From an uncultured Caulobacterales bacterium (GTDB lineage: Bacteria; Pseudomonadota; Alphaproteobacteria; Caulobacterales; Caulobacteraceae), in the NCBI GenBank assembly GCA_903837135.1, contig CAILTK010000056.1, positions 1-64,000 on the forward strand: a stretch of DNA of 64,000 bases, read 5' to 3'. Within the stretch, counting starts at the first letter, position 1, and each line of letters opens with the position of its first letter. The notes beneath the pieces were generated by a model that was not told the DNA's origin, made no database searches, and worked only from the letters and a program-made list of their open reading frames with translations. The translations under genes were made by a program, and so were the position numbers. This document shows positions 1-64,000 of this stretch, one piece after another.

Positions 1-72
1 ACGTCCGCGAGGCAGATGAGGCTCGATCCGAGCCCAGGCCTCATCATCTAGCCAGTAAAGCTTGCGACCCAT
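1..72 (-). CDS. IS5-type transposase, N-terminal fragment (runs off the left edge)
   Basis: The minus strand from 72 to 1 reads 24 codons without a stop, beginning MGRKLYWLDDEAW and continuing ARIEPHLPRG. This is the usual start of IS5-family DDE transposases, where a short basic N-terminus is followed by a W/F-x-x-D/E-x-x-W/F-x-x-I-x-P-x-L-P motif. A GGGAGCC stretch lies just upstream of the ATG and would serve as ribosome binding site. The DDE catalytic core would lie outside the window. Intactness cannot be judged. Confidence 0.75.
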   Translation of the reverse strand, partial: MGRKLYWLDDEAWARIEPHLPRGR

Positions 73-148
73 CTCAAGGCTCCCTTCCAGAAGCCTTGAA
101 TCAAAACTCCAGCCGAGCCGCCAGACCCTTATTGAGTACGGCCCCTAG
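1..148 (-). mobile_element. End of an IS5-like insertion sequence (boundary inferred)
   Basis: The transposase start at 72 is followed by about 75 bp of non-coding sequence ending near a CTAG tetranucleotide at 145-148, a target preferred by some IS5-family subgroups. The terminal inverted repeat cannot be confirmed because the other end of the element is outside the window. From 149 to 319 I see no gene; this is the region before the ABC-F start codon. Confidence 0.4.
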
Positions 149-319
149 GAGCCGGATTTCGGATCAAACGGAGGGTCACGAACGGAGGGTCGCCAACCGG
201 ACCTAGGAGGACAGCTACGGTGTCCCTGAAACCCCTGCCCCCCGCTGCCGCCGCTGCGAAGGGGCCGGGCGCAGCGTGCGACTGGCGTTCTCCCCGCCCG
301 CACGCTAGCAGACCGCCCC

Positions 320-1948
320 ATGATCCGCCTCGACAACATCTCCAAGCAGAACGGCCCCCAGATCCTGTTCATCGACGCCTCGATGGGCGTCCAGAAGGGC
401 GAGAAGGTCGGGCTGGTCGGCCCGAACGGCGCCGGCAAGACCACCCTGTTCCGCATGATCACTGGCCAGGAGCAGGCCGACGACGGCCTGGTGGTGATCG
501 ACCCCGGGATGACGATCGGCTATTTCAGCCAGGACGTCGGCGAGATGTCGGGCCAGAGCGCGGTCGCCGCCGTGATGGATGGCGTCGGGCCCGTCAGCGC
601 CCTGGCCAGCGAAATGGCCGCCCTCGAGGCGGCCATGGTCGATCCGGACCAGGCCGGCGACCTCGACGCCCTCATCGAACGCTATGGCGAGGCGCAGGGA
701 CGCTTCGAGGAGCTGGACGGCTACGCCCTGGACGCGCGGGCGCGCGAGGTGCTGGCCGGCCTGAGCTTCAGCCAGGCGCGCATGGACGGCGATGTCGGCC
801 TGTTGTCCGGCGGGTGGAAGATGCGGGTGGCTCTGGCGCGCATTCTGCTCATGAAGCCTGACGCCATGCTGCTGGACGAACCCAGCAACCACCTCGACCT
901 GGAGAGCCTGATCTGGCTCGAGGCCTTCCTAAAGGCCTACGACGGCGCCCTCCTGATCACCTCGCACGACCGCGCCTTCATGAACCGCATCATCGGCAAG
1001 GTGGTGGAGATCGACGCCGGCGCGCTGTTCACCTATTCCGGCGATCTCGACTTCTACGACCAGCAGCGCGCGCTCGGTGAACAACAGCGCCAGGCGCAAT
1101 ACGAGCGCCAGCAGGCCATGCTGGCCAAGGAAATCAAGTTCATCGAAAGGTTCAAGGCGCGCGCCTCGCACGCGGCTCAGGTTCAGAGCCGGGTGAAGAA
1201 GCTCGACAAGATCGAACGCGTCGAGGCGCCGCGCCGCCGCCAGTCGGTCCAGTTCGAGTTCAAGAGCCCGCCACGGTCGGGCGACGACGTCGTGAACCTG
1301 CGGAACATCCACAAGGGCTACGGCGACCGGCCGATCTATCAAGGGCTCGATTTTCTGGTGCGCCGCAAGGAGCGCTGGTGCGTGCTGGGCGCCAACGGGG
1401 CCGGAAAATCCACCCTGTTGAAGCTCGTCGCCGGCGCAACGGCGCCCGACGGGGGGGCGGTCAGCATCGGCGCCAGCGTCAGGATGGGCTACTTCGCCCA
1501 GCACTCCATGGACCTCCTGGACGGCGAAGAGACGGTCTTCGAGGCGTTGGACGGGGCTTTTCCGCATGCGGGCCAGGGCGCGCTGCGCACCCTGGCGGGA
1601 TGCTTCGGCTTCTCGGGCGACGACGTCGAGAAGCCGTGTCGCGTCCTGTCCGGCGGCGAGAAGGCGCGGCTGGTCATGGCCAAGATGCTGTTCGAGCCGC
1701 CGAACTTTTTGGTGCTCGACGAGCCGACCAACCACCTCGACATGACCACCAAGGACATGCTGGTCGCGGCCCTGGCGGACTTCGAGGGGACCATGCTGTT
1801 CGTCTCGCACGACCGCCATTTCCTGGCCGCCCTGTCGAACCGCGTCCTGGAGCTGACACCCGACGGCGTCCATCAGTACGGCGGCGGCTATACGGAATAT
1901 GTCGCCCGCACGGGCCAGGAAGCGCCGGGCCTGCATCCCGGCGTGTAG
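320..1948 (+). CDS. ABC-F family ATP-binding protein
   Basis: This soluble protein (542 aa) carries two ABC ATPase domains in one chain and no membrane segments, the ABC-F arrangement. The first domain has Walker A GPNGAGKT at residues 34-41, signature LSGGWKMR and Walker B LLDEPSNHLDL. The second has Walker A GANGAGKST near residue 357, signature LSGGEKAR and Walker B VLDEPTNHLDM. The two are joined by a charged linker of about 80 residues (roughly 230-320), which in this family reaches into the ribosomal E site. ABC-F proteins act on ribosomes as translation factors or antibiotic-protection factors; which of these applies here cannot be told. It resembles the Uup/YheS group but lacks a long C-terminal coiled coil. 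It stands alone, next to the IS end on the left. Confidence 0.93.
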   Translation: MIRLDNISKQNGPQILFIDASMGVQKGEKVGLVGPNGAGKTTLFRMITGQEQADDGLVVIDPGMTIGYFSQDVGEMSGQSAVAAVMDGVGPVSALASEMAALEAAMVDPDQAGDLDALIERYGEAQGRFEELDGYALDARAREVLAGLSFSQARMDGDVGLLSGGWKMRVALARILLMKPDAMLLDEPSNHLDLESLIWLEAFLKAYDGALLITSHDRAFMNRIIGKVVEIDAGALFTYSGDLDFYDQQRALGEQQRQAQYERQQAMLAKEIKFIERFKARASHAAQVQSRVKKLDKIERVEAPRRRQSVQFEFKSPPRSGDDVVNLRNIHKGYGDRPIYQGLDFLVRRKERWCVLGANGAGKSTLLKLVAGATAPDGGAVSIGASVRMGYFAQHSMDLLDGEETVFEALDGAFPHAGQGALRTLAGCFGFSGDDVEKPCRVLSGGEKARLVMAKMLFEPPNFLVLDEPTNHLDMTTKDMLVAALADFEGTMLFVSHDRHFLAALSNRVLELTPDGVHQYGGGYTEYVARTGQEAPGLHPGV

Positions 1949-2079
1949 ACTAGCCGCAGCGCTTTCGGCGCGGCGCGACTTGGATCATCCCAGCCTTAAG
2001 CTGTTAAAGCCGAAGGCTTGATTTCTGCAGCGGTCATGGACCGAGACTTATTTGGACGTCCCTCTCTCCAACTCTTCTC

Positions 2080-2202
2080 CCGCTCATCCCGGCGAATGCC
2101 GGGACCCAGATCGTATGGTGCATCGGTCAGGAGGCTTGGAGCCAAGGTGTTTGAAACGAAGCGCTTTATGATCTGGGTCCCGGCATTCGCCGGGATGAGC
2201 GG
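2080..2202. repeat. Large inverted repeat with 33-bp perfect arms (interspersed REP-like element)
   Basis: The arms are 2080-2112 and 2170-2202, perfect reverse complements around a 57-bp spacer. The core word is cgctcatcccggcgaatgcc followed by gggacccagat. It fills the gap between two convergent genes (1949-2313, otherwise empty) and could form a long hairpin acting as a bidirectional terminator. Related words occur at 2273-2288, 26007-26024 and 49248-49280, so this is a dispersed repeat family rather than a single terminator. Confidence 0.85.
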
Positions 2203-2272
2203 AATAGAGTGAGGTGGATCATTCCTTGCGACGACTGGAATTAGACAGCGCCGCTCCACGTCGCCTTCTTCG

Positions 2273-2288
2273 CGCTCATCCCGGCGAA
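2273..2288. repeat. Partial copy of the cgctcatcccggcg repeat
   Basis: Sixteen bases identical to the start of the 2080-2112 arm, lying 26 bp before the stop codon of the amidohydrolase gene. Confidence 0.6.
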
Positions 2289-2313
2289 CCAGACTTCGCC
2301 GCCATAGCGCCGC

Positions 2314-4368
2314 CTACTCCGGCATCCCCGTCAGCCCGCTCGCCTTGCGGAGCGCATCCCCATTCAGCCGGTAGCCGTCCAGGAACACCGTGTCCACGTG
2401 GCGGAGGTTGGCGAGGTCCTTGGAGACGTCGCCGTCCACCAGGATCATGTCCGCGGTCTTGCCGGGGGCGATCGATCCCGTGCGGTCGTCCATGCCGGTC
2501 ATCCGGGCCGGGACAATGGTGGCGGTCTGCAGCGCCTGGGCGTTGGTGAGGCCCGCCTGCTGGTAGAGCTGAAGCTCGCGCACCAGCTCCAGGCCCGAGC
2601 CGTCGGTGCCGGCGACGATCCGGACCCCCGATGTGTAGAGGCGGCCGGTCAGGGCGACCATTTTGGCGAAGCTCTTGCGATAGTCCTCGCGCGTCAGGCC
2701 CGCCGACAGGGGATAGCCGCCGATCCGCCAGCCCCGGGCGACCGACGCCGGCGCGACCCCGGCGAACGGCGCATATTCGGGCGAGATCGCGCTGCCGTCG
2801 GAGGTCATCAAGGGCTCCCACACCGTCAGGGTCGGATCGATGATCGTCCCCCGCCGCGACAGCTCGGCGTAGAAGGCTTTCATGGCCGGCGAGTCGAGAT
2901 CGACGTCCTTGCCGTACCGGGCCGGACCTTCCAGCCGGGCCGCCGTGTTGGACTTGTCGACCACCTCCTGCGGCATGGCCTGCATCAGGATGAAGTTGAT
3001 GTGGGTCACCTCGTCATAGCCGGCCCGCACCGCGTCGAGCGGGCGCATGCCCGCCGGCACGTGGCCGTGAACGTGAAGACCGAGCTTGTGCGCCTCCGCG
3101 GCGCCCGGGGCGATCCAGGCGGGATTCATCGAGGTGTAGAACTTCACGCCCCACAGGCCCGCCGCGTTGATCTTGTCGACGGCGGCGATGGTCTCCGCCG
3201 CCGAGGAGACGGTCAGGGCCCCCTGCGCGGCCAGAGGATCCTTGCGGTCGATGATCACCGAAATCTTGCCGTCCGGGGCCAAAAGGTCGCCTGAGGCCCT
3301 GCGCGTGTAGATGCTCAAGGCGTCTTCGATCGACGATCCCGGGCTCCGGTAATTGGTCATGCCCGTGGCGACGTTCTGCAGCAGGTTCCAGTCGTCGCCC
3401 ACGTGCTGGTGCGAATCCCACAGGCCAGGCGTCAGCGTCTTTCCCCGGCCGTCGACGACGACGGCGCCGGGGGGAGCCTTGATCGCACCGCCCGGAGCGA
3501 CCCGAACGATCTTCCCATCGGCGACCAGCACCGCTCGGTCGGCCAAATAGCGTCCCTCGACGGAGTCGAACATCAGCACATGGTCGACCAGCGTCGGGGT
3601 GTGGTTGGCGGGGCTCAGGAACCGGTGGGCCACGTCGCGAACCATGGCGGCGGTCGCCCTGTCCTGGATGTCCTTCAGCTTCGGGCCGGCCGCCTCATAG
3701 CCTTCGGGGAGCAGGGAGATCACGCCGGCCTGGCCGAAGAAATGGTTGTCGCCGTCGAGCCACACGGCCATGGGGGCGAAGCCGTAGCCCTGCAGGAACG
3801 CCAGCCTGACGGTCTTGGGGCCGTGAGGACCATCGATCCGGACGGGCTCGCCGATGAGGATGCTGGCATGCCCGGTGGGCAAGAGGTCCACGCCCTTGTC
3901 GCCCGCGGCCACCAGGGCGTCGATATCGATTTCGTTGGCGAGCCAGGGACCGCCGTAGGTGTTGTAGCGTCTGGCCCCGAACGGGGCGGCGCCGGTATCG
4001 ACCACGGTCTTCCAGTGCGCGACGCCGGCGCCGTCGACGGTGAAGTCCTCGGTGGCGTCGCCCTGATCGGTGTAGCCGCGGATGGCGATGGCCGTCGGCC
4101 GGCGATCGCTTCCCAGCGTCACGCGCTCGTCGTCCTCGGTGACCCAGCCGCGCAAGGACATCGACATGCGATAGACGACCTGACCGTCGGGCGTCGTCCA
4201 CGACCAGATGTCCCCATGCTTTCCGGCCGTCGAACTGATGGTGTAGTGCCGCGCGCCGGCCGGCGGCGTGGCCAGCGCCTCCTTGGGCGTCGGCGCGGCG
4301 GGCGTCGGCGCGGCGTTGGCGACCGACGCGATGGCGACGAACAGCGACGAGAACAGCAACCGGCGCAT
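2314..4368 (-). CDS. Secreted amidohydrolase-family metal-dependent hydrolase
   Basis: A 684-aa protein with a clear signal peptide (hydrophobic residues 4-18, cleavage after ANA near residue 19), so it is probably periplasmic. Residues about 20-270 form an N-terminal region I do not recognise. From about 275 there is an amidohydrolase barrel with small flanking beta-sheet: metal motif D-S-H-Q-H with His320 and His322, a likely bridging Lys in WGVKFY, His in HVHGHVP and THINF, and the metal Asp in VAGTDGSG. The C-terminal part ends in the usual GKTADMILVDGD segment. All expected ligands are present, so it should be an active cyclic-amide, ester or peptide-like hydrolase of the imidazolonepropionase-like group; the substrate is unknown. 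It is a single gene, followed by the repeat region at 2080-2288. Confidence 0.85.
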   Translation of the reverse strand: MRRLLFSSLFVAIASVANAAPTPAAPTPKEALATPPAGARHYTISSTAGKHGDIWSWTTPDGQVVYRMSMSLRGWVTEDDERVTLGSDRRPTAIAIRGYTDQGDATEDFTVDGAGVAHWKTVVDTGAAPFGARRYNTYGGPWLANEIDIDALVAAGDKGVDLLPTGHASILIGEPVRIDGPHGPKTVRLAFLQGYGFAPMAVWLDGDNHFFGQAGVISLLPEGYEAAGPKLKDIQDRATAAMVRDVAHRFLSPANHTPTLVDHVLMFDSVEGRYLADRAVLVADGKIVRVAPGGAIKAPPGAVVVDGRGKTLTPGLWDSHQHVGDDWNLLQNVATGMTNYRSPGSSIEDALSIYTRRASGDLLAPDGKISVIIDRKDPLAAQGALTVSSAAETIAAVDKINAAGLWGVKFYTSMNPAWIAPGAAEAHKLGLHVHGHVPAGMRPLDAVRAGYDEVTHINFILMQAMPQEVVDKSNTAARLEGPARYGKDVDLDSPAMKAFYAELSRRGTIIDPTLTVWEPLMTSDGSAISPEYAPFAGVAPASVARGWRIGGYPLSAGLTREDYRKSFAKMVALTGRLYTSGVRIVAGTDGSGLELVRELQLYQQAGLTNAQALQTATIVPARMTGMDDRTGSIAPGKTADMILVDGDVSKDLANLRHVDTVFLDGYRLNGDALRKASGLTGMPE

Positions 4369-4482
4369 GGCGCCCCCCTTTGTTGGCTTGGCGCAGACTG
4401 ACCAGCCGGACGCGGAAGCGCAACAACCGTTCGAGTTGTGGCCTCAAGAACGTCGGGAGGCGCGGCCGGCGACGATCCCGCC

Positions 4483-4598
4483 TAGAGCGCCGTGCGAAAA
4501 GTGGGAACCGGTTTTCGCTCCAGCGGCGCTCTAAACTTTAGACTCTGGAGCAAATTGTCCGCCCTTAAACGATTCCGTTTAAGGGCGGTTTGCTCTAG
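4483..4598. repeat. CIR/RIME-like intergenic palindromic element (two adjacent palindromes)
   Basis: The first palindrome has outer arms tagagcgcc (4483-4491) and ggcgctcta (4525-4533) and an inner gcgaaaa...ttttcgc around aaccggtt. The second has gagcaaa (4548-4554) plus ccgcccttaaacg (4559-4571) pairing with cgtttaagggcgg (4576-4588) plus tttgctc (4589-4595). The gaaaagtgggaaccggtttt core is the word typical of abundant mosaic palindromes in alphaproteobacterial genomes. The right end overlaps the stop codon of the neighbouring gene. Confidence 0.8.
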
Positions 4599-5143
4599 CG
4601 GAGCTGTCTCGGCCCCGCGGCGTCGGCTGCTTCCGCGCAGTGTCCCACTCCGGCCTTGTCGCCGTCGGGCATACGGCAGAGCAGGACGTGTCTCCCGCGT
4701 AGGAGGAGCCCGGAGGTTCCGCCGCATCCATCGACCAGGAAATGGTCCGAATAGGAACCCAGGTGCGAGACCGCGATCCTGGCGATGAAGTCATTGCCGG
4801 CGCCGCATTGCGCATTGCTGATGCTGTGGGTCAGCCTCGTCGTCATCGTCAGGAGACCCGCGGGCGTCCGGCACCGATAGAGCTTGCTGATGTAGTCGCC
4901 GACCCGGTGCCGTTCGAACCGGATCGGCTGCGGCTTTCCACCGACCTCCAGGGTCGATGGTGATTCACCGGCCCAGAACACGAAATCCGGCGAATCCGCG
5001 CCGCATGAGGTCGACAGGCCGCCCTCGCTGGTCGCCTTCTCGTACGCGCGCCTGGCCTGGCCCCTGAGCACCTCGGCCGGGACGTACAACGGGACGGCGG
5101 ACAGCAATACACTGATCACGATCATAACGCGGGGCCGGCGCAT
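4595..5143 (-). CDS. Hypothetical exported protein with six cysteines
   Basis: I do not recognise this 182-aa protein. It begins with a basic N-terminus and a hydrophobic stretch (residues about 6-22), so it is probably exported. The mature part holds six cysteines (in STSCGAD, YRCRTP, AQCGAG, DGCGGT, LLCRMP and GHCAEA), an even number that would suit three disulfides in the periplasm. There is no transmembrane helix beyond the signal. The stop codon falls inside the palindromic element at 4483-4598, so the last residues may be encoded by repeat-derived sequence. It is a single gene with no clear partner; 5144-5396 contains no gene that I can see. Confidence 0.6.
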   Translation of the reverse strand: MRRPRVMIVISVLLSAVPLYVPAEVLRGQARRAYEKATSEGGLSTSCGADSPDFVFWAGESPSTLEVGGKPQPIRFERHRVGDYISKLYRCRTPAGLLTMTTRLTHSISNAQCGAGNDFIARIAVSHLGSYSDHFLVDGCGGTSGLLLRGRHVLLCRMPDGDKAGVGHCAEAADAAGPRQLR

Positions 5144-5396
5144 CGCAGGTCTTTCATCTGTTCAGGAGCGGGCGCTCGCACGGCGCGGGGGTGCGATCAA
5201 GGGGAGCCGGCAGCAATCCGAGAACGATTCCATTTCAGAGTCGCGCCGCGCGGTCGCCCTCCTCGCGCCTCCGCCCTCCTCGCAACGGGAAGTTACGGGA
5301 AACTGCACGAATGGGGGGGCTAACGGGAACGGCCAGTCTTTTGGATGGTTGGCATTAACTGTTGTGTACGGCGCCGCGCGCCGACCATAATCGGCG

Positions 5397-6872
5397 ATGC
5401 GCATCCTTCGCCCATTGTTCGCGACCGCGATCCTCTCATTGTGCTTCCCGGCCCTGTCCCTGGCCGAGCCTTCGCGGGCGGAGCTCGACGTCGTCGCCAG
5501 ACGAGCGTTCGAGCAGTCGAACGTGGTCGGGGCCTCCGTCCTGGTGGCGAAGGGCGACCGGATCCTTCTTCTGGAGGGCTACGGCCTGTCCGACATCGGG
5601 CTCGAGGCGCCGGCCGGACCTGGCTCGGTCTACCATGTGGTCGGCCCCATGCTCCCGCTCACCGGCGTTGCGATCATGCAGCAGGTCGAACGCGGCAAGC
5701 TCTCGCTCGACGACGACATCGCCAAGTATATCCCCGAGTTTCCCACCCAGGGGCGCCACGTCACCGTCCGTCAGCTGATCAGCGACACCTCCGGCGTCGT
5801 CGACTACCACTACCGCGGCGACCCGCTCGAATCGACCTACCGCCAGCCCAAGGCGATGGACGAGGTCATCGCCCTGTTCGCCGACGGCCAGTGGGTGCAC
5901 GAGCCCGGAACCCAGTGGGACTGGTCGATCTCCAATTTTCAGCTGCTCGGTGAAATCCTCGAGCGTGTCACCGGCGAGCCCTACGCCGACTACATGCGGC
6001 GGAGCCTGTTCGTTCCCGCCGGCGCCGCCGAGACGACGACCTGCGACAGCTCCTCCGTCATTCACGGCCTGTCGCACAGTTACCAGAGGGTCGGCGGGCG
6101 CTACGAGGCCGCCACCGAAGACAGCGCCGCCGTCAGCTATGACCTACGCTTCTGCAGCACCGTCTCCGATCTCTTCCGCCTCTGGCGCGCGATTCAGACG
6201 GGCAAGATTCTCAAGCCCGAAACCCTCGCGCGCATGACCATCGCCGAAGGGCCGGGCCTCAAGATGACGGCCAACGACCCCGACCAGCACTTCGGCCTGG
6301 GCTTCACCCTCGGCCACGAAGGAGACCACCGCGACGTCGGCCAGAACGGCTCCCTGCTCGGCTACAGCGGCAGCCTGTATCACTTCCCCGCGGACGACCT
6401 GACCGTGGTTGTTCTCACCAACACCGCCGGCCAGAACGCCAAGGCCATCGGCAGCGCCCTGGCCCGGACCGTCCTTGGCCTTCCTCCCAATCCGCCGCCG
6501 CCCGCGCCGGCGCCGGCGCTGATCCTGGCCGACGAGCCCGTCTCCGCCGACGGGCGAAGCCAGGTCATGGGAACCTATGTGCTGAAGGTGGTGGACGGCG
6601 GCTATCACGACTCCTTCGCGCAATACCGCCGGACCTACCGCGTCTTCGACGAGAACGGGCGGCTGATGATCGAAGCCCTGGGCGGGATCCCCGAGCGCCT
6701 CCTGAAGCAGAAGAACGGAAGCTTCGCGATACGCTCCTGGCCGCAGGCGCCCGTCACCTTCACCGCCGGCGACCGGAACGACCTCACCCTGCGCCTGACC
6801 AACTCCGGCCTCACCCTGGCCGGAGAGCGCGTCGGCCCTGCCGATGCGCGAACCTTCCACGCCATCCGGTGA
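5397..6872 (+). CDS. Beta-lactamase-fold (class C/PBP-like) exported protein, catalytically degenerate
   Basis: A 491-aa protein with a signal peptide (cleavage near residue 23) followed by the class C beta-lactamase/esterase fold to about residue 365 and an extra C-terminal domain (about 385-491). Conserved scaffold words are present (RQLISDTSG, EPGTQWDWS, LLGEILERV, LTVVVLTNT), so the alignment is easy. The nucleophile motif S-x-x-K is replaced by P84-M-L-P87 in VVGPMLPLTG, the Y-x-N motif becomes W-S-I in DWSISNF, and the H-x-G motif becomes Q-N-G in VGQNGSLLGYSG. With no Ser, Lys, Tyr or His in place it should not act as a serine hydrolase and may be a binding or sensing protein. The reading frame is intact, so this is not ordinary decay. 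Confidence 0.88.
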   Translation: MRILRPLFATAILSLCFPALSLAEPSRAELDVVARRAFEQSNVVGASVLVAKGDRILLLEGYGLSDIGLEAPAGPGSVYHVVGPMLPLTGVAIMQQVERGKLSLDDDIAKYIPEFPTQGRHVTVRQLISDTSGVVDYHYRGDPLESTYRQPKAMDEVIALFADGQWVHEPGTQWDWSISNFQLLGEILERVTGEPYADYMRRSLFVPAGAAETTTCDSSSVIHGLSHSYQRVGGRYEAATEDSAAVSYDLRFCSTVSDLFRLWRAIQTGKILKPETLARMTIAEGPGLKMTANDPDQHFGLGFTLGHEGDHRDVGQNGSLLGYSGSLYHFPADDLTVVVLTNTAGQNAKAIGSALARTVLGLPPNPPPPAPAPALILADEPVSADGRSQVMGTYVLKVVDGGYHDSFAQYRRTYRVFDENGRLMIEALGGIPERLLKQKNGSFAIRSWPQAPVTFTAGDRNDLTLRLTNSGLTLAGERVGPADARTFHAIR

Positions 6873-6946
6873 CCGGAGCCGTATTCCCCGTTGTTCCGGA
6901 TCCGCGGGCTTGGCGTTACGGCTCCTGCGTTCCGGTGGGGGACGGA

Positions 6947-7906
6947 TCAGTCTTTCCGATGGTTGGTATTCGGCGCTGTCTCCGATAGACGGGCGGCCTG
7001 GAGCATCGACCGCATCCAGTAGTTGCCCTCATGGCAGGCGTATTCGTAGATCCTGCCCTTTGCGGGATGCAGGGTCATCTCGCCGCTCCAGGGCCGCGTA
7101 TAGAGCGACGGATCCGAAACCTTGAATTCATAGAGCAGTTCGGACTTTCCAAGGCGCGTGAATCGCTCCGTGACCGTGGTTTGCCCGCTCACGACGAGGT
7201 TGAACTGACGCACGAAGTCACGATCGGGGAAGCCCGACGTCTCCACCACCAGAGCGTCTCCCTCCCAGTGGCCGACCGAACTGCCGAGCGGACCCGGCGA
7301 AACGCCCGCGTAAGGGGATCGCCCCTTCAGCGAGACGATGCGCACGTCATGGTACTTCTCCGTCAGGATCGCGACCGCGTCGGAGGTCTGCACCAGTTCG
7401 ACGAGGTTGGCGTCCGGCCCTCCGATCATGGGGACGCCGCCCGCCAGGTTGCCGACGCACCGGTCGGTCGCCGGAGCGTCCTCGGGATTGTTCATCGGGC
7501 GACCGACGCGAGGCTTGTCGAGGCCGAGCCGCAGCCGCGCCTCCCGGGTGAACGGAATCTGCCCATCCGACGGGTCCACGACCCAGGACGAGCGAATCTC
7601 TCCCCTCACCCGCGCCAGCCCGTCTCCGCGCTCCGCCTGCTCGGTTTCGGCCTGACCGGGCTCGTCGGCCTTAGACGGCGGCATGCCGTGCAGGGCGCGG
7701 CGCGGCGCCTCGTAGGCTTCCGCCTCCGCCGGCGTCAGCGCCAGTGATGTCAGGTCCTTGGGACGCTCGAGCGGGGTGTAGGTCCCGAGCGTCCACACCC
7801 CCTGGAGGTCCGGCGTGGCGCCTTTGGGCGCAGGCGCGCCCGCGGCCCAGCCGGCGGCCATCGACATGCTCATCGCCAGCGCCAAGAGGCCGCCTCGATC
7901 GATCAT
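6947..7906 (-). CDS. Conserved exported protein of unknown function (YEYACHEGNY family)
   Basis: A 319-aa protein with a signal peptide (cleavage near AAG-APAP, residue about 23) and a mature N-terminus that opens DLQGVW. The C-terminal half carries blocks typical of a large uncharacterised family in Proteobacteria and Acidobacteria: an SSVGHWEGDALVVETSGF segment, VTERFTR, and IYEYACHEGNYWM close to the C-terminus. No catalytic function has been assigned to this family as far as I know. The start at 7906 is preceded by AGGAGG. It is convergent with the beta-lactamase-fold gene (74 bp between the stops). Confidence 0.8.
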   Translation of the reverse strand: MIDRGGLLALAMSMSMAAGWAAGAPAPKGATPDLQGVWTLGTYTPLERPKDLTSLALTPAEAEAYEAPRRALHGMPPSKADEPGQAETEQAERGDGLARVRGEIRSSWVVDPSDGQIPFTREARLRLGLDKPRVGRPMNNPEDAPATDRCVGNLAGGVPMIGGPDANLVELVQTSDAVAILTEKYHDVRIVSLKGRSPYAGVSPGPLGSSVGHWEGDALVVETSGFPDRDFVRQFNLVVSGQTTVTERFTRLGKSELLYEFKVSDPSLYTRPWSGEMTLHPAKGRIYEYACHEGNYWMRSMLQAARLSETAPNTNHRKD

Positions 7907-8071
7907 CTGGGGCGTCGCCTCCTGAACCCCGCCTGCGCCGGGTGAAGCCTAGCGGCATCCGCGGCGGCTAGACAAGTTTCGCGGTCTCGCCGACGCTCTC
8001 GAGGTTCGGCGAACCACGGCCAGAAACGCTCGAACGAAACAGCCGCCAATGGAACGGGAGTTGCTAACGGC

Positions 8072-8509
8072 ATGAACAGCCCTGTGGTCGGCGATGTGTT
8101 GCTGCGCGTGATGTATCGGGGCGCTCCGCTTCCCGGGTGGAGCGGCGGGCCCGGGGACTTCGGGATCCAGGACAAGGACAATCGCCTCCATCCTGGCGTG
8201 GCCGGGGACGGCGGAGGCCTGGTGTTCGACCTGTCGCTCGAGGTCAAGCCGGGCGACCGGCCCGTGTTCGCGGGACCGCTCGCCCATGGGCCGCCCAAGG
8301 CGCGATTTCTCTACCTGAGCTGGCGCAACACCGCGGGCGGGTATGCGCGGCGGCTCAAATTGCCGCTCGGCGCGATTACCTGGGACGACGTCGCCGCGGC
8401 GCGCGCGGCCCCCCTCGTCGCCGACCTGGACGACCAGCCGAAGCTGACCTCCACCGGCGTCTACATCGGCGGCTCGCGCGCCGTGGTCTGGACGCTTCGG
8501 TCAGGCTGA
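8072..8509 (+). CDS. DUF5990 family protein
   Basis: A 145-aa soluble protein. The blocks DFGIQDKDN, DLSLEVKPG, FAGPLAHGPP and RFLYLSWRN, followed by a basic KLPLG segment, match the small DUF5990 family. Its function is unknown. There is no signal peptide. The ATG is preceded by gaacgggag. The last 9 bp overlap the end of the convergent Lnt-like gene (8501-10036). Confidence 0.72.
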   Translation: MNSPVVGDVLLRVMYRGAPLPGWSGGPGDFGIQDKDNRLHPGVAGDGGGLVFDLSLEVKPGDRPVFAGPLAHGPPKARFLYLSWRNTAGGYARRLKLPLGAITWDDVAAARAAPLVADLDDQPKLTSTGVYIGGSRAVVWTLRSG

Positions 8510-10036
8510 AGGCGCCGGCCGCGCGTACGGCCGGAGGAGGCCCGTGGCGCACAGGGCGAGCGTGGCGAGGACGCACAGCCAGGCGAACAGGTCGCCAATC
8601 CGTCCGTAGAGGGTCGCCACGCCTTTGGTCGGAACCTCGACGATCATGGTATAGGCCTTCCCCGGACCGGTATTCAGCATTCCCAGCACCCGGCCGAACG
8701 GGTCGAAGGCGGCGGAGACGCCGTCATAGTCGATGCGCACCAGAGAATACCCGTTCTCGATCGCTCTCAGCCGCGCCATTCGCATGGTGTGGACATAGGC
8801 CATGTCCGGCGTGTCCATGCCCGGAAGCAGCATGATGTCGGCCGCCACTCGCGCCAGGGTCGGAAAGTCCGCATCGTAGCAGATCACATTGGTCAGCCGG
8901 CCGAGCGGCGTCCGGGCCACCGGGACGCCATTCCTGAACGCCGCGTTGGGCTCCATCCCCGGGACGGGGTGGTTCTTCCTGTAGCCCCAGAGCTGGCTTC
9001 CGTCCGGGGCGATCAGGAAGGTTTCGTTGCGCGCGTAAGGGACCCCGATCGCGGCGTCCACATAGATCCCCTCCTCTTGGGCCAGGGTGGAGACCTTTCG
9101 CAGCAGGGCGTCCTTGTCGGCCGCGAGGGTCGGCGCCGCCGTCTCCGACCAGAGAATGATCCTGGCCCCGGCTCGGGCCGCGGCGCGGGTATCGGCCAGC
9201 AGCGCGTCCTGGTTGCGGGCGTAGGCCGCTTTCATCTGCGGTGTCGCCAGCGCCGCCTGGGCTGCGTCCGATGGCGGGTAGGTCCGCATCGAGACGGGCC
9301 AGGCCGGCGCGTGCAGCGCCCGCGCCGGTATGACGCCGGCCACCTTGACGGTCTCGCCCGGCGATCGGTCGCCGGCGGCGCTGAGCCGGGCCTGGCCGAA
9401 GCCCACGACCGCGAGCATCGCCGCCGCGAACGCCCCGCCATAGCCGAGCAGCGTGCGCCGCGTCGGGTTTTCCCAGACGTGGTTGGCGACCGTGGCCGCC
9501 AGCGCGATGAGGAAGCCGATGACGAAAGGACCGAGCAGCGAGATGACCTGCATCAGCGCCAGGTTCTCCGCCTGAGTGATGGCCCGGGTTCCGATACTGG
9601 CGCCGACCGGCAGCAGGTTGGCGGCTGCGAACTCGACCAGCACGACGCAAAGCGGGAACAGGAAGAGGCGCGCCCAGTCGCGCAATCGCGGCCCGACCAG
9701 CCGATCCAGGACATAGGGGATCGCGAAAGCCGAGCCGAGGATCAGGCAGAGGGCTATGCCCGTGCCGCTGAACGGCGCGCCCATTTCGTAGATATAGGCC
9801 GCCATCTGCAGGGTCGACGCGGCGACCATTGCGCCGATCGCCATGGCCGGCGGACTGGTGCGGCTGAACCTCAGCAGGAAAACCGGCGCGATCCAGGCGG
9901 CGAAAGGGACGTCCCATCGCGCATCGACGGCCAGCAGGGACACCGCCGCGCCGACGGTGAGCCAGAGCAGGCGGACGGAGACCTCCGTAGATTTGAAGCG
10001 AAAGGCGCCGATGGTCCCCCATGAAATCGCTGTCAT
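8501..10036 (-). CDS. Membrane protein with C-terminal nitrilase-like domain, apolipoprotein N-acyltransferase (Lnt)-like
   Basis: A 511-aa protein: about six hydrophobic helices in residues 20-215, then a carbon-nitrogen hydrolase domain (about 225-470) and a final helix, the architecture of Lnt. The nitrilase triad is visible: Glu in ILWSETA, Lys in GYRKNHPVPG, Cys in NVICYDADFP. The Lnt glutamate after VP is kept (PGMEP), but C-Y-E of classical Lnt is C-Y-D here. Lnt adds the third acyl chain to lipoproteins in the inner membrane. This gene lacks the usual corC neighbourhood and is divergent from a MarR regulator, so it may be an accessory acyltransferase or amidase rather than the housekeeping Lnt. 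Confidence 0.8.
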   Translation of the reverse strand: MTAISWGTIGAFRFKSTEVSVRLLWLTVGAAVSLLAVDARWDVPFAAWIAPVFLLRFSRTSPPAMAIGAMVAASTLQMAAYIYEMGAPFSGTGIALCLILGSAFAIPYVLDRLVGPRLRDWARLFLFPLCVVLVEFAAANLLPVGASIGTRAITQAENLALMQVISLLGPFVIGFLIALAATVANHVWENPTRRTLLGYGGAFAAAMLAVVGFGQARLSAAGDRSPGETVKVAGVIPARALHAPAWPVSMRTYPPSDAAQAALATPQMKAAYARNQDALLADTRAAARAGARIILWSETAAPTLAADKDALLRKVSTLAQEEGIYVDAAIGVPYARNETFLIAPDGSQLWGYRKNHPVPGMEPNAAFRNGVPVARTPLGRLTNVICYDADFPTLARVAADIMLLPGMDTPDMAYVHTMRMARLRAIENGYSLVRIDYDGVSAAFDPFGRVLGMLNTGPGKAYTMIVEVPTKGVATLYGRIGDLFAWLCVLATLALCATGLLRPYARPAPSA

Positions 10037-10167
10037 TCCGGACCTCCCAGGCCATTCAATTCGTTTCTAACCAAAAAGATTATGATTTATAATTATTCGC
10101 TGCGATTGACCGCCGCGTCAAGCCGGGACAGAGGAGGCGTTGTGGCCTTCATCCAGCGGACCCCCTC

Positions 10168-10614
10168 GTGAGTGAGCTCAGCCGCCCTCATCGCGGGTTC
10201 GGCAACCATGCCGTCCGGCTCGGGGAACTGGTCCTGGCGCGCGCCGAGGCCGCGCTGGCGCCGCTGGACCTGAAGCCGCTGGATTACGACACCCTGATCT
10301 GCATCCTCGAGGGGCATGGGATGTCGCAGCAGGATCTGAGCCGGCGGCTGGGACTCTATGCCCCGAAGATGGTCGGCCTGCTCGATGGCCTGGAGCAACG
10401 GGGCCTCGTGGAGCGCAAGGTCAGCGTGAGCGACCGCCGGCGGCACGAGATTGTTCTGACCGCCAGCGGCCGCGCCCTCCTGGACAAGGCCGCAGCGATC
10501 GGAGCCGCGCTGGAGGAGGAGTTGTTCGGCGCGCTCTCCGAGGCCGACAAGGCGCGCTTCATCGCCATGGTGCAGCGCCTCGAGGCCGGCGCGGACCCAT
10601 TGGGGAAGGAATGA
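10168..10614 (+). CDS. MarR family transcriptional regulator
   Basis: A 148-aa protein starting at a GTG. The winged helix is clear: GMSQQDLSRRLGLYAPKMVGLLDGL as recognition region (about residues 50-75), then LVERKVSVSDRRRHEIVLTASG as the wing, with the D-R-R signature. C-terminal helices would form the dimer interface. It is divergent from the Lnt-like gene across an AT-rich 131-bp gap (10037-10167) containing a run of A/T around 10066-10098, a likely shared promoter region. The ligand is unknown. Confidence 0.88.
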   Translation: MSELSRPHRGFGNHAVRLGELVLARAEAALAPLDLKPLDYDTLICILEGHGMSQQDLSRRLGLYAPKMVGLLDGLEQRGLVERKVSVSDRRRHEIVLTASGRALLDKAAAIGAALEEELFGALSEADKARFIAMVQRLEAGADPLGKE

Positions 10615-10736
10615 CCGCCCCTTCCGCCTGACTTTCGATCCCTGCGGTCGTCACCCCGAGCACCCGCGACCTGCGGCGACCTCAGCGCGGAGGCATGGGG
10701 ACCCGGTGTTCGCAAAAACGATGCGACATCAACAGA

Positions 10737-11786
10737 CTAGCCGCTCATCCTGGCGCTGAGGGCCTCGAGGGCGAGCAGGGCGTGCAGATCCTGTTGCGAC
10801 GCTTCCGCATCGTACCGGTCGCGGATCTGCTGGGGCGTCAGGCCGGTGGCCGACTTGAGGAATCGGCGGAAGCTTCGCGCGTCCGAATAGCCCAGTTCGA
10901 CCGCGATGGTCTCGACGCTCTCGTCGCTGGCGCACAGGCGATCGGAGGCCGCGGCGACCAGGGACTGGCGCCGGGTATCGCGAAAACCGCCGTGGGCGGT
11001 CTGGAGGTGACGGCGCAGGGTGTTGGAGCTGACCCCCGAGGCGCGGACCATGTCGGAGAAGCGCACGAAGCCCGCCGCGCCCACATAGCGTGTGGACGAC
11101 GCCGGCCAGGACCGCCCGCCCAGAAAGCCCAGCCAGGTCTGGTGGCATTCCCACATGACATTCTCGCCCGCGCGCACGGAGGGCGGTTCGCTCAGCAGGC
11201 TGCGCGCGAAGTGAAACGCCGTGACCTCGCCGGCGCTGACCCGCCCGCCGATCGCCCAGTGCCGGCAGCCGAGGCTGAAGTGCAGGGGGTCGCGCACCGT
11301 GACCTCGGAAATCAGCAGCCGGCCGCCGAGGAAGTGCAGCATCTGCAGGAAGGTCCAGCTCAGGAAGTTCTCCTCCAGATAGGCGACGTCGTGCGCGTCC
11401 GTCGCCTCCATCCGCACGCTGACGGTCGCGACGTCCTGTTCGGTGCTGAGCTGGATGTGCACGGCGTTCGACGCCAGGGCGTAGAGCCGCCCCAGGGCGT
11501 GGACCGCGCCCTCGAGGGTCGAACACCCGAGCGCCATCCGCAGGCCGATCGCGGGATAGGAGATATCGACCCCGGCGCGCGCCATGCCGTGGGTCGCATC
11601 CCCCAGCATCAGGCTGGTGTTCATGCAGAGCAGAAGCTGCTGCACCAGGCTGACGGAATCGCGATTGTCGCCATGACGTGGGTTGATGAAGGACTTCGAC
11701 AGCAAGGTGTCCAAAGGAACGCCGTGACGCACGGCGCCCATGGTGTGGCTGCGGACCAAGTCGAACGGCAACGGCGAAAGAGTCAT
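10737..11786 (-). CDS. AraC family transcriptional regulator
   Basis: A 349-aa protein from the ATG at 11786; the frame is open further upstream but lacks a better start. The N-terminal 200 residues match the arabinose-binding-like ligand domain of OruR/ArgR-type AraC proteins (blocks GDATHG, PAIGLRMALGCSTLEGA, SLGCRHW). The C-terminus holds the two helix-turn-helix motifs, the second in ESVETIAVELGYSD followed by SFRRFLKSATGLTPQQIR. It is divergent from the TonB receptor at 12021 with 234 bp between starts, so it probably controls that receptor and the following esterase. Confidence 0.88.
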   Translation of the reverse strand: MTLSPLPFDLVRSHTMGAVRHGVPLDTLLSKSFINPRHGDNRDSVSLVQQLLLCMNTSLMLGDATHGMARAGVDISYPAIGLRMALGCSTLEGAVHALGRLYALASNAVHIQLSTEQDVATVSVRMEATDAHDVAYLEENFLSWTFLQMLHFLGGRLLISEVTVRDPLHFSLGCRHWAIGGRVSAGEVTAFHFARSLLSEPPSVRAGENVMWECHQTWLGFLGGRSWPASSTRYVGAAGFVRFSDMVRASGVSSNTLRRHLQTAHGGFRDTRRQSLVAAASDRLCASDESVETIAVELGYSDARSFRRFLKSATGLTPQQIRDRYDAEASQQDLHALLALEALSARMSG

Positions 11787-12020
11787 CGCGGTCTCTGTGT
11801 TATGCGCCAGCGCGTCGTCATGGCGCCGTCGCGGCATCATACGGCAACGGCGATGGTCCGCCACTGGCGGTGAACTGCGCAAACTGTCCCCCTGGTTTTG
11901 CGCTTTTGGTCATTTCCGGCGGTCCGCATTTCCGGTGCTGTCCTCGCGTACGCCGGACGAACCGGCGACGAGGCCGCCGGACCTGCGTCCGAGGGCCTGG
12001 AGCGACACAGGGGGAAATTC

Positions 12021-14153
12021 ATGCGGAAAACGCACCTGCTGATCGGCGCGTCGTGCCTGGCGCTGGCGCTCGGCGGCCAGGCCGCCGCGCAATCGGCGCC
12101 GGCCGCGAACCCGGCCGCGGGGGAGATCATCGTTACCGCCTCACGCCGCAGCGAGAGCATTCGCGAGGTTCCCACCGCCGTGACGGCGTTGAGCGGCGCC
12201 AAGCTCGCCGAGACCCAGGTCGCGTCGCTGAACGACCTGACGGCGACGACGCCGAACATCCAGATCTCGAGCACCGGCACGAACGTCGACATCAACATCC
12301 GCGGCATCGGCAACGGCAACCTCAACCAGGCCGGCGGCGAGCCCGGCGTCGCCGTGCAGTCGGACGGCGTCTACCTCGGCCAGGCCGCTCTGGCGGTGAC
12401 CACCCTGCTCGACGTGGCCCGGGTCGAAATCCTCCGGGGTCCGCAGGGCACCCTGTTCGGGCGCAACGCCACGGGCGGGGCCATCAACATCATCCCCAAC
12501 GCGCCGACCCGGGACCTGTCGTACGGCGCCGATGTCTCGGCCGGGGTCGATCCCGGCATGGTGCGAAGCTCCGCCTATGTGGGCGGTCCCCTGGACGCCG
12601 CGGGCACGGTGCTGGGCCGCATCGCCATCGGCCAGAACTACAACGAGGGCTACACCCGCAATCTGGCGCCCCGCGGTCCGTCCCGGCTCGACGGGATCGA
12701 CGACGGCGCGATCCGGGGCCAGCTGGAGTGGCGGCCGAACGACGATTTCGACGTCCGGCTCCTCGCCGAATACCAGAAGGAGAAGGATTCCGGCCCCGCG
12801 GCCTTCCTGCTGGGAACCCCCGGCGGAACGGCGCTGCCCAGCCAGCTGCAGGGGCTTCCGGTCGGAAATCCCGACGCGCGGGAGGCCTACGCCAACATGG
12901 GCTCCAAGGCGCTGGAAGCCGGAACGGTCGACCTGACCGCCGACTGGAGGCTGGGCGGCGGACACCTGAAGGCGCTCGTCTCATACAACGCCAGCGACCA
13001 GCAGTTCTGGCAGGACGGCGACGGCTCGCTGGCCGATTTCACCGACACCCTCTACGCCGACAAGGCCCACCAGGAATACGCCGAGCTGATCTACGCGTCG
13101 GACGCGTCGAGGGCGTTCACCTATGTTCTGGGCTCGAATTATTATGATGAGAGTTTCCAGCAGAACATCCAGGTGCCGGCGGTCTTTCTTCCCTTCGCCT
13201 TTTCGGAGGGCGGGACGGTGGACACCCGCTCCTACGCCGTCTTCGGCCACGCACAGTACAGCTTCTGGAAGACGGCGCGGCTGTTCGGCGGGCTCCGCTA
13301 TACGGACGATCAGAAGAAGGAGCACGACTTCAACAACTTCGCCGGAACGGCGCAACAGACCGCGTCCTGGAGCCATGTGACCTACGAGATCGGCCTGTCC
13401 TACGACTTCAGCCCCGCGGTCACCGGCTATGCCAAGTACGCGACGGGCTACAAGAGCGGAGGCTTCGCCCTGGGAGCCCTGGCGCCGGCGTTCAATCCGG
13501 AGACCAACGCCAACTATGAGATCGGCCTGAAGGGCCGCTTCCTGGACGGGGTGCTGCAGGCCAACCTCGCCGCCTTCCACATGAACTACGACAATCTGCA
13601 GGTGAACCAGATCGTCGGCTACTCGGCGTCCATCACCAACGCCGCCAAGGCGACCACCGACGGGGTCGAGGTCGAAGCGGTGGTCCGGCCGGCGCCCCAT
13701 CTGCGCATAGAGGCGTCCGGATCCTGGCTGAACGCCCGGTTCGACCAGTTCCGGACGGCCGACTCCGCCCGCCCGCTGCTCGGGACCCTCGACCTGTCGG
13801 GAAACGATCTGCCCGGCGCCCCGAACTACACCGCCAGCGTCGCCGCCTTCTACGACATTCCGGTGGCCACGGGCGTGGTCACGCCGGCCGCCCGCTACGA
13901 CTGGAAATCCCGGGTCTTTTTCAGCGAGTTCAACCTGCCGATTTCGTCCCAGAACGCGGCCGGAAAACTCGACCTGTTCGTGACCTACAAGAGCGCCGAC
14001 CGGCGCTGGAGCGCCAGCGTGTTCGCGCTGAACGTCACCGACGAACAGGTCAGGTCGAACGTGCTCGTCGTCTCGGCGCTGCTGGGGTCCCTCGCTCTGG
14101 CGCAATACCAGCCCGCCCGACAGGTCGGGGTCTCGCTTGGCTACCATTTCTGA
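12021..14153 (+). CDS. TonB-dependent outer membrane receptor
   Basis: A 710-aa protein; the ATG at 12021 is chosen because AGGGGGA lies 7 bp upstream and a signal peptide follows directly (cleavage after AAAQ, residue about 24). The TonB box region is EIIVTASRR, followed by the plug domain (about 45-160, with VEILRGPQGTLFGRNATGG) and a beta-barrel ending in the aromatic terminus SLGYHF. It would import a large or scarce substrate across the outer membrane using TonB energy. The esterase that follows 30 bp later and the divergent AraC gene suggest an ester or acylated compound as substrate. Confidence 0.93.
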   Translation: MRKTHLLIGASCLALALGGQAAAQSAPAANPAAGEIIVTASRRSESIREVPTAVTALSGAKLAETQVASLNDLTATTPNIQISSTGTNVDINIRGIGNGNLNQAGGEPGVAVQSDGVYLGQAALAVTTLLDVARVEILRGPQGTLFGRNATGGAINIIPNAPTRDLSYGADVSAGVDPGMVRSSAYVGGPLDAAGTVLGRIAIGQNYNEGYTRNLAPRGPSRLDGIDDGAIRGQLEWRPNDDFDVRLLAEYQKEKDSGPAAFLLGTPGGTALPSQLQGLPVGNPDAREAYANMGSKALEAGTVDLTADWRLGGGHLKALVSYNASDQQFWQDGDGSLADFTDTLYADKAHQEYAELIYASDASRAFTYVLGSNYYDESFQQNIQVPAVFLPFAFSEGGTVDTRSYAVFGHAQYSFWKTARLFGGLRYTDDQKKEHDFNNFAGTAQQTASWSHVTYEIGLSYDFSPAVTGYAKYATGYKSGGFALGALAPAFNPETNANYEIGLKGRFLDGVLQANLAAFHMNYDNLQVNQIVGYSASITNAAKATTDGVEVEAVVRPAPHLRIEASGSWLNARFDQFRTADSARPLLGTLDLSGNDLPGAPNYTASVAAFYDIPVATGVVTPAARYDWKSRVFFSEFNLPISSQNAAGKLDLFVTYKSADRRWSASVFALNVTDEQVRSNVLVVSALLGSLALAQYQPARQVGVSLGYHF

Positions 14154-14183
14154 TCCGGCCCCCTCGTTTCACGGAGTAGACCC

Positions 14184-15164
14184 ATGACCGACCAAAGCCC
14201 TTCTCCCGCCGCGCGCCGCCCGGAGCTCGACCAGGCCTTTCAATACCTAATCGACCTCGCCGCGGGGGTGGACCTGTCCAGGACCAACGGTCCGGAGGAG
14301 GCCTGGCTGGCTCAGTTGCGGACGACGGTGCCCGCGTACGGCCGGATCGGGCCCGAAACCGACCTGGACGGGGTGGTCTTCACGCCCGTCTCGGCCGACG
14401 GCGTGCGCGCCCAATGGGTCACGGCCGAGGGCGCCGACCCCGCCCGCAGGCTGGTCTATTTCCACGGCGGCGCCTGGGCGGCCGGCTCCCCGTTCGATTC
14501 GCACAAGGCGTTCTCAGCCACGCTCGCCAAGCTGTCGGGGATCAGCATACTGATGGTCGACTACAGGCTGGCGCCCGAGCACCGCTTCCCGGCGGGGCTC
14601 GAGGACTGCGTCAAGGCCTATGCGTGGGCGCTGACCAACGGGCCGACGAGCGAACGGACCGGTCTGGCCGGCCGGGATCCCGCCCGGCGGATCAGCATCG
14701 CGGGAGACTCCGCGGGCGGCAACCTGGCGGCGGCGACCTGCGTCCGGCTGGCGACCTCCGGCCAGCGCATGCCGGACCGCCTCGCCCTCATCGCCGCCAC
14801 GCTCGACCAGGTCTCGATGTGGGATCGGGTCGGCGTGGACGACCTGATCTGCACCGAGGACTCGCTCACCTTCTCGGTTCACTACTATCTTCCGCCTGGA
14901 GTGAGCGCAGGGGACCCCGAGGTCTCTCCCGCCTTCGCTCCGGAAAAGGTGCTGGCGAAATTCCCCCCCACCCTGCTCCAGGTGAGCGCGATCGAAGCGC
15001 TCGTCTATGACAGCAAACGGTTCGCTGACCGGCTCGAAAAGGCCGGCGTCAGGGTGAACCTCAGCCTCTGGCCCGGCCTGCCGCACGTGTGGCACGCCTT
15101 CCTCAACCTGTTCCCCGAGGCGGCCGAGGCGATCGGCGAGATCACCGACTTCATCAACCGGTGA
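14184..15164 (+). CDS. Alpha/beta hydrolase, HSL (hormone-sensitive lipase) family esterase
   Basis: A 326-aa cytoplasmic protein with HGGAWAAGS (oxyanion-hole HGG motif, near residue 95), the nucleophile in GDSAGGN (near 174), the acid in EALVYDSKRF and the catalytic His in GLPHVWHAF. All residues needed for an active HSL-type carboxylesterase are present. It begins 30 bp after the TonB receptor and shares its strand, so both are probably one transcript under the AraC regulator. The likely role is to hydrolyse the ester that the receptor brings in; the substrate is not known. Confidence 0.9.
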   Translation: MTDQSPSPAARRPELDQAFQYLIDLAAGVDLSRTNGPEEAWLAQLRTTVPAYGRIGPETDLDGVVFTPVSADGVRAQWVTAEGADPARRLVYFHGGAWAAGSPFDSHKAFSATLAKLSGISILMVDYRLAPEHRFPAGLEDCVKAYAWALTNGPTSERTGLAGRDPARRISIAGDSAGGNLAAATCVRLATSGQRMPDRLALIAATLDQVSMWDRVGVDDLICTEDSLTFSVHYYLPPGVSAGDPEVSPAFAPEKVLAKFPPTLLQVSAIEALVYDSKRFADRLEKAGVRVNLSLWPGLPHVWHAFLNLFPEAAEAIGEITDFINR

Positions 15165-15285
15165 TTGGTTCGCCCCACCCGACGACCGCCCGCCTTACGG
15201 CTCCCGCCCTTCCCGGTTCGACGATCAGTCAAACTCCGGCAGGCGGGCGGCGTCGGAGCTTGCGACCGTGGCGACCGGGCGGCGA

Positions 15286-15747
15286 CTATTCCACGAAGGT
15301 CCAACCGTCGGACACCGGAAAGAGTGTTTCCAGCGGTGTGACCTCAAATTGGCTCCCCACGAAAAAAATGAGTTCGCCCGTGTGGTCGCGAATGGGCAGC
15401 ACCTGGACGCAATTCAGGAAGGGCCTCCCATCCTTGCCGTAGTTCATCAACGTTGCGACACCAGGGCGCCCCGCCTCGATCGCGGCGCGAAGCGCCGTGA
15501 CGGCGTCGGGGTGGGTCTCGGGTCCCTGCAGAAACCGGCAATTTCGGCCGAGGATCTCCGCTTCGGTGTAGCCGGTCAGGCGACAGAAGGCGTCGTTCAC
15601 CAACACGATCGGATTATCCGGCCGTCGGGGATCGGTCACGATCATCGATGAAATCGAGCTTTCCACGGCCGCCCTGGCGATCGCCAGTTTCGCGCTTTCC
15701 TGACGCGTCGGCCGGGGTGTCGTCTCGTTTGTCGACGGGTTAGACAT
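15286..15747 (-). CDS. Short LOV-domain blue-light photoreceptor
   Basis: A 153-aa protein consisting of one PAS/LOV domain (residues about 25-130) with short flanks. The flavin-binding motif GRNCRFLQG is complete, with the adduct cysteine at residue 70. The other flavin contacts are present as GRPFLN and GSQFEV. There is no kinase, HTH or other output domain, so it must signal through a partner. It overlaps the upstream 441-aa gene by 8 bp (15740-15747) and is probably translationally coupled to it; a winged-helix regulator is the first gene of the set. 15165-15285 holds no gene. Confidence 0.9.
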   Translation of the reverse strand: MSNPSTNETTPRPTRQESAKLAIARAAVESSISSMIVTDPRRPDNPIVLVNDAFCRLTGYTEAEILGRNCRFLQGPETHPDAVTALRAAIEAGRPGVATLMNYGKDGRPFLNCVQVLPIRDHTGELIFFVGSQFEVTPLETLFPVSDGWTFVE

Positions 15748-17065
15748 AGGGGTCGTGGGTTTCCTGCTGGATCAAACTGGCGACCCTCCGCAATTCGGCC
15801 GCTTCGGCGACCATGGCGCTCGAGGGTTCAAGTCCTGCGCCCGCGTCCGTCCTTCCGCCCGGCCGCGAACTCATATGGCTGGCGCCGGCGTCTCGCAGGG
15901 CCGTATCGCTGACCTCGCCTTCGAAAAGACCATGCACGACCACGATCGGCGATTCTCTCTGGGCGCGGGAGATCCGCGTGAGAAGCGTGCTCGGCGTCAT
16001 CGGCTCGTCCATGGACGCCAGATCGATGATGCAGCCGGAAACCCCCACCGACCGCAGCGTCGATCCCCGCAGAGGCTGCCCCGTCGACGACGCCAGGACC
16101 AGGCGGAAGAAGGGGCGCAGCAGGTGGACCACCTCCTGCAGCCGGCTTTCGACCACGCCCCGGTCCACCGCCTCGAGTTCGAGCAATACGCGCTGGCGGA
16201 ACAGGTGGCGGGCCGCCTGGAGCTTTTCGAGATAGCGCAGGCGCGTTCGCTGCAGCATCAGCGTGCTGAGCGCGACGGGCAGGTGAAGGAAGGTCCGCTG
16301 CTGCAGAAACCCGAGCGCCGCCGGGCCGGTGGCGTAATCGAGCACGCCCAGATCCAGACGCTCCCGGTCCGCCCCATAGCCGACCGCGATCGGGCTGAAA
16401 CCTCGATAGAGGCGAAATGAGCTCACGGCCTGATGCTGAAGGCTCCAGACCGGACGGAGCTCCATGGCCAAGCGCTGCACCTCGCCCGACGCCATCTTCC
16501 ATTCGGCGAAATCCTGACGGCTTTCGCTGGGGATCTGTGTCCATCGCGGACCGGCCGCCCCCACCGTTGGCGACGGCGCGACAGAGGGGGAGGCGGCGGA
16601 GGCGGCGTTGAGGGGACCGCGCGCTATCGACCGGCTACGCTCCCCCGCCACGGAGAACGCTTCGGGGCTCGGACCGGCGAATCCGTTCAGCTCGGCCTCA
16701 AGCGATCGAATCGCGTGGACCCAGTCCTGGACCTGGTCGGCGCGTCCGAGGAAATGCTGCAGCACGTCCCTCAGAATGTCGATGCACCGCGCCGCCGCCG
16801 CCGCGGGCTCGCCGGTCGGGAAGGCGATCAGGAAGTCCACCGCGTTCAACTGCACGCAAAACACGCCGGGCGCCCGGCGCTGCACGGTCCGGGCGACAAA
16901 CTCCCAGACCGCTTCGCATCGCTGCGCCCACCTGCCGCCGAGGTTTTGCGCCACCGCCCGCACGGAGATGACATGCGCCAGACCACAGGCGGGCAGGTCC
17001 GCCTCGACGATCGAGCGAAGGACGTCACGCGCGTCCCCGGACTCAAGAAGCAAGGATGTGAGCAA
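15740..17065 (-). CDS. Protein with degenerate GGDEF-like and EAL-like regions (unassigned)
   Basis: A 441-aa soluble protein that I do not recognise as a named family. Residues 10-95 have the strand/helix rhythm of a nucleotide-cyclase (GGDEF) fold but no GGDEF or metal residues. A low-complexity Ala/Ser/Pro linker follows (about 125-170). Residues 215-400 read like an EAL domain stripped of its active site: RVLLELEAVDRGVVESRL in place of the ELTE strand, no DDFG, and VVVHGLFEGEVSDTALRDAGASHM in place of the AEGVE strand. It would therefore not make or break cyclic-di-GMP but could bind a ligand or partner. It lies between a winged-helix regulator and a LOV protein on the same strand, overlapping the latter. 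The fold assignment is my inference. Confidence 0.6.
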   Translation of the reverse strand: MLTSLLLESGDARDVLRSIVEADLPACGLAHVISVRAVAQNLGGRWAQRCEAVWEFVARTVQRRAPGVFCVQLNAVDFLIAFPTGEPAAAAARCIDILRDVLQHFLGRADQVQDWVHAIRSLEAELNGFAGPSPEAFSVAGERSRSIARGPLNAASAASPSVAPSPTVGAAGPRWTQIPSESRQDFAEWKMASGEVQRLAMELRPVWSLQHQAVSSFRLYRGFSPIAVGYGADRERLDLGVLDYATGPAALGFLQQRTFLHLPVALSTLMLQRTRLRYLEKLQAARHLFRQRVLLELEAVDRGVVESRLQEVVHLLRPFFRLVLASSTGQPLRGSTLRSVGVSGCIIDLASMDEPMTPSTLLTRISRAQRESPIVVVHGLFEGEVSDTALRDAGASHMSSRPGGRTDAGAGLEPSSAMVAEAAELRRVASLIQQETHDPYV

Positions 17066-17151
17066 GGCGGGACCTGGCCGAAAAGGACGACCGCACGCTG
17101 TGCGGACGAAAAACGCCTGGGGTGGCGGGGCCGCCGGCAGGGCGGAAGGAC

Positions 17152-17655
17152 TTAGGAAAGCTGGTTCGGACCGAGCGCCTCGGGACCGTCCGTGCGTCGA
17201 AAAAGCCCGTCCACGACCTCGAAGTTGCGGACCGCCAGGTGCTCGATGGCGACCCGGGCGGGGGCGAGCTGCTGGTAGGCGGTCGCCGTGAAATAGAGAT
17301 CCGTCCCTCGGCGCGCGATCCAGCCCGCCGCGACGAGTTCAGCGACCTTGCGCCGGACGGTTTCCCGCGGCGCGCGGATCGACTCGGCGATCGAACGGAC
17401 ATTGGTGCCGAGACCTGGGAAGACGGGCACCTCACCGCTCAGCAACTGCGACTGACTGTAGCTGGCGAACAGCTTGTGCTCGGTGGTGCGGTTGGCGACC
17501 ACCAGCATGATGAGAAACTTGTCTGTGTCTCCTCCGCAAAGCTCGCGGGCGACGCTGAACAGGTCCAGCAATGGACGCAGCAGATCGTGAGCGATGGCGG
17601 GATAGTTTTCCGCGACGCGATCGAGGAGTGTCTGGTGGTCGAAGATCGACGCCAT
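17152..17655 (-). CDS. Winged-helix transcriptional regulator
   Basis: A 167-aa protein. The N-terminal 85 residues are helical and probably dimerise. The DNA-binding wing is TNVRSIAESIRAPRETVRRK followed by VAELVAAGWIARR (about 84-117), similar to Crp/MarR-type winged helices. No sensor domain is recognisable. It is the first gene of a leftward set (86 bp before the 441-aa gene, then the LOV protein), so light or redox signals sensed by LOV may be passed to it; this is inference from gene order. Confidence 0.75.
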   Translation of the reverse strand: MASIFDHQTLLDRVAENYPAIAHDLLRPLLDLFSVARELCGGDTDKFLIMLVVANRTTEHKLFASYSQSQLLSGEVPVFPGLGTNVRSIAESIRAPRETVRRKVAELVAAGWIARRGTDLYFTATAYQQLAPARVAIEHLAVRNFEVVDGLFRRTDGPEALGPNQLS

Positions 17656-18163
17656 CGGCGACGAATACCACCATCATTGATTGTCTGGCAGGCTCAGATT
17701 CGGCCATGGTCGCTCCAGCGTTGCGCTTGAACAAACACCCTTCGCGCACGCTTGAGACGGCGAATGGACCCAAAATGGGTCGCCAACGGGCAGCCAGACG
17801 TCGCCCCGCGAGAGACGCTTGCTCAGCGCGGAGGGGAAAACGGCGTTGGGAAAAGTGGGGTCGGAGAGGATTCTGCAGACCGTCGGGACGGTGAATCCGT
17901 TCCCGTCGCTATCCGCGGCATGGGGCTCCCAACCCTTGCAAAGCCTCCAAACGGGGCGCGGAGCCGAGGCCCCGCGCGACACTTTCGCCTGATCGTGGAA
18001 CAGGCCGAGCAAGAAGCTCGAGGACGAGTTGGCGATCGAGAGCGCTTGGACGCCGCGCTGCTGCGCGCCCTGCCCTCCTGGCGCGCCATCGGGTGAACGG
18101 GCTGGCGATCACGGCGTCTGCAGTTACGGTGCAGACGGCGCGCAGGGCGCGGAGCGAGACGCG
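17656..18163. other. Intergenic region between the divergent regulator and DUF817 genes
   Basis: About 500 bp with no gene that I can support. An open frame at 17752-18096 has no recognisable protein features. The only clear structure is the inverted repeat at 18116-18136. Confidence 0.5.
18116..18136. promoter_or_regulatory. Inverted repeat upstream of the DUF817 gene
   Basis: GTCTGCA (18116-18122) and TGCAGAC (18130-18136) are perfect 7-bp arms separated by 7 bp, 27 bp before the ATG at 18164. This could be a repressor operator or a small hairpin in the leader. Confidence 0.4.
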
Positions 18164-19042
18164 ATGAGTCGTGGCGTTGACGACAGATCCCTGCTGCCCG
18201 TCGAGCGGGCCGGGCGACGGCTCCTCGCGGCGGTTCAGGCCAGGGCGGATCGGACGGCGCTCGGGCGGGCCGGTTTCGAATTCTTGATGTTCGGCGTGAA
18301 GGAGGCGTGGGCCTGCATCTTCGGCGGCGCGCTCCTGCTGCTGATCATGCTCACGCGGTTCTACTGGCCCGCGCACGCGCCGATCGCCCGTTACGACGCC
18401 CTGGTGATCGCCGCGGTTCTGATGCAGGCGGCCATGCTGGTGTTCCGGCTGGAGGATCTGCGCGAGGCCTTCGCCATCCTGCTGTTCCACCTGGTCGGCA
18501 CAGGCATGGAGCTGTTCAAGACCAGCGTCGGATCCTGGAGCTACCCCGAACACAGCCTGCTGCGCCTCGGCGGCGTGCCGCTGTTCTCCGGATTCATGTA
18601 CGCCTCGGTCGGCAGCTACATCGCGCGCATCTGGCGGATCCAGCACCTGCGCTTCGACGCTTATCCGCCGGCCTGGCAGGCGTGGCTGCTGGCGCTGGGC
18701 GTCTATCTGAACTTCTTCGCCGATCACTACGGGTGGGACTGCCGGTGGGTTCTGTTCGGCGCGGCCGCGCTGGTGTTCCGGAGGACCGACGTCCTGTTCC
18801 AGCCCGATCGCAAGGTCCGCCGCATGCCGCTGCTGCTCGGGTTCGGACTGACCGCCCTGTTCATCTGGCTGGCCGAGAATCTGGCGACCTTCAGCCACGC
18901 CTGGCTCTATCCGGCCCAGCGGACAGGCTGGAAGCTGGTGGCGCCGGAAAAGCTCGGTAGCTGGCTCCTGCTGTCGATCATCAGTTTCGTTCTCGTCAGC
19001 CTGGTCCGGCCGGTTCGCGCGCCCATGCAGGAAGCCGCTTGA
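18164..19042 (+). CDS. DUF817 family integral membrane protein
   Basis: A 292-aa protein from the ATG at 18164, preceded by GGAGCGAG. It has about seven hydrophobic helices and the conserved blocks of DUF817: EFLMFGVKEAWAC-type start, GTGMELFKTSVGSWSYPE, GGVPLFSGFMYASVGSYI, and NFFADHYGWDCRW. The family is of unknown function and often sits alone, as here. The conserved Glu, His and Asp residues inside membrane segments suggest a catalytic or transport role, but none is established to my knowledge. 19043-19215 is empty. Confidence 0.88.
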   Translation: MSRGVDDRSLLPVERAGRRLLAAVQARADRTALGRAGFEFLMFGVKEAWACIFGGALLLLIMLTRFYWPAHAPIARYDALVIAAVLMQAAMLVFRLEDLREAFAILLFHLVGTGMELFKTSVGSWSYPEHSLLRLGGVPLFSGFMYASVGSYIARIWRIQHLRFDAYPPAWQAWLLALGVYLNFFADHYGWDCRWVLFGAAALVFRRTDVLFQPDRKVRRMPLLLGFGLTALFIWLAENLATFSHAWLYPAQRTGWKLVAPEKLGSWLLLSIISFVLVSLVRPVRAPMQEAA

Positions 19043-19215
19043 CCGCCTCCGATTGAACCGGAGAAAGGGAAGGCCTGGTCCTCCTTCCCGACGCCGCCAT
19101 CCCGCGAACGTGGGGCTCAGTCGGCGTGGTCACGCCGGCGCGGACGAAAGCCCTTCGCCCGGCGACAGCGCCCCGCTCGGGAGCCTGCCACCGGGGGCGG
19201 CCTGTTCCGGTCGCC

Positions 19216-19962
19216 TCAGCGCAGTCCGCCGCTGGCGACGAGTTTCTCGCCGGTGAGCCAGCGCGCATCGTCGGACGCCAGGAAGACGGCGATGTCGGCG
19301 ATGTCCTGCGGTTGTCCCACCCGGCCCAGGGGAGTCTGGGCGACGAAGACGGACTCGAACTCCGAACCGATGAAACCCGCCGTATGCGTGCCTTCGGTCT
19401 CGACGATGCCGGGATTGATCGCATTGACGCGGATCTTGCGCGCGCCGAGCTCGGCGGCCAGGACTCCGGTGATGGCGTCCACGGCGCCCTTGGTCGCGGT
19501 GTAGACCGCCGACTGCGGCGGCGAAAGACTGGTCACCGCCGAACTGATGTTGATGACGCTGGCCCCTTCGCCGAGGTGCTTCTCGGCCGCTTTGGTCGCC
19601 AGCAGCAGGCCCAGGACATTGACGTCGAACATCCCGTGGAAGTGTTCCTCGGTGATGTCCGCGAGCAGCGCCATCGCGTAGACCCCCGCATTGTTCACCA
19701 GGATGTCGAGGCGTCCATAGGTCTGGATCGCAGCGTCTATGAGGGCTTGCGCTTCGGCGGCCTTCGCGACGCTCCCCTGAACGGCGATGGCCCTGCCGCC
19801 GGCGGCCGTGACCGCCGCGACGACGGCCTCGGCGCCCGCCTTGCTCGAGGCGTAGTTGACGACCACCGCGGCGCCTTCGGCCGCCAGGGCTTTGGCGATG
19901 GCCGCGCCGATCCCCTTGGATGCGCCGGTGACCACCGCAACCTTGCCTTCGAGTCTCGACAT
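19216..19962 (-). CDS. Short-chain dehydrogenase/reductase (SDR)
   Basis: A 248-aa classical SDR: cofactor motif TGASKGIG (residues about 13-20), NNAG near 90, catalytic Ser in INISSA and Y-x-x-x-K in VYTATKG (near 155), and the C-terminal GEKLVASGGLR. It would oxidise or reduce an alcohol/ketone with NAD(P). It is divergent from an ArsR-type repressor gene at 20076 with 113 bp between the starts, and an inverted repeat in that gap suggests direct control. Confidence 0.92.
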   Translation of the reverse strand: MSRLEGKVAVVTGASKGIGAAIAKALAAEGAAVVVNYASSKAGAEAVVAAVTAAGGRAIAVQGSVAKAAEAQALIDAAIQTYGRLDILVNNAGVYAMALLADITEEHFHGMFDVNVLGLLLATKAAEKHLGEGASVINISSAVTSLSPPQSAVYTATKGAVDAITGVLAAELGARKIRVNAINPGIVETEGTHTAGFIGSEFESVFVAQTPLGRVGQPQDIADIAVFLASDDARWLTGEKLVASGGLR

Positions 19963-20018
19963 GTCGACATCCTTCTGTCCGGACGGAGCCTAAGCGGGAT
20001 CGCCTGCGACTTCGTTCT

Positions 20019-20041
20019 ATAGTTCGGGAAAATGGAACTAT
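20019..20041. promoter_or_regulatory. Candidate ArsR-type operator between the SDR and ArsR genes
   Basis: ATAGTTC (20019-20025) and GAACTAT (20035-20041) form perfect 7-bp arms with a 9-bp spacer, in the divergent promoter region and about 55 bp from each start codon. Size and location fit a dimeric winged-helix repressor site for the adjacent regulator. Confidence 0.55.
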
Positions 20042-20075
20042 TGAACTCGATGTCAAGGGGCTCTATCTGCAAAAC

Positions 20076-20429
20076 ATGAGGCCGCTGTTCCACCCTTCGA
20101 TCCACGACGTGCGGCTGGAAGCCATCCTTCACGCCTTGTCCGATCCGGTGCGAGCGCGGATCTTCACCCAGATCGCCGCGGCCGACTGCCCCAAAACCTG
20201 CTCGGCGTTTTCCAGCGTCGATGACCGGACCATCCCCAAGTCCTCGCTCTCTCAACACTTTAAGGTGTTGCGTGAGGCGGGCCTGATCCATTCCGAACGC
20301 CAGGGCGTGGAGATGCACAACACCTCCCGCTGCGCGGAAGTCGAAGGCCGCTTCCCAGGCCTGCTGCCGGCGATCATGGGCGCCCACGCCGTCGAGCATG
20401 GCCTCGAGGTCACGCCGCCGACGGCGTGA
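20076..20429 (+). CDS. ArsR family transcriptional regulator
   Basis: A 117-aa protein with the ArsR winged helix: LEAILHALSDPVRARIF at the start and recognition helix SSLSQHFKVLREAGLIHSER (about 55-75). Two cysteines occur at DCPKTCS in the second helix region, but the typical metal box ELCVCDL is absent, so it is probably not a metal sensor. It is divergent from the SDR gene, which it likely represses. Confidence 0.88.
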   Translation: MRPLFHPSIHDVRLEAILHALSDPVRARIFTQIAAADCPKTCSAFSSVDDRTIPKSSLSQHFKVLREAGLIHSERQGVEMHNTSRCAEVEGRFPGLLPAIMGAHAVEHGLEVTPPTA

Positions 20430-20552
20430 GCCGAGGCTGAGCGCCGCCGTTAAGGGCGCTTGTACCTCGATGAACCGCCCCGGCGAGGATTCGCCGACGC
20501 TCCGGCGCCACCTCACGCCGGCGCTCCTGAGGGCCGAGCCCCTCCGCGCCCG

Positions 20553-20580
20553 TTGACACGAAAATTGGAACGTGTTCCAA
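20553..20580 (+). promoter_or_regulatory. Promoter with a perfect 16-bp palindromic operator
   Basis: A consensus -35 box TTGACA (20553-20558) is followed 6 bp later by TTGGAACGTGTTCCAA (20565-20580), a perfect inverted repeat with 7-bp arms and a 2-bp centre. It lies just where a repressor would block RNA polymerase, 26 bp before the first ATG of the six-gene operon. The last gene of that operon encodes a TetR regulator, the obvious candidate to bind it. Confidence 0.7.
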
Positions 20581-20606
20581 ACTCTTGCAGAAGAGCCGAG
20601 GCCGAC

Positions 20607-20843
20607 ATGAACGTTGCAGAGCTTTCCCGCGTGCGCCGGTCGATCGTTCCGTCGCCGGGGGACACCTGGGTCGAGATCGCAAGGCGCGAACTTCCCGACA
20701 CGCCGGAAGCCGAGGCGGTCTCCAGCCTGCAAAGCTGGAACCTGCACGTGTTCATGCGGGCGGCGACCCAGATGGCCGGCCAGCCTAATCCCATCCTGCC
20801 GAGCGACGTCATCTTCGTCGAGCCGCCGCTCGTATCGCGGTGA
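20607..20843 (+). CDS. Small LysM-like protein without signal peptide
   Basis: A 78-aa protein opening the operon. The segment SPGDTWVEIARRELPD, then LQSWN, then ILPSDVIFVEPP follows the LysM pattern (GDT-W-x-x-I-A, N-x-x-x, I-x-x-G/S-x-x-I-x-x-P). It has no signal peptide, so it does not look like a cell-wall binding protein; it may be a scaffold or binding subunit for the enzymes encoded downstream. The ATG at 20607 is 26 bp after the palindromic operator. The LysM assignment rests on pattern only. Confidence 0.65.
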   Translation: MNVAELSRVRRSIVPSPGDTWVEIARRELPDTPEAEAVSSLQSWNLHVFMRAATQMAGQPNPILPSDVIFVEPPLVSR

Positions 20844-20853
20844 AGGACGGGCG

Positions 20854-21141
20854 ATGAGCGGAGCCGTCATCAGCGCGGTCCGGCTGGGGGCGGCGCATGA
20901 CGGCGCCGCCGAACTGGTGGTGACCCTGCGCTTCGACGGCGGCGGGGAGACCCTCGTCTCGCTCGATCGGGAGGCCGCCGGAAACCTGATGATCGCCTGC
21001 GACGCCCGGGACGCCGACGCCCTGGTGGGCCAGGGCTGGGAGCGGGTGCGCGACGCGCTCGAGGCCGCGTCCAACCGCTTCGCCGGGCGACAGAACGAAC
21101 AACAAACACAAGAACAGACGGAGGGAGACGGACATGTATGA
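20854..21141 (+). CDS. Small hypothetical protein, second gene of the TetR operon
   Basis: A 95-aa acidic protein that I do not recognise. It starts at the ATG 10 bp after the LysM-like gene, preceded by gaaggacgg, and its last 8 bp overlap the next gene, so it is translated as part of the operon. The first 70 residues look like a small alpha/beta fold (VISAVRLG, ELVVTLRFDGG, ALVGQGWERVRDAL); the C-terminal 20 residues are Gln/Glu-rich and probably disordered. There is no signal peptide or membrane helix. Confidence 0.65.
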   Translation: MSGAVISAVRLGAAHDGAAELVVTLRFDGGGETLVSLDREAAGNLMIACDARDADALVGQGWERVRDALEAASNRFAGRQNEQQTQEQTEGDGHV

Positions 21142-22819
21142 TCTGCTGATCAAGAACGGCAAGGTGGTGGACGGCTCGGGCCTGCCGGCCTACCGCGCCG
21201 ACGTGGCGGTGCAGGACGGGCGTATCGTCCGCATCGGCCACATCAAGGACGGCGCCCGACGCGTGGTCGACGCCGCCGGCAAGGTGGTGGCCCCGGGCTT
21301 CATCGACCCGCACACCCATTTCGACGCCCAGCTTCTGTGGGACGGCTTCGCCAAGCCCGCGCTGGAGCACGGCGTGACCACCATCGTGCCCGGCAACTGC
21401 TCGCTGTCCCTGGCGCCGCTGCGCGAAGAGCACCGCATGAAGCTGGTCGGCATGTTCAACCAGATCGAAGAAATGCCGCTGAAGGCCTTCAAGGAAGGCG
21501 TGGTGTGGGACTGGGAGAGCTTCGCCGGCTACATCGCCCGCATCCGCAAGGGTCTGGCCATCAACGTCGCCCCCCTGGTCGGCCACAGCGTCCTGCGCCT
21601 GTGGGTCATGCGCCAGGCGGCGATGGAGCGTCCCGCCACACAAGGCGAGGTGGCCGAGATGCAGAGCCTGCTGCGCGAATGCCTCGACGCCGGCGCCATC
21701 GGCCTGTCGACCAGCTATGTGGACATGGACGAGCGGCTGCAGCCGGTGCCGAGCCGCTACGCCGACGCCGCCGAGATCGACGCCCTGGCCAGCGTGCTCG
21801 GCGAATACGGCCGGATGCTGCAGATCGTGCCGGAGTTCTACGACGCGGACCTGACCATCGCCCGCCTCGACCAGCTGGCCGAGCTGTCGCTGCGGCACAA
21901 CATCCCCACCACCTTCTCGCCCCTGTTCGTCAACGCCGACAACCTCGAGGCGGTCAACCGCGTCATGCGGCGGGTGGACGAGCAGTTCGCGCGCGGCGCG
22001 CGGGTGTGGCCGCAGGTGCAGACGCGGCCGATCGACATCAGCTTCTGCTTCGCCGTGCCCAGCCTGCTCTTCATCCGCCTGCCGAGCTGGTACCGGATCA
22101 TGCGGTTCGGCACGCCGGACGAGGTGATCGCCGCCTTCCGCGAACCGGACAGCCGCGCCAGGCTGATCGCCGAGGGCGCGGCCTACACCGGTCTCTGGCC
22201 CGCCCTGACCCTTCGCCATGTGAAGACCGAGGCGAACCGGACCCTGGTCGGCAAGACCCTCGGCGAGATCGCCCAGCTCCGCGGCGTGACGCCGATCGAG
22301 GCGATGATCGACCTGTCGATCGAGGAGGATCTCGACGCGCACTTCCTCTCGGCCGCCATGGGCCACAACATCGACGCGGAGGTCGGCCGGCTGCTCGCCC
22401 ACCCCCGGGTCCACATCGGGGCCAGCGACGGCGGGGCGCACATCCTGTCGTTCTCGACCTATGGCGACACCGGCTATCTGCTCGGCCACTTCGTCCGCGA
22501 CCTGAAGATGATGAGCCTCGAGGCGGCGGTGAAGAAGGTCACTTCTGACACCGCGTCGATCTGGGGCATTCCCGACCGGGGCCTGCTGCAGCCCAACTAT
22601 GTGGCCGACATCGTGGTGTTCGATCCCGTGCTCATCGACCGGGGCGTGGAGGACTATGTGGGCGACGTGCCGGGCGACGGCAGCCGCTATGTGCGCGACT
22701 CGCGCGGCGTCGACCAGGTGTTCGTCGGCGGCGCCCTGGCCTGGTCGGCCGGCGGCGGCTACCAGGACGCGCACGGCGAGGTGCTGCCCGGCGAGATCCT
22801 GGCGGGTATCGCCGCGTGA
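21134..22819 (+). CDS. D-aminoacylase/N-acyl-D-amino-acid deacylase-type amidohydrolase
   Basis: A 561-aa cytoplasmic amidohydrolase: start LLIKNGKVVDGSGLPAYRAD, metal motif DPHTHFD (near residue 62), the cysteine ligand in PGNCSLSL (near 96) as in D-aminoacylases, and the catalytic Asp in GASDGGAH. The histidines of the classical SHMRxE and SHHK motifs are not evident; LQIVPEF and FSPLF stand where I would expect them, so metal binding may differ. The reaction is probably hydrolysis of an N-acyl or cyclic amide bond. It overlaps both neighbours (8 bp upstream, 4 bp downstream). Confidence 0.85.
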   Translation: MYDLLIKNGKVVDGSGLPAYRADVAVQDGRIVRIGHIKDGARRVVDAAGKVVAPGFIDPHTHFDAQLLWDGFAKPALEHGVTTIVPGNCSLSLAPLREEHRMKLVGMFNQIEEMPLKAFKEGVVWDWESFAGYIARIRKGLAINVAPLVGHSVLRLWVMRQAAMERPATQGEVAEMQSLLRECLDAGAIGLSTSYVDMDERLQPVPSRYADAAEIDALASVLGEYGRMLQIVPEFYDADLTIARLDQLAELSLRHNIPTTFSPLFVNADNLEAVNRVMRRVDEQFARGARVWPQVQTRPIDISFCFAVPSLLFIRLPSWYRIMRFGTPDEVIAAFREPDSRARLIAEGAAYTGLWPALTLRHVKTEANRTLVGKTLGEIAQLRGVTPIEAMIDLSIEEDLDAHFLSAAMGHNIDAEVGRLLAHPRVHIGASDGGAHILSFSTYGDTGYLLGHFVRDLKMMSLEAAVKKVTSDTASIWGIPDRGLLQPNYVADIVVFDPVLIDRGVEDYVGDVPGDGSRYVRDSRGVDQVFVGGALAWSAGGGYQDAHGEVLPGEILAGIAA

Positions 22820-23778
22820 GCTGGCCGGGCGTTCGCCAGCGCCGCCTCGCCACCAACGGCATCGCACTGAACATCGCCGAGGCGGGCGAAGGGCCTCTGG
22901 TCCTGCTGCTGCACGGGTTCCCGGAGTCCTGGTACTCCTGGCGACACCAGTTCGCGCCGTTGGCGGCCGCCGGCTACCACGTGGTCGCGCCGGACATGCG
23001 CGGCTATGGCGAGAGCGACAAACCCGAGGCCATCTCCGCCTACAACCAGGTCGAAGTAGTCAACGACATCGTCGGCCTGGTCTCCGCCCTCGGCGAGACG
23101 ACGGCGGTGGTGATCGGCCACGACTGGGGCGCGCCGACCGCCTGGGCCGCCGCCCTGCATCACCCCGGCGTGTTCCGCGCGGTCGGCGCGCTGTCGGTGC
23201 CGTTCATGCCGCGCTCGCCGGTGGCGCCCATGGCGGCGATGCGCGCCGTCTTCAAAGGCCAGTTCTTCTATCAGCTCTACTTCTTCGACCCCGGCGTCGC
23301 CGAGGCCGAGTTCGAGGCCGATATCCGCACGGCGCTGAAGAAGTTTCTGGTCATGGCCGGCGGCGAGACCGATCTCGGCAAGCTGCCGCCCAAGGCGGAG
23401 GGCGACGACATGCTGTCGAGCCTGCCCAATCCCGATACCCTGCCGCCGTGGCTGAGCGAGGCCGACCTCGACGTCTACGCCAGAGAGTTCGCCCGCTCGG
23501 GCATGCGTGGCCCGCTCAACTACTACCGCAATCACGACCTGACCTGGTCGCTGACGGAGGGCGGGCCGACCGAGATCCACCAGCCGGCCTTCTTCATCGC
23601 CGGCGCGCGCGACGGGGTGATCCTGATGGCCGCCGCAGCTCTTAAGGCCATGCCCGAATACGTGAAGGACCTGCGCATTAACCGGCTGATCCCCGGCGCC
23701 GGCCACTGGACCCAGCAGGAGGCGCCCGACGCCGTGAACGCGACCATCCTGGAATTCCTGCGGGGCTTGGACGCATGA
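22816..23778 (+). CDS. Alpha/beta hydrolase, epoxide-hydrolase-like
   Basis: A 320-aa protein starting at a GTG that overlaps the previous stop (GTGA). Epoxide hydrolase features are present: oxyanion motif HGFPESWYSWR, nucleophilic Asp in GHDWGAP, tyrosines in the cap region (NYYRNHD), and His in GAGHWTQQE. Soluble epoxide hydrolases open epoxides to diols; haloalkane dehalogenases and some esterases share the fold, but the HGFPE motif favours epoxides. The FAD oxygenase-like gene that follows could generate such an epoxide. Confidence 0.87.
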   Translation: MSWPGVRQRRLATNGIALNIAEAGEGPLVLLLHGFPESWYSWRHQFAPLAAAGYHVVAPDMRGYGESDKPEAISAYNQVEVVNDIVGLVSALGETTAVVIGHDWGAPTAWAAALHHPGVFRAVGALSVPFMPRSPVAPMAAMRAVFKGQFFYQLYFFDPGVAEAEFEADIRTALKKFLVMAGGETDLGKLPPKAEGDDMLSSLPNPDTLPPWLSEADLDVYAREFARSGMRGPLNYYRNHDLTWSLTEGGPTEIHQPAFFIAGARDGVILMAAAALKAMPEYVKDLRINRLIPGAGHWTQQEAPDAVNATILEFLRGLDA

Positions 23779-25283
23779 CCGAACGGCTGGTCGTCATCGG
23801 GGCCGGGATCGGCGGCCTCTGCACCGCCCTGTGCCTGGCGCCCACCGGACGCGAGATCGTCGTCCTGGAGCGCGACGGGCCGCCGCCGGCCGGCGATCCC
23901 GACACCGTGTTCCACGAGTGGAGGCACACCGGCGTCGGCCATCTGCGCCAGAGCCACGCCTTCCTCGCCCGCCTGCGCACCATCATCAAGGCCGAGCACC
24001 CGCGCCTGCTGGACGAGCTGCTCGCGTTGGGTGTCCGCGAACTGCCGTTCGAGGTCTTCCTCACCGACCTCCAGCGCCGCGACTACGACCCGGCGCCCGA
24101 GGACGCGGACCTGACCATCCTCACCAGCCGGCGCACGACGCTGGAGCTGGCCATGCGCCGCTATGTGGCGACGCTGGAGAACGTCACCATCCGGTCGAAC
24201 TTTTTCGTCCAGCGGCTCCTGACCCGCAAGGGCGCCGACGGCGTCATCGAGGTGCTCGGAGTCGCCGGCGAATGCGACGGGGAAAACATTGAGCTCCTGG
24301 CCGACGTGGTGGTCGACAGCTCCGGCAAGGGCGGCTTCACCCTCGACCAGCTGAAGGAAGAGGGCGCGCCGATCCGCGAGGAGAGCGAAACGGCGGGCAT
24401 CCTCTATTTCACCCGCCACTACCGCCTGCGGCCCGGCATGGCCGAGCCGTCCCGGGCGGACAATCCGCCGGCCAGCGGCGATCTTGGCTTCATCAAGTTC
24501 GGGATCTTTCCGGGCGACAACGGCTGTTTCTCGGTGACCATCGCCATCCCCGAAGTGGAGACCGAGCTGCGCAAGGCGATCCTCGATCCCGTCCTGTTCC
24601 ATCAGGCCGCCCAGCTGTTGCCGGGCCTGCGGCCCTGGACGGACGCCGAGCGGTCCGAGCCGGTGGGCCGGGTGCACGGCATGGGCGACCTGATCAGCCG
24701 CTGGCGGGATCTGGTGGTCGAGGACAAGCCCGCGGTGCGGGGCTATTTCGCGCTCGGAGACACTTTGGTGCGGACCAACCCGCTCTATGGGCGCGGCTGC
24801 AGTTTCGCGGCGGTGAGCGCGCAGATGCTGCGCCAGTCGCTGGACGAGAGCTCCGACCCGACGGCGCGCCTCCTGGCCTACCACCGGCGGATCCAGTCCG
24901 AGCTTCGGCCCTACTACCTCAACCAGCGCGCCCAGGATCGCTCGGCCATCCGGCGCGCGCGCCAGGCGCTGACGCCCGGCCACCGCAAGAGCCTGCGCGC
25001 CAAGGTCATCGAGGGCTTCTTCGTGGACGGCGTCGGCGTCGCCGTGCGCAGCGACGTAGCCCTGCTGCGCCAGGCCCTGCGCGGCTTCCACATGCTCGAG
25101 CACCCGAACAAATGGCTCGGCAAGCCGAAGAACCTCGCCGCCGTGCTGGGCTACTGGATGCGCGGGCGTAAGCGCAACGCCGCCGCCTATCCGCCCAAGC
25201 CCGGCCCCGGCCGCACGGAAATGCTGACCGCCTTGTCCATCGATCCCGCGTTGAATATGGAGCCGGCCAGGTTGGCGGCTTGA
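23775..25283 (+). CDS. FAD-dependent oxidoreductase (monooxygenase-like)
   Basis: A 502-aa protein with the Rossmann FAD motif GAGIGGL (residues 8-14), an acidic strand end VVLERDG, and a late GDTLVRTNPLYGRGC segment corresponding to the GD motif that contacts FAD ribitol in flavin monooxygenases. There is no NAD(P)-binding second Rossmann motif, as in single-component hydroxylases. The long C-terminal helical region (about 385-502) is unusual for small aromatic hydroxylases. It overlaps its neighbours by 4 bp at both ends. The substrate is unknown. Confidence 0.83.
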   Translation: MTERLVVIGAGIGGLCTALCLAPTGREIVVLERDGPPPAGDPDTVFHEWRHTGVGHLRQSHAFLARLRTIIKAEHPRLLDELLALGVRELPFEVFLTDLQRRDYDPAPEDADLTILTSRRTTLELAMRRYVATLENVTIRSNFFVQRLLTRKGADGVIEVLGVAGECDGENIELLADVVVDSSGKGGFTLDQLKEEGAPIREESETAGILYFTRHYRLRPGMAEPSRADNPPASGDLGFIKFGIFPGDNGCFSVTIAIPEVETELRKAILDPVLFHQAAQLLPGLRPWTDAERSEPVGRVHGMGDLISRWRDLVVEDKPAVRGYFALGDTLVRTNPLYGRGCSFAAVSAQMLRQSLDESSDPTARLLAYHRRIQSELRPYYLNQRAQDRSAIRRARQALTPGHRKSLRAKVIEGFFVDGVGVAVRSDVALLRQALRGFHMLEHPNKWLGKPKNLAAVLGYWMRGRKRNAAAYPPKPGPGRTEMLTALSIDPALNMEPARLAA

Positions 25284-25999
25284 CGGATCTGATCGACATC
25301 GACGTTGAGAACGACGGGGAGGCCGAGGACGCCTTTCTGGATGGGGGTCGGCGCGAGCAGGCCAAGGCCGAGCGCCGCTCGCGCATCGTGCGCGCCGCCC
25401 GCGACCTGATCCGCGAGACCGGCGACACCGATCTGTCCATGCGCATGATCGCCAAGCGCGCCGGCGTCAGCCTGACCACCCCCTACAATCTGTTCGGCTC
25501 CAAGCGGGCGGTGGTGCTGGCGGTGTTCGAGGACGAGCGCGACTTCGTCGTCCGCTTCAGCCGGCTCAAGGCGGCCAACGCCATCGACCGCATCTTCGAC
25601 GCCAACGACCTCGGCATGAGCTATTTCATCGAGGATCCGGACTTCTACCGCACCCTGTGGAAGGCCCTGCTCAACACCCAGGGCGCGGACTCCACCGGCC
25701 TCGCCACCCCTGAGCGCCTGAAACGCAGCCGCGCCGCCTGGCGCCGGCTGATCGAGGACGCCCAGGACGAGGGCCTGATGGACCCGGCGGTAACCTCCGA
25801 CACCCTGGAGCGCGCCCTGTCGTTCGCCTCCAACGGGGCGATGCTGGCCTGGGCCATGGGGGCCCTGCCGACCGCGGCCCTGGTTCCGACCACGGCGCTC
25901 GGCTACGCCCTCGTCCTCCGCGGCGCCGCCACCCCCGCCGGCGCCGCCATCCTCCAGCCTCGCATCCTCCGATGCCAGGAGACGCTGGCGCGGGGGTGA
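25280..25999 (+). CDS. TetR family transcriptional regulator (operon autoregulator)
   Basis: A 239-aa protein that begins at TTG within the stop codon overlap (TTGA) of the FAD gene. The helix-turn-helix is SMRMIAKRAGVSLTTPYNLF (about 52-71), followed by a ligand-binding helical domain. As the last gene of the six-gene operon it is well placed to be a self-limiting repressor acting on the palindrome at 20565-20580. The TTG start is unusual but is the only one consistent with coupling to the upstream gene. Confidence 0.86.
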   Translation: MTDLIDIDVENDGEAEDAFLDGGRREQAKAERRSRIVRAARDLIRETGDTDLSMRMIAKRAGVSLTTPYNLFGSKRAVVLAVFEDERDFVVRFSRLKAANAIDRIFDANDLGMSYFIEDPDFYRTLWKALLNTQGADSTGLATPERLKRSRAAWRRLIEDAQDEGLMDPAVTSDTLERALSFASNGAMLAWAMGALPTAALVPTTALGYALVLRGAATPAGAAILQPRILRCQETLARG

Positions 26000-26006
26000 A
26001 GTCTAT

Positions 26007-26024
26007 ATTCGCCGGGATGAGCGG
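26007..26024. repeat. Partial copy of the dispersed attcgccgggatgagcgg repeat
   Basis: Eighteen bases identical to part of the 2170-2202 arm, lying 8 bp after the TetR stop codon and between convergent genes. Confidence 0.6.
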
Positions 26025-26062
26025 AAGGACCAAATCTCGCTGAGAACAGACGGAGACTTGTC

Positions 26063-27205
26063 CTAGACCGCTCGCCCCACGACCTCCTTCATGATCTCCG
26101 AGGTGCCGCCAAAGATGCGGGTGACGCGGGCGTCGCGCCACAGGCGGGCGATCGGGTAGTCGTTCATGTAACCGGCGCCGCCGTGCAACTGCAGGGACTT
26201 GTCGCAGCATTCCCACTGCAGCTCCGTATGCAGGAGCTTGGCCGCCGAGGCCTCGGTGGCGGTCAGTTCCTTGCGGTAGTGCCGGTTCAGGCACCAGTCG
26301 ATGTGGGCCCAGCCCGCCTGCAGCTTGGCCGACAGCTCGGCCAGCACGAACTTGGTGTTCTGGAAGTCGAGCACCGTCTTACCGAACGCCTTGCGCTCGC
26401 GAGTGAACTCCACCCCCAGGTCGAAGGCGCGCTGGGCCCCCGCCTGGGCCGAGACGGCGATCGACAGCCGCTCCTGCGGCAGCTGGCCCATCAGATAGTA
26501 GAAGCCCCGGCCCTCCTGCCCGAGCATGGCCGACGCCGGAACGCGGGCGTCCTGGAAGAACAGCTCGCTGGTGTCCGCGTCGTGCTGGCCGATCTTGTCG
26601 AGGTTGCGGCCGCGGGCGAAGCCGGGCGTCTCCGCGTCGACCAGAAACAGGCTGATGCCCTTGGCGCCCTGGGTCGGGTCGGTCTTGGCGACGACGATGA
26701 TCAGATCGGCGTTCTGGCCGTTGGTGATGTAGGTCTTCGAGCCGTTGATCACGTAGTGGTTACCGTCCTGGCGGGCGGTGGTGCGGATGCCCTGCAGGTC
26801 AGAGCCCGCGCCGGGCTCGGTCATGGCGATGGCGACGATCAGCTCGCCGGTGATCATGCGCGGCACATAGTGCTGCTTCTGCGCCTCCGAGCCATAGGCC
26901 AGAAGGTAGTCGAGCACGATGTCGGACTGCAGGGTGATGCCGGAGTTGCAGCCGATATAGGCGTGCTCCTCGCCGACGATGGCGTTGTAGCCGAAGTCGA
27001 GCCCGAGCCCGCCATAGGCCTCGGGCGCGGTGGGACAGAGCAGGCCCGCCTCGCCGCACTGGCGCCAGAAGCTCTTGTCGATGACTCCCTGGCTCTGCCA
27101 GCGTTCCAGATTTGGCGTCGCCTCGGCGGCGAAGAACCGGCGAACGGTGTCGCGGAACTGGTTGTGCTGGTCGTCGAAGGCGACGCGGCGGGCGGTGTCG
27201 AGCAT
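26063..27205 (-). CDS. Acyl-CoA dehydrogenase
   Basis: A 380-aa flavoprotein: IAMTEPGAGSDLQGI (FAD/substrate signature), YVINGSKTYITNG, and the C-terminal RIFGGTSEIMKEVVGR. The GGTSEIM end, with Gly where medium-chain enzymes have the catalytic Glu, is typical of the long-chain/isovaleryl type in which the base lies elsewhere, so this is not a defect. It introduces a double bond next to the CoA thioester. It is the last gene of a leftward operon after a CoA-transferase and a crotonase (51 bp gap). Confidence 0.93.
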   Translation of the reverse strand: MLDTARRVAFDDQHNQFRDTVRRFFAAEATPNLERWQSQGVIDKSFWRQCGEAGLLCPTAPEAYGGLGLDFGYNAIVGEEHAYIGCNSGITLQSDIVLDYLLAYGSEAQKQHYVPRMITGELIVAIAMTEPGAGSDLQGIRTTARQDGNHYVINGSKTYITNGQNADLIIVVAKTDPTQGAKGISLFLVDAETPGFARGRNLDKIGQHDADTSELFFQDARVPASAMLGQEGRGFYYLMGQLPQERLSIAVSAQAGAQRAFDLGVEFTRERKAFGKTVLDFQNTKFVLAELSAKLQAGWAHIDWCLNRHYRKELTATEASAAKLLHTELQWECCDKSLQLHGGAGYMNDYPIARLWRDARVTRIFGGTSEIMKEVVGRAV

Positions 27206-27256
27206 GGGGACCTGTCCGTCGAAGAGGTGAAGGTTTTGATTTCCCGTGGGGGAGGT

Positions 27257-28057
27257 TCAGTCCACGAACCGGGCCGGCCGCTTTTCCAGGGCGGACATGA
27301 CGGCCTCCTTCTGGTTGGGCGAGCCGATCAAGGCGGCCTGTTCCTTGGATTCCGCGAGAAGGACCGCCGCCTCGTCGGCGTCCTGGGCCAGGTTCATCAG
27401 CCGTTTGGCGGCGCGCACCGCGTCCGGACTGCGGCCGGCGATCTCGGCGGCGAAGGCCAGGGCCTCGGCGCGCGGGTCGGCGCAGACGCGGGTGGCGAGA
27501 CCGAGCGTCAGGGCCTCCTCGCCTGATATCATCCGCCCCGAATAGGTCAGCTCGCGCGCCGCATCGTCGCGCAAGAGGCCGCGCAGCAGGGCCACCCCGC
27601 CCATGTCGGGCACCAGGCCCCATTTGATCTCCAGGATCGACAGCCGCGCGTCGGGGGCCACGAAGCGCAGGTCCGGCCCCAGGGTCAGCTGGAAGCCGCC
27701 CCCGAGCGCCACCCCGTGCACCGCGGCGATCACCGGCACGGGCAGGTCGCGCCAGACCAGCACCGCGTTCTGGGCCCGGTTGGCGCCGCGCGGCGTCCGA
27801 TCCACCGTGAGCAGCCGGTCGCCGCTGCGTTCGCCCGAGGCCATGCGGGCGAAGTTGGCGGTGTCGAGCCCGGCGCAGAACGCCCGCCCCTCGCCCGACA
27901 AGACCACGGCGCGCAGGCCGGGTTCGGTCTTGAGCCGCTCGCCGGTGGCGACCAGGGCCTCGAACATGGGATCGTCCAGGGCGTTCATCTTGTCGGGCCG
28001 GTTCAGCCGCACGTCGGCGACGCCGCCGCTGACCGTCACGCTCAGTCGATCGCTCAT
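27257..28057 (-). CDS. Enoyl-CoA hydratase/isomerase (crotonase) family protein
   Basis: A 266-aa protein from the ATG at 28057, preceded by GAGGTGAAGG; an earlier in-frame start lacks a ribosome site. Crotonase features are RPDKMNALDD, the oxyanion-hole block RAFCAGLDTANF, and VHGVALGGGFQLTLGPDLRF with LEIKWGLVPDMGG. It would hydrate or isomerise the enoyl-CoA made by the neighbouring dehydrogenase. It is 80 bp after the CoA-transferase gene on the same strand. Confidence 0.92.
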   Translation of the reverse strand: MSDRLSVTVSGGVADVRLNRPDKMNALDDPMFEALVATGERLKTEPGLRAVVLSGEGRAFCAGLDTANFARMASGERSGDRLLTVDRTPRGANRAQNAVLVWRDLPVPVIAAVHGVALGGGFQLTLGPDLRFVAPDARLSILEIKWGLVPDMGGVALLRGLLRDDAARELTYSGRMISGEEALTLGLATRVCADPRAEALAFAAEIAGRSPDAVRAAKRLMNLAQDADEAAVLLAESKEQAALIGSPNQKEAVMSALEKRPARFVD

Positions 28058-28137
28058 CGCCTTCACCTCGATAGCTCGCGTCGGCGCCATCTAGGCCCAG
28101 GACGCGGGCCCGCGCCAGACTGACGCAAGGTCAGGAC

Positions 28138-29328
28138 TCACTCGCCGGTCGTCGCCGCAGAGGCCTTGGCGGCGGCCATTTCAGCCCGGAGGCTCTCGGT
28201 ATGCTCGCCGATCAGCGGCGCCCCGTCCTCGCGCCGGGCGTAGGCGACGCCGAACCGCACCGGCGGGCGCATGTCCAGATAAGCGCCCTCGGTCGGATGC
28301 TCGCGCTCGGTGAAGAAGCCTGTGGCGCGCAGGTGGGGATCGTTCGGCACGTCCTGCAGGTCGCGCACCGGCAGGGCCGGGATCTGCGCCGCCCTGAGCC
28401 GGGCCATCCAGTCCTCGGTGGTGCGGGCCGGCGTCAGCGCGGCCATCGCCTGGTAGAGATCCGAGATGTTCATGGCCCGGCCGAGCGGGGTGGCGAACCG
28501 CTCCTCGTCGAGGGTCTCCGGCCTGCCGAGCAGCTGGAAGATCCGCAGCAGCGAGTCGTCGGTGTAGGGCACGATGCTGATCCAGCCGTCGGCGGTGGGA
28601 AACGGCTGGCGGTGGGGATCGAGCTGGCGCGGATAGCCGAGCGGACCGGTCGGGGGAACGAAGGTCCCGCCGCACAGATGCTCCTCGAGCATGAAGTGGG
28701 TGAAGCTCTCGAACATCGGCGCCTCGAGGACCTGGCCCTCGCCGGTGCGCAGCTTGTGCACCAGGGCCGCGAGGATGGCGTAGGCCCCGTGCAGGCCGGC
28801 GACCTTGTCGGCGATCAGCGAGGGGATGTAGCGCGGCCTGGGGTCGCCATCGACCCGCCCGGCCAGGGTCGCCGCGCCGGTTCCGGCCTGGATCACGTCG
28901 TCATAGGCCTGCAGGCCGGCATACGGCCCGTCCGAGCCGAAGCCGACGAAGTGGGCGTAGATGATGTCGGGGTTCAGCGCCTGCACCGCCTCGGGACCGA
29001 ACCCCAGCCGGCCGATCGCCTCCGCGCGGACATTGTGCACGAACACGTCGGCGCTCTTGAGCAGCTCGCGCATCAAGCCCTGGTCGTCGGCCTGCTTGAG
29101 GTCGAGCACGACCGAGCGTTTGCCGCGGTTGATGGTCATATGGCAGCCGCCCATGCCGCTCGTCCTGGACGGCCCGCCGGCCATGCGGAACTGGTCGCCG
29201 CTCGGCGGCTCGATCTTGATCACGTCGGCGCCGAGGTCGGCGAGCATCTGGGTGGCGTAGGGGCCGAACACCACGCTCGTCAGGTCAACGATCCTGATCC
29301 CTTCCAGCATCGGCTGGCCCATCCGCAC
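28138..29328 (-). CDS. CaiB/BaiF family (class III) CoA-transferase
   Basis: A 396-aa protein: VDLTSVVFGPYATQMLADLG and ADVIKIEPPSGD at the N-terminus, NRGKRSVVLDLK, and the catalytic Asp in SLIADKVAGLHGAYA (near residue 173). These enzymes move CoA between carboxylic acids without free intermediates and would activate the acid that the crotonase and acyl-CoA dehydrogenase then process. It is the first gene of the leftward operon; start at 29328, with a second possible Met seven codons in. 29329-29564 upstream holds no gene. Confidence 0.93.
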   Translation of the reverse strand: MRMGQPMLEGIRIVDLTSVVFGPYATQMLADLGADVIKIEPPSGDQFRMAGGPSRTSGMGGCHMTINRGKRSVVLDLKQADDQGLMRELLKSADVFVHNVRAEAIGRLGFGPEAVQALNPDIIYAHFVGFGSDGPYAGLQAYDDVIQAGTGAATLAGRVDGDPRPRYIPSLIADKVAGLHGAYAILAALVHKLRTGEGQVLEAPMFESFTHFMLEEHLCGGTFVPPTGPLGYPRQLDPHRQPFPTADGWISIVPYTDDSLLRIFQLLGRPETLDEERFATPLGRAMNISDLYQAMAALTPARTTEDWMARLRAAQIPALPVRDLQDVPNDPHLRATGFFTEREHPTEGAYLDMRPPVRFGVAYARREDGAPLIGEHTESLRAEMAAAKASAATTGE

Positions 29329-29564
29329 CTCCCGCTACACCTTGTCGTCCGACCGCTGTTCGTCGCGATCCCGACGGGTATTGCGACAGGGTGACGCTAA
29401 GGCCGTCCAGAGCCTCATCGTTCACGATTGTCTATCGAACTGCCCTCACCAGGCGATCTTCGGACGGCGAAATCCCATCGCCGCCCAGCCGCCGCGCGGC
29501 CTCGGAGGCGGAGAGGAACAGGTAGGAAGCGGCCACGACTCACCTCGCCGGAGTGACCCATGGC

Positions 29565-30200
29565 TTATGGGAGCGGCCCCAGGGGCCGGGTCAACAGAGG
29601 CGCGTGCGGATTAGTCACGCTCGAACCGTCAGCCAGGGCTTCGAACGCGGCGATCACGTCGTCACGTCCGACCTCGTCCGGCGTCAGCATGTATTGCCAG
29701 ACCAGTCCCATCGTCAGCGCCTGAACCGCGAGCGCGAGGGCGCGCGGGGCGACCCGCAGGCGACCTTCGTACTGCGCTGAGAGCGCGGTCGTCATCTGGA
29801 AAAACATCGCCTGGTAAGCGGCGGTGAGTTGGGCCCGCAGCTTGGGCTGGCTCATCGCATAGAGCTGATATTCGATAATCAGGCCGCCATCGCGCGCGCC
29901 GGCTGGAAACTGGTCCAGCAAGGCTTCCGCGAAGCGGCGGAGCTGGGCTTTCAGCGGCAAGCCTTCATCGAAGCCTCGATCCAGACGCATGCCCTGGGAA
30001 GCGACCGCGGCCATCAGCAGATCGTCGCGACCCGCGAAGTTGGAGTAGATCGACCCGCGCGTGACGCCCGCGCGGCGCGCGATCGCGTCCAGGCTGGCTC
30101 CCGTGAACCCTGTCTCCGAGATGACCTGGATCGCGGCGTCGATCAGGGTCTGGCGTGTGCGCTCGCGCTTGTCACCGCGTCGTCTGGGCGAATCGGGCAT
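29565..30200 (-). CDS. TetR family transcriptional regulator
   Basis: A 211-aa protein from the ATG at 30200 (MPDSPRRRGDKRER). The helix-turn-helix SLDAIARRAGVTRGSIYSNF lies at about residues 37-56. The frame stays open well upstream of this Met, but that part overlaps the promoter and the divergent gene. It is divergent from the methyltransferase-like gene at 30256, with only 55 bp between the starts and an 11-bp palindrome between them. Confidence 0.88.
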   Translation of the reverse strand: MPDSPRRRGDKRERTRQTLIDAAIQVISETGFTGASLDAIARRAGVTRGSIYSNFAGRDDLLMAAVASQGMRLDRGFDEGLPLKAQLRRFAEALLDQFPAGARDGGLIIEYQLYAMSQPKLRAQLTAAYQAMFFQMTTALSAQYEGRLRVAPRALALAVQALTMGLVWQYMLTPDEVGRDDVIAAFEALADGSSVTNPHAPLLTRPLGPLP

Positions 30201-30220
30201 CGACTCAGAATATGCATCAT

Positions 30221-30231
30221 GTATAATATAC
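30221..30231. promoter_or_regulatory. AT-rich palindrome in the TetR/methyltransferase divergent promoter
   Basis: GTATAATATAC is a perfect palindrome around a central A and also contains TATAAT, a consensus -10 hexamer (30222-30227). It sits in the 55-bp gap between divergent starts, so it may be both promoter and operator. Confidence 0.55.
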
Positions 30232-30255
30232 CTATTGTACATTCCGGGGGCGAAG

Positions 30256-30978
30256 ATGCAGGCGCCGATTGAGGGTGGAGCGATAGGCGCAGCGATCCGC
30301 ACGTCGCTTACAAGCGTTGTGATAGTCGGCGGGCTGCTGCTGGTCCCCGCCGGCCTGGTTCCGGGCGGGACCTGGGTGTGGCCGAGGGCTATCGCTTTCG
30401 TCGCCGGGTGCGGCGCGATCAGCGGAATAGGGAACCTGGCGCTCGCCCGCTGGCGACCGGAGCACTTCCGGGTGCGCCAGCAGAGCGTGGTCGCCGCCCG
30501 CGCAGCGCGCCAGCCGCTGGCCGACGCGGTCGGGTCCGCAGCCCTGCTCGCCATCGGCGCGGCCTGGCTCGCCTTCATCCCGATCGACGTCTTCGCCCTG
30601 CATGCGCTGGCGCCGCCCAGCCCATGGATCTCGCTCATCGGCGGAGCGGCTTCGCTCGTCGGTCTGGCGCTGACGCCCATGGCCGCGTGGGAGAACCGTT
30701 TCGCCACGCCGAACGTCCAGATCCAGGCAGCTCAGACCGTCGTTAGATCCGGTATCTATCGCCTGATCCGCCACCCCATCTACCTCGGCAATCTTCTGTT
30801 CGCCGGCGGCGCGGCCCTCTGGCTCGGCAGCTACGCGGGGCTTTGGGGCTTCGCCGTCCTCCTCATCGCCACGATCGCCCGCATCCGGATCGAGGAGAAA
30901 AACCTGCTGAGCCGCGTGCCGGACTACGCCGCCTACGCGCGCGACGTCCGCGCGCGGTTGATCCCGTTCCTGATCTGA
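30256..30978 (+). CDS. Isoprenylcysteine carboxyl methyltransferase (ICMT)/PEMT-like membrane protein
   Basis: A 240-aa protein with four to five membrane helices. The C-terminal half has the family signature: SGIYRLIRHPIYLGN, then RIRIEEKNLLSRVPDYAAYARDVRARLIPF (split here as seen). These are the SAM and substrate contacts of ICMT/PEMT-type methyltransferases (RHPxYxG and E-E...Y..Y...R.IP). Bacterial members methylate isoprenoid or lipid substrates in the inner membrane; the substrate here is unknown. Start at 30256, preceded by GGGGGCGAAG. Confidence 0.82.
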   Translation: MQAPIEGGAIGAAIRTSLTSVVIVGGLLLVPAGLVPGGTWVWPRAIAFVAGCGAISGIGNLALARWRPEHFRVRQQSVVAARAARQPLADAVGSAALLAIGAAWLAFIPIDVFALHALAPPSPWISLIGGAASLVGLALTPMAAWENRFATPNVQIQAAQTVVRSGIYRLIRHPIYLGNLLFAGGAALWLGSYAGLWGFAVLLIATIARIRIEEKNLLSRVPDYAAYARDVRARLIPFLI

Positions 30979-31368
30979 GGGAGTCGACCGTAGGCGTCGC
31001 GACTGGTGATCGTCAGCTGGCGCGCGCTGATCGCCGACATTGGTCTCCGCCGACCTCGACGGGAGTGCGTGGCGACTGTGATCGGAATCCTGAGCGCCGC
31101 CGCCACGGAGACGATCTTGCCCAACCTGCTCTCGCCGCCGTCCGCGACGAGCCTTTCAGCCGCTCGCCGGGCGGGCGCTGACGCGCGCTCCCACGCTGAG
31201 CAGGACTCGTTAGACGGAACCGCCCCCTGAGGGCGGCTTCGCTGGGCTTCTCCCGGCGATCCAGACTTTCTAACGGCGGCGCTTCCCTGGATGCCCAGCA
31301 CAGGGGCAGGGCATGGCGTCGTGGGTGAACTCAAGCCGCAGAGCCGAATGCAACAAGCGCAACAAGCT
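30979..31368. other. Intergenic region with a terminator-like hairpin
   Basis: No gene that I can support. A hairpin ccgccc (31220-31225)/gggcgg (31231-31236) lies between the two convergent genes but has no T-run. tcccggcgatccagac near 31252 is weakly similar to the dispersed repeat. Confidence 0.5.
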
Positions 31369-32250
31369 CTACCGCAGCAGGCAAAGCCCGTTCTTGATCA
31401 CGGTGACGTCGCGCGAGGCCACGCGCGCCTCGAACGAGATCGCCTTGCCGTCGCGCCAGAGGTCGACGCTCACCGTCTCGCCCGGGAACACCGGCGCGGA
31501 GAAGCGCACCTGGTGGCTGAGGATCGCCGCCGGATCATAGTCGGTGATCGCCTGCAGCACCGCCCGGCAGGTCAGGCCGAAGGTGCAGAGGCCGTGCAGG
31601 ATCGGCCGCGGGAAGCCCGAGCGCCGCGCGCTTTCGGGGTCCGAATGGAGGGGATTGCGGTCTCCGCTGAGCCGGTAGAGCAAGGCCTGGTCGGGCCGGG
31701 TGGTCAGGTCCACCGTCAGGTCGGGCGCGCGGCCGGGAACCTTGTGCGGTTCGGGCGCGCCCTCGGACGGTCCGCCGAACCCGCCGTCGGCGCGGGCGAA
31801 GGCGGAGCCGGTCAGGGTGGCCACCTTGTCGCCCTTGGCGTCGGTCCACACCGTCTCGTTGATCAGCACCGCGCCCTTGCCTTCGCCCTTGTCGAAGGCG
31901 CCAATGGTGCGGCTCGCGGCGGTGAAGGTTCCCGACGGCGGCAGCGGCCGATGCAGCTCCACCTTCTGTTCGCCGTGCACCACCATCAGGACGTTGAGGC
32001 TGCTCTCGCGATGGCCCGGCTTTCGCGGCAGGGGTTCGGCGTCGATCCGCCCGCTGGTCGAGGCCAGCACCGTGGCGGCGGTCAGCACGACCTTCAGCCC
32101 ACGCTCATAGACGAACGGCAGTTCGGTCTCGTTCATCGGATCCGCGCCGAGGCCGATGCCGAGGGCGTAGAGCATCACGTCCTTGTCGGTGTAGCTGAAG
32201 CTGCGGGGCTGACTGCCCTGATCGAGAATGTCGGGATAGTAGATCGGCAT
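31369..32250 (-). CDS. MaoC-type (hydratase 2) enoyl-CoA hydratase
   Basis: A 293-aa double-hotdog protein. The hydratase-2 motif is complete in the C-terminal half: YRLSGDRNPLHSDPESARR followed by GFPRPILHGLCTFG (about 195-230), containing the catalytic Asp/His pair. It resembles the hydratase part of eukaryotic MFE-2 and would make (R)-3-hydroxyacyl-CoA. The N-terminal half (PFVYERGLKV) is the degenerate first hotdog. It stands alone on the minus strand and probably supports the CoA pathway encoded at 26063-29328. Confidence 0.9.
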   Translation of the reverse strand: MPIYYPDILDQGSQPRSFSYTDKDVMLYALGIGLGADPMNETELPFVYERGLKVVLTAATVLASTSGRIDAEPLPRKPGHRESSLNVLMVVHGEQKVELHRPLPPSGTFTAASRTIGAFDKGEGKGAVLINETVWTDAKGDKVATLTGSAFARADGGFGGPSEGAPEPHKVPGRAPDLTVDLTTRPDQALLYRLSGDRNPLHSDPESARRSGFPRPILHGLCTFGLTCRAVLQAITDYDPAAILSHQVRFSAPVFPGETVSVDLWRDGKAISFEARVASRDVTVIKNGLCLLR

Positions 32251-32393
32251 CGGACGTTTCTCCGTTCACGCCGGTCTCGGGGCCGGCCTGTCCTGCGGAT
32301 GGGACGGGCCCCGCGCCGCCGGGTCAAGTCCGGTCGACTCGCTTGAAAGGCTTCCCGGCGACCCCAGATGATATTCAGATTAAGGAGTCATTC

Positions 32394-33371
32394 GTGGCGT
32401 CACCCTTCATTGGTCTGGAAGTCGAAGAGGAACACCGTCCCAGCGACCGCGCCTTCGGCTTCGACCTCGATCGTTGCCTGTCGTCGATACTGGTGCTCGA
32501 GGCCAGCATCCCCGACGACGCCTTCACCGCCGAAACCCTCGGCACCGAGCGCGTCGGCAACGCCGTCGTGCTCAACACCGACGGCCTGGTGCTGACGGTC
32601 GGCTATCTGGTCATGGAGGCCGAGACGGTGATCCTGACCACCGGCGACGGCCGCCGGATCGAGGCGCACGTGCTGGGCGTCGATCCGGCGACGGGCTTCG
32701 GCCTGTTGCAGGCGCTGGAGCCGCTCGGCCTGCCCGCCCTGCTGATCGGCGACTCGCGCGATCTCGATCCGGACGAGCCGGTGATCTCCGCCGGCGGCGG
32801 CGGACGGGCGCACGCCTCCTCGGGCGAGGTGCTCGCGCGCGGGCCCTTCTCCGGCTACTGGGAATACCATCTCGACGAGGCCCTGTTCGTGCAGCCGGCG
32901 CATCCGCACTGGAGCGGCGCGGCCCTGATCAACGCCTCGGGCGAGTTGGTCGGCGTCGGCTCGCTGCGCATGGAGCAACTGACCGCGTCCGGCGAGGTGC
33001 ATCCGCTCAACATGTTCGTGCCGGCCGAACTCCTGCCGCCGATCCTCGACGATCTGGCGCGCGGACGCGTGGCGACCCCGCCCCGGCCCTGGCTCGGCCT
33101 CCTGGCCCAGGAGGTGGACTCGCACGTGGTGGTGCTGGGCGTCACCAAGGACGGACCGGCGGGACGGGCCGAGCTGCGCCGCGGCGACGTGATCCGCGAG
33201 ATCGCCGGCAGGAAAGTCAACGACCTGGCCGCCTTCTACAAGCAGCTGTGGTCGCTCGGCCCGCCCGGCGTCGAGGTCCCGCTCACCCTGCAGCGCGGCG
33301 GCGACCTGTTCGACGTGGAGATCCGCTCCGCCGATCGCGCGTCACGGCTAAAGAAGCGCCGGCTGAATTAG
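32394..33371 (+). CDS. Cytoplasmic HtrA-like protein with degenerate active site plus PDZ domain
   Basis: A 325-aa protein from a GTG at 32394, chosen because AAGGAG lies 6 bp upstream. No signal peptide, unlike normal HtrA/DegP. The S1C scaffold is recognisable ([44 protein letters not shown]) and a PDZ domain follows (about 225-310, [26 protein letters not shown]). The catalytic His of the TNHV motif is replaced (TVGYLV) and the Asp of D-x-A-L-L is replaced (TGFGLL); only the Ser of HWSGAALI may remain. It should not be a protease. It directly precedes the nitrile hydratase genes (79 bp gap) and may act as a chaperone or assembly factor for them (inference). Confidence 0.8.
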
Positions 33372-33450
33372 GCGGGGTGGGCTGAGCGCGCCCCCCGCCC
33401 CTGACCGGAGGCTGTTCCCTGGGACGCAAAGGCGCCTTACCCTCCCTCTC

Positions 33451-34059
33451 ATGGCTCACGACCACCACGACCACCACGACCACGGCCAGGATCCGCCCTC
33501 CGACATCGCCCTGCGGGTCAAGGCGCTGGAATCCCTGCTGGTCGAAAAGGGCCTGGTCGATCCCGCGGCGCTCGACGCCATCGTCGAACGGTTCGAGCAC
33601 AAGGTCGGACCGCGCAACGGCGCGCGCGTCGTGGCCAAGGCATGGAGCGATCCGGCCTACCGGGAGCGGCTGCGCCAGGACGCCACCGCCGCCATCGCCG
33701 AACTCGGCTATACCGGCGGCCAGGGCGAGCACATGGTCGCGGTGGAGAATACGCCCGGGATGCACAACCTCGTCGTCTGCACCCTGTGCTCCTGTTACCC
33801 CTGGCCGGTGCTGGGCCTGCCCCCAGTCTGGTACAAGTCCCCGCCCTACCGGTCTCGCGCGGTGATCGATCCGCGCGGCGTGCTGGCCGAATTCGGCGTG
33901 ACCTTGCCGGCCGAGATCGAGATCCGCGTGTGGGATTCCACCGCCGAGGTCCGGTATCTGGTCATCCCCGAGCGCCCGGCGAACACGGATGCGCTGGACG
34001 AGGCGGCGCTTGCGGCGCTGGTCACCCGAAACGGCATGATCGGGACCGCCCGCCTATGA
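33451..34059 (+). CDS. nthA: Nitrile hydratase alpha subunit, cobalt type
   Basis: A 202-aa protein. The metal claw [10 protein letters not shown] is at residues 109-118: Cys110, Cys113, Ser114 and Cys115 bind the metal, and Thr111 and Tyr116 mark the cobalt type (iron enzymes have Ser and Thr there). It hydrates nitriles to amides as an alpha/beta heterodimer in the cytoplasm. The N-terminus is a His/Asp stretch with seven His in the first dozen residues, which could bind metal during cobalt loading. There is no clear Shine-Dalgarno. It is followed after 25 bp by the beta gene. Confidence 0.96.
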
Positions 34060-34084
34060 GCCCTTGCCCCATGACAGCTTGCCC

Positions 34085-34735
34085 ATGAACGGCGTCCACG
34101 ACATGGGCGGCATGCATGGCCTCGGGCCCATCGCCCCGGACACCGACGAGCCGGTGTTTCATGCCGACTGGGAGAAGCGGGTGCTGGCCATGGTCATCGC
34201 CTCGCCGACCCGCGGCAACATCGACGCCGGCCGACATCGGCGCGAATTGATTCCCGGCCCCGATTATCTGCGCCTGAGCTATTACGAGCGCTGGTTCGAG
34301 GCCCTGTGCGCCATGCTGGTCGGCAGCGGCGCGGTTTCGGCCGAGGAGCTGGCCAGCGGGCGCGCCGATCCCACCGCGGCCAAGGCCACGCCGCGGCTCG
34401 CAGCCGGCGACGTCGACGCCGCCTTGTCGCGGCAGGGCTCCTATCTCCGCGAAGGCCCGGCGCCGGCGTTCAAGCCGGGCGACGCGGTCCGCGCCCGCAA
34501 CCTCAATCCCGTCGGCCACACCCGCCTGCCCCGCTATGTACGCGGCCGGCTCGGCGTGGTCGAGCGCGCGCACGGGGCCCACGTTTATCCCGACACCCAC
34601 GCCCATGGCGGCGGCGAGGATCCCCGCCCGCTCTATACGGTCCGCTTCACCGCGCGCGAACTCTGGGGGCCGGACGCCGCGCCCGACGACAACCTCCGCC
34701 TCGACCTCTGGGAGCCCTATCTTGAGCGCGCCTGA
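34085..34735 (+). CDS. nthB: Nitrile hydratase beta subunit
   Basis: A 216-aa protein starting MNGVHDMGGMHG, the canonical beta-subunit N-terminus; an upstream in-frame TTG at 34064 is less likely. Further blocks are YYERWFEAL, FKPGDAVRARN, HTRLPRYVRG and ELWGPDA, with a C-terminal DLWEPYLE. It completes the active site with the alpha subunit. It overlaps the accessory gene by 14 bp. Confidence 0.95.
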   Translation: MNGVHDMGGMHGLGPIAPDTDEPVFHADWEKRVLAMVIASPTRGNIDAGRHRRELIPGPDYLRLSYYERWFEALCAMLVGSGAVSAEELASGRADPTAAKATPRLAAGDVDAALSRQGSYLREGPAPAFKPGDAVRARNLNPVGHTRLPRYVRGRLGVVERAHGAHVYPDTHAHGGGEDPRPLYTVRFTARELWGPDAAPDDNLRLDLWEPYLERA

Positions 34736-35117
34736 CGCCGGCGCCCTGCCCGGGAACCTCCTTCAATCCCTTCCGCGCGACGCGGACGGGCCGGTGTTCG
34801 CCGAGCCCTGGCAGGCGCAGGCGTTCGCCCTCACCGTCCAGCTCCATGCCGAGGGCGCCTTCACCTGGGCGGAGTGGGCCGACGCCCTGTCGCGGGAGCT
34901 CGCGAGCGATCCCGAGGACGACGGCGGGCGCTACTACCATCACTGGGTGGCGGCGCTGGAACAGCTCGCCGCGGCGCGACGCCTGACCGGCCCGGCCGAA
35001 CTGGCCGACCGCACGGCGGCCTGGGCCGAGGCCTACGCCCACACGCCGCACGGTCGGCCCGTGGAGTTGCTGGAGCTGAGCCCTGCGCCACATCCTCGGC
35101 TGCGTCCAGCGACCTAA
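34722..35117 (+). CDS. Nitrile hydratase accessory/activator protein (NhlE/P14K-like)
   Basis: A 131-aa protein that probably starts at TTG 34722, inside the end of the beta gene. It resembles the N-terminal part of the beta subunit (FAEPWQAQAFALTVQLHAEGAFTWAEWADAL, given here in part), as expected for the small activator that carries cobalt-loaded alpha subunit in a swapping mechanism. The blocks RYYHHWVAALEQL and PVELLEL fit this family. It ends in a 4-bp overlap with the convergent VanW gene. Confidence 0.88.
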   Translation: MSAPDAGALPGNLLQSLPRDADGPVFAEPWQAQAFALTVQLHAEGAFTWAEWADALSRELASDPEDDGGRYYHHWVAALEQLAAARRLTGPAELADRTAAWAEAYAHTPHGRPVELLELSPAPHPRLRPAT

Positions 35118-35887
35118 GACGGCCAAGGCGCCATCGACTCGTGCCGGCTGCAGGCCGCTTTTTCGCAATCGGCGCAGCTCGAGGCCAAGGCAGGAGCCGG
35201 CCCGGCGTCGAGCCGCAGCACGCTGATGCGGGGTTCGGGCGGGGTTTCCTGGCTCAGCGTCACGTCCAGCGTCTCGGCGCCCAGACAAACGCGGAGCTGC
35301 ATCGCCGTGGGCGGACGAAAGCGCAGGTCGACATAGTTCCAGGCCACCGTGGCGTCACGGCCGCGTTCCGCCTGCGAGCCGGGGACGATGCGTGAATGGG
35401 CGTGGCGCTCGACGATGGCGCAGTCGGCCTGCAGCGCCGCGTCGAACAGACTGTTGGAGAGCTGGCAGAGGCCCCCGCCGACGGACGCGACCATGCACCC
35501 CTGTTGCAGCATCCGCCCCTCGGCGAAACCGCGGGCCGCGGTCGGCGGTCCCACCTGGCGCCAGAAGCTGAACAGGCCCCCGGCCGGAATGACGATGCCG
35601 TCCAGGGCCGCGGCGGCGATCCGCAGGTTCTGCACCTTGCCCCGTTCGAACCTGAACTGCGTCTCGGACGGGCTGCTCCAAAGCGCGGTCGTCGACTGTC
35701 CGGCGATGTGGGAGAAGCGCGCCGGGTTTTGGCCAGGGCCGTAGCGGGCCGCGCCGCCGGCGAAATCCTCCACCCGGCGCTTCAAGCGCAGCGCCCGGCG
35801 CTTGGCTTCGAACACGAGCCAGGAAAACCACGATGGCGCCGCGCCATCCGGCTCGATCTCAGGATCCGTGGGCGCGGCGGGCGTCAT
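35114..35887 (-). CDS. VanW family protein
   Basis: A 257-aa protein from the ATG at 35887; a TTG at 35935 overlapping the stop of the upstream TetR gene is an alternative start. VanW core blocks are NLRIAAAALDG, IPAGGLFSFW, GRMLQQGCMVASVGGGLCQL, and TVAWNYVDLRFRPP. The C-terminus has a Cys cluster (SSCADCEKAACSRH) that might bind metal. The family is widespread but its biochemical role is not settled. It lies directly after a TetR gene on the same strand and is likely cotranscribed with it. Confidence 0.85.
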   Translation of the reverse strand: MTPAAPTDPEIEPDGAAPSWFSWLVFEAKRRALRLKRRVEDFAGGAARYGPGQNPARFSHIAGQSTTALWSSPSETQFRFERGKVQNLRIAAAALDGIVIPAGGLFSFWRQVGPPTAARGFAEGRMLQQGCMVASVGGGLCQLSNSLFDAALQADCAIVERHAHSRIVPGSQAERGRDATVAWNYVDLRFRPPTAMQLRVCLGAETLDVTLSQETPPEPRISVLRLDAGPAPALASSCADCEKAACSRHESMAPWPS

Positions 35888-35931
35888 GACCTCCACCCTA
35901 ACCCACGCTTGCGGCGCCCATGAGACACGAG

Positions 35932-36528
35932 TCAACGCTCACGCCGACGCTTCGGATCGGCGCGGCCGACGGCCGAGGTCAAGTTGCGCAACTCCTCGAA
36001 CGCGGCGCGAAGATGATCCTCCAGGCACATGGACGGATCGGCGAACCACGCGCCCGCCGCCCGGCCGAAGGCGGCCATTCCCACCTGGGCGGCCAGCGCG
36101 GCGGGGCCGCCCTCCACGCCCCGGCGTCGCAGCGCCTCCGCCAAGGCGTCGATCAGGCCCGCGGTCTTGGTGCGCACCCGTTCCTGAAGCGCGGGCGTAT
36201 CAGCAACGACCGTCTGCCGCGGTTCGGTGAACAGGCGATTGGCCTCGAGGATCGGACCGACCGCACCAAAGGCCCAAAGCAGGGCCTCCATCGGCTCCAG
36301 GGCCCCCGGGGCGGCGGCGACTCCGTCGGCGAGCGCCGCGCGAAACCGCTCCTCTCCGTCGAACAACACCTCGCGCTTGTCTGGAAAGTGCCGGAAGAAG
36401 GTGCGCTCGGTAACGCCCGCCCGGGCGGCGATTTCGGCCGTGGTCGTGGCGTCATAGCCGCGCTCGCGAAACAGCTCCAAGGCGGCCTGCTGCAGACGGC
36501 GGCGCGCATCCTCTCCATCGCGTGGCAA
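35932..36528 (-). CDS. TetR family transcriptional regulator
   Basis: A 198-aa protein. The HTH TTAEIAARAGVTERTFFRHF lies at about residues 29-48; the C-terminal half has the acidic helical domain common in this group. It is divergent from the quinone-oxidoreductase gene at 36641 with 112 bp between, and two near-identical 13-bp palindromes lie there (36546-36583). The obvious model is autorepression and repression of the oxidoreductase. Confidence 0.9.
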   Translation of the reverse strand: MPRDGEDARRRLQQAALELFRERGYDATTTAEIAARAGVTERTFFRHFPDKREVLFDGEERFRAALADGVAAAPGALEPMEALLWAFGAVGPILEANRLFTEPRQTVVADTPALQERVRTKTAGLIDALAEALRRRGVEGGPAALAAQVGMAAFGRAAGAWFADPSMCLEDHLRAAFEELRNLTSAVGRADPKRRRER

Positions 36529-36545
36529 AATCGCTCCACTCCATT

Positions 36546-36583
36546 GTCAGTGACTGACGCTACCTGTAATGTCAGTTACTGAC
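36546..36583. promoter_or_regulatory. Tandem TetR operators: two 13-bp palindromes
   Basis: GTCAGTGACTGAC (36546-36558) and GTCAGTTACTGAC (36571-36583) differ only at the central base and are 25 bp apart centre to centre. They start 18 bp from the TetR start codon and end 58 bp from the oxidoreductase start. Confidence 0.85.
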
Positions 36584-36640
36584 TTAACAGCGCCCGGCTC
36601 AGTCGCGTCGTAGCGTCCGCCCGGCGGTGGGAGACTTAGC

Positions 36641-37606
36641 ATGAGCGCTCAAGCGGCCGCGACTGCGGCGATGAAGACCCTTCGCTTCCACCACTACGGC
36701 GAGCCGGCGGACGTCCTGCGCCTGGAGGAGGCCGCCATACCGCATCCCGCCGGGAACCGCGTGCGCGTACGGGTTCACGCCTGTGGACTGAACCCCGCCG
36801 ATTGGGCGCTCTGCCGCGGGCTGTTCGCCGGCGAACTTCCCCGTGGGATCGGCCTCGACGTGTCGGGCGTCGTCGACGCCGTCGGCGAAGGCGTAGAGGA
36901 CGTGAAGATCGGCGACTGCGTGCTGGGCGCCGCCGATTTCGCCGGATATCCGAGCGCCGGGGCGTCGGATTTCGCCGTCCTGAACCACTGGGCGCCCGTG
37001 CCCGACAGCCTCGACCTGGTGGAGGCGGCCGCCCTGCCGATGGCGGTCGAGACGGCCTACCGCAGCCTCGATAATCTTCGCGTGGCCGCCGGACACACCC
37101 TCCTGGTGCACGGCGGCGGGACGATGATGGGGTTCGCCGCGGTGCAGATGGCCTTGATGCGGGGCGCCCGGGTGATCGCCACGGCGGGCGACACCTTCGC
37201 CGGACGGCTCCGGGCGTTGGGAGCGGAGGTCACGCCCTATGGCGAGGGAATGGTCGAGCGGGTTCTTCAGCTCACTGGCGGCGCGCCGGACCTCATCCTC
37301 GCCACCGCGCCGCCAAGCGGCGCGCTGCCGGCGCTGGTCCGGATCGCGGGGGGCGACCCGCGTCGCGTTCTCACCATCACGGACTTCCCCGCCGCGGCGG
37401 AGCTTGGCGTGCGCACCAGCTTCGGCGAGGACAACGCCGGCCCCCGGCACGATGCGTTTCCGGAGTTCGCCAAGCTGGCGGCGGAAGGCCGGTTCCACGT
37501 GCCGATCGCCCGGAGCTTCGCGTTCGAAGACTGGCGCGAAGCGCTCGACCTCAGCCAGAGCGGGCGGGCCCACGGCAAGCTCATGCTGCTACCGGCCGGC
37601 GCATGA
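36641..37606 (+). CDS. Zinc-independent quinone oxidoreductase (MDR superfamily)
   Basis: A 321-aa protein with a GroES-like N-terminal domain (VRVRVHACGLNPADWAL, GLDVSGVVDAVGEGV) and a Rossmann domain (about 145-260, LLVHGGGTMMGFAAVQMAL). It lacks the structural-zinc cysteine cluster, as in NADPH:quinone reductases. It probably reduces quinones or enones with NADPH. ATG at 36641 preceded by GGGAG. Likely controlled by the divergent TetR through the tandem palindromes, which fits a response to an electrophile. Confidence 0.9.
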   Translation: MSAQAAATAAMKTLRFHHYGEPADVLRLEEAAIPHPAGNRVRVRVHACGLNPADWALCRGLFAGELPRGIGLDVSGVVDAVGEGVEDVKIGDCVLGAADFAGYPSAGASDFAVLNHWAPVPDSLDLVEAAALPMAVETAYRSLDNLRVAAGHTLLVHGGGTMMGFAAVQMALMRGARVIATAGDTFAGRLRALGAEVTPYGEGMVERVLQLTGGAPDLILATAPPSGALPALVRIAGGDPRRVLTITDFPAAAELGVRTSFGEDNAGPRHDAFPEFAKLAAEGRFHVPIARSFAFEDWREALDLSQSGRAHGKLMLLPAGA

Positions 37607-37629
37607 GGGCGGACGGCGCGGTCAACACC

Positions 37630-37647
37630 GGCCGGAAAGATCCGGCC
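37630..37647. terminator. Hairpin between convergent genes
   Basis: ggccgg (37630-37635) and ccggcc (37642-37647) with a 6-base loop, between the ends of the oxidoreductase and P450 genes. There is no long T-run, so it is a weak candidate. Confidence 0.35.
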
Positions 37648-37699
37648 TCTCACGCTCCGTGATCAGGCCGACAGGCCGAAGCGGCGGCGCCCCTCGTTC

Positions 37700-38923
37700 T
37701 CACCCTGGCCAGACGAGCGGCAGCGCGGTCACGGTATTGACCATGCCGACGGCGAATTCCGGCCTTTGACCGGGCGCGATGGCGAAGTCAGGAATGCGCG
37801 GCAGCCACTCCTCGAGGAACACCTTCAGCTCGCGCCGGGCGAGGATGGCGCCGGGACAGGTGTGCGGCGCGCCGCCAAAGGCCGCATGCTTGATCGGCCG
37901 CTCGCGATTGAAGTCCACCGTCAGCGGATCGTCGAACCGGCGATCGTCGAGGCCGGCGAGGCCGTTCGGGACCTGCACCTGGTCGCCCTTCTTCAGGCGC
38001 ACGCCGCCAAGCGTCGTATCCTCGACCACCAGCCGGGCCGTGTTGACGAGGCCATGGCGCCGGATCAGCTCCTCGACCGCGTTGGGGATCAGGCCGGGGT
38101 CGTCGATCAACTGGCGTCGATGCGCAGGGTGCTCGGCCAGAAAGCGGGCGACGAAGCCGAGCATCGACGCCACGGTGTCGAGGCCGCCGAACATCAGCAG
38201 CACGACCATGCTCATGGTCTCCTCGAACGTGATCGGCCGCCCCTCGACCTCGCCTTTGCCTATAAAGCTTATGAGGTCATCGCCGGGTGTTTCCCGCCGG
38301 TCGCGGACGTAATCCCTGACATAGGCGGCCATGGCGCCGCTGGCCTTGCGGCGCTCGGCGACGTCGGGGCTGCGCGTGGCGATGTCCGCCAGCGGCCTCA
38401 GCCGGTCCATGTCGTCGGCCGGCAGGTCCATCATGTCCATGAAGACGGTGATCGGAAGCCGGGTGGCGAAGGCGCCGACGAATTCGCACTGGCCGTCCGC
38501 CAGGAACCCTTCGATCAGCCGCACCGCAGTCTCGCGGACACCCGCCTCGAGCTTGTCCACCGCCCGGGGCAGGAAGGCCGGCTGCATCAGCTTGCGATAG
38601 GGCCAGTGCTTCGGCGGATCCAGCGAGATGGGTATGGCCTGCATGCCGCCCGCCATGTCCACCCGCGGCAGGCTGAGCGCCGCCATGGAGAAACGCTCAT
38701 GATCGCTCTGCAGGATCTCGATGTCCTCGGCGCGGGTGGCGATCCAGTGTCCACCGTTGCGGGGGGTCCAGAACAGATCGGGATTGTCCTGCTGCACGCG
38801 CCGCCAGGCGAGATGCACATCGAGGCCGGCGCCGGCGAGACGGTAGAAGTCGATGTCGCGCACCCGCTCCGGGGGCACGTGATCCGGGATCGCCAGCCCA
38901 ATCCCCGCGCCGTCGCCGTCCAT
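37700..38923 (-). CDS. Cytochrome P450, P450cam (CYP101)-like
   Basis: A 407-aa soluble P450. Heme ligand Cys356 in FGGAPHTCPG, the K-helix E-x-x-R in EELIRR, and the I-helix acid-alcohol pair in MFGGLDTVAS are all present. The N-terminal NGGHWIATR, the LARRELKVFLEEWLPRIPDF block and the final ALPLVW follow P450cam closely. The camphor-binding Tyr96 (AYDFIP in P450cam) is Met here (GMQAIP), so camphor is unlikely to be the substrate; a related terpenoid or other hydrophobic molecule is plausible. No ferredoxin or reductase gene is next to it. The promoter side (38940-38955) is AT-rich. Confidence 0.92.
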   Translation of the reverse strand: MDGDGAGIGLAIPDHVPPERVRDIDFYRLAGAGLDVHLAWRRVQQDNPDLFWTPRNGGHWIATRAEDIEILQSDHERFSMAALSLPRVDMAGGMQAIPISLDPPKHWPYRKLMQPAFLPRAVDKLEAGVRETAVRLIEGFLADGQCEFVGAFATRLPITVFMDMMDLPADDMDRLRPLADIATRSPDVAERRKASGAMAAYVRDYVRDRRETPGDDLISFIGKGEVEGRPITFEETMSMVVLLMFGGLDTVASMLGFVARFLAEHPAHRRQLIDDPGLIPNAVEELIRRHGLVNTARLVVEDTTLGGVRLKKGDQVQVPNGLAGLDDRRFDDPLTVDFNRERPIKHAAFGGAPHTCPGAILARRELKVFLEEWLPRIPDFAIAPGQRPEFAVGMVNTVTALPLVWPG

Positions 38924-39039
38924 CCCAACCTCCGCCCGTATTATTGTAATATTTGAAACCTTATGCCGAACCTACGTGAACGCCAACCGTCCGATACGGC
39001 CGGGCTCGACTTCGCCGACCCCGCTGGCATTCTGCAGGC

Positions 39040-39441
39040 GTGAGCTCACTCTTCCGCTTGCCGAGCGCCGTTCCGCGAGACCCCCAGGTCGACGCCTGGT
39101 TCTCCATGCCTCATGATGCCCTACGCCCTTTGGCCGAACCCTGGTTTCAGCGCATGCGCGGCTGCGGGACGGATGTCCGCGAGCTCCTGCACGACGGACA
39201 TCCCACCGCCTGTGTCGGCGATGCGGCGTTCGCCTACACCGGCGCCTTCAAAGCCCACGTGAACGTCGGCTTCTTCCACGGCGCGGAGCTCGACGATCCG
39301 GCCGGCCTTCTCGAAGGCTCCGGCAAGCGCATGCGACATGTGAAGCTGCGCTGGGGGCAGCCGACCGACGAGGCCGCCGTGAACGCCCTCATCGCCGCCG
39401 CCTATCGCGACACCCGCTTGCGCCTCGCCGCCGGGGACTGA
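39040..39441 (+). CDS. DUF1801 family protein
   Basis: A 133-aa protein starting at GTG 39040. The blocks ELLHDGHPTACVGD, FAYTGAFKAHVNVGFFHGAEL and RMRHVKLRW are those of the DUF1801/YdhG-like family, an alpha/beta fold of unknown function. It is soluble, with no signal peptide. It converges with the GST gene (10 bp between the stops). Confidence 0.8.
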   Translation: MSSLFRLPSAVPRDPQVDAWFSMPHDALRPLAEPWFQRMRGCGTDVRELLHDGHPTACVGDAAFAYTGAFKAHVNVGFFHGAELDDPAGLLEGSGKRMRHVKLRWGQPTDEAAVNALIAAAYRDTRLRLAAGD

Positions 39442-39451
39442 TCCGCGCCGC

Positions 39452-40096
39452 TCAGTCGTAGCGCGGCAACCGGTCTCCCGGCAGGAGGTCGTAGGGCGAG
39501 CGCCAGCCCGGCAGGGCGGCGATGCGGCCGAGCCAAGCCTGCACACCGGGATAGGCCCCGGGCAGGTCGTAGCCGGTCTCGTCGGCCGGATAAGACAGGT
39601 AGGCGCACATGGACAGGTCGGCGATGGTCGCCTCGGGTCCGGCGATGAACGCCTGGTTCGCCACCTGCCGCTCGACGATCCCGAGAAAGTCGTCGACCCG
39701 CGCACGCAGGTAGGCCAGCACCGCCGGATCCGCCCTACGGCTGAAGGTGCGCATGAAGCGGTAGGTCGCCATGTGCGCGGAGAGCTTCTGGTTGTCCCAG
39801 AACAGCCATCGCAGCACCTCGAACCGCTCGACGTCGTCCGAGCCCCCGAGCCGGCCATAGCGTTCGGCGAGACGCAGCAGGATCGGGCCGGTCTGGGTGA
39901 GCTTGACGCCGTCCTCCTCGAGCACGGGGATCTCCCCCATCGGGTTGACCGTCGCCCGCCATTCCGGCGTCCAGGTGATCCGCGAGCCGAAGTCGGTCCA
40001 CACCGGCTCGAACGTCTCGCCGCACAGGGTCAGCATCAGCGCCAGCTTGTAGCTGTTGCCGGACTCCGGAAAGTAATGGAGGCGATAGCGGCTCAT
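39452..40096 (-). CDS. Glutathione S-transferase family protein
   Basis: A 214-aa protein from the ATG at 40096. The N-terminal thioredoxin-like domain contains SGNSYKLALML and the cis-Pro/glutathione block NPMGEIPVLEEDG with QTGPILLRLAERYG. The all-helical C-terminal domain follows (about 90-205) with ATIADLSMCAYLSY. It starts 16 bp after the carboxylesterase stop and is the last gene of the MFS-esterase-GST operon. It probably detoxifies or isomerises a pathway intermediate. Confidence 0.9.
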   Translation of the reverse strand: MSRYRLHYFPESGNSYKLALMLTLCGETFEPVWTDFGSRITWTPEWRATVNPMGEIPVLEEDGVKLTQTGPILLRLAERYGRLGGSDDVERFEVLRWLFWDNQKLSAHMATYRFMRTFSRRADPAVLAYLRARVDDFLGIVERQVANQAFIAGPEATIADLSMCAYLSYPADETGYDLPGAYPGVQAWLGRIAALPGWRSPYDLLPGDRLPRYD

Positions 40097-40112
40097 GCTG
40101 CGGAATCGATCG

Positions 40113-41642
40113 TCACCGTGGCGCCGCCGGCGGCGCATCCGCGGTCCGGCCGATGAAGTCGAGCGCCGCGGCGTCCGGCGTGGGTTCTACCTTGGGACCA
40201 TCGTTGGTGAAGTTGATCAGCCGGTCGGTGTTGTCGTAGCGCGGCCAGGCCGGACGGAAATCGCCGTTGGGATCGCCGGTCTTGGCGAAGGCGACCCAGT
40301 AGGCGCTGATCACCTTGGCGAGCGCGGCGTCACGTTCGTCCGTGGGCCACGGCGAGGCGGCCAGGGTCTGGAAGACGTACTGCCGGTCCGAGGCGTGGAC
40401 GGCGCCCTTGAGCACCTTGGGCGCGCCGGAGGAGACCACGGAGAACCGATAGAGCCAGGTCGGCGCGCCCGTCTTCGCGTGGGCCTTAGCCAGCGCCCGC
40501 GCCGGCTCGCCGAAGACGATATCGGTGATGATATGCGCCTTGAAGGCGTCCGCTCCGCCGTAGACGTCCTCGGCCGCGCCCCGCTGCTCCGGGGTCAGCC
40601 GGTCGAACGCCTTGAAGGCGCCGGCGTAGGCGGCCGGGATCTCCAGGTTGTTGGAGCCGACCAAATACGGAACCGGGGCCTCTCGGCCCTGCCGGAAGCC
40701 GTCGAGGACGCCCTGGGTGACCAGCGTCCCGTCGACGATCGGCGCCTCGCCCTTGATCATGTCGATATCGCCCGCCCCGACGATGGCGTCGGCGGGAATC
40801 GCGCGAAGCGCCGCCACGTCCTGGCCGACGACGCTGAGCCCGGCCACGAATCGCGCGCCCGAAAGCTCGGCGTCCGACAGGCTCTGGCCAACCTCGCGGC
40901 CGACGCCGGATTCGACGATGGCCTTGCTGAACAGGCCGCGCGCCTCGGGGATCAGCATCAGCCGGTTGACCGAAAGCCCGCCGGCCGACTCACCGAACAC
41001 GGTCACGCGCGCCGGATCGCCGCCGAAGGCGCTGATGTTCTGCTGCACCCACTTGAGCGCGGCGACCTGGTCCATCAGCCCGTAGTTGGCGAGCGCGCCA
41101 TGCCCGGGCTCGACCGACAGGGCGGGGTGGGCGAAGAAGCCGAACCGTCCGAGCCGGTAGTTGATCGACACCATCACCACGCCCTGCTGCGCCAGGCGGG
41201 TCCCGTCGTAGAGCGCCGCGGTGCCCGAGCCGTTCACGAGGCCGCCGCCGTGGATCCAGACCATCACGGGCAGGCGCGCGCCGCGGTCGGCCTTGGGCGT
41301 GAAGACATTGAGCGTCAGGCAGTCTTCGCTGCCCTTGCCTTCGCCGACGCCGTTGTCCGCGAAGAGCTTCTGCATGCAGATTTCGCCATTGTGGTCGGCC
41401 GGGCGCACGCCGGTCCAGGCGGCGGCGGGCTGCGGCGGGCGCCAGCGCAGCGGCCCGACCGGAGGCGCGGCGTAGGGGATGCCCCGGAAGCTGGACACCC
41501 CCTCGGCCCGCACGCCGGAGAGAAGGCCGCTGTCGATTCGGACCTGCTCGGCGATGCGGACCTGTTCGGCCGCCGACACCGATCCCGGCGCGAGGAGCGC
41601 CGCAAGCGCGGCAAGGAGAACGCAGTGGTGAAGCCGTCGCAT
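40113..41642 (-). CDS. Exported type-B carboxylesterase
   Basis: A 509-aa protein from the ATG at 41642 (AAGGA 8 bp upstream) with a signal peptide (cleavage after VSA-A, residue about 21). Type-B markers are FRGIPYAAPPVGPLRW, SEDCLTLNVFTP, oxyanion MVWIHGGGLVNGSG, nucleophile in VFGESAGGLS, and the catalytic His in GAVHASDRQYVF. The repeat AEQVRI-AEQVRI at the mature N-terminus is a small in-frame duplication. It would hydrolyse esters in the periplasm, with the neighbouring MFS protein moving the product. Confidence 0.92.
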   Translation of the reverse strand: MRRLHHCVLLAALAALLAPGSVSAAEQVRIAEQVRIDSGLLSGVRAEGVSSFRGIPYAAPPVGPLRWRPPQPAAAWTGVRPADHNGEICMQKLFADNGVGEGKGSEDCLTLNVFTPKADRGARLPVMVWIHGGGLVNGSGTAALYDGTRLAQQGVVMVSINYRLGRFGFFAHPALSVEPGHGALANYGLMDQVAALKWVQQNISAFGGDPARVTVFGESAGGLSVNRLMLIPEARGLFSKAIVESGVGREVGQSLSDAELSGARFVAGLSVVGQDVAALRAIPADAIVGAGDIDMIKGEAPIVDGTLVTQGVLDGFRQGREAPVPYLVGSNNLEIPAAYAGAFKAFDRLTPEQRGAAEDVYGGADAFKAHIITDIVFGEPARALAKAHAKTGAPTWLYRFSVVSSGAPKVLKGAVHASDRQYVFQTLAASPWPTDERDAALAKVISAYWVAFAKTGDPNGDFRPAWPRYDNTDRLINFTNDGPKVEPTPDAAALDFIGRTADAPPAAPR

Positions 41643-41724
41643 GAGGTGTCCTTGGCCGCCCGAGCCTTCGCCGCTCGAGCTTTGACGGCGACAGTGGCCG
41701 CGACCGGGGCCGACGGCAAGGGGA

Positions 41725-42942
41725 TCAGGCGGCGCGCGGTCTGGTCCGGCTGACCATGGCGACGATGACATACAGGGCGCAGGCCAGCGCCATCATCACC
41801 GCGGCGATGGACAGGGCCCCCGTGACCCTGGCGCCGTGAACGCCGATGGCGCTGACCGCCGGCCCGAGGCTGAGGCCGACCAGGGTGACGGCGGTGAGCA
41901 GCATGGCCGCCCCGCGCGACGGATCGAGGGCGATCAGGAGGCGCACCTGAAACGGGCTCATCGCCAGCCAGAACAGGCCGAACAGCAGGGCCGGGACGAC
42001 GAACAGCCAGGGCGCCCCGGCCAGGGCCAGGGCGACGATCACACAGGTCTGGCACAGCGCGCCGGCGATCAGCGCCGGCCGGTAGGGGAACCGCCCGCCC
42101 CAGGCCGCGACGGCGCCCGCGCCCGCCACCTGGAAGACCAGGCCGCCGGCGACCGCGACGCCGCCGAGGATAGGCGCGAAATGATGCTGGTCGACCAGGA
42201 GCGGCAGATAGTTCCACGCGCCGCCGATCGCCGCGTTCTGCAGCGCCACCGCGCCCAGGGTCAGCAGGATCGGCGCCGTCCACCGCGTGCGAGCGGTGCT
42301 TTGGGCGTCCGGCCCCCCGGCGCGGCTCGGCAGGAACAGCGCCGTCCCGGCGCTGATCAGGCTCAGTCCCGCCAGCACGACGAAGCCGCCGCCTTCGCCA
42401 AGCCGGGGCGTGATCCAGGCCGGGACCGCGAAGGCCATCAGCGCCTGCGGCAGGGTCGAGAGGCCAAGAAAGGCGCCGTTCACCCGATCGGGCTGGGAAT
42501 GATGGATGAGGATCACCAGCGCCGCCGACAGCGTCAGCCCCTCGAGCAGGCCGGCGACGCCACGGAACATGTCGAGCAGCAGGGTGGAGTCGGCCAGGTA
42601 GATGCCGAGGTGGGCGCCCGTCAGCATGAGCGACAGCGCCACCGCCTTGGCGCGGATCCCGCCGCGCCGCATCCAGGCCGGCCCCACCGCCGCTCCGAAC
42701 GCCAGCGCCAGGTCCTCGACGGTGGCCAGCGGTCCGACTTCGGCATTGCTCAGCCGGTGCGCGCTGGTCAGCGCCTCCAACAGGACGGGCTGCACGCCGA
42801 GAATCATCAGCGCCACCGTGCCGACCAGGAAGCACGCGGCGATCACCCCCATCGACGGATCGTGGCCCGGCGCCGGGGGCGGACCCACCTCGAGAATCTC
42901 CGCCCCGTGCGGCGCGGACATGGGCGATGCGGCGTCGATCAT
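41725..42942 (-). CDS. Major facilitator superfamily (MFS) transporter
   Basis: A 405-aa protein with about twelve hydrophobic helices. Segments such as GAAVGPAWMRRGGIRAKA between helices 2 and 3 and GLSTLPQALMAFAVPAW fit the MFS fold. The hydrophilic N-terminus is about 30 residues. Substrate unknown. It is the first gene of a leftward operon (83 bp before the esterase, then GST) and lies 185 bp after a TetR gene on the same strand; a palindrome at 43062-43071 lies in its promoter region. Confidence 0.88.
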   Translation of the reverse strand: MIDAASPMSAPHGAEILEVGPPPAPGHDPSMGVIAACFLVGTVALMILGVQPVLLEALTSAHRLSNAEVGPLATVEDLALAFGAAVGPAWMRRGGIRAKAVALSLMLTGAHLGIYLADSTLLLDMFRGVAGLLEGLTLSAALVILIHHSQPDRVNGAFLGLSTLPQALMAFAVPAWITPRLGEGGGFVVLAGLSLISAGTALFLPSRAGGPDAQSTARTRWTAPILLTLGAVALQNAAIGGAWNYLPLLVDQHHFAPILGGVAVAGGLVFQVAGAGAVAAWGGRFPYRPALIAGALCQTCVIVALALAGAPWLFVVPALLFGLFWLAMSPFQVRLLIALDPSRGAAMLLTAVTLVGLSLGPAVSAIGVHGARVTGALSIAAVMMALACALYVIVAMVSRTRPRAA

Positions 42943-43061
42943 ATCACTCCCCCGCGCAAACCGTCGCCCCGTCGGCCCGGCGCCGCCCCCCGTCGTCCGT
43001 CACGGCGATCTCTGCGACGACAGGACGCGAGGCGCTCCAAGCCGGATCCCCCAACGGGAAC

Positions 43062-43071
43062 GATAGCTATC
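43062..43071. promoter_or_regulatory. GATAGCTATC palindrome upstream of the MFS operon
   Basis: A perfect 10-bp palindrome 120 bp before the MFS start. The half site gatagcta recurs at 43829-43836 in front of the lactone oxidase gene, on the other side of the TetR gene. Confidence 0.5.
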
Positions 43072-43126
43072 ACTAGATGGTATGCAACGCTATTTTTCGG
43101 ACTGACCCTGGCGAGCCGATGCGCGC

Positions 43127-43762
43127 TCACGGCGTCAGCGCGTGGCGAATGATCAGCGCGGCGTCACGCAAGAATTCTTCGCGCGGGATCAGGGTCTCCT
43201 CATGCAGCATCTCGTCGACGGCGAAGCCGAACTCGATCGACAGGCGGACCCGCCGCCACAACACCTCGCGCGGCATATCCGGCAGGAGGGGCGCGTAGGC
43301 GTCGCACATCCGGTCGGTGACCAGGCGGTGGGAGTTCACCCGGACGTGCGCGAGCTGGGGCACGGCCCGCAGGGCGCGGAGGATCCAGACGGCGCCGGGC
43401 TCGTCCTCGGTCACGGTCGCCGTGGCGCGCATCAACTCTTCGACGGCGTCAGCCAGGGCGGCGAGGCCCTGGGGCGCGTAAGTGTCGAGCCACGAGAACA
43501 GCACCGCGTTCTGTCGCGCCATCAGTCGCTCGCCGAGCGCCTCGAGCACGGCGTACTTGTCCTTGAAATAGCGATAGAGCGCCGGCGGCGTCATGCTGGC
43601 GCGGGCGCAGATCAGGTTGGTGGAGATCCGCTCGACCCCCACCTCGCCAAGCAGGTCCGCCGCCACGTCCAGCAGCCGCTCGTAGGTCTGCACCGCCCGC
43701 TCCTGCCGAGGGGCCGGACGTGGGGTGGCGTCGGAAAGCGCTGTCGGCTTGGGGCTCGCCAT
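43127..43762 (-). CDS. TetR family transcriptional regulator
   Basis: A 211-aa protein from the ATG at 43762; a TTG four codons upstream is possible. The N-terminus is Pro-rich and disordered, followed by RLLDVAADLLGEVGVERIST and the HTH region NLICARASMTPPALYRYF. The C-terminal part matches the TetR ligand-binding domain. It lies between the MFS operon and the divergent lactone oxidase operon, and similar palindromic words flank it on both sides. Confidence 0.88.
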   Translation of the reverse strand: MASPKPTALSDATPRPAPRQERAVQTYERLLDVAADLLGEVGVERISTNLICARASMTPPALYRYFKDKYAVLEALGERLMARQNAVLFSWLDTYAPQGLAALADAVEELMRATATVTEDEPGAVWILRALRAVPQLAHVRVNSHRLVTDRMCDAYAPLLPDMPREVLWRRVRLSIEFGFAVDEMLHEETLIPREEFLRDAALIIRHALTP

Positions 43763-43821
43763 AGGGACATGCAACAGAGAAAGGCGGTGAGATCAAGTTT
43801 ACCGCGCCCAAACACGGCTTG

Positions 43822-43842
43822 ATCATATGATAGCTAAGGCTA
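43822..43842. promoter_or_regulatory. Palindromic region in the TetR/lactone oxidase divergent promoter
   Basis: ATCATATGAT (43822-43831) is a perfect palindrome and is followed by TAGC-taag-GCTA (43831-43842). The word gatagcta at 43829-43836 matches the half site of the 43062-43071 palindrome. Confidence 0.5.
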
Positions 43843-43871
43843 CTATACTCAAGAAGACGCGAGAGGGGCGC

Positions 43872-45149
43872 ATGAGCGGATGGCGGAACTGGTCGGGAAG
43901 CGTCGCGGCGAACCCGGAGCGTATCGCGCGGCCGAAGACCGAGACGGAGTTGGCCGGCCTGATCGCGGCCGCCGGCAAGGTGCGGGTGGTCGGCGCCGGC
44001 CACTCCTTCATGCCCCTGTGCGAGACCTCGGGCCTGCTGCTCAACCTTTCGGACTATGAGGGCGTCGTCGACATCGCGCCCGACCGCACGACCGTGTGGG
44101 CGCCCGCCGGCTGGAGCCTTGACCGGCTGACCGCGGCCCTGTGGGCCGAGGGGCTGTCGCTGGTCAACCAGGGCGACGTCAACCCGCAGGCGCTGGCGGG
44201 GGCCATCGCCACCGGCACCCACGGCACGGGGCATGAGCTCGGCAGCCTTTCCACCCAGGCCTGCGGCTTCCGGCTGATGCTGGCGGACGGGCGCGTGGTC
44301 GAGTGCGGGCCGGACCGGAACCGGGACCTCTACGAATGCCAGCGCCTGTCGCTCGGCCTGTTCGGGGTGGCCACCGCCATTCGCATCCACGTCCTGCCGG
44401 GCTACCACCTGGAGGAGCGGGTGGAACGCCGGCCGTTCGCGGAGGTGGCCGAACGGATGGACGAGTTCGCCGCCGCGACCCGCCACATGGAGTTCTTCAT
44501 CTTTCCGTACTCGGACGACGTGATCTTCAAGACGCTTCACCCGGTCCCCGCCGAGGGCGCGTTCACGCCCGCAAACGACATCGACGAGGCGCCCTTCCGC
44601 CTGGCCTGCCAGGTCGGCGCCGCGGTTCCGGCCCTGATCCCCGGCCTGCAGCGTCTGATGATGCGGGTGTCGGGCAAGGCGTCGCGCCGGGTCGGCCCGG
44701 CCTACCAGATCTTTCCGTCGGACCGCTCCATCCGCTTCGAGGAGGTGGAGTACGAGATGCCGCGCGCCGCCGGCATTCCAACCCTGAAGGACGCCATCGC
44801 CCATATCCGCCGGCGCAAGCTGCCCATCGCCTTCCCGTTGGAGTTCCGCCTGACCGCGGCCGACGACATCTGGATGAGTCCGTTCAACCAGGGTCCCGGC
44901 GCCTCGATCTCGTTCCACCAGTACGCGCCGATGGACTGGCGCGGGCCCTTCGCCGAGATCGAAAAGGTGTTCCAGGCCGGCGGCGGCCGCCCGCACTGGG
45001 CCAAGCGCCACACCCTGACCACCGCCGACGTGCACCGGCTCTATCCGCGGACGGCCGACTTCCTTCGCGTCCGCGCCGAGGTCGACCCCGGCCAGAAATT
45101 CGCCAACGCCCATTTGACCGAGCTGTTCGGGTTGGACCCGCTCCGCTAG
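43872..45149 (+). CDS. FAD-linked oxidase, D-arabinono-1,4-lactone oxidase type
   Basis: A 425-aa protein from the ATG at 43872 with GAGAGGGG upstream. The N-terminal PCMH-type FAD domain has VRVVGAGHSFMPL, whose His is the likely covalent FAD attachment site in this family. The C-terminal ALO domain ends PHWAKRHTL, LYPRTADFLRVR and DPGQKFANAHL. Members oxidise sugar lactones or alditols with oxygen. It is cotranscribed with the aldolase-like gene 30 bp later and divergent from a TetR regulator. Confidence 0.9.
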   Translation: MSGWRNWSGSVAANPERIARPKTETELAGLIAAAGKVRVVGAGHSFMPLCETSGLLLNLSDYEGVVDIAPDRTTVWAPAGWSLDRLTAALWAEGLSLVNQGDVNPQALAGAIATGTHGTGHELGSLSTQACGFRLMLADGRVVECGPDRNRDLYECQRLSLGLFGVATAIRIHVLPGYHLEERVERRPFAEVAERMDEFAAATRHMEFFIFPYSDDVIFKTLHPVPAEGAFTPANDIDEAPFRLACQVGAAVPALIPGLQRLMMRVSGKASRRVGPAYQIFPSDRSIRFEEVEYEMPRAAGIPTLKDAIAHIRRRKLPIAFPLEFRLTAADDIWMSPFNQGPGASISFHQYAPMDWRGPFAEIEKVFQAGGGRPHWAKRHTLTTADVHRLYPRTADFLRVRAEVDPGQKFANAHLTELFGLDPLR

Positions 45150-45179
45150 CACAAACCCAGCACAGTCCGGAGACCCCGC

Positions 45180-46322
45180 ATGACCGACGAAGAGCTGCAC
45201 GCCCACCTGATCGGCCGCCAGGGCTCGCGCAAGGCGCTGAACACGCCGGTGCTGGTGATCGAGCTCGACGCCCTGAGCCGCAACATCGCGCGCATGGCTG
45301 AGTTCGCCGCCGCGCACGGGCTGAACCTGCGGCCGCACGCCAAGACCCACAAGAGCCCCGACATCGCCCGGCTGCAGATCGACGCCGGCGCCATCGGCGC
45401 CTGCTGCGCCAAGCTCGGCGAGGCCGAAGCCCTGGCCGACGGCGGGGTCGCGCGAGGCCTGCACATCACCTCGCCCGTGGTCTCGGCGCCGGCGATCGCG
45501 CGGCTGATCGCCCTGAACGCCCGCACCGAAGACCTGATGGTGGTGGTCGACAGTCCGTTGAACGTCGCCGCCCTCGGCGAAGCGGCGAAGGGCGAGACGC
45601 CGCTGCAGGTGATCATCGACATCGACCCCGGCATCCACCGCACCGGCGCCCCTTCGCCCGAGGCCGCCGTCGCCGTGTTCGAGGCGATCAGGGCCGAGCC
45701 GGCGCTGCGCTATAGGGGCGTGCAGTACTATTGCGGCATGCAGCAGCACATCGAGGATTTCGCCCAGCGCAAGGACGCGATCGTCGAGCGGACCGACTAT
45801 CTGCGGCGGGTGATCGCCGCCCTGACCGAGGCCGGCGGCGCGCCCGACATCGTCACCGGCGGCGGCACCGGCACCCACGTCATCGACGCCGAGCTCGGCG
45901 CCTTCACCGAGCTGCAGGTCGGCTCCTACATCTTCATGGACAGCCAGTACCTGGCCTGCGACCTCGTCGGCGAGGGCCGGCCGGCGCCGTTCGAGACCGC
46001 GCTGATGATCGACGCGCGCGTGGTCAGCGCCAACTCTCCGGGCCTGGTCACCCTCGACGCCGGGTTCAAGGCCTTCTCCACCGACGCGGATCAGCCCGTG
46101 CCGATCGCCGGCGCGCCGGCGGGCGCCCTGTACCGTTTCATGGGCGATGAGCACGGGGCCCTGATCGTCGGCGACGCCAAGCCGCCGGCCTTGGCCGACA
46201 TCGTCACTCTGGCCGCGCCGCACTGCGACCCGACCGTCAACCTCTACGACACCTACCACGTGGTGCAGGGCGACACGCTCCGGGCCCTGTGGCCGGTCGC
46301 GGGACGGGGGAAGTCGCGGTAG
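45180..46322 (+). CDS. PLP-dependent D-threonine aldolase/D-serine dehydratase family enzyme
   Basis: A 380-aa fold-type III (alanine racemase-like) protein. The PLP lysine is Lys55 in RPHAKTHKSP; further markers are YYCGMQQHIED, the phosphate loop VTGGGTGTH, and the C-terminal metal site in GDEHG and APHCDPTVNLYD. The family cleaves D-beta-hydroxy-amino acids (to glycine plus aldehyde) or dehydrates D-serine, using PLP and a divalent cation. Its stop codon abuts the stop of the convergent gene at 46323. Pairing with a lactone oxidase is unusual; the common substrate is unclear. Confidence 0.9.
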   Translation: MTDEELHAHLIGRQGSRKALNTPVLVIELDALSRNIARMAEFAAAHGLNLRPHAKTHKSPDIARLQIDAGAIGACCAKLGEAEALADGGVARGLHITSPVVSAPAIARLIALNARTEDLMVVVDSPLNVAALGEAAKGETPLQVIIDIDPGIHRTGAPSPEAAVAVFEAIRAEPALRYRGVQYYCGMQQHIEDFAQRKDAIVERTDYLRRVIAALTEAGGAPDIVTGGGTGTHVIDAELGAFTELQVGSYIFMDSQYLACDLVGEGRPAPFETALMIDARVVSANSPGLVTLDAGFKAFSTDADQPVPIAGAPAGALYRFMGDEHGALIVGDAKPPALADIVTLAAPHCDPTVNLYDTYHVVQGDTLRALWPVAGRGKSR

Positions 46323-47969
46323 CTATCGCCCCGCCACCCGCTTCCACGCGCCCCGCTTGCCCAGGTCGGACAGCACTTCGCGGGCGGCGTTGTGGCCGGG
46401 GGCGCCGGTGACGCCGCCGCCGGGGTGGGTCCCGGCGCCGCACTGGTAGAGGCCCTTGATCGGCGTGCGGTAGCTGCCGTGGCCGAGCACCGGGCGGGCG
46501 CTGAACATCTGGTCGAGCGACAGGGCGCCGTGCATGATGTCGCCGCCGACCAGGCCGAACACGCGCTCGAGGTCGAGCGGCGACAGCACCTGGCGGCCAA
46601 GCACGCTGGCCTTGAACCCCGGCGCCCAGCGCTCGACCGTGTCGATCATCAGCTCGGCGACCTCGTCCCGGCAGTCGTCCCAGGTTCGCCCGCCCGAAAG
46701 CTGGGGCGCGACCTGCTGGCAGAACAGGCTGGCCACGTGCCGGCCGGGCGGGGCCAGGCTGTCGTCGAGGGTCGAGGGGATCAGCATCTCGACGATCGGT
46801 TCGCGCGACCAGCCATGGGAGCGCGCGTCGGCGTAGGCCCGGTCCATATAGGCCAGCGAGGGGGCGATGATGATGCCGCCGGTCAGATGGTCGCCGGCCT
46901 CGGGCAGGCAGGTGAAGCGCGGCAAGTCTGACAAGGCCAGGTTCATGCGGAAGGTGCCCGAGCCCACCCGATAGCGGCCGACCCGCTCGCGGAAGTCGGC
47001 CGGCAGCGCCTCCGGATCGACGATCCCGCCGCCGAACAGCAGTTTGGGGTTGAGGTTTGAGACCACCGTCCGCGCCCTGAACACCGCGCCGGCCTCGGTC
47101 ACGGCGCCCGCCGCCCGGCCGTTCTCGACCAGGAGTTCGCGCACCGGCGCGTCCGTGTGGATCTCCACCCCGGCCTCGCCGCAGGCCGCGGCCATGGCCT
47201 GGGTGATCGCGCCCATGCCGCCGACCGCGTGGCCCCAGGCCCCCTTCTTGCCGTTCACCTCGCCGAACACATGGTGCAGCAGCACATAGGCGGAGCCCGG
47301 CGTGTAGGGTGAGGCGTAGTTGCCGACCACGCCGTCGAAACCGAACGCGGCCTTGATCGGCGCGCTTTCGAACCATCCATCGAGCCAGTCGCCGGCCGAC
47401 TGGGAGAACAGGGCCAGAAGATCGCGCCGGCCGGTGAGGTCGAGCTTCGACAATCGCCGCCCCACGGCGGCGCTCTTGATCAGCTCGCGCAGGGCCTCGA
47501 TCCCGCCGCCGCCGGATCGCTCATCGCTCGGCAGGTTGGGCGGCGTCTCCAGCACCAGGGCGCGGACCACGTCGGCGATGGCTTCCAGCCGCTCTCCGTA
47601 GGCGTCGAGCCGTTCGGCGTCTCGGGCCGAGTATTTAGCGGTTTCGGCCTTGGTGCGGCCCTCGCCGACGATGAAATATTCATGGTCGCTGATCGGCAGG
47701 AAGTTGGCGACCTTGCGCTCCAGGATCCTGAGGCCGTGGCCGGGCAGATCCATATCGCGGATCACCTTGGGGTTCAGGAGCGAGACCGTGTAGCTGGCTG
47801 TCGAATTGCGGAAGCCCGGATGGAACTCCTCGGTCACCGCCGCGCCGCCGACCACGCCGCGCCGCTCCAGCACCGTCACCTTCAACCCGGCGCGGGCCAG
47901 ATAGAAGGCGCAGACCAGGCCGTTGTGGCCGCCGCCGATCAGCACGACATCGCTTTGGTGGGAGTTCAT
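46323..47969 (-). CDS. PYROXD2/phytoene-desaturase-like FAD-dependent oxidoreductase
   Basis: A 548-aa protein with FAD Rossmann motif IGGGHNGLVCAFYLA (residues about 11-25) and VTVLERRGVVGGAAVTEEF. The C-terminal FAD block is LYQCGAGTHPGGGVTGAPGH, characteristic of the PYROXD2 group of carotenoid-desaturase-like oxidoreductases. No carotenoid genes are nearby, so desaturation or oxidation of another hydrophobic substrate is more likely. It follows the Rieske oxygenase gene by 52 bp on the same strand and is probably its operon partner. Confidence 0.88.
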   Translation of the reverse strand: MNSHQSDVVLIGGGHNGLVCAFYLARAGLKVTVLERRGVVGGAAVTEEFHPGFRNSTASYTVSLLNPKVIRDMDLPGHGLRILERKVANFLPISDHEYFIVGEGRTKAETAKYSARDAERLDAYGERLEAIADVVRALVLETPPNLPSDERSGGGGIEALRELIKSAAVGRRLSKLDLTGRRDLLALFSQSAGDWLDGWFESAPIKAAFGFDGVVGNYASPYTPGSAYVLLHHVFGEVNGKKGAWGHAVGGMGAITQAMAAACGEAGVEIHTDAPVRELLVENGRAAGAVTEAGAVFRARTVVSNLNPKLLFGGGIVDPEALPADFRERVGRYRVGSGTFRMNLALSDLPRFTCLPEAGDHLTGGIIIAPSLAYMDRAYADARSHGWSREPIVEMLIPSTLDDSLAPPGRHVASLFCQQVAPQLSGGRTWDDCRDEVAELMIDTVERWAPGFKASVLGRQVLSPLDLERVFGLVGGDIMHGALSLDQMFSARPVLGHGSYRTPIKGLYQCGAGTHPGGGVTGAPGHNAAREVLSDLGKRGAWKRVAGR

Positions 47970-48021
47970 CGGGGACCGTCGGTTTTGATTTCGGCGTGAA
48001 GAGCAAGGGTCAACGCCGACC

Positions 48022-49149
48022 TCAAGCCGTCGCAGCTGGTGAACGCCGCAGGTTCGCCTCCGGGATCAGCTCGCGCAGGCGGCGGGCGAAGCTGGCCATG
48101 CACACCTCCTCGGGCGAGAGCGGGCCGGTGGTGTAGCTGGACGAGGCCATGCCGGCCTGCACCCGGGCGATCAGCACCGTGTCCTCGGCGTTGACCTGCC
48201 GGTTGATCCGCCAGTTCAGATAGCGCGCCGCCCTGGTCTCGCGGCGGGCGTCGGCGCGGGCGTAGGGGATCTCGCGGATCAGGGTCTCGGTAGCCGAAAT
48301 GGGGATGAACTGCATGAAGTCGACCTGATCCGGATAGACGTCGAAGGCCAGGTTCGGCCAGAGCTTGTAGTAGCTCCAGGTACGGCGGTCCCCGGGCGCC
48401 AGATGCTCGAATCCCGGCAGCAGGGCCTGGTAACGCCGCTCCGACCAGGAGAACGCCGCGTCGGCGCCGACCACGCCCGACATCTTGTCGACCCAGGGCT
48501 GGGCCTCGATGGCGTAGGTTCCGCCGAACAGGCGCGACAGGCCAGGGTGCGCCACCGGGATGTGCAGGCCGTCGGCGTAGTTGTCGGCGATGTTCTTCCA
48601 ATTCACCGGCCGGGGCCGCAGCACCACCCGCCCCTGCGGAACCAGGTCCTCGAAGCTGTGCGGCGCGATCTCGGCCTCGTAGGGGGCCATCATCTCGGCC
48701 ACCGACGGCAGGCCGGGGGCGAAGCGCACGAACACGAAGCCGCGCCAGATCTCCTGCTCGACCGGAATCAGGCCGTGCGCGCCAAGGTCGATGTCGCCAA
48801 ACCCCTGCCAGCGCGGGACGGCGCTCAGCGTCCCGTCGAGGCCATAGCTCCAGGCGTGATAGGGACAGACCAGCCGGCCGCCGCAGGCGCCCTTGTCGCC
48901 GTCGGCCACACGCGAGGCCCGATGCCGGCAGACGTTGTGGAAGCTGCGCACCACGCCGTCCTCGCCGCGGACGGTCACGACCTTCTCGTCGAGGAAATCC
49001 AGCGTGTGGTAGTCGCCGGCCTCCGGCACGTCGTTGCGGTGGCAGACGATCTGCCAGGCCTGGCGGAACACCTTGGCCTTCTCCAGCGCGAAGAAGCCCT
49101 CGTCGCGATAGAGCCACGCCGGCAGGCTTTCGGTGATCGCGTCGCGCAT
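48022..49149 (-). CDS. Rieske non-heme iron oxygenase, alpha subunit
   Basis: A 375-aa protein from the ATG at 49149, preceded by ggaggggaggg. The Rieske cluster ligands are in NVCRHRASR and LVCPYHAWSYGLDG (C-x-H and C-x-x-H). The mononuclear iron motif is NYADGLHIPVAHPG (His, His) with the bridging Asp just before. It resembles the carnitine/choline monooxygenase-like and other single-component oxygenases more than naphthalene-type dioxygenases, as no beta subunit is present. A reductase must come from elsewhere. Cotranscribed with the PYROXD2-like gene. Confidence 0.92.
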   Translation of the reverse strand: MRDAITESLPAWLYRDEGFFALEKAKVFRQAWQIVCHRNDVPEAGDYHTLDFLDEKVVTVRGEDGVVRSFHNVCRHRASRVADGDKGACGGRLVCPYHAWSYGLDGTLSAVPRWQGFGDIDLGAHGLIPVEQEIWRGFVFVRFAPGLPSVAEMMAPYEAEIAPHSFEDLVPQGRVVLRPRPVNWKNIADNYADGLHIPVAHPGLSRLFGGTYAIEAQPWVDKMSGVVGADAAFSWSERRYQALLPGFEHLAPGDRRTWSYYKLWPNLAFDVYPDQVDFMQFIPISATETLIREIPYARADARRETRAARYLNWRINRQVNAEDTVLIARVQAGMASSSYTTGPLSPEEVCMASFARRLRELIPEANLRRSPAATA

Positions 49150-49247
49150 GGTCCCTCCCCTCCGCGCAGCGGTCGGGCCAAGCGGCGGACCTGTCAAGCG
49201 GGTCGCTGCGCGCGGCAGGCTTGCCGCCACGCCATCTGCCCCCTCTA

Positions 49248-49280
49248 CCGCTCATCCCGGCGGAATGCCGGGATGAGCGG
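49248..49280. repeat. Short palindromic copy of the cgctcatcccggc repeat
   Basis: Arms 49248-49261 and 49267-49280 are perfect reverse complements (14 bp) around a 5-base loop ggaat. It is a compact member of the family seen at 2080-2202, here in the gap between two divergent genes. Confidence 0.8.
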
Positions 49281-49347
49281 AATAATAGGTGCGATCGCTC
49301 GAACGTCTTGAAGGCTGATATACTTCTCGAAACAAGCGGAGCGCGCC

Positions 49348-50082
49348 ATGAACGACACCGACTTCACCGGCAAGAGCGTGCTCGTCGTCGGCGGCTCGAG
49401 CGGGATCGGCAACGGGGTCGCCCACGGCTTCCGCCGGCGCGGCGCGGACGTCCATGTATGGGGCACGCGCGCTTTCGCTGCCGACTATGACGGCGTCGAG
49501 GGCTCGGACCTGACCGGCCTCGGCTACACCTGTGTCGACGTCGGCGATCCGGACCGGATCGACGTCGCGCCCCCGCCCTTTCCCACGCTCGACGTGCTGG
49601 TGCTGTGCCAGGGCACGGTGGTCTACAAACGCGGCGAGTTCGAGCGGCAGGGCTGGGACCGGGTGATGGCGGTGAATCTCGACAGCCTGATGCACGTCTG
49701 CCGCAAATTCCACGCCCTGCTGAAGGCGAGCCGCGGCTCCATAATCATCGTCAGCTCAATCTCCGGCTTCAGCGCCAACAAGGGCAATCCGGCCTATGCC
49801 GCATCGAAAGCCGGCGCGGTGAGCCTGACCCGCACCCTCGGCCAAGCCTGGGCTCCCGACGGCATCCGGGTGAACGGCCTGGCGCCCGGCCTCGTCGACA
49901 CCAAGCTGACCAAGGTCACCACCGAGCATCCCCAGCGCCGCGAGGCCGCGCTGGCCGCCATTCCGGCGGGGCGGATGGGCCTGCCCGAGGATATGGCCGG
50001 CGCCGCGATCTTCCTCGCTTCGCCCCTCGCCGGCTACGTCAACGGCCAGACCCTGATCGTCGACGGCGGACTGTCGCTGTAG
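49348..50082 (+). CDS. Short-chain dehydrogenase/reductase (SDR)
   Basis: A 244-aa SDR: VVGGSSGIGNG cofactor motif (residues about 13-20), Ser in IIIVSSISG, YAASKAG with the catalytic Tyr and Lys, VNGLAPGLVDTKL, and the C-terminal GQTLIVDGGLSL. The usual NNAG is replaced by LCQGTV. It has no close operon partner; the divergent Rieske gene starts 198 bp away across the palindromic repeat. Confidence 0.9.
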   Translation: MNDTDFTGKSVLVVGGSSGIGNGVAHGFRRRGADVHVWGTRAFAADYDGVEGSDLTGLGYTCVDVGDPDRIDVAPPPFPTLDVLVLCQGTVVYKRGEFERQGWDRVMAVNLDSLMHVCRKFHALLKASRGSIIIVSSISGFSANKGNPAYAASKAGAVSLTRTLGQAWAPDGIRVNGLAPGLVDTKLTKVTTEHPQRREAALAAIPAGRMGLPEDMAGAAIFLASPLAGYVNGQTLIVDGGLSL

Positions 50083-50224
50083 ACGCGCGGGATCTGTCCC
50101 CAGGGCCCGGGAGATCCGCGCCTTTCGCGCCGGCGCGGAGGTTCTATGTTAGGCAGGCTTCGGAGATCAGGCCCGCCTGGCGGGTTCCGCCCGTGGGAGC
50201 CGAGGACGTGGGAGAGAAGGACGC

Positions 50225-51133
50225 ATGACCAGGGATCAGCCCACCGAGGCGCCGGTCCGTGTCGAAGACGCGCCGAGGCCCACCACGGCCAGGCTCGTGG
50301 AGAACGATACGGAGATCTTCATCGATGGGGATTTCTACATGTCGGTCCTGCGGGAAATCCACCTGCGGTCGGAGCCGAAGAGCTATTTCGAAATCGGCGC
50401 CTTGTTCGGCGACACCTTGCGTCAGGCGTCCTGCCCCGCGGTCGCGGTGGATCCCCACTTTCAGCTCCGCCAGGACGCGCCCCTGAATCTCGAACAGGTC
50501 ACGCTGCGCGAGATGACCAGCGACGACTACTTCGCCAGCCACGACCCCATCAAGGATCTTGGTCGCAGTATTGATCTCGCCTTCCTCGACGGCATGCATG
50601 AATTCCCATTCCTGCTCCGCGACTTCATCAACACTGAGAAGTATTGCCATCGCCGATCGATCATCGCCATGCACGACTGCATTCCGCTCGATTGCCATAT
50701 GACGCGGCTGTTCAGGGACATGGCGGTGGAGCGGCCGACCAACCATCCGGGCTGCTGGGCGGGCGACGTATGGAAGATGATCCCGGTGCTGCGAAGGTAC
50801 CGCCCCGACCTCGAGATCAGCTGCCTCAACGCCGCGCCGACGGGTTTGGCGATCTGTCGAAACGTCGATCCGCACAGCACGGTGCTGGCCGACAACTACG
50901 ACGCGATCCTGGCGGAGTGGGAGACCGTAAGGCTGGAGGACTTCGGTATCGCCAACCTGTTCGCCGCCGCTCGAATCCAGCCGGTGGAGGCATGGTTGCC
51001 CGGCCTGCGCCGTTTTCATGGCCCCAACAGGCTCCGCCAGCTTCGCGCCGCGCTGAGACCCCGACGCCGCATCCTGCAGGCGATATCGGCGCTCGGGCTC
51101 ACCAGGCCGCCCGAACGCCCCCGCGCGGTCTGA
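50225..51133 (+). CDS. Class I SAM-dependent methyltransferase-like protein
   Basis: A 302-aa protein. The motif I equivalent is SYFEIGALFGDTLRQ (about 58-72), followed by VAVDPHF (acidic end of strand 2), DLAFLDGMHEFPFLLRDF (motif of the Methyltransf_24 type, acting near a metal) and SIIAMHDCIP. These are features of O-methyltransferase-like proteins often found with glycan or surface polymer genes. The C-terminal 60 residues are Arg-rich. The natural substrate is unknown. Preceded by GAGAAGGA. Confidence 0.75.
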   Translation: MTRDQPTEAPVRVEDAPRPTTARLVENDTEIFIDGDFYMSVLREIHLRSEPKSYFEIGALFGDTLRQASCPAVAVDPHFQLRQDAPLNLEQVTLREMTSDDYFASHDPIKDLGRSIDLAFLDGMHEFPFLLRDFINTEKYCHRRSIIAMHDCIPLDCHMTRLFRDMAVERPTNHPGCWAGDVWKMIPVLRRYRPDLEISCLNAAPTGLAICRNVDPHSTVLADNYDAILAEWETVRLEDFGIANLFAAARIQPVEAWLPGLRRFHGPNRLRQLRAALRPRRRILQAISALGLTRPPERPRAV

Positions 51134-51235
51134 CCGCGTCCGGCGTTAAGCCGTTCACTCGACGGTTGAGACGGCGCCGGAGATGAGGCGGTGGCGGCGA
51201 GCCGGCGAGAGCCGCCGCGTTTTCCGCGCGACGCC

Positions 51236-52042
51236 CTAGGTCAGCTCGTCGGTGAAGACTTCGAACCGGACCAGCTCCGCCGAGCCGAAGGTCGTGGCGA
51301 TCGCCACATCGGTGGCGTCGCGGCCATAGCCCATCATCAGCCGACCGACCCGAGGCCCGCCGTGCCGCGCGTCGAAGGTATGCCAGCGATCGCCGAGATA
51401 GACCTGGAACCAGGCGCTGAAATCCATCGGCGAATCGCTCAGCGGGACACCGATGTCGCCAAGGTAACCGGTGCAATAGCGGGCCGGAATGTTCATGCAG
51501 CGGCAGAAGGCCACCGCCAGATGGGCGAAGTCGCGGCAGACGCCGACCTGTTCCTGGTGCGCCTCGTGCGCGGTGCGGGTCGGCCGCGCGGTCGGATAGC
51601 CGAACGTGATGCGCTCATGCACGTACTTCACGATCGCCTCGACCCGGCCCCAGCCCGGCGGCACGTGGCCGAACAGCGACCAGGCCGTGCTGACCAGGAT
51701 ATCGGTCTCGCAGTAGCGGCTGCCGAGCAGAAAGACGACCGCTTCGTCGGGCAGGTCGGCGACCGGCAGTTGCGGCGCGTCCGGCGACGCGGGATCCAGC
51801 ACACCGGGGTCTTCGACGACGAAGTCGGCCGAGAAGGTGGTGAGCCCGGGCGCCATCAGCGCCCGGGTGCAGACGTTGCCGAAGCTGTCGAGGTACTGAC
51901 GCATGGGAACGGGCGGATCGGAGACCAACACCTGCGGCGTCACCAGGTCCGCCTCGCGTTCGGGGCGCAGGTTCACCATGAGCAGCACCGGCGCCGGATG
52001 GGTGCACTCGAAGCCGATATTGAAGCCGGTCCTGATCTGCAT
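51236..52042 (-). CDS. Transglutaminase-like protein with substituted catalytic histidine
   Basis: A 268-aa protein. The transglutaminase core has the nucleophile in VGVCRDFAHLAVAFCR (near residue 170) and the Asp in HTFDARHGG. The catalytic His of the usual H-A-W motif is Ser here (DFSAWFQVYL), although the surrounding block DRWHTFDARHGGPRVGR is well kept. The neighbouring paralogue keeps its His. These cytoplasmic bacterial proteins are mostly of unknown function; some act as peptidases. It lies downstream of the second transglutaminase gene on the same strand (88 bp). Confidence 0.82.
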   Translation of the reverse strand: MQIRTGFNIGFECTHPAPVLLMVNLRPEREADLVTPQVLVSDPPVPMRQYLDSFGNVCTRALMAPGLTTFSADFVVEDPGVLDPASPDAPQLPVADLPDEAVVFLLGSRYCETDILVSTAWSLFGHVPPGWGRVEAIVKYVHERITFGYPTARPTRTAHEAHQEQVGVCRDFAHLAVAFCRCMNIPARYCTGYLGDIGVPLSDSPMDFSAWFQVYLGDRWHTFDARHGGPRVGRLMMGYGRDATDVAIATTFGSAELVRFEVFTDELT

Positions 52043-52130
52043 TCTACTCCTGACGCCCGGAGGGCGGCCCGCCGGGGCGGCCGATCCCCCCCTTAGTTCT
52101 GGCCAGCGCCCTGAACGGCGACCGGTAACG

Positions 52131-53036
52131 TCAGGCGGCCTTGCGGGTTGCAGACCGGTCGTTGAGTTCGACCTCCACGGTCATATCGAGAAAGTCCTCG
52201 GCGGCCCCGTCCCAAACGCCGGAAAGCGGCGCCGCCTGTTGCGGGTCGCGCGAGACGGCGACGCGCACCAGGTCCTGGTTGCCGATGATGCCGTTGGTCG
52301 GATCGAATTCGACCCAGCCGCAACTCGGCAGGTAGACCTGGGCCCAGGCGTGCGTGTGTCCGCCGCCGACCCGTGCGCCCGGCCCATCCTGTGACGGGCT
52401 GTAGACGTAGCCGGATACGAACCGGGCCGCGAGGCCGAGGCTGCGCGCCGCCTCCATCATCAGGACCGCGAAGTCGCGGCACGTTCCCGTGCCGAGCGCC
52501 AGGGTCTCGGCCGGCGTCTGCGTCCGGCCGTCGAACCGCTTGGCGTAGGAGAAGGTCTCGTGGATGTCGCGCGTCATGTCGGCGAGCAGGGCGGCGATCG
52601 GCGTCGCGCCGTTCCAGCGCATGAACCGGCGGCTGAACGCCTCTACCCGCCGCTCCGGATCCGGATAGTGGCGTTCGATCGAACGCAGCAGGTCGGGCAT
52701 GTCCTCCGACGCATAGGCGAACGGGAAGGTGGCGCCGAGGGGCGAGATCTTCTCCTGCGCGTCCGCAAGCGGAGCCGACGGCCTGTGCTCGAGCACCACC
52801 CGGCTCTCGAAGCTGAGATGATCCGACGGCTGGTCGAACTCGGCGATGCCGACGCTGTTGCCGAACACGTCCTGCACATACCGCAGGCGGCTTGGGGCCG
52901 GATCGATGAACAGGTCCTGCGAAACGACGTGCTGGTCATAGCTCTCGCGAGGACGGAACATCATGCGATGTTCGCCGAACCGGACCGGCTTGCGGTAGCG
53001 GTAAACCGTCAGATGTCGGATTTCCAACGTAGCCAT
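52131..53036 (-). CDS. Transglutaminase-like cysteine protease family protein
   Basis: A 301-aa protein from the ATG at 53036; a Met 13 codons upstream is possible. An N-terminal beta-sheet domain (LEIRHLTVYRYRKPVRFGEHR) precedes the core with a full triad: Cys in GTGTCRDFAVLMMEAAR, His in HTHAWAQVYLP, and Asp in VEFDPTNG. It should therefore be active, unlike the neighbour at 51236. The paired arrangement suggests a heteromeric or linked role, often found near circular ATP-grasp/alpha-E genes in other genomes, which are not seen here. Confidence 0.87.
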   Translation of the reverse strand: MATLEIRHLTVYRYRKPVRFGEHRMMFRPRESYDQHVVSQDLFIDPAPSRLRYVQDVFGNSVGIAEFDQPSDHLSFESRVVLEHRPSAPLADAQEKISPLGATFPFAYASEDMPDLLRSIERHYPDPERRVEAFSRRFMRWNGATPIAALLADMTRDIHETFSYAKRFDGRTQTPAETLALGTGTCRDFAVLMMEAARSLGLAARFVSGYVYSPSQDGPGARVGGGHTHAWAQVYLPSCGWVEFDPTNGIIGNQDLVRVAVSRDPQQAAPLSGVWDGAAEDFLDMTVEVELNDRSATRKAA

Positions 53037-53290
53037 GGCGACAGACTTAACCTGATCCGCTTGTGATTCGTTCATGCGACTTGTTGAACCAGGCGAGGCC
53101 GGCCCGGCGATCGCCTAGGAATTGGGCAGAACTGGCGCGCTTCTGATCGTGCGCGACCAGGGCGGGGGGAATGGCTCCCGGTTTCTCGGCGTCCTCGGCG
53201 GGTCGCCGGAGGCTTTCGGAGGGGCGCGCGAAGCGGGCTTCTCTCCGCGATCTCTGCGGTTATCCTGGCGCGCGACACACGGGGACACGC

Positions 53291-54835
53291 ATGGCCGCCT
53301 TCGGAAGCGAAACTCCGGCGCTCTATTCGGACCGGCTGAGCGCCCGCCCTGGCGAACGCGTGGCGCTGCACGCCAGCGCGCCGAGGGGTCCATGCGGGAT
53401 CGAGGTCGCCCGTGTGGGTGCGGATCGCGAGGTCGTGCTCACGCTCGAGGGCGTTCACGTCGGCGATCATTCGACGCCGGCGGACGCCGACCGCAACGGC
53501 TGCGGCTGGCCCGAGGCGGCGGCGTTCGAGGTCGGCGCGGACTGGCGCTCGGGCTACTACGACGTCGTCCTCACCGACGCGGAGGGCCGGATCGGGCGGC
53601 ACATGCTGTGCGTGAAGCCGGTCAAGCCGACCGCACGTATCGCCCTCGTGCTCACCACCAACACCCTGCACGCCTACAACTACTGGGGCGGCGCCAGCGC
53701 CTATTGCGACGTGGACGCGCTGATGACCGGCCGCGCGTCGCTGGCCGAGGCGATGGCCGGCGCCATCGGCGTGCTTTCGGCCGAGCGGCCCTTCCCACCC
53801 CTGCTGCTGGCCCCGCCCGAGGGCATGCCGCGGCTGGTCAATCTGTCGCCGCGCGGCTTCGGCCAGCGTCCCTGGGCCGGCGCCGACACCGCCTGGTCGA
53901 AGGCTCACCGTCAGACTCCCTACGACGGTTCGGCCGGCTTCCTGCGGAAGTGGGAGCAGGCCTTCGTCCGCTGGGCCGAGGGCGAGGGGATCGGGCTCGA
54001 TTATCTCACCGACTACGACCTCGAGACCGAACCCGGCGCGCTCGACGGCTATCCGTGCGTCGCCCTGGTCGGCCACTCCGAATACTGGTCGGCGGGCCAG
54101 CGCGACACGCTCGAACGGTTCGTCGACAACGGCGGGGGCCTGGCCATCCTGTCGGGCAATACGGCGTTCTGGAAGGTGCGGTGGGAAGCGGAGGGCCGGC
54201 GGCTGATCTGCCGCAAATGGAAGGGGATGGAGGACGAGCCCGAGGGGCCGGACGCCACACACCTCTGGTCCCATCCGGTGTTCGCCCGGCCGGAGGCGCA
54301 GATCACCGGCCTGAGCTTCCTCTACGGCGGCTATCACCGACTGGGCCTGTGTGTGGCGCGCGGGGCCGGCGGCTATACCGTCTACCGGTCGGACCACTGG
54401 GCGTTGGAGGACTGCGACCTCTACTACGGCGACGTGATCGGCGGGGAGGTCCCTCTGGTCGGCTACGAGAACGACGGCTGCCTGTTCGACTTCGGCGACG
54501 ACGGCCTGCCGCGCGCCGTTCCGAGGCTGGGCGTTCCGGAGGGGCTGGAGATCATCGCCGTCACGCCCGCCGCCTTCGCCGAGGCGCCCAGTCCCTACCG
54601 CCCGCTGATCCCACCCGAGCAGTTGCCGGTGGTGGCGAAGATCGCCCACGGCTCTGCTTCCGAGGCGGCGCAGGCGCGCATGCTGCGCGGCCACGCGGTG
54701 ATGGCCTCGTTCCGGCGCGGAAAGGGCGAGGTGTTCAACACCGGCACGACCGAGTGGGCCCACGCCCTCGCCGCCGGCGACCCCTTCGTCACCCGCATCA
54801 CCCGCAATGTGCTGAAGCGGTTCGGCGGGCTTTAG
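53291..54835 (+). CDS. N,N-dimethylformamidase beta-subunit-like protein
   Basis: A 514-aa protein from the ATG at 53291. The N-terminal Ig-like sheet domain (about 1-115) is followed by the DMFase large-subunit C-terminal domain, with TNTLHAYNYWGGASAY, VALVGHSEYWSAGQRDTLE, VDNGGGLAILSGNTAFWKVR and FNTGTTEWAHAL. The Tyr of HSEYW and other Tyr/Glu residues are the type of ligands that hold the mononuclear iron in dimethylformamidase. No small (alpha) subunit gene is adjacent. It probably hydrolyses an amide or is a homologue with a different role; it faces an amidase gene. Confidence 0.83.
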   Translation: MAAFGSETPALYSDRLSARPGERVALHASAPRGPCGIEVARVGADREVVLTLEGVHVGDHSTPADADRNGCGWPEAAAFEVGADWRSGYYDVVLTDAEGRIGRHMLCVKPVKPTARIALVLTTNTLHAYNYWGGASAYCDVDALMTGRASLAEAMAGAIGVLSAERPFPPLLLAPPEGMPRLVNLSPRGFGQRPWAGADTAWSKAHRQTPYDGSAGFLRKWEQAFVRWAEGEGIGLDYLTDYDLETEPGALDGYPCVALVGHSEYWSAGQRDTLERFVDNGGGLAILSGNTAFWKVRWEAEGRRLICRKWKGMEDEPEGPDATHLWSHPVFARPEAQITGLSFLYGGYHRLGLCVARGAGGYTVYRSDHWALEDCDLYYGDVIGGEVPLVGYENDGCLFDFGDDGLPRAVPRLGVPEGLEIIAVTPAAFAEAPSPYRPLIPPEQLPVVAKIAHGSASEAAQARMLRGHAVMASFRRGKGEVFNTGTTEWAHALAAGDPFVTRITRNVLKRFGGL

Positions 54836-54850
54836 GAAGCGGGCGCCGCC

Positions 54851-56278
54851 TCAGTTCCACACCGGCGGGCGGCGGTCCTTCCAGGGCTGTTCCTTCTCGA
54901 GCTGGCCCGAAAGGCGGAACAGGGTAGCCTCGTCGGCGAAGCGGCCGGTGAACATCATGCCGATCGGCAGGTTGTCCGCCGACATCCACAGCGGCAGCGA
55001 CACCGACGGCTGGCCGGTGATGTTGAACGGCGGCGTCGTGCCATAGGTCGACGCCTGGCGCCGGTCGAACTCCTTGAGCTCGACACTGAGCGGATCCAGC
55101 CAGTCGATCCGCGGCGGCGCGTTCGACATGGTCGGGGTCAGATAGACGTCGAAGCCCTCGAACCGCTGCAGGATCTGCTGGGTGAACAGCCGGAGCTGCT
55201 GGAAGCCCCAGAACGCCTGCTGGCCGGTCACCCGCTGGCCGGCGTCGTAGCCGCGTTGCGCCAGGGCGCCGAGTTCGCCCTCGCGCGGTTCGCGGCCGAG
55301 CTGTTCGACCCAGCGCTTGACGCTGGCGGAGAAGTTGGCGGCGCTGGCCAGGCCCTGGGCGCGGTAGAAGGCGCGATAGTCGATGCCGAGCCCCTGTTCG
55401 ACCAGTTCGTGCCCGAGCCCCTTCAGGAGCGCCACGGTGTCGTGCAGGCGGGCGACCGTCTCGTCGGACATCGGCCGGCCGCTGGGGGTCTCGGCCGACC
55501 AGCCGATCCTGAGCCTGCCCGGGCTCTTGGACACCTCGTCGAGATAGGGGCCGTCCTTGTGCGGGGCCTGGAAGGGATCGTCCGGCCGAGGATAGCCTGT
55601 GGCGTCGAGCATGGCCGCGCTGTCGCGGACCGTGCGGGTCAGGACGTGCTCGACCACCAGCCCGTAGGCTTCCTCGGCCAGGTCGGTGATCGGCGTGCGC
55701 CCTCGGGTGGTCTTCATCCCGACGAGGCCGCAGTTGGCGGCCGGGATGCGGATCGAACCCAGGCCGTCGCCGCCATGCGCCAGCGGAACCATGCCGGCCG
55801 CGGTAGCCGACGCCGAACCGCCCGACGATCCGCCGGCGATGTGCGCCGGGTTCCACGGATTGCCGCACGGGCCCAGCCGGTCGGACTGGGTCACGCCGGG
55901 AATGCCGAACTCCGGCGTATTGGTCTTGCCCATCAGGATCACGCCCGCGGCGCGGTAGCGGCGGATCAGCTCGCTGTCGTCCGCGTCGGCGGCGACCTGG
56001 GCGAAATGCGAGCCCGAGGTGCGGGGCCAGCCCTTCACATGGGCCGCCAGGTCCTTGACCAGGAAGGGCACACCCTTGAACGGACCGTCGGGCAGGGCGC
56101 CGGCGGCGGTCTTGCGCGCATCGTCATAGCCCTTGAACACCACCGCGTTCAGCACGCCGTTGTGGCGTTCGATCCGCTCGATCGCCGCCTCCACCAGTTC
56201 GGCGGGCTGGACCTCGCCCTTGCGCACCAGCCCGGCGAGGCCGAGTCCGTCGTAGTCCGCGTATTCGGCGAAGCCCAT
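54851..56278 (-). CDS. Amidase signature family enzyme
   Basis: A 475-aa protein with the Ser-cisSer-Lys triad: Lys75 in GVPFLVKDLAAH, Ser151 in AGGSSGGSASA and Ser175 in DGLGSIRIPA. It hydrolyses carboxamides to acids and ammonia in the cytoplasm and could take over the amides made by nitrile hydratase or related enzymes in this window. It begins 30 bp after the stop of the aminotransferase gene on the same strand, so they are probably cotranscribed. It is convergent with the dimethylformamidase-like gene (15 bp between stops). Confidence 0.93.
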   Translation of the reverse strand: MGFAEYADYDGLGLAGLVRKGEVQPAELVEAAIERIERHNGVLNAVVFKGYDDARKTAAGALPDGPFKGVPFLVKDLAAHVKGWPRTSGSHFAQVAADADDSELIRRYRAAGVILMGKTNTPEFGIPGVTQSDRLGPCGNPWNPAHIAGGSSGGSASATAAGMVPLAHGGDGLGSIRIPAANCGLVGMKTTRGRTPITDLAEEAYGLVVEHVLTRTVRDSAAMLDATGYPRPDDPFQAPHKDGPYLDEVSKSPGRLRIGWSAETPSGRPMSDETVARLHDTVALLKGLGHELVEQGLGIDYRAFYRAQGLASAANFSASVKRWVEQLGREPREGELGALAQRGYDAGQRVTGQQAFWGFQQLRLFTQQILQRFEGFDVYLTPTMSNAPPRIDWLDPLSVELKEFDRRQASTYGTTPPFNITGQPSVSLPLWMSADNLPIGMMFTGRFADEATLFRLSGQLEKEQPWKDRRPPVWN

Positions 56279-56308
56279 GGCGCGCCTCCCTCGTTAGTCT
56301 GGTTGAAC

Positions 56309-57580
56309 TCAGCCTGCGGTCAGAAAGGCCATCTTGGCGGCCGGGCGGATCTCGGCCCGGTTCCTTTTCAGGTCGTCGAAGCTCGCCTCCGCCGCGTCGA
56401 GGGCGACGTCGATGTCGGCCTCGGTCATGGCCGCGCAGAGGAACATGTTGTGCCAGGGGTGAACGTATACCCCGCGCCCCAGCATGGCGGAGCACCAGGC
56501 GAACCCCTTGGCCAGGTCCCTGTCGTCATCGAACAGGAACAGGGGCATGGTCACGGGCCCGCTCTGGCGAAAGCCGAACCCGGCCCCCGACGCGCGCTCC
56601 GCCAGGCCGTGGCGCAAGCGGGCGCCGAGGCCTTCGATTCTCTCCAGATAGTCGGACTCGCGGATCAGCTTCAGCGTCGCCACGCCCGCCGCCATGGCCG
56701 CGCCGGCGAACCAGAACGAGCCGGTGACATAGATGGAGGCCGCGGCGGCGCGGGCTTTGTCATTTCCCAGGAGGGCCGAGATCGGGTGGCCGTTGGCGAT
56801 GCACTTGCCCCAGCTCGACAGGTCGGGCTGCACGCCCACCGCCGACCAGGAGCAGTCGCGCGCCACCCGGAAACCGGCGCGGACGTCGTCGACCACCAGA
56901 AGGGCGCCGGTGCGGTCGGCGAGCTCGCGGGCCTTGTGGGCGTAGGCGGGATCGACCTCGACCTGGTCGACGAAGGCGTCGTGCCGGAACGGCGCGGCGA
57001 AGATCGCGGCGAGATCGTCGCCGGCCCTGGCCACCGCCGCCTCCAGGCTGTCGATGTCGTTGTAGGTGCAGAACACCTGGTTGGCCCTATCCTCCGGCGT
57101 GGTGCCGGCGGGACGGGGCGTGCACCAGGGCGCGGCGCCGTGATAGGCGCCCTTGGCCAACACCAGCGTCTTGCGCCGGGTATGGGCGCGCGCCGTCACC
57201 ATGGCCATGGAGGTGGCGTCCGTGCCGTTCTTGCAGAACAGCGCCCAGTCGGCGTGGGTCACCATGCCGGTGAAGGCCTCGGCCAGCGCCACCATCGCCG
57301 GCGTGGGACCGGTCAGGGCGTCGCCCTTGCGAAGCTGATCGATATAGGCGGCGTCGACCCCGGGATGCGCGTAGCCGAGCAGGTTCGGTCCGTATGCGCA
57401 CATGAAATCGAGATAGCGCCGGCCGTCCGCGTCGGTCAGGTGCGCGCCCTGCCCGCCGCTGAAGAACTGCGGATAGCCGTCCGGCAGGAGCGCGGTCGAC
57501 TGGTGACCATACATGCCGCCCGGAATCACCTGCGCCGCGCGCTCGCGAAGAGACCTGTCCAGGCTACCTGGGGCCGTCAT
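56309..57580 (-). CDS. Class III aminotransferase (glutamate-1-semialdehyde aminomutase-like)
   Basis: A 423-aa PLP enzyme: GGQGAHLTDADGRRYLDFM, CKNGTDATSMAM, VVDDVRAGFRVARDCSW and the PLP lysine in DLSSWGKCIANGHPISAL (near residue 265). The length and these blocks match the GSAM-like subgroup rather than ornithine or GABA transaminases. It is not linked to tetrapyrrole genes, so it is probably a catabolic beta- or omega-amino acid transaminase/mutase. It starts the leftward operon that continues with the amidase. Confidence 0.9.
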   Translation of the reverse strand: MTAPGSLDRSLRERAAQVIPGGMYGHQSTALLPDGYPQFFSGGQGAHLTDADGRRYLDFMCAYGPNLLGYAHPGVDAAYIDQLRKGDALTGPTPAMVALAEAFTGMVTHADWALFCKNGTDATSMAMVTARAHTRRKTLVLAKGAYHGAAPWCTPRPAGTTPEDRANQVFCTYNDIDSLEAAVARAGDDLAAIFAAPFRHDAFVDQVEVDPAYAHKARELADRTGALLVVDDVRAGFRVARDCSWSAVGVQPDLSSWGKCIANGHPISALLGNDKARAAAASIYVTGSFWFAGAAMAAGVATLKLIRESDYLERIEGLGARLRHGLAERASGAGFGFRQSGPVTMPLFLFDDDRDLAKGFAWCSAMLGRGVYVHPWHNMFLCAAMTEADIDVALDAAEASFDDLKRNRAEIRPAAKMAFLTAG

Positions 57581-58170
57581 GCGCCGTCTCCGTGAGCGGG
57601 TTCAATCCGTTTCAGTCTAGCGGCGACGGCGCCGGATTCCCAGCCGGGACGGAGCCGCGCCCCGCGCCGATGGAATCAGCGGTATGTCGACGCCCCGTTC
57701 CGGGCGACGATGCGGGCCCGGTCCGTCAGACGTCGGTAATTCAGATGCACGCCCTGTGACAGTAAGTATAAACTTCGGCCATGAGCAGAACTTCAGCAAT
57801 GCAGGTCGAAGACCAGACGTATAGGCCATTCTCCCTAGAACAGCAGCGGAGGACCGTGCGATCCCGGCCGAATTCGCGGTTTGACCCTGGTCGGCAATTC
57901 CGCGGCGCCTTCTGGCGTAAGGCGCGAACACCTTTGCGGCGGAAAGCGCCGGCGGTGCTGATCGCTCCGCGGACCGCACTTTCCAACCCGCCCGGCGCCC
58001 CTTGTCCTGCGTGTCTTTATTGAAACACTGCGGCGGGGGGTGAGAACAGAAGCGACAGTATCGCCTGAATCGCGCCCGCGTGACTTGACGAATGTGTCGA
58101 TACGAGGCTTTGTGCCGGCATCTAACAGAGCCGCAGTCACAATGCGGCCGGCATTTTTGGAGGGATTGCT
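57581..58170. other. Long promoter/leader region before the TonB receptor
   Basis: About 590 bp without a gene that I can support. An open frame at 57781-58023 has no recognisable features. TTGACG (58085-58090) is a possible -35 box, but no convincing -10 follows at 17 bp. The last 60 bp carry the hairpin listed separately. Confidence 0.5.
58113..58158 (+). promoter_or_regulatory. Terminator-like hairpin directly before the TonB receptor ribosome site
   Basis: TGCCGGC (58113-58119) pairs with GCCGGCA (58147-58153), and the T-run TTTTT (58154-58158) follows directly. GGAGGG and the ATG at 58171 come next. The order stem, T-run, Shine-Dalgarno, start codon suggests transcription attenuation; the 27-base loop is long for a simple terminator. 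Confidence 0.45.
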
Positions 58171-60765
58171 ATGAGCAACATAAGCCGCACGCGGCTGCTT
58201 TTCGCTACGTCGTCGATTCTGATTCTGGGGCTCGCCGGAACGGCGGCCGCCCAAAGCGCACCGCCAGCCGCCGCGGCGCAGGGCTCCATCGGCGAGGTGG
58301 TTGTCACCGCCCAGAAGCGCGAGCAGTCGCTTCAACAGGTTCCGGTGGCGATTTCGGCCTTCACGGTCGCCGAGCGTGACAAGATCGGCATCAACAGCGT
58401 CCAGGATCTGACCAACTTCACCCCGGGCCTGGTCTATGACACCAGCCTCGACCGGGTGTCGCTGCGCGGCATCGGCCGCTACACCAACCAGCTGTCCGCC
58501 GACTCCAGCGTCGGCGTCTATGAAGACGGCGCCTTCACCACCTTCACCACCAAGGTCGGCTACGACACCCTGTTCATCGACCGGGTTGAGGTGCTGCGCG
58601 GCCCACAGGGCACCCTCTACGGCCGCAACTCGATCGGCGGCGCGATCAACATCGTCTCGCGCAAGCCCACCGACGACTGGACCGGAGAGCTGCGCGCCGG
58701 CGTCGACGACTACGGCTATCATTTCGAGGAAGGCACGGTTTCGGGCGCGATCACCGACCACATCCAGTTCCGCCTCTCGGGATCGCAGACCGGCCAGGAA
58801 GACGGCTATTTCAACAACCTGAACGGCAACAAGAACGAGGGCAACCGCCGCAACGAGTGGTATATCGAGGGGCAACTGCAAGGCGACGCCGGCCCGCACT
58901 TCGATTGGTGGGTGAAGGCCTTCGCCGGCACCTGGCAGAACCAGGGCGGCGACTCGGGCGGCCGGATCTCCAACTCGATCGTCGTCGGCGCCGACGGCCA
59001 CACCCGGTACGGCTCGCCGACCTACGCCACCAACTTCAACATCAGCCCGTTCGGCACCAACGCGCCGATCGAAAGCTCCAACAGCCTGGCGCCGTCGCTC
59101 GGCGCCTTCCTGGCGCCCGGGGTCACCAATGTGGTCGGGGTGAACCCGACCGGCAAAAACCCCGGCAACACGGACATCCGCAACTTCTACTCGCTGTATC
59201 CGCAGGTGCAGGACGTCCACGACTATTACGGCGCGACGGCGCGCCTGACGGGGCACTTCTCCGGCTTCGACGTGCGCTATGTCGGTTCGGCGGAGCGCTA
59301 CACCTATGTGGACCGCACCGGCTATTCCGAAGGGCAGCGGATCAACAGCGGCGTGACGTCGTTCGTCGATCCGTTCGGCATCACCATCTATCCGGACGTG
59401 GAGCTCAGCTACTCCGAATATCACTGGTTCACCCAGAACGAGTTCGACCTCCTCTCGAACGGGAAGGGGCCGCTGCAGTGGGTGGTCGGCGCCTACAACT
59501 TCAACGAAGGCTACAAGCAGCCTGAATCCGTCTACATGCCGGGCCAGGCTCAGCTGGCGAACCCGCTCAACGGCTGCATCCTCGTCGGCGCCTGCGGCCC
59601 CACGCCGGCTCACGCCAACCCGGGACGCGACCTGACCAACGGGATCGCGCACATGGGCGCGGAGACCTTCGCCGGCTTCGGCCAGATCGACTGGAACTTC
59701 CTGCCGACCTGGAAATTCACCCTCGGCGCCCGCTACACCTACGACTCCAAGTGGGGCGACGACGCGGCGCAGGAATACGCCTTCCTGCCGGTCGAATATA
59801 TTCCTCAGAACTTCGCGGTGACGCTGATCAATACGCCGGCGGCGGCCCAGAAGGACGCCTCGGCCACCCATTATGACGCGGCGTCAGGCCTCTGGGTGCG
59901 CAAGCTCAGCGGCGACTGGAGCGCGGTCACCGGCGTGGCCGGATTGCAATGGCAACCCGATCGCGACACCAACCTCTATGTGAAGTACAGCCGCGGCTAT
60001 AAGTCGGGCGGCTTCAACGCCGGCGACCTTTTGGCGGCGCACGTCGAGACCGACCCCGAGCATTCGAACGACTATCAGTTCGGGATCAAGAAGAACTTCG
60101 GTCGCACGCTTCAGGTCAACCTCGACCTGTTCTACGACCAGTACTACGACGCGCAGATCCCGATCGGCGTGACCAACGGCGGGGTGATCACCACCCAGTT
60201 CCTCAATCTTCCCGAATCCCGCACCGACGGTGCGGAGCTGGAAGTGGTCTGGCAGCCGATCCGTCCCCTGCAGCTGATGCTGGACTACGGCTACAACGAC
60301 ACGTCCGTCGTCAAGTCGGGCTGCGTCGTCGACGCCAACGATCCGACCGCCTCGCTCAACGGGGCGACCCGTGGCGGCTGCACCGGCGGCGCCCAGAACC
60401 TGAAGGGCGACCAGCTGCCGAACGCGCCGAAGAACAAGATCGCGCTGAACGGCACCTACACCTGGGATCTGCCGACCGGCGTCCTGGCCTTCTCGACCAG
60501 CATCATCTGGCGTGACGTTCAGTACGGCTCGATCTTCACGCGCGCCCAGTATGAAGCCCCGTCCTGGGATCAGGTGGACCTGCGCCTCGAGTACAAGCCG
60601 ACCGGCAACCACTGGACCCTCATCGCCTACGGCAAGAACGTGTTCAACAGCACGGGTTACGCCGCCGGCGCCGGGGCCGTGGCCTGGACCAACGGGACCT
60701 TCCTGAAAGAGTACAACCTGACGCCGCCGGCCATCGGCGGGGTCGAGGTGCAATACAAGTTCTAG
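58171..60765 (+). CDS. TonB-dependent outer membrane receptor (tandem paralogue 1)
   Basis: An 864-aa protein with signal peptide (cleavage after AAAQ, residue about 28), the TonB-box region GEVVVTAQKREQSLQQVP, plug domain (about 45-165, VEVLRGPQGTLYGRNSIGG), a large beta-barrel and the aromatic end VEVQYKF. A cysteine pair in GCILVGACGPTP probably forms a disulfide in an extracellular loop. It is strikingly similar to the receptor starting at 61789. Two strong hairpins follow its stop codon, so it is transcribed as a single gene. Substrate unknown. Confidence 0.95.
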   Translation: MSNISRTRLLFATSSILILGLAGTAAAQSAPPAAAAQGSIGEVVVTAQKREQSLQQVPVAISAFTVAERDKIGINSVQDLTNFTPGLVYDTSLDRVSLRGIGRYTNQLSADSSVGVYEDGAFTTFTTKVGYDTLFIDRVEVLRGPQGTLYGRNSIGGAINIVSRKPTDDWTGELRAGVDDYGYHFEEGTVSGAITDHIQFRLSGSQTGQEDGYFNNLNGNKNEGNRRNEWYIEGQLQGDAGPHFDWWVKAFAGTWQNQGGDSGGRISNSIVVGADGHTRYGSPTYATNFNISPFGTNAPIESSNSLAPSLGAFLAPGVTNVVGVNPTGKNPGNTDIRNFYSLYPQVQDVHDYYGATARLTGHFSGFDVRYVGSAERYTYVDRTGYSEGQRINSGVTSFVDPFGITIYPDVELSYSEYHWFTQNEFDLLSNGKGPLQWVVGAYNFNEGYKQPESVYMPGQAQLANPLNGCILVGACGPTPAHANPGRDLTNGIAHMGAETFAGFGQIDWNFLPTWKFTLGARYTYDSKWGDDAAQEYAFLPVEYIPQNFAVTLINTPAAAQKDASATHYDAASGLWVRKLSGDWSAVTGVAGLQWQPDRDTNLYVKYSRGYKSGGFNAGDLLAAHVETDPEHSNDYQFGIKKNFGRTLQVNLDLFYDQYYDAQIPIGVTNGGVITTQFLNLPESRTDGAELEVVWQPIRPLQLMLDYGYNDTSVVKSGCVVDANDPTASLNGATRGGCTGGAQNLKGDQLPNAPKNKIALNGTYTWDLPTGVLAFSTSIIWRDVQYGSIFTRAQYEAPSWDQVDLRLEYKPTGNHWTLIAYGKNVFNSTGYAAGAGAVAWTNGTFLKEYNLTPPAIGGVEVQYKF

Positions 60766-60772
60766 GACGGTT

Positions 60773-60796
60773 CGCCGGCTGCAGGAGCAGCCGGCG
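60773..60796 (+). terminator. Hairpin after the first tandem TonB receptor
   Basis: cgccggctgc (60773-60782) and gcagccggcg (60787-60796) form a perfect 10-bp stem with a 4-base loop agga, 7 bp after the stop codon. There is no T-run; it probably stabilises the mRNA end together with the next hairpin. Confidence 0.6.
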
Positions 60797-60814
60797 GCCA
60801 TCGCCACGACGGTA

Positions 60815-60851
60815 TCGGGCCGGGCGGCGACGCCCGGCCCGATTCTTTTTT
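60815..60851 (+). terminator. Rho-independent terminator of the first tandem TonB receptor
   Basis: tcgggccgggc (60815-60825) and gcccggcccga (60832-60842) are a perfect 11-bp GC-rich stem with a 6-base loop, followed by ttctttttt (60843-60851). Confidence 0.92.
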
Positions 60852-61788
60852 GGATCAGGCTCCCGTTTGGACGCGGCCTGGCCGCCGACGCGCGCTCGCG
60901 GCTGCGGCGCACCGGGCGGCGCCGATTTCACCGACGGATGAGCCTGCGGGCGGGGCCTCGACGCCGGACCCCCGCCGGGTCCGGAACGCAACGGGTCCGC
61001 CTGCGCCGGCCCGAAGCGAACTGAAAATTGACAGAAGCGATAAAAGGTCTCGAAAGCGGCGAAAACACGTTGCAGAAGCGCCACAGTCCGCCCTCCATGT
61101 AATCGCCGGCATCTCCGCCGCAGCAAGGAAACCGGGGCGCTGAGCCAAGAAAATAGCCGCCTGGCCAAGGGCCAGACGGCTAAGGAGGGTATTGCTACTT
61201 CGAGCAGAAATAGCGTCGGGGACCGTATCTCGGAAAATCAGCACTGTCTATGCTGCTTATATGCCGCAAATATACCTACCTCGACCGGCTGTTGACCCAC
61301 ATATTCTTAAGATGCGCTTGAAGTGACCGCATCCGCATTTGAGACAACGGCTTGTCGCCCGGGCCTGGCCGCATGATTACGATCAGTATCCCCTCCTCTC
61401 AACGGCGAAAAATGGGGCGAGTGTCACCCGGTGTCATTTTCATATGCTTTGTTTTTGACGCCTCCGTCATAAATGACGTGGCCGACGTATTACTTATACA
61501 CGCATTCAACCTTCCGCCCGCTCCGTGCTGCATAGCAGTATACTGGAGACCAACCAGAACGTCTTATGTATTTCCAGCACATGCCGGAGGTTCATGCAGC
61601 CAATTTTAACGCTGTTTACTTCATGCATATCGGTACGCAGGAACGGATTCCCCCGTCGCGACATACCCGACCGCAGATCGATTCCCCCAGGAGCGTGAAT
61701 ACTTGACGCACGGCTCGGGTCAGCGCTTCATGTGAGCACTAAGGGGAGCCGCGGCAAAAATAGCGGCCCGTTCCGGGAGGAGATCATA
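60852..61788. other. Long intergenic region between the tandem receptors, partly AT-rich
   Basis: About 940 bp without a gene that I can support. A hairpin at 61154-61182 (tagccgcctggcc/ggccagacggcta, one mismatch) is followed by aaggaggg but no start codon. From about 61200 to 61640 the base composition is clearly richer in A+T than the rest of the window. cgtcat-aa-atgacg (61465-61478) is a perfect short palindrome. Confidence 0.55.
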
Positions 61789-64000
61789 ATGAAGGCCACG
61801 TTGCGCGGGCGGCTGCTTTTAACGGCTGCGTCGATTCTTGCTCTGAGCGCCGCCGGTTCGGCAGCGGCGCAGGCGGCGCCCGCGGTGCTCGCCGCCGACG
61901 CCGCCCAGGCGCCGCCTCCCCCGGCGGCTCAACAGGGCGGCAACATCGGCGAAGTGGTCGTCACCGCCCAAAAGCGCGAGCAGTCGCTGCAGCAGGTGCC
62001 GGTCGCCATTTCCGCCTTCACCTCGACCGAACGCGACAAGATCGGCATCGACAGCGTCCAGGACATCACCAACTTCACCCCGGGCCTGTCCTACAATACC
62101 GGCGACGATCGCGTGACGCTGCGCGGCATCGGCCGCTACACCAACCAGCTCTCGGCCGACTCCAGCGTCGGCGTCTACGAGGACGGCGCCTTCACCACCT
62201 TCACCGTGAAGGTCGGCAACGACTCCCTGTTCGTCGACCGGATCGAAGTCCTGCGCGGACCGCAGGGCACGCTCTACGGCCGCAACTCGATCGGCGGCGC
62301 CATCAACATCGTTTCCCGCCAGCCCACCGACTACTGGTACGGCGAGATTCGCGGCCAGGTGGACAGCTACGGCTATCACGTGGAAGAGGGCGCCGTTTCA
62401 GGCCCGATCACCGATCACATCCAGTTCCGGCTGTCGGGATCGAAGACGGATCAGAGCAACGGCTACTTCAACAACCTCAACGGCCTGCCCAACGAGGGCA
62501 ACCGACGCAACGAATGGTACGTCGAAGGCCAGCTCCGCGGCGACCTCGGTCCGCATTTCGACTGGTGGGTCAAGGGCTTTACCGGCGGCTGGCAGGACCA
62601 GGGCGGCAACGCCGGCGGCCTGATCAGCAGCTCTGTGATCGTCGGCCCGGATGGGCACACAAAGCTTTCCCGCTCCAGCGCCCTCTACGCGGTCAACCTG
62701 CGGGCCTCGGCGCTGGGCATCCCGGGTCAGCCTCTCGAAACCAGCGACCCGCTCGTCCCCTCGCTCGGCGGCTTCCTGCAGCCGGGCGTCACCAACATCC
62801 AGACCGTCAATCCGACCGGCACCAACCCCGGCAACGGCAACATCCGCGACTATTACTCGATCTATCCGCAGACCCAGGACGTGCAGTCGTACTACGGCGC
62901 GACGCTCAAATTGACCGGCCACTTCAACAACTTCGACGTCCGCTATATCGGCTCGGCCAACCGCTACACCTACAAGGAGCAGGAGGAGTGGGGCGAAGGC
63001 GAACAGCTCGGCACCGGGGTGATCTCCTACACCAATCCCGCCGGCTTCCAGATCTTCCCGGACTCCGAACTGGCGTACGCCGAATATCACTGGTTCACCC
63101 AAAACGAGGTGAACATCCTGTCCAACGGCAAGGGACCGCTGCAGTGGGTGGTCGGCGCGTACAACTTCAATGAAGGCTACAAGCAGCCGGAAGAAGTCTA
63201 CATGCCGGGTCAGGCCCAGCTGGCGAACCCGCTTCAGCCCTGCCTGATCCTCGGCCTCTGCGGGCCGACCCCGGCGGCGGCCAACCCGCACCGCGACGTG
63301 ACCAACGGTGTGGCCCACATGGGCGCGGAGACCTTCGCCGGCTTCGGTCAGGTGGACTGGAACATCACCAAGACGATCAAGCTGACCGGCGGCCTGCGTT
63401 ACACCTATGACTCCAAGTGGGGCACGGACGCCGCGCAGGAGTATGCCTACCTGCCCGAGCAAGGCGTCCCTGTGAACGCGGCCATCACCCTGATCTCGCC
63501 CTATCTGGGAACGGTCCCCGGGGCGACGCGCGGCGCGACCGCGGCGACCTACGACGCCGTCACCGGTCTCTATACGCGCAAGCTCAGCGGCGACTGGAAC
63601 GCCACGACCGGAACCGCCGGCATCCAGTGGGAGCCGGATCGCGATACCAACGTCTATTTGAAGTATAGCCGCGGCTACAAGTCGGGCGGGTTCAACGCCG
63701 GCAGCCTGCTCGCCGCCATCCCGGAAACCGATCCCGAAAAATCAAACGATTACCAGTTCGGGATCAAGAAGAACTTCGGCCGCGCCCTGCAGGTCAACGT
63801 CGACCTCTTCTACGACCAATACTACAATGCGCAGATCGTCGCCGGGGTCATCGGCACCGGCGGGGTGGTCGGATCACAGCTGATCAACGTCCCCGAAGCG
63901 CGCACGGACGGTGTCGAAGTCGAGGTCGTGTGGCAGCCGATCCGCCCGCTGCAGATCATGTTCGACTACGGCTTCAACGACACGTCGGTCACCAAGACCG
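61789..64000 (+). CDS. TonB-dependent outer membrane receptor (tandem paralogue 2), 3' end beyond the window
   Basis: At least 737 codons, open to the right edge. The ATG at 61789 is preceded by GGGAGGAG. A signal peptide (cleavage after AAAQ, residue about 28) and an Ala/Pro linker lead to GEVVVTAQKREQSLQQVP, identical to the preceding receptor. Long identical stretches follow (GIGRYTNQLSADSSVGVYED, LRGPQGTLYGRNSIGGAIN, GPLQWVVGAYNFNEGYKQP), and the cysteine pair is kept (PCLILGLCGPTP). The largest differences are in residues about 220-270 and 330-360, expected extracellular loops. It is a diverged tandem duplicate, probably with altered substrate specificity. Confidence 0.95.
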   Translation, partial: MKATLRGRLLLTAASILALSAAGSAAAQAAPAVLAADAAQAPPPPAAQQGGNIGEVVVTAQKREQSLQQVPVAISAFTSTERDKIGIDSVQDITNFTPGLSYNTGDDRVTLRGIGRYTNQLSADSSVGVYEDGAFTTFTVKVGNDSLFVDRIEVLRGPQGTLYGRNSIGGAINIVSRQPTDYWYGEIRGQVDSYGYHVEEGAVSGPITDHIQFRLSGSKTDQSNGYFNNLNGLPNEGNRRNEWYVEGQLRGDLGPHFDWWVKGFTGGWQDQGGNAGGLISSSVIVGPDGHTKLSRSSALYAVNLRASALGIPGQPLETSDPLVPSLGGFLQPGVTNIQTVNPTGTNPGNGNIRDYYSIYPQTQDVQSYYGATLKLTGHFNNFDVRYIGSANRYTYKEQEEWGEGEQLGTGVISYTNPAGFQIFPDSELAYAEYHWFTQNEVNILSNGKGPLQWVVGAYNFNEGYKQPEEVYMPGQAQLANPLQPCLILGLCGPTPAAANPHRDVTNGVAHMGAETFAGFGQVDWNITKTIKLTGGLRYTYDSKWGTDAAQEYAYLPEQGVPVNAAITLISPYLGTVPGATRGATAATYDAVTGLYTRKLSGDWNATTGTAGIQWEPDRDTNVYLKYSRGYKSGGFNAGSLLAAIPETDPEKSNDYQFGIKKNFGRALQVNVDLFYDQYYNAQIVAGVIGTGGVVGSQLINVPEARTDGVEVEVVWQPIRPLQIMFDYGFNDTSVTKT

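Follow-up and report, generated by a model that had tools for sequence, protein, structure and literature searches.

Inactive GGDEF-EAL tandem proteins of the LapD/FimX type act through protein contacts, and the EAL domains of LapD and FimX bind c-di-GMP without cleaving it. Two light-responsive systems come close to the locus described here. In Pseudomonas mendocina, the short LOV protein PmSB-LOV, when lit, can strip the regulator PmlR2 from DNA and thus relieve repression, and, according to the accessible part of that paper, no partner of a bacterial short LOV protein had been found before PmlR2 (PMC9758184). In Escherichia coli, the degenerate EAL protein BluF (YcgF) antagonises the regulator BluR (YcgE) in blue light, as stated in the accessible part of the report (PMC3509220).

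The window, which is the whole stretch of 64,000 nucleotides that was analysed, comes from an uncultured bacterium of the Caulobacteraceae and belongs to a genome of 4.95 Mb. It holds a cluster of three genes, designated WH, D and LOV, with the following features.

17152..17655, minus strand: WH, a 167-aa predicted winged-helix DNA-binding regulator (open reading frame, 9-sequence alignment, model)
15740..17065, minus strand: D, a 441-aa predicted degenerate GGDEF-EAL protein, the proposed adaptor (open reading frame, fold, active-site columns)
16694..17038, minus strand: predicted GGDEF-like part of D, residues 10-124 (model, VIA-align, active-site columns)
15860..16468, minus strand: predicted EAL-like part of D, residues 200-402 (hhalign, Foldseek, VIA-align, active-site columns)
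15286..15747, minus strand: short LOV protein, 153 aa, no output domain (open reading frame, Pfam, PDB matches, motifs)
15740..15747, minus strand: overlap of 8 nt between the stop of D and the start of LOV, ATGTCTAA (sequence)
17767..17781, no strand assigned: palindrome GACCCAAAATGGGTC, a candidate operator of WH that lies 112 nt upstream of its start

Like PmSB-LOV/PmlR2, the window has a stand-alone short LOV gene clustered with a regulator gene, here on the same strand and with D in between; unlike it, the cluster has more than the two parts of the P. mendocina system, whose model, as far as the accessible text goes, contains no dead GGDEF-EAL protein (PMC9758184). BluF/BluR resembles the proposed module in that a degenerate EAL protein relays blue light to a DNA-binding regulator whose gene is its neighbour, whereas BluF is, in the accessible part of the source, a BLUF domain fused to EAL (PMC3509220) and the sensor in the window is a LOV domain on a separate protein. 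The original remark that no described system with these three parts was known is right only in part, since these two systems, judging from the accessible parts of both papers, each show half of the logic. No description of a WH-D-LOV module, or of a WH-REC-D module with a receiver (REC), was found among the literature matches listed, which were mostly without subscription papers. Our preferred reading, to which we assign a probability of roughly 0.4, is that WH-D-LOV is an autoregulated winged-helix (wHTH) module with a dead GGDEF-EAL protein as its adaptor, in which the input was exchanged from a receiver to LOV.

Gene cluster and short LOV protein

The open reading frames confirmed that the three genes lie on one strand with the regulator gene first, as originally described. 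The overlap of LOV with the gene of the 441-aa protein, which had also been pointed out, measures 8 nt, and translational coupling of D and LOV across it is likely, as judged from the sequence. D starts with a TTG codon. Between WH and D there are 86 nt, and these two genes may be transcribed separately. The cluster is flanked on the opposite strand by a DUF817 gene upstream and an alpha/beta hydrolase gene downstream (open reading frames, Pfam). Promoter and terminator scans gave results at chance level, and plasmid records contained no match to WH or D (E<=1e-3).

LOV had been called a complete short LOV protein without an output domain, and our analysis agrees. The 153-aa protein matched PAS-type Pfam models only (PAS_9, 9.8e-20) and carries the motifs GRNCRFLQG, with the photoactive Cys, NYGKDGRPFLN and FFVGSQ, which presumably contain the residues for flavin contact and adduct formation. 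Histidine kinases aside, its best PDB matches were 6gay and 4kuk, two 'blue-light photoreceptor' entries whose alignments span residues 10-136; we take them to be the short DsLOV of Dinoroseobacter. LOV thus has the sequence features of short LOV photoreceptors, that is, a core with the photoactive Cys and no output domain; its pI is 5.2.

LOV matches were found in 114 of 299 genomes of the family, the own genome included, where LOV is the single match (E<=1e-20). Among the matches listed for the 298 other family genomes, no LOV place adjoins a D or WH place; the closest approach outside the window is at L088, where about 5.6 kb separate a LOV from a disrupted copy of WH. The two other members of the genus have neither a WH match (E<=1e-5) nor a LOV match (E<=1e-20). 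Conservation of the trio, on which the original prediction had staked itself, was found in part: WH and D recur together in several genera, whereas among the matches listed for the 299 family genomes the trio with LOV occurs in the own genome only, so that the lack of synteny that the prediction had named as refuting applies to its LOV part. This single occurrence counts against the module reading.

Fold and motif loss of the D family

Pfam detected no domain in D, and searches against Pfam, NCBIfam and PDB profiles, together with a scan of the own genome with the EAL model, gave no solid sequence-level support for GGDEF-EAL; that scan, run at E<=10, picked out 7 places, D not included, and the Pfam EAL domain appeared in 1 of 6 aligned D members (E 0.02). 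Because the sequence-only searches gave nothing solid, a comparison of folds was needed. An hhalign comparison of the D family with the EAL proteins of the own genome gave E 4.5e-4 at a probability of 33%, with FRL aligned on EAL and with a template of seven rows, one of which (L135) is a wrong-frame open reading frame. Structure prediction, which had been suggested as a check, yielded an AlphaFold model of moderate confidence (mean pLDDT 55, 6 sequences) that resembles LapD and YkuI. The matches at Foldseek ranks 1-9 were YkuI, LapD and EAL domains, with E from 2.2e-5, for YkuI, to 1e-3 and with low TM-scores (0.23-0.30 on the query). VIA-align ranked the GGDEF-EAL tandem of LapD highest (Z 11.3, rmsd 15.8 over 267 residues); below it, GGDEF-EAL tandems and EAL domains predominate with Z values of 8-11, besides a small number of other barrels that reach Z 9.7 at most. 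These model-based comparisons support D as a GGDEF-EAL-type protein, and the alignment described next shows it to be without the catalytic motifs. Like LapD and FimX, which are among its closest folds in Foldseek and VIA-align, D would be an inactive GGDEF-EAL tandem; it differs from them in that it has no sensor domain of its own, has lost the EAL motif further and is tied to wHTH and REC genes.

The claim that the 441-aa protein is stripped of catalytic residues proved right in the main. The EAL-motif Glu is found in 0 of 37 aligned D-family rows, window included, with Arg in 30, and the Gln position of the EAL domain is His in all 37. The Asn, Asp-Asp (DDF) and Lys positions are changed or lost in the same alignment, and one EAL-domain Glu is retained in 34 of the 37 rows. 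The window D has FRL where EAL is expected and NAVDF in place of the GGDEF site, which in other family members is mostly x-[ED]-T-D-F. Because the motif loss is shared across the 37 rows, it is a family trait and not decay in the own genome.

The EAL-like part of the window D is basic (pI 10.1), and the median pI of this part is about 9.9 in WH-linked D members, the window D included, vs 8.5 in the others (8 vs 29 rows; p 0.0003, not corrected for kinship). Binding to DNA, or to an acidic partner like LOV, would be compatible with a basic EAL-like part. The window D also has a GGDEF-like part, unlike BluF, which is not known to have one. The EAL domain of BluF is acidic (4.82, accessible part of PMC3509220), in contrast to the EAL-like part of D, and because the latter is basic, a BluF-like competition with DNA is unlikely for D.

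These data also bear on the idea that D is a receptor for c-di-GMP or another nucleotide, as LapD and FimX are, and that the module merges the c-di-GMP level with light or phosphorylation. We consider this unlikely: the EAL domains of LapD and FimX are indeed among the best structural matches of D, one EAL-domain Glu is retained in 34 of 37 rows and WH-linked members have a basic EAL-like part, but the EAL-motif Glu has become Arg in 30 of the 37 rows, changes also affect the positions of Asn, Asp-Asp, Lys and Gln, and the degenerate EAL protein BluF does not bind c-di-GMP according to the accessible text (PMC3509220). The preferred reading takes D as a protein adaptor instead.

D matches were present in 137 of the 299 family genomes, the own genome included (E<=1e-8), those listed having 23-36% identity, the window aside; a search of named genome contigs with D gave no relative. 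The survey of D neighbours comprised 78 loci (28 best matches with 1.5-kb flanks, 1 own paralogue, 9 WH places and 40 hand-picked loci), and 73 of them were counted, five (L070, L094, L096, L146, L157) being without a D call. A signalling gene lies within three genes of D at 21 of the 73, and at 12 a gene for a histidine kinase, a REC or a DHp-like mini-protein (kinase-helix) stands on the same strand no more than 123 nt from D in operon-like order; the receiver, kinase and DHp profiles behind these counts were partly built from eye-picked neighbours in the same D loci, and the counts are raw ones. Pfam supports six hybrid kinases and four receivers among the neighbours, and it gave weak HisKA matches to two DHp-like mini-proteins (E 0.005 and 0.001) and none to a third. 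At L072, the D gene is coupled to a hybrid kinase, 2.3 kb from WH. The other 52 of the 73 loci have no signalling gene within three genes, 28 of the loci being limited to 1.5-kb flanks. Several of these 52, as seen by eye, have one conserved setting in common.

Winged-helix regulator, its neighbours and a palindrome

The WH model (pLDDT 81) is in line with the winged-helix regulator originally described, with helices, a wHTH, a beta hairpin and a long C-terminal helix in a MarR-like arrangement. Foldseek matches were mostly MarR-type, the best being MexR (E 3.5e-3), with none below 1e-3 and TM-scores of about 0.3-0.5, and ETVRRKV is invariant in the recognition region of the 9-sequence alignment. 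WH remained below the cut-offs of the curated MarR profiles (MarR_2, 14.2 bits vs 27; MarR, 11.9 vs 24.6); Pfam, searched up to E 5, gave it no MerR match, and it matched no LitR/CarH-family model. Alignment and model together support WH as a protein of the DNA-binding type. By description only, it can be set beside RtrC of Caulobacter crescentus, a cryptic MarR-like winged-helix regulator that binds a pseudo-palindrome and is mostly confined to Caulobacterales and Rhodospirillales; the accessible text mentions no LOV or D partner gene for it (PMC9648850).

The regulators of the two known light systems differ from WH. PmlR2 belongs to class II LitR/CarH (MerR-type), and WH has no such match; BluR is a MerR-like repressor, whereas WH has a predicted fold with weak MarR-like scores and no MerR match (accessible parts of PMC9758184 and PMC3509220, respectively). 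This matters for the proposal that LOV acts directly on WH, with a separate role for D. Its precedent is PmSB-LOV, which, when lit, binds the adjacent regulator directly and lifts repression (accessible part of PMC9758184), and the window, too, has a short LOV and a regulator in one cluster. Nevertheless, we regard such direct action as improbable, since it is D and not WH that overlaps LOV, WH matches no LitR/MerR-type model and other WH genes have a D-type neighbour but no LOV. The reading that we prefer, with D between LOV and WH, is developed below from the neighbourhoods of WH.

WH matches were found in 33 of the 299 family genomes (E<=1e-5, own included), and in 5 of 299 genomes drawn from the order (E<=1e-12), 4 of the 5 being in the own family, own included; relatives occur at 11 loci in named records, including Caulobacter, Phenylobacterium and Brevundimonas, which makes Caulobacteraceae the most likely family of the own genome on this evidence too. 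The 25 places fetched and the 11 named ones, 7 of them shared, make 29 distinct WH places besides the window. A convergent single-domain REC adjoins WH at 12 of the 29 (L064-L071, L088, L094, L096, L097; receiver query, E<=1e-4), and all 12 fall among the 14 places with a WH identity of at least 62%, L074 and L092 being the two of this set without REC. L079 has a receiver gene of a different kind near WH. D-family genes are present at 8 of the 29 places, in several genera, complete in 6 (L066-L070, L097) and partial in L094 and L096. The usual order is WH, convergent REC, and D on the WH strand (L066-L069, L097); the order in L070 is D, WH, REC. A receiver domain, and not LOV, is the partner that WH commonly has. 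The WH locus of the window contains no REC match (receiver query, E<=1e-4); a search of the rest of the own genome with a WH-linked receiver gave 36% identity for the best match (E 2.5e-16) and 28-41% for the 30 matches listed. The WH tree places the window WH among REC-linked WH proteins, nearest to L064, with poor support. MrrA and LovK/LovR of Caulobacter, from the same bacterial family, offer a likeness in that single-domain receivers serve as signalling hubs; LovK is a LOV histidine kinase, and the accessible text names no D-type or wHTH partner (PMC5964349).

Of the seven receivers next to a WH-linked D gene or what remains of one, six no longer have the phosphorylated Asp, with Glu in its place in L066-L069 and L096 and Ala in L097; the L094 receiver, beside which just a piece of D remains, retains it. 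The receivers beside WH without D retain Asp in 4 of 4 cases (L064, L065, L071, L088), as does that of L070, where D precedes WH. The association of Asp loss with D gave a Fisher value of 0.015, or 0.03 counting L070, which is not a strict probability because the proteins are related. These sequences suggest that, by the time D was in place, the input had already moved away from phosphorylation.

The D tree rejected the placement of the window D in the WH-linked D clade (cost 55 log-likelihood units, AU p 3.8e-7) and in wider groupings (AU p 0.002 and 0.013), the sets having been named after the tree was seen, and the place of the window D is unsure because of its long branch (1.96). Since the window D falls outside the WH-linked clade, WH and D were probably joined more than once, as far as such a tree indicates, with WH gaining different D partners. 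The same tree could be taken to mean that, in the own genome, WH is independent of the LOV-D pair and adjoins it by chance, in keeping with the single occurrence of the trio and the 86-nt gap between WH and D. We judge this quite improbable, given that WH adjoins D-family genes at 8 other places in several genera, with D from another clade, and retain the module as the preferred reading.

Counts of k-mers upstream of WH revealed no shared motif; a palindrome spotted by eye in these counts became the subject of post hoc tests. The sequence at 17767-17781 is the single exact GACCCANNNTGGGTC in the own genome. Among 20 other genomes, this 15-mer has a site in 2, one beside a WH-family gene, and its reversed control pattern is present in 7 of the same 20. 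The pattern CCCAWWWTGGG, which was derived from sites near WH genes, is rare, with 2 to 11 sites per genome and 71 in 59.75 Mb of background (14 WH genomes, picked after near sites had been seen). With a limit of 500 bp from WH, chosen once the distances were known, it is present at 12 of 30 places (29 plus the window), against an expectation of 0.054, or of 0.13 if the background sites were all intergenic; minus the four places that had suggested the pattern, the count is 8 of 26 against 0.05 or 0.11. The 30 comprise all WH places examined, including those in genomes without a near site (G069, G246, G255, G261), and G153, G213, G271 and G122, scanned because sites had already been seen, are outside all palindrome counts. 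At 18 of the 30 places, no such site lies within 500 bp.

The sites are located upstream of WH in the window, L072, L079, L080 and L092, directly after WH in L083, upstream of REC in L064, and between the REC and D matches in L067, L068, L069, L094 and L096, these last five not being independent because they occupy like positions in related loci. A regulon was not found in the own genome, where the four other CCCAWWWTGGG sites are near unrelated genes. Among 40 further sites in other genomes, five are beside weak WH-profile matches (L193, L199, L203, L214, L222), four beside receiver-profile matches, one beside a kinase-profile match and the rest beside none.

Proposed switch and its meaning

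In the mechanism that we propose, WH would be the DNA-binding output, binding palindromes of the CCCAWWWTGGG type and controlling its own operon. D, as a dead GGDEF-EAL protein, would neither make nor break c-di-GMP and would connect the sensor to WH by protein contacts. The short LOV would be the sensor, in which blue light would produce the flavin-cysteine adduct and alter the hold of LOV on D; D, or the LOV-D pair, would then change the binding of WH to the operator. The place of the sensor would be held by a single-domain receiver in the relatives and, in the window, by LOV coupled to a different D paralogue. The D-LOV pair may stand where REC, or REC and D, once stood, a direction of change that we infer. 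Taken together, the cluster is real and appears to be a variant of the recurring WH-REC-D module, and its operation as a light switch is plausible.

A broader and rather doubtful extension is that D-type proteins are interchangeable adaptors, which would link one WH output to a phosphorylated REC, a REC without the phosphosite or LOV and translate each input to WH. If this were true, the window would represent a natural optogenetic conversion of a switch of the two-component type. If the preferred reading is right, short LOV proteins would gain a new type of partner, dead GGDEF-EAL proteins of the D type, a large and so far uncharacterised family with matches in 137 of 299 genomes of this bacterial family, would be given a role, and the same regulator could be compared under a receiver and under a light input, with a candidate operator at hand.

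Receivers and mini-proteins beside D genes

The phosphorylated Asp was replaced by Glu or Ala in the receivers adjoining degenerate GGDEF-EAL protein (D) genes that are linked to the winged-helix regulator (WH), as found at the six loci listed below, and it was retained in all four receivers adjoining WH without D.

Receivers with Glu or Ala in place of Asp, each beside a WH-linked D gene
L066 8460-8855
L067 7134-7526
L068 7102-7467
L069 2253-2627
L096 2805-3146
L097 6471-6767

At three loci, the D gene was immediately preceded by a separate mini-protein of 63-73 aa, the likeness of which is limited to the dimerisation/phosphoacceptor helices of histidine kinases. Pfam gave a HisKA match for two of the three (E 0.005 and 0.001) and no match for that of L172.

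Mini-proteins
L145 3358-3549, receiver gene before, D gene after
L172 603-824, receiver gene before, D gene after
L019 2568-2768, D gene after

D relatives in the same genome and WH loci elsewhere

The genome of the window (G000) was found to hold two more D-family relatives, in one of which the EAL-like half alone was matched.

D-family relatives
Contig C58, L004 1477-2652
Contig C67, L002 1495-2379

The locus L096, which carries WH at 67% identity with a receiver gene and a D piece, lies on a metagenome-assembled contig labelled Phycisphaerales, which probably reflects either misbinning or a transfer. In Caulobacter sp. S45 (G010:C9, L088 6502-7588), a copy of WH is interrupted by a transposase-like gene, and others, recognised by eye, adjoin WH (L092) or lie ~2 kb from it (L065).

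Palindrome sites away from clear WH genes

The palindrome CCCAWWWTGGG was also observed immediately upstream of D genes (L024 2787 and L030 1420) in genomes G153 and G213, in which a WH match was absent at E<=1e-5. At L193, L199, L203, L214 and L222, it adjoins other proteins that match the WH profile weakly, with an XRE-like regulator gene, identified by eye, adjoining in two of these cases. The palindrome may be a property of a broader regulator family.
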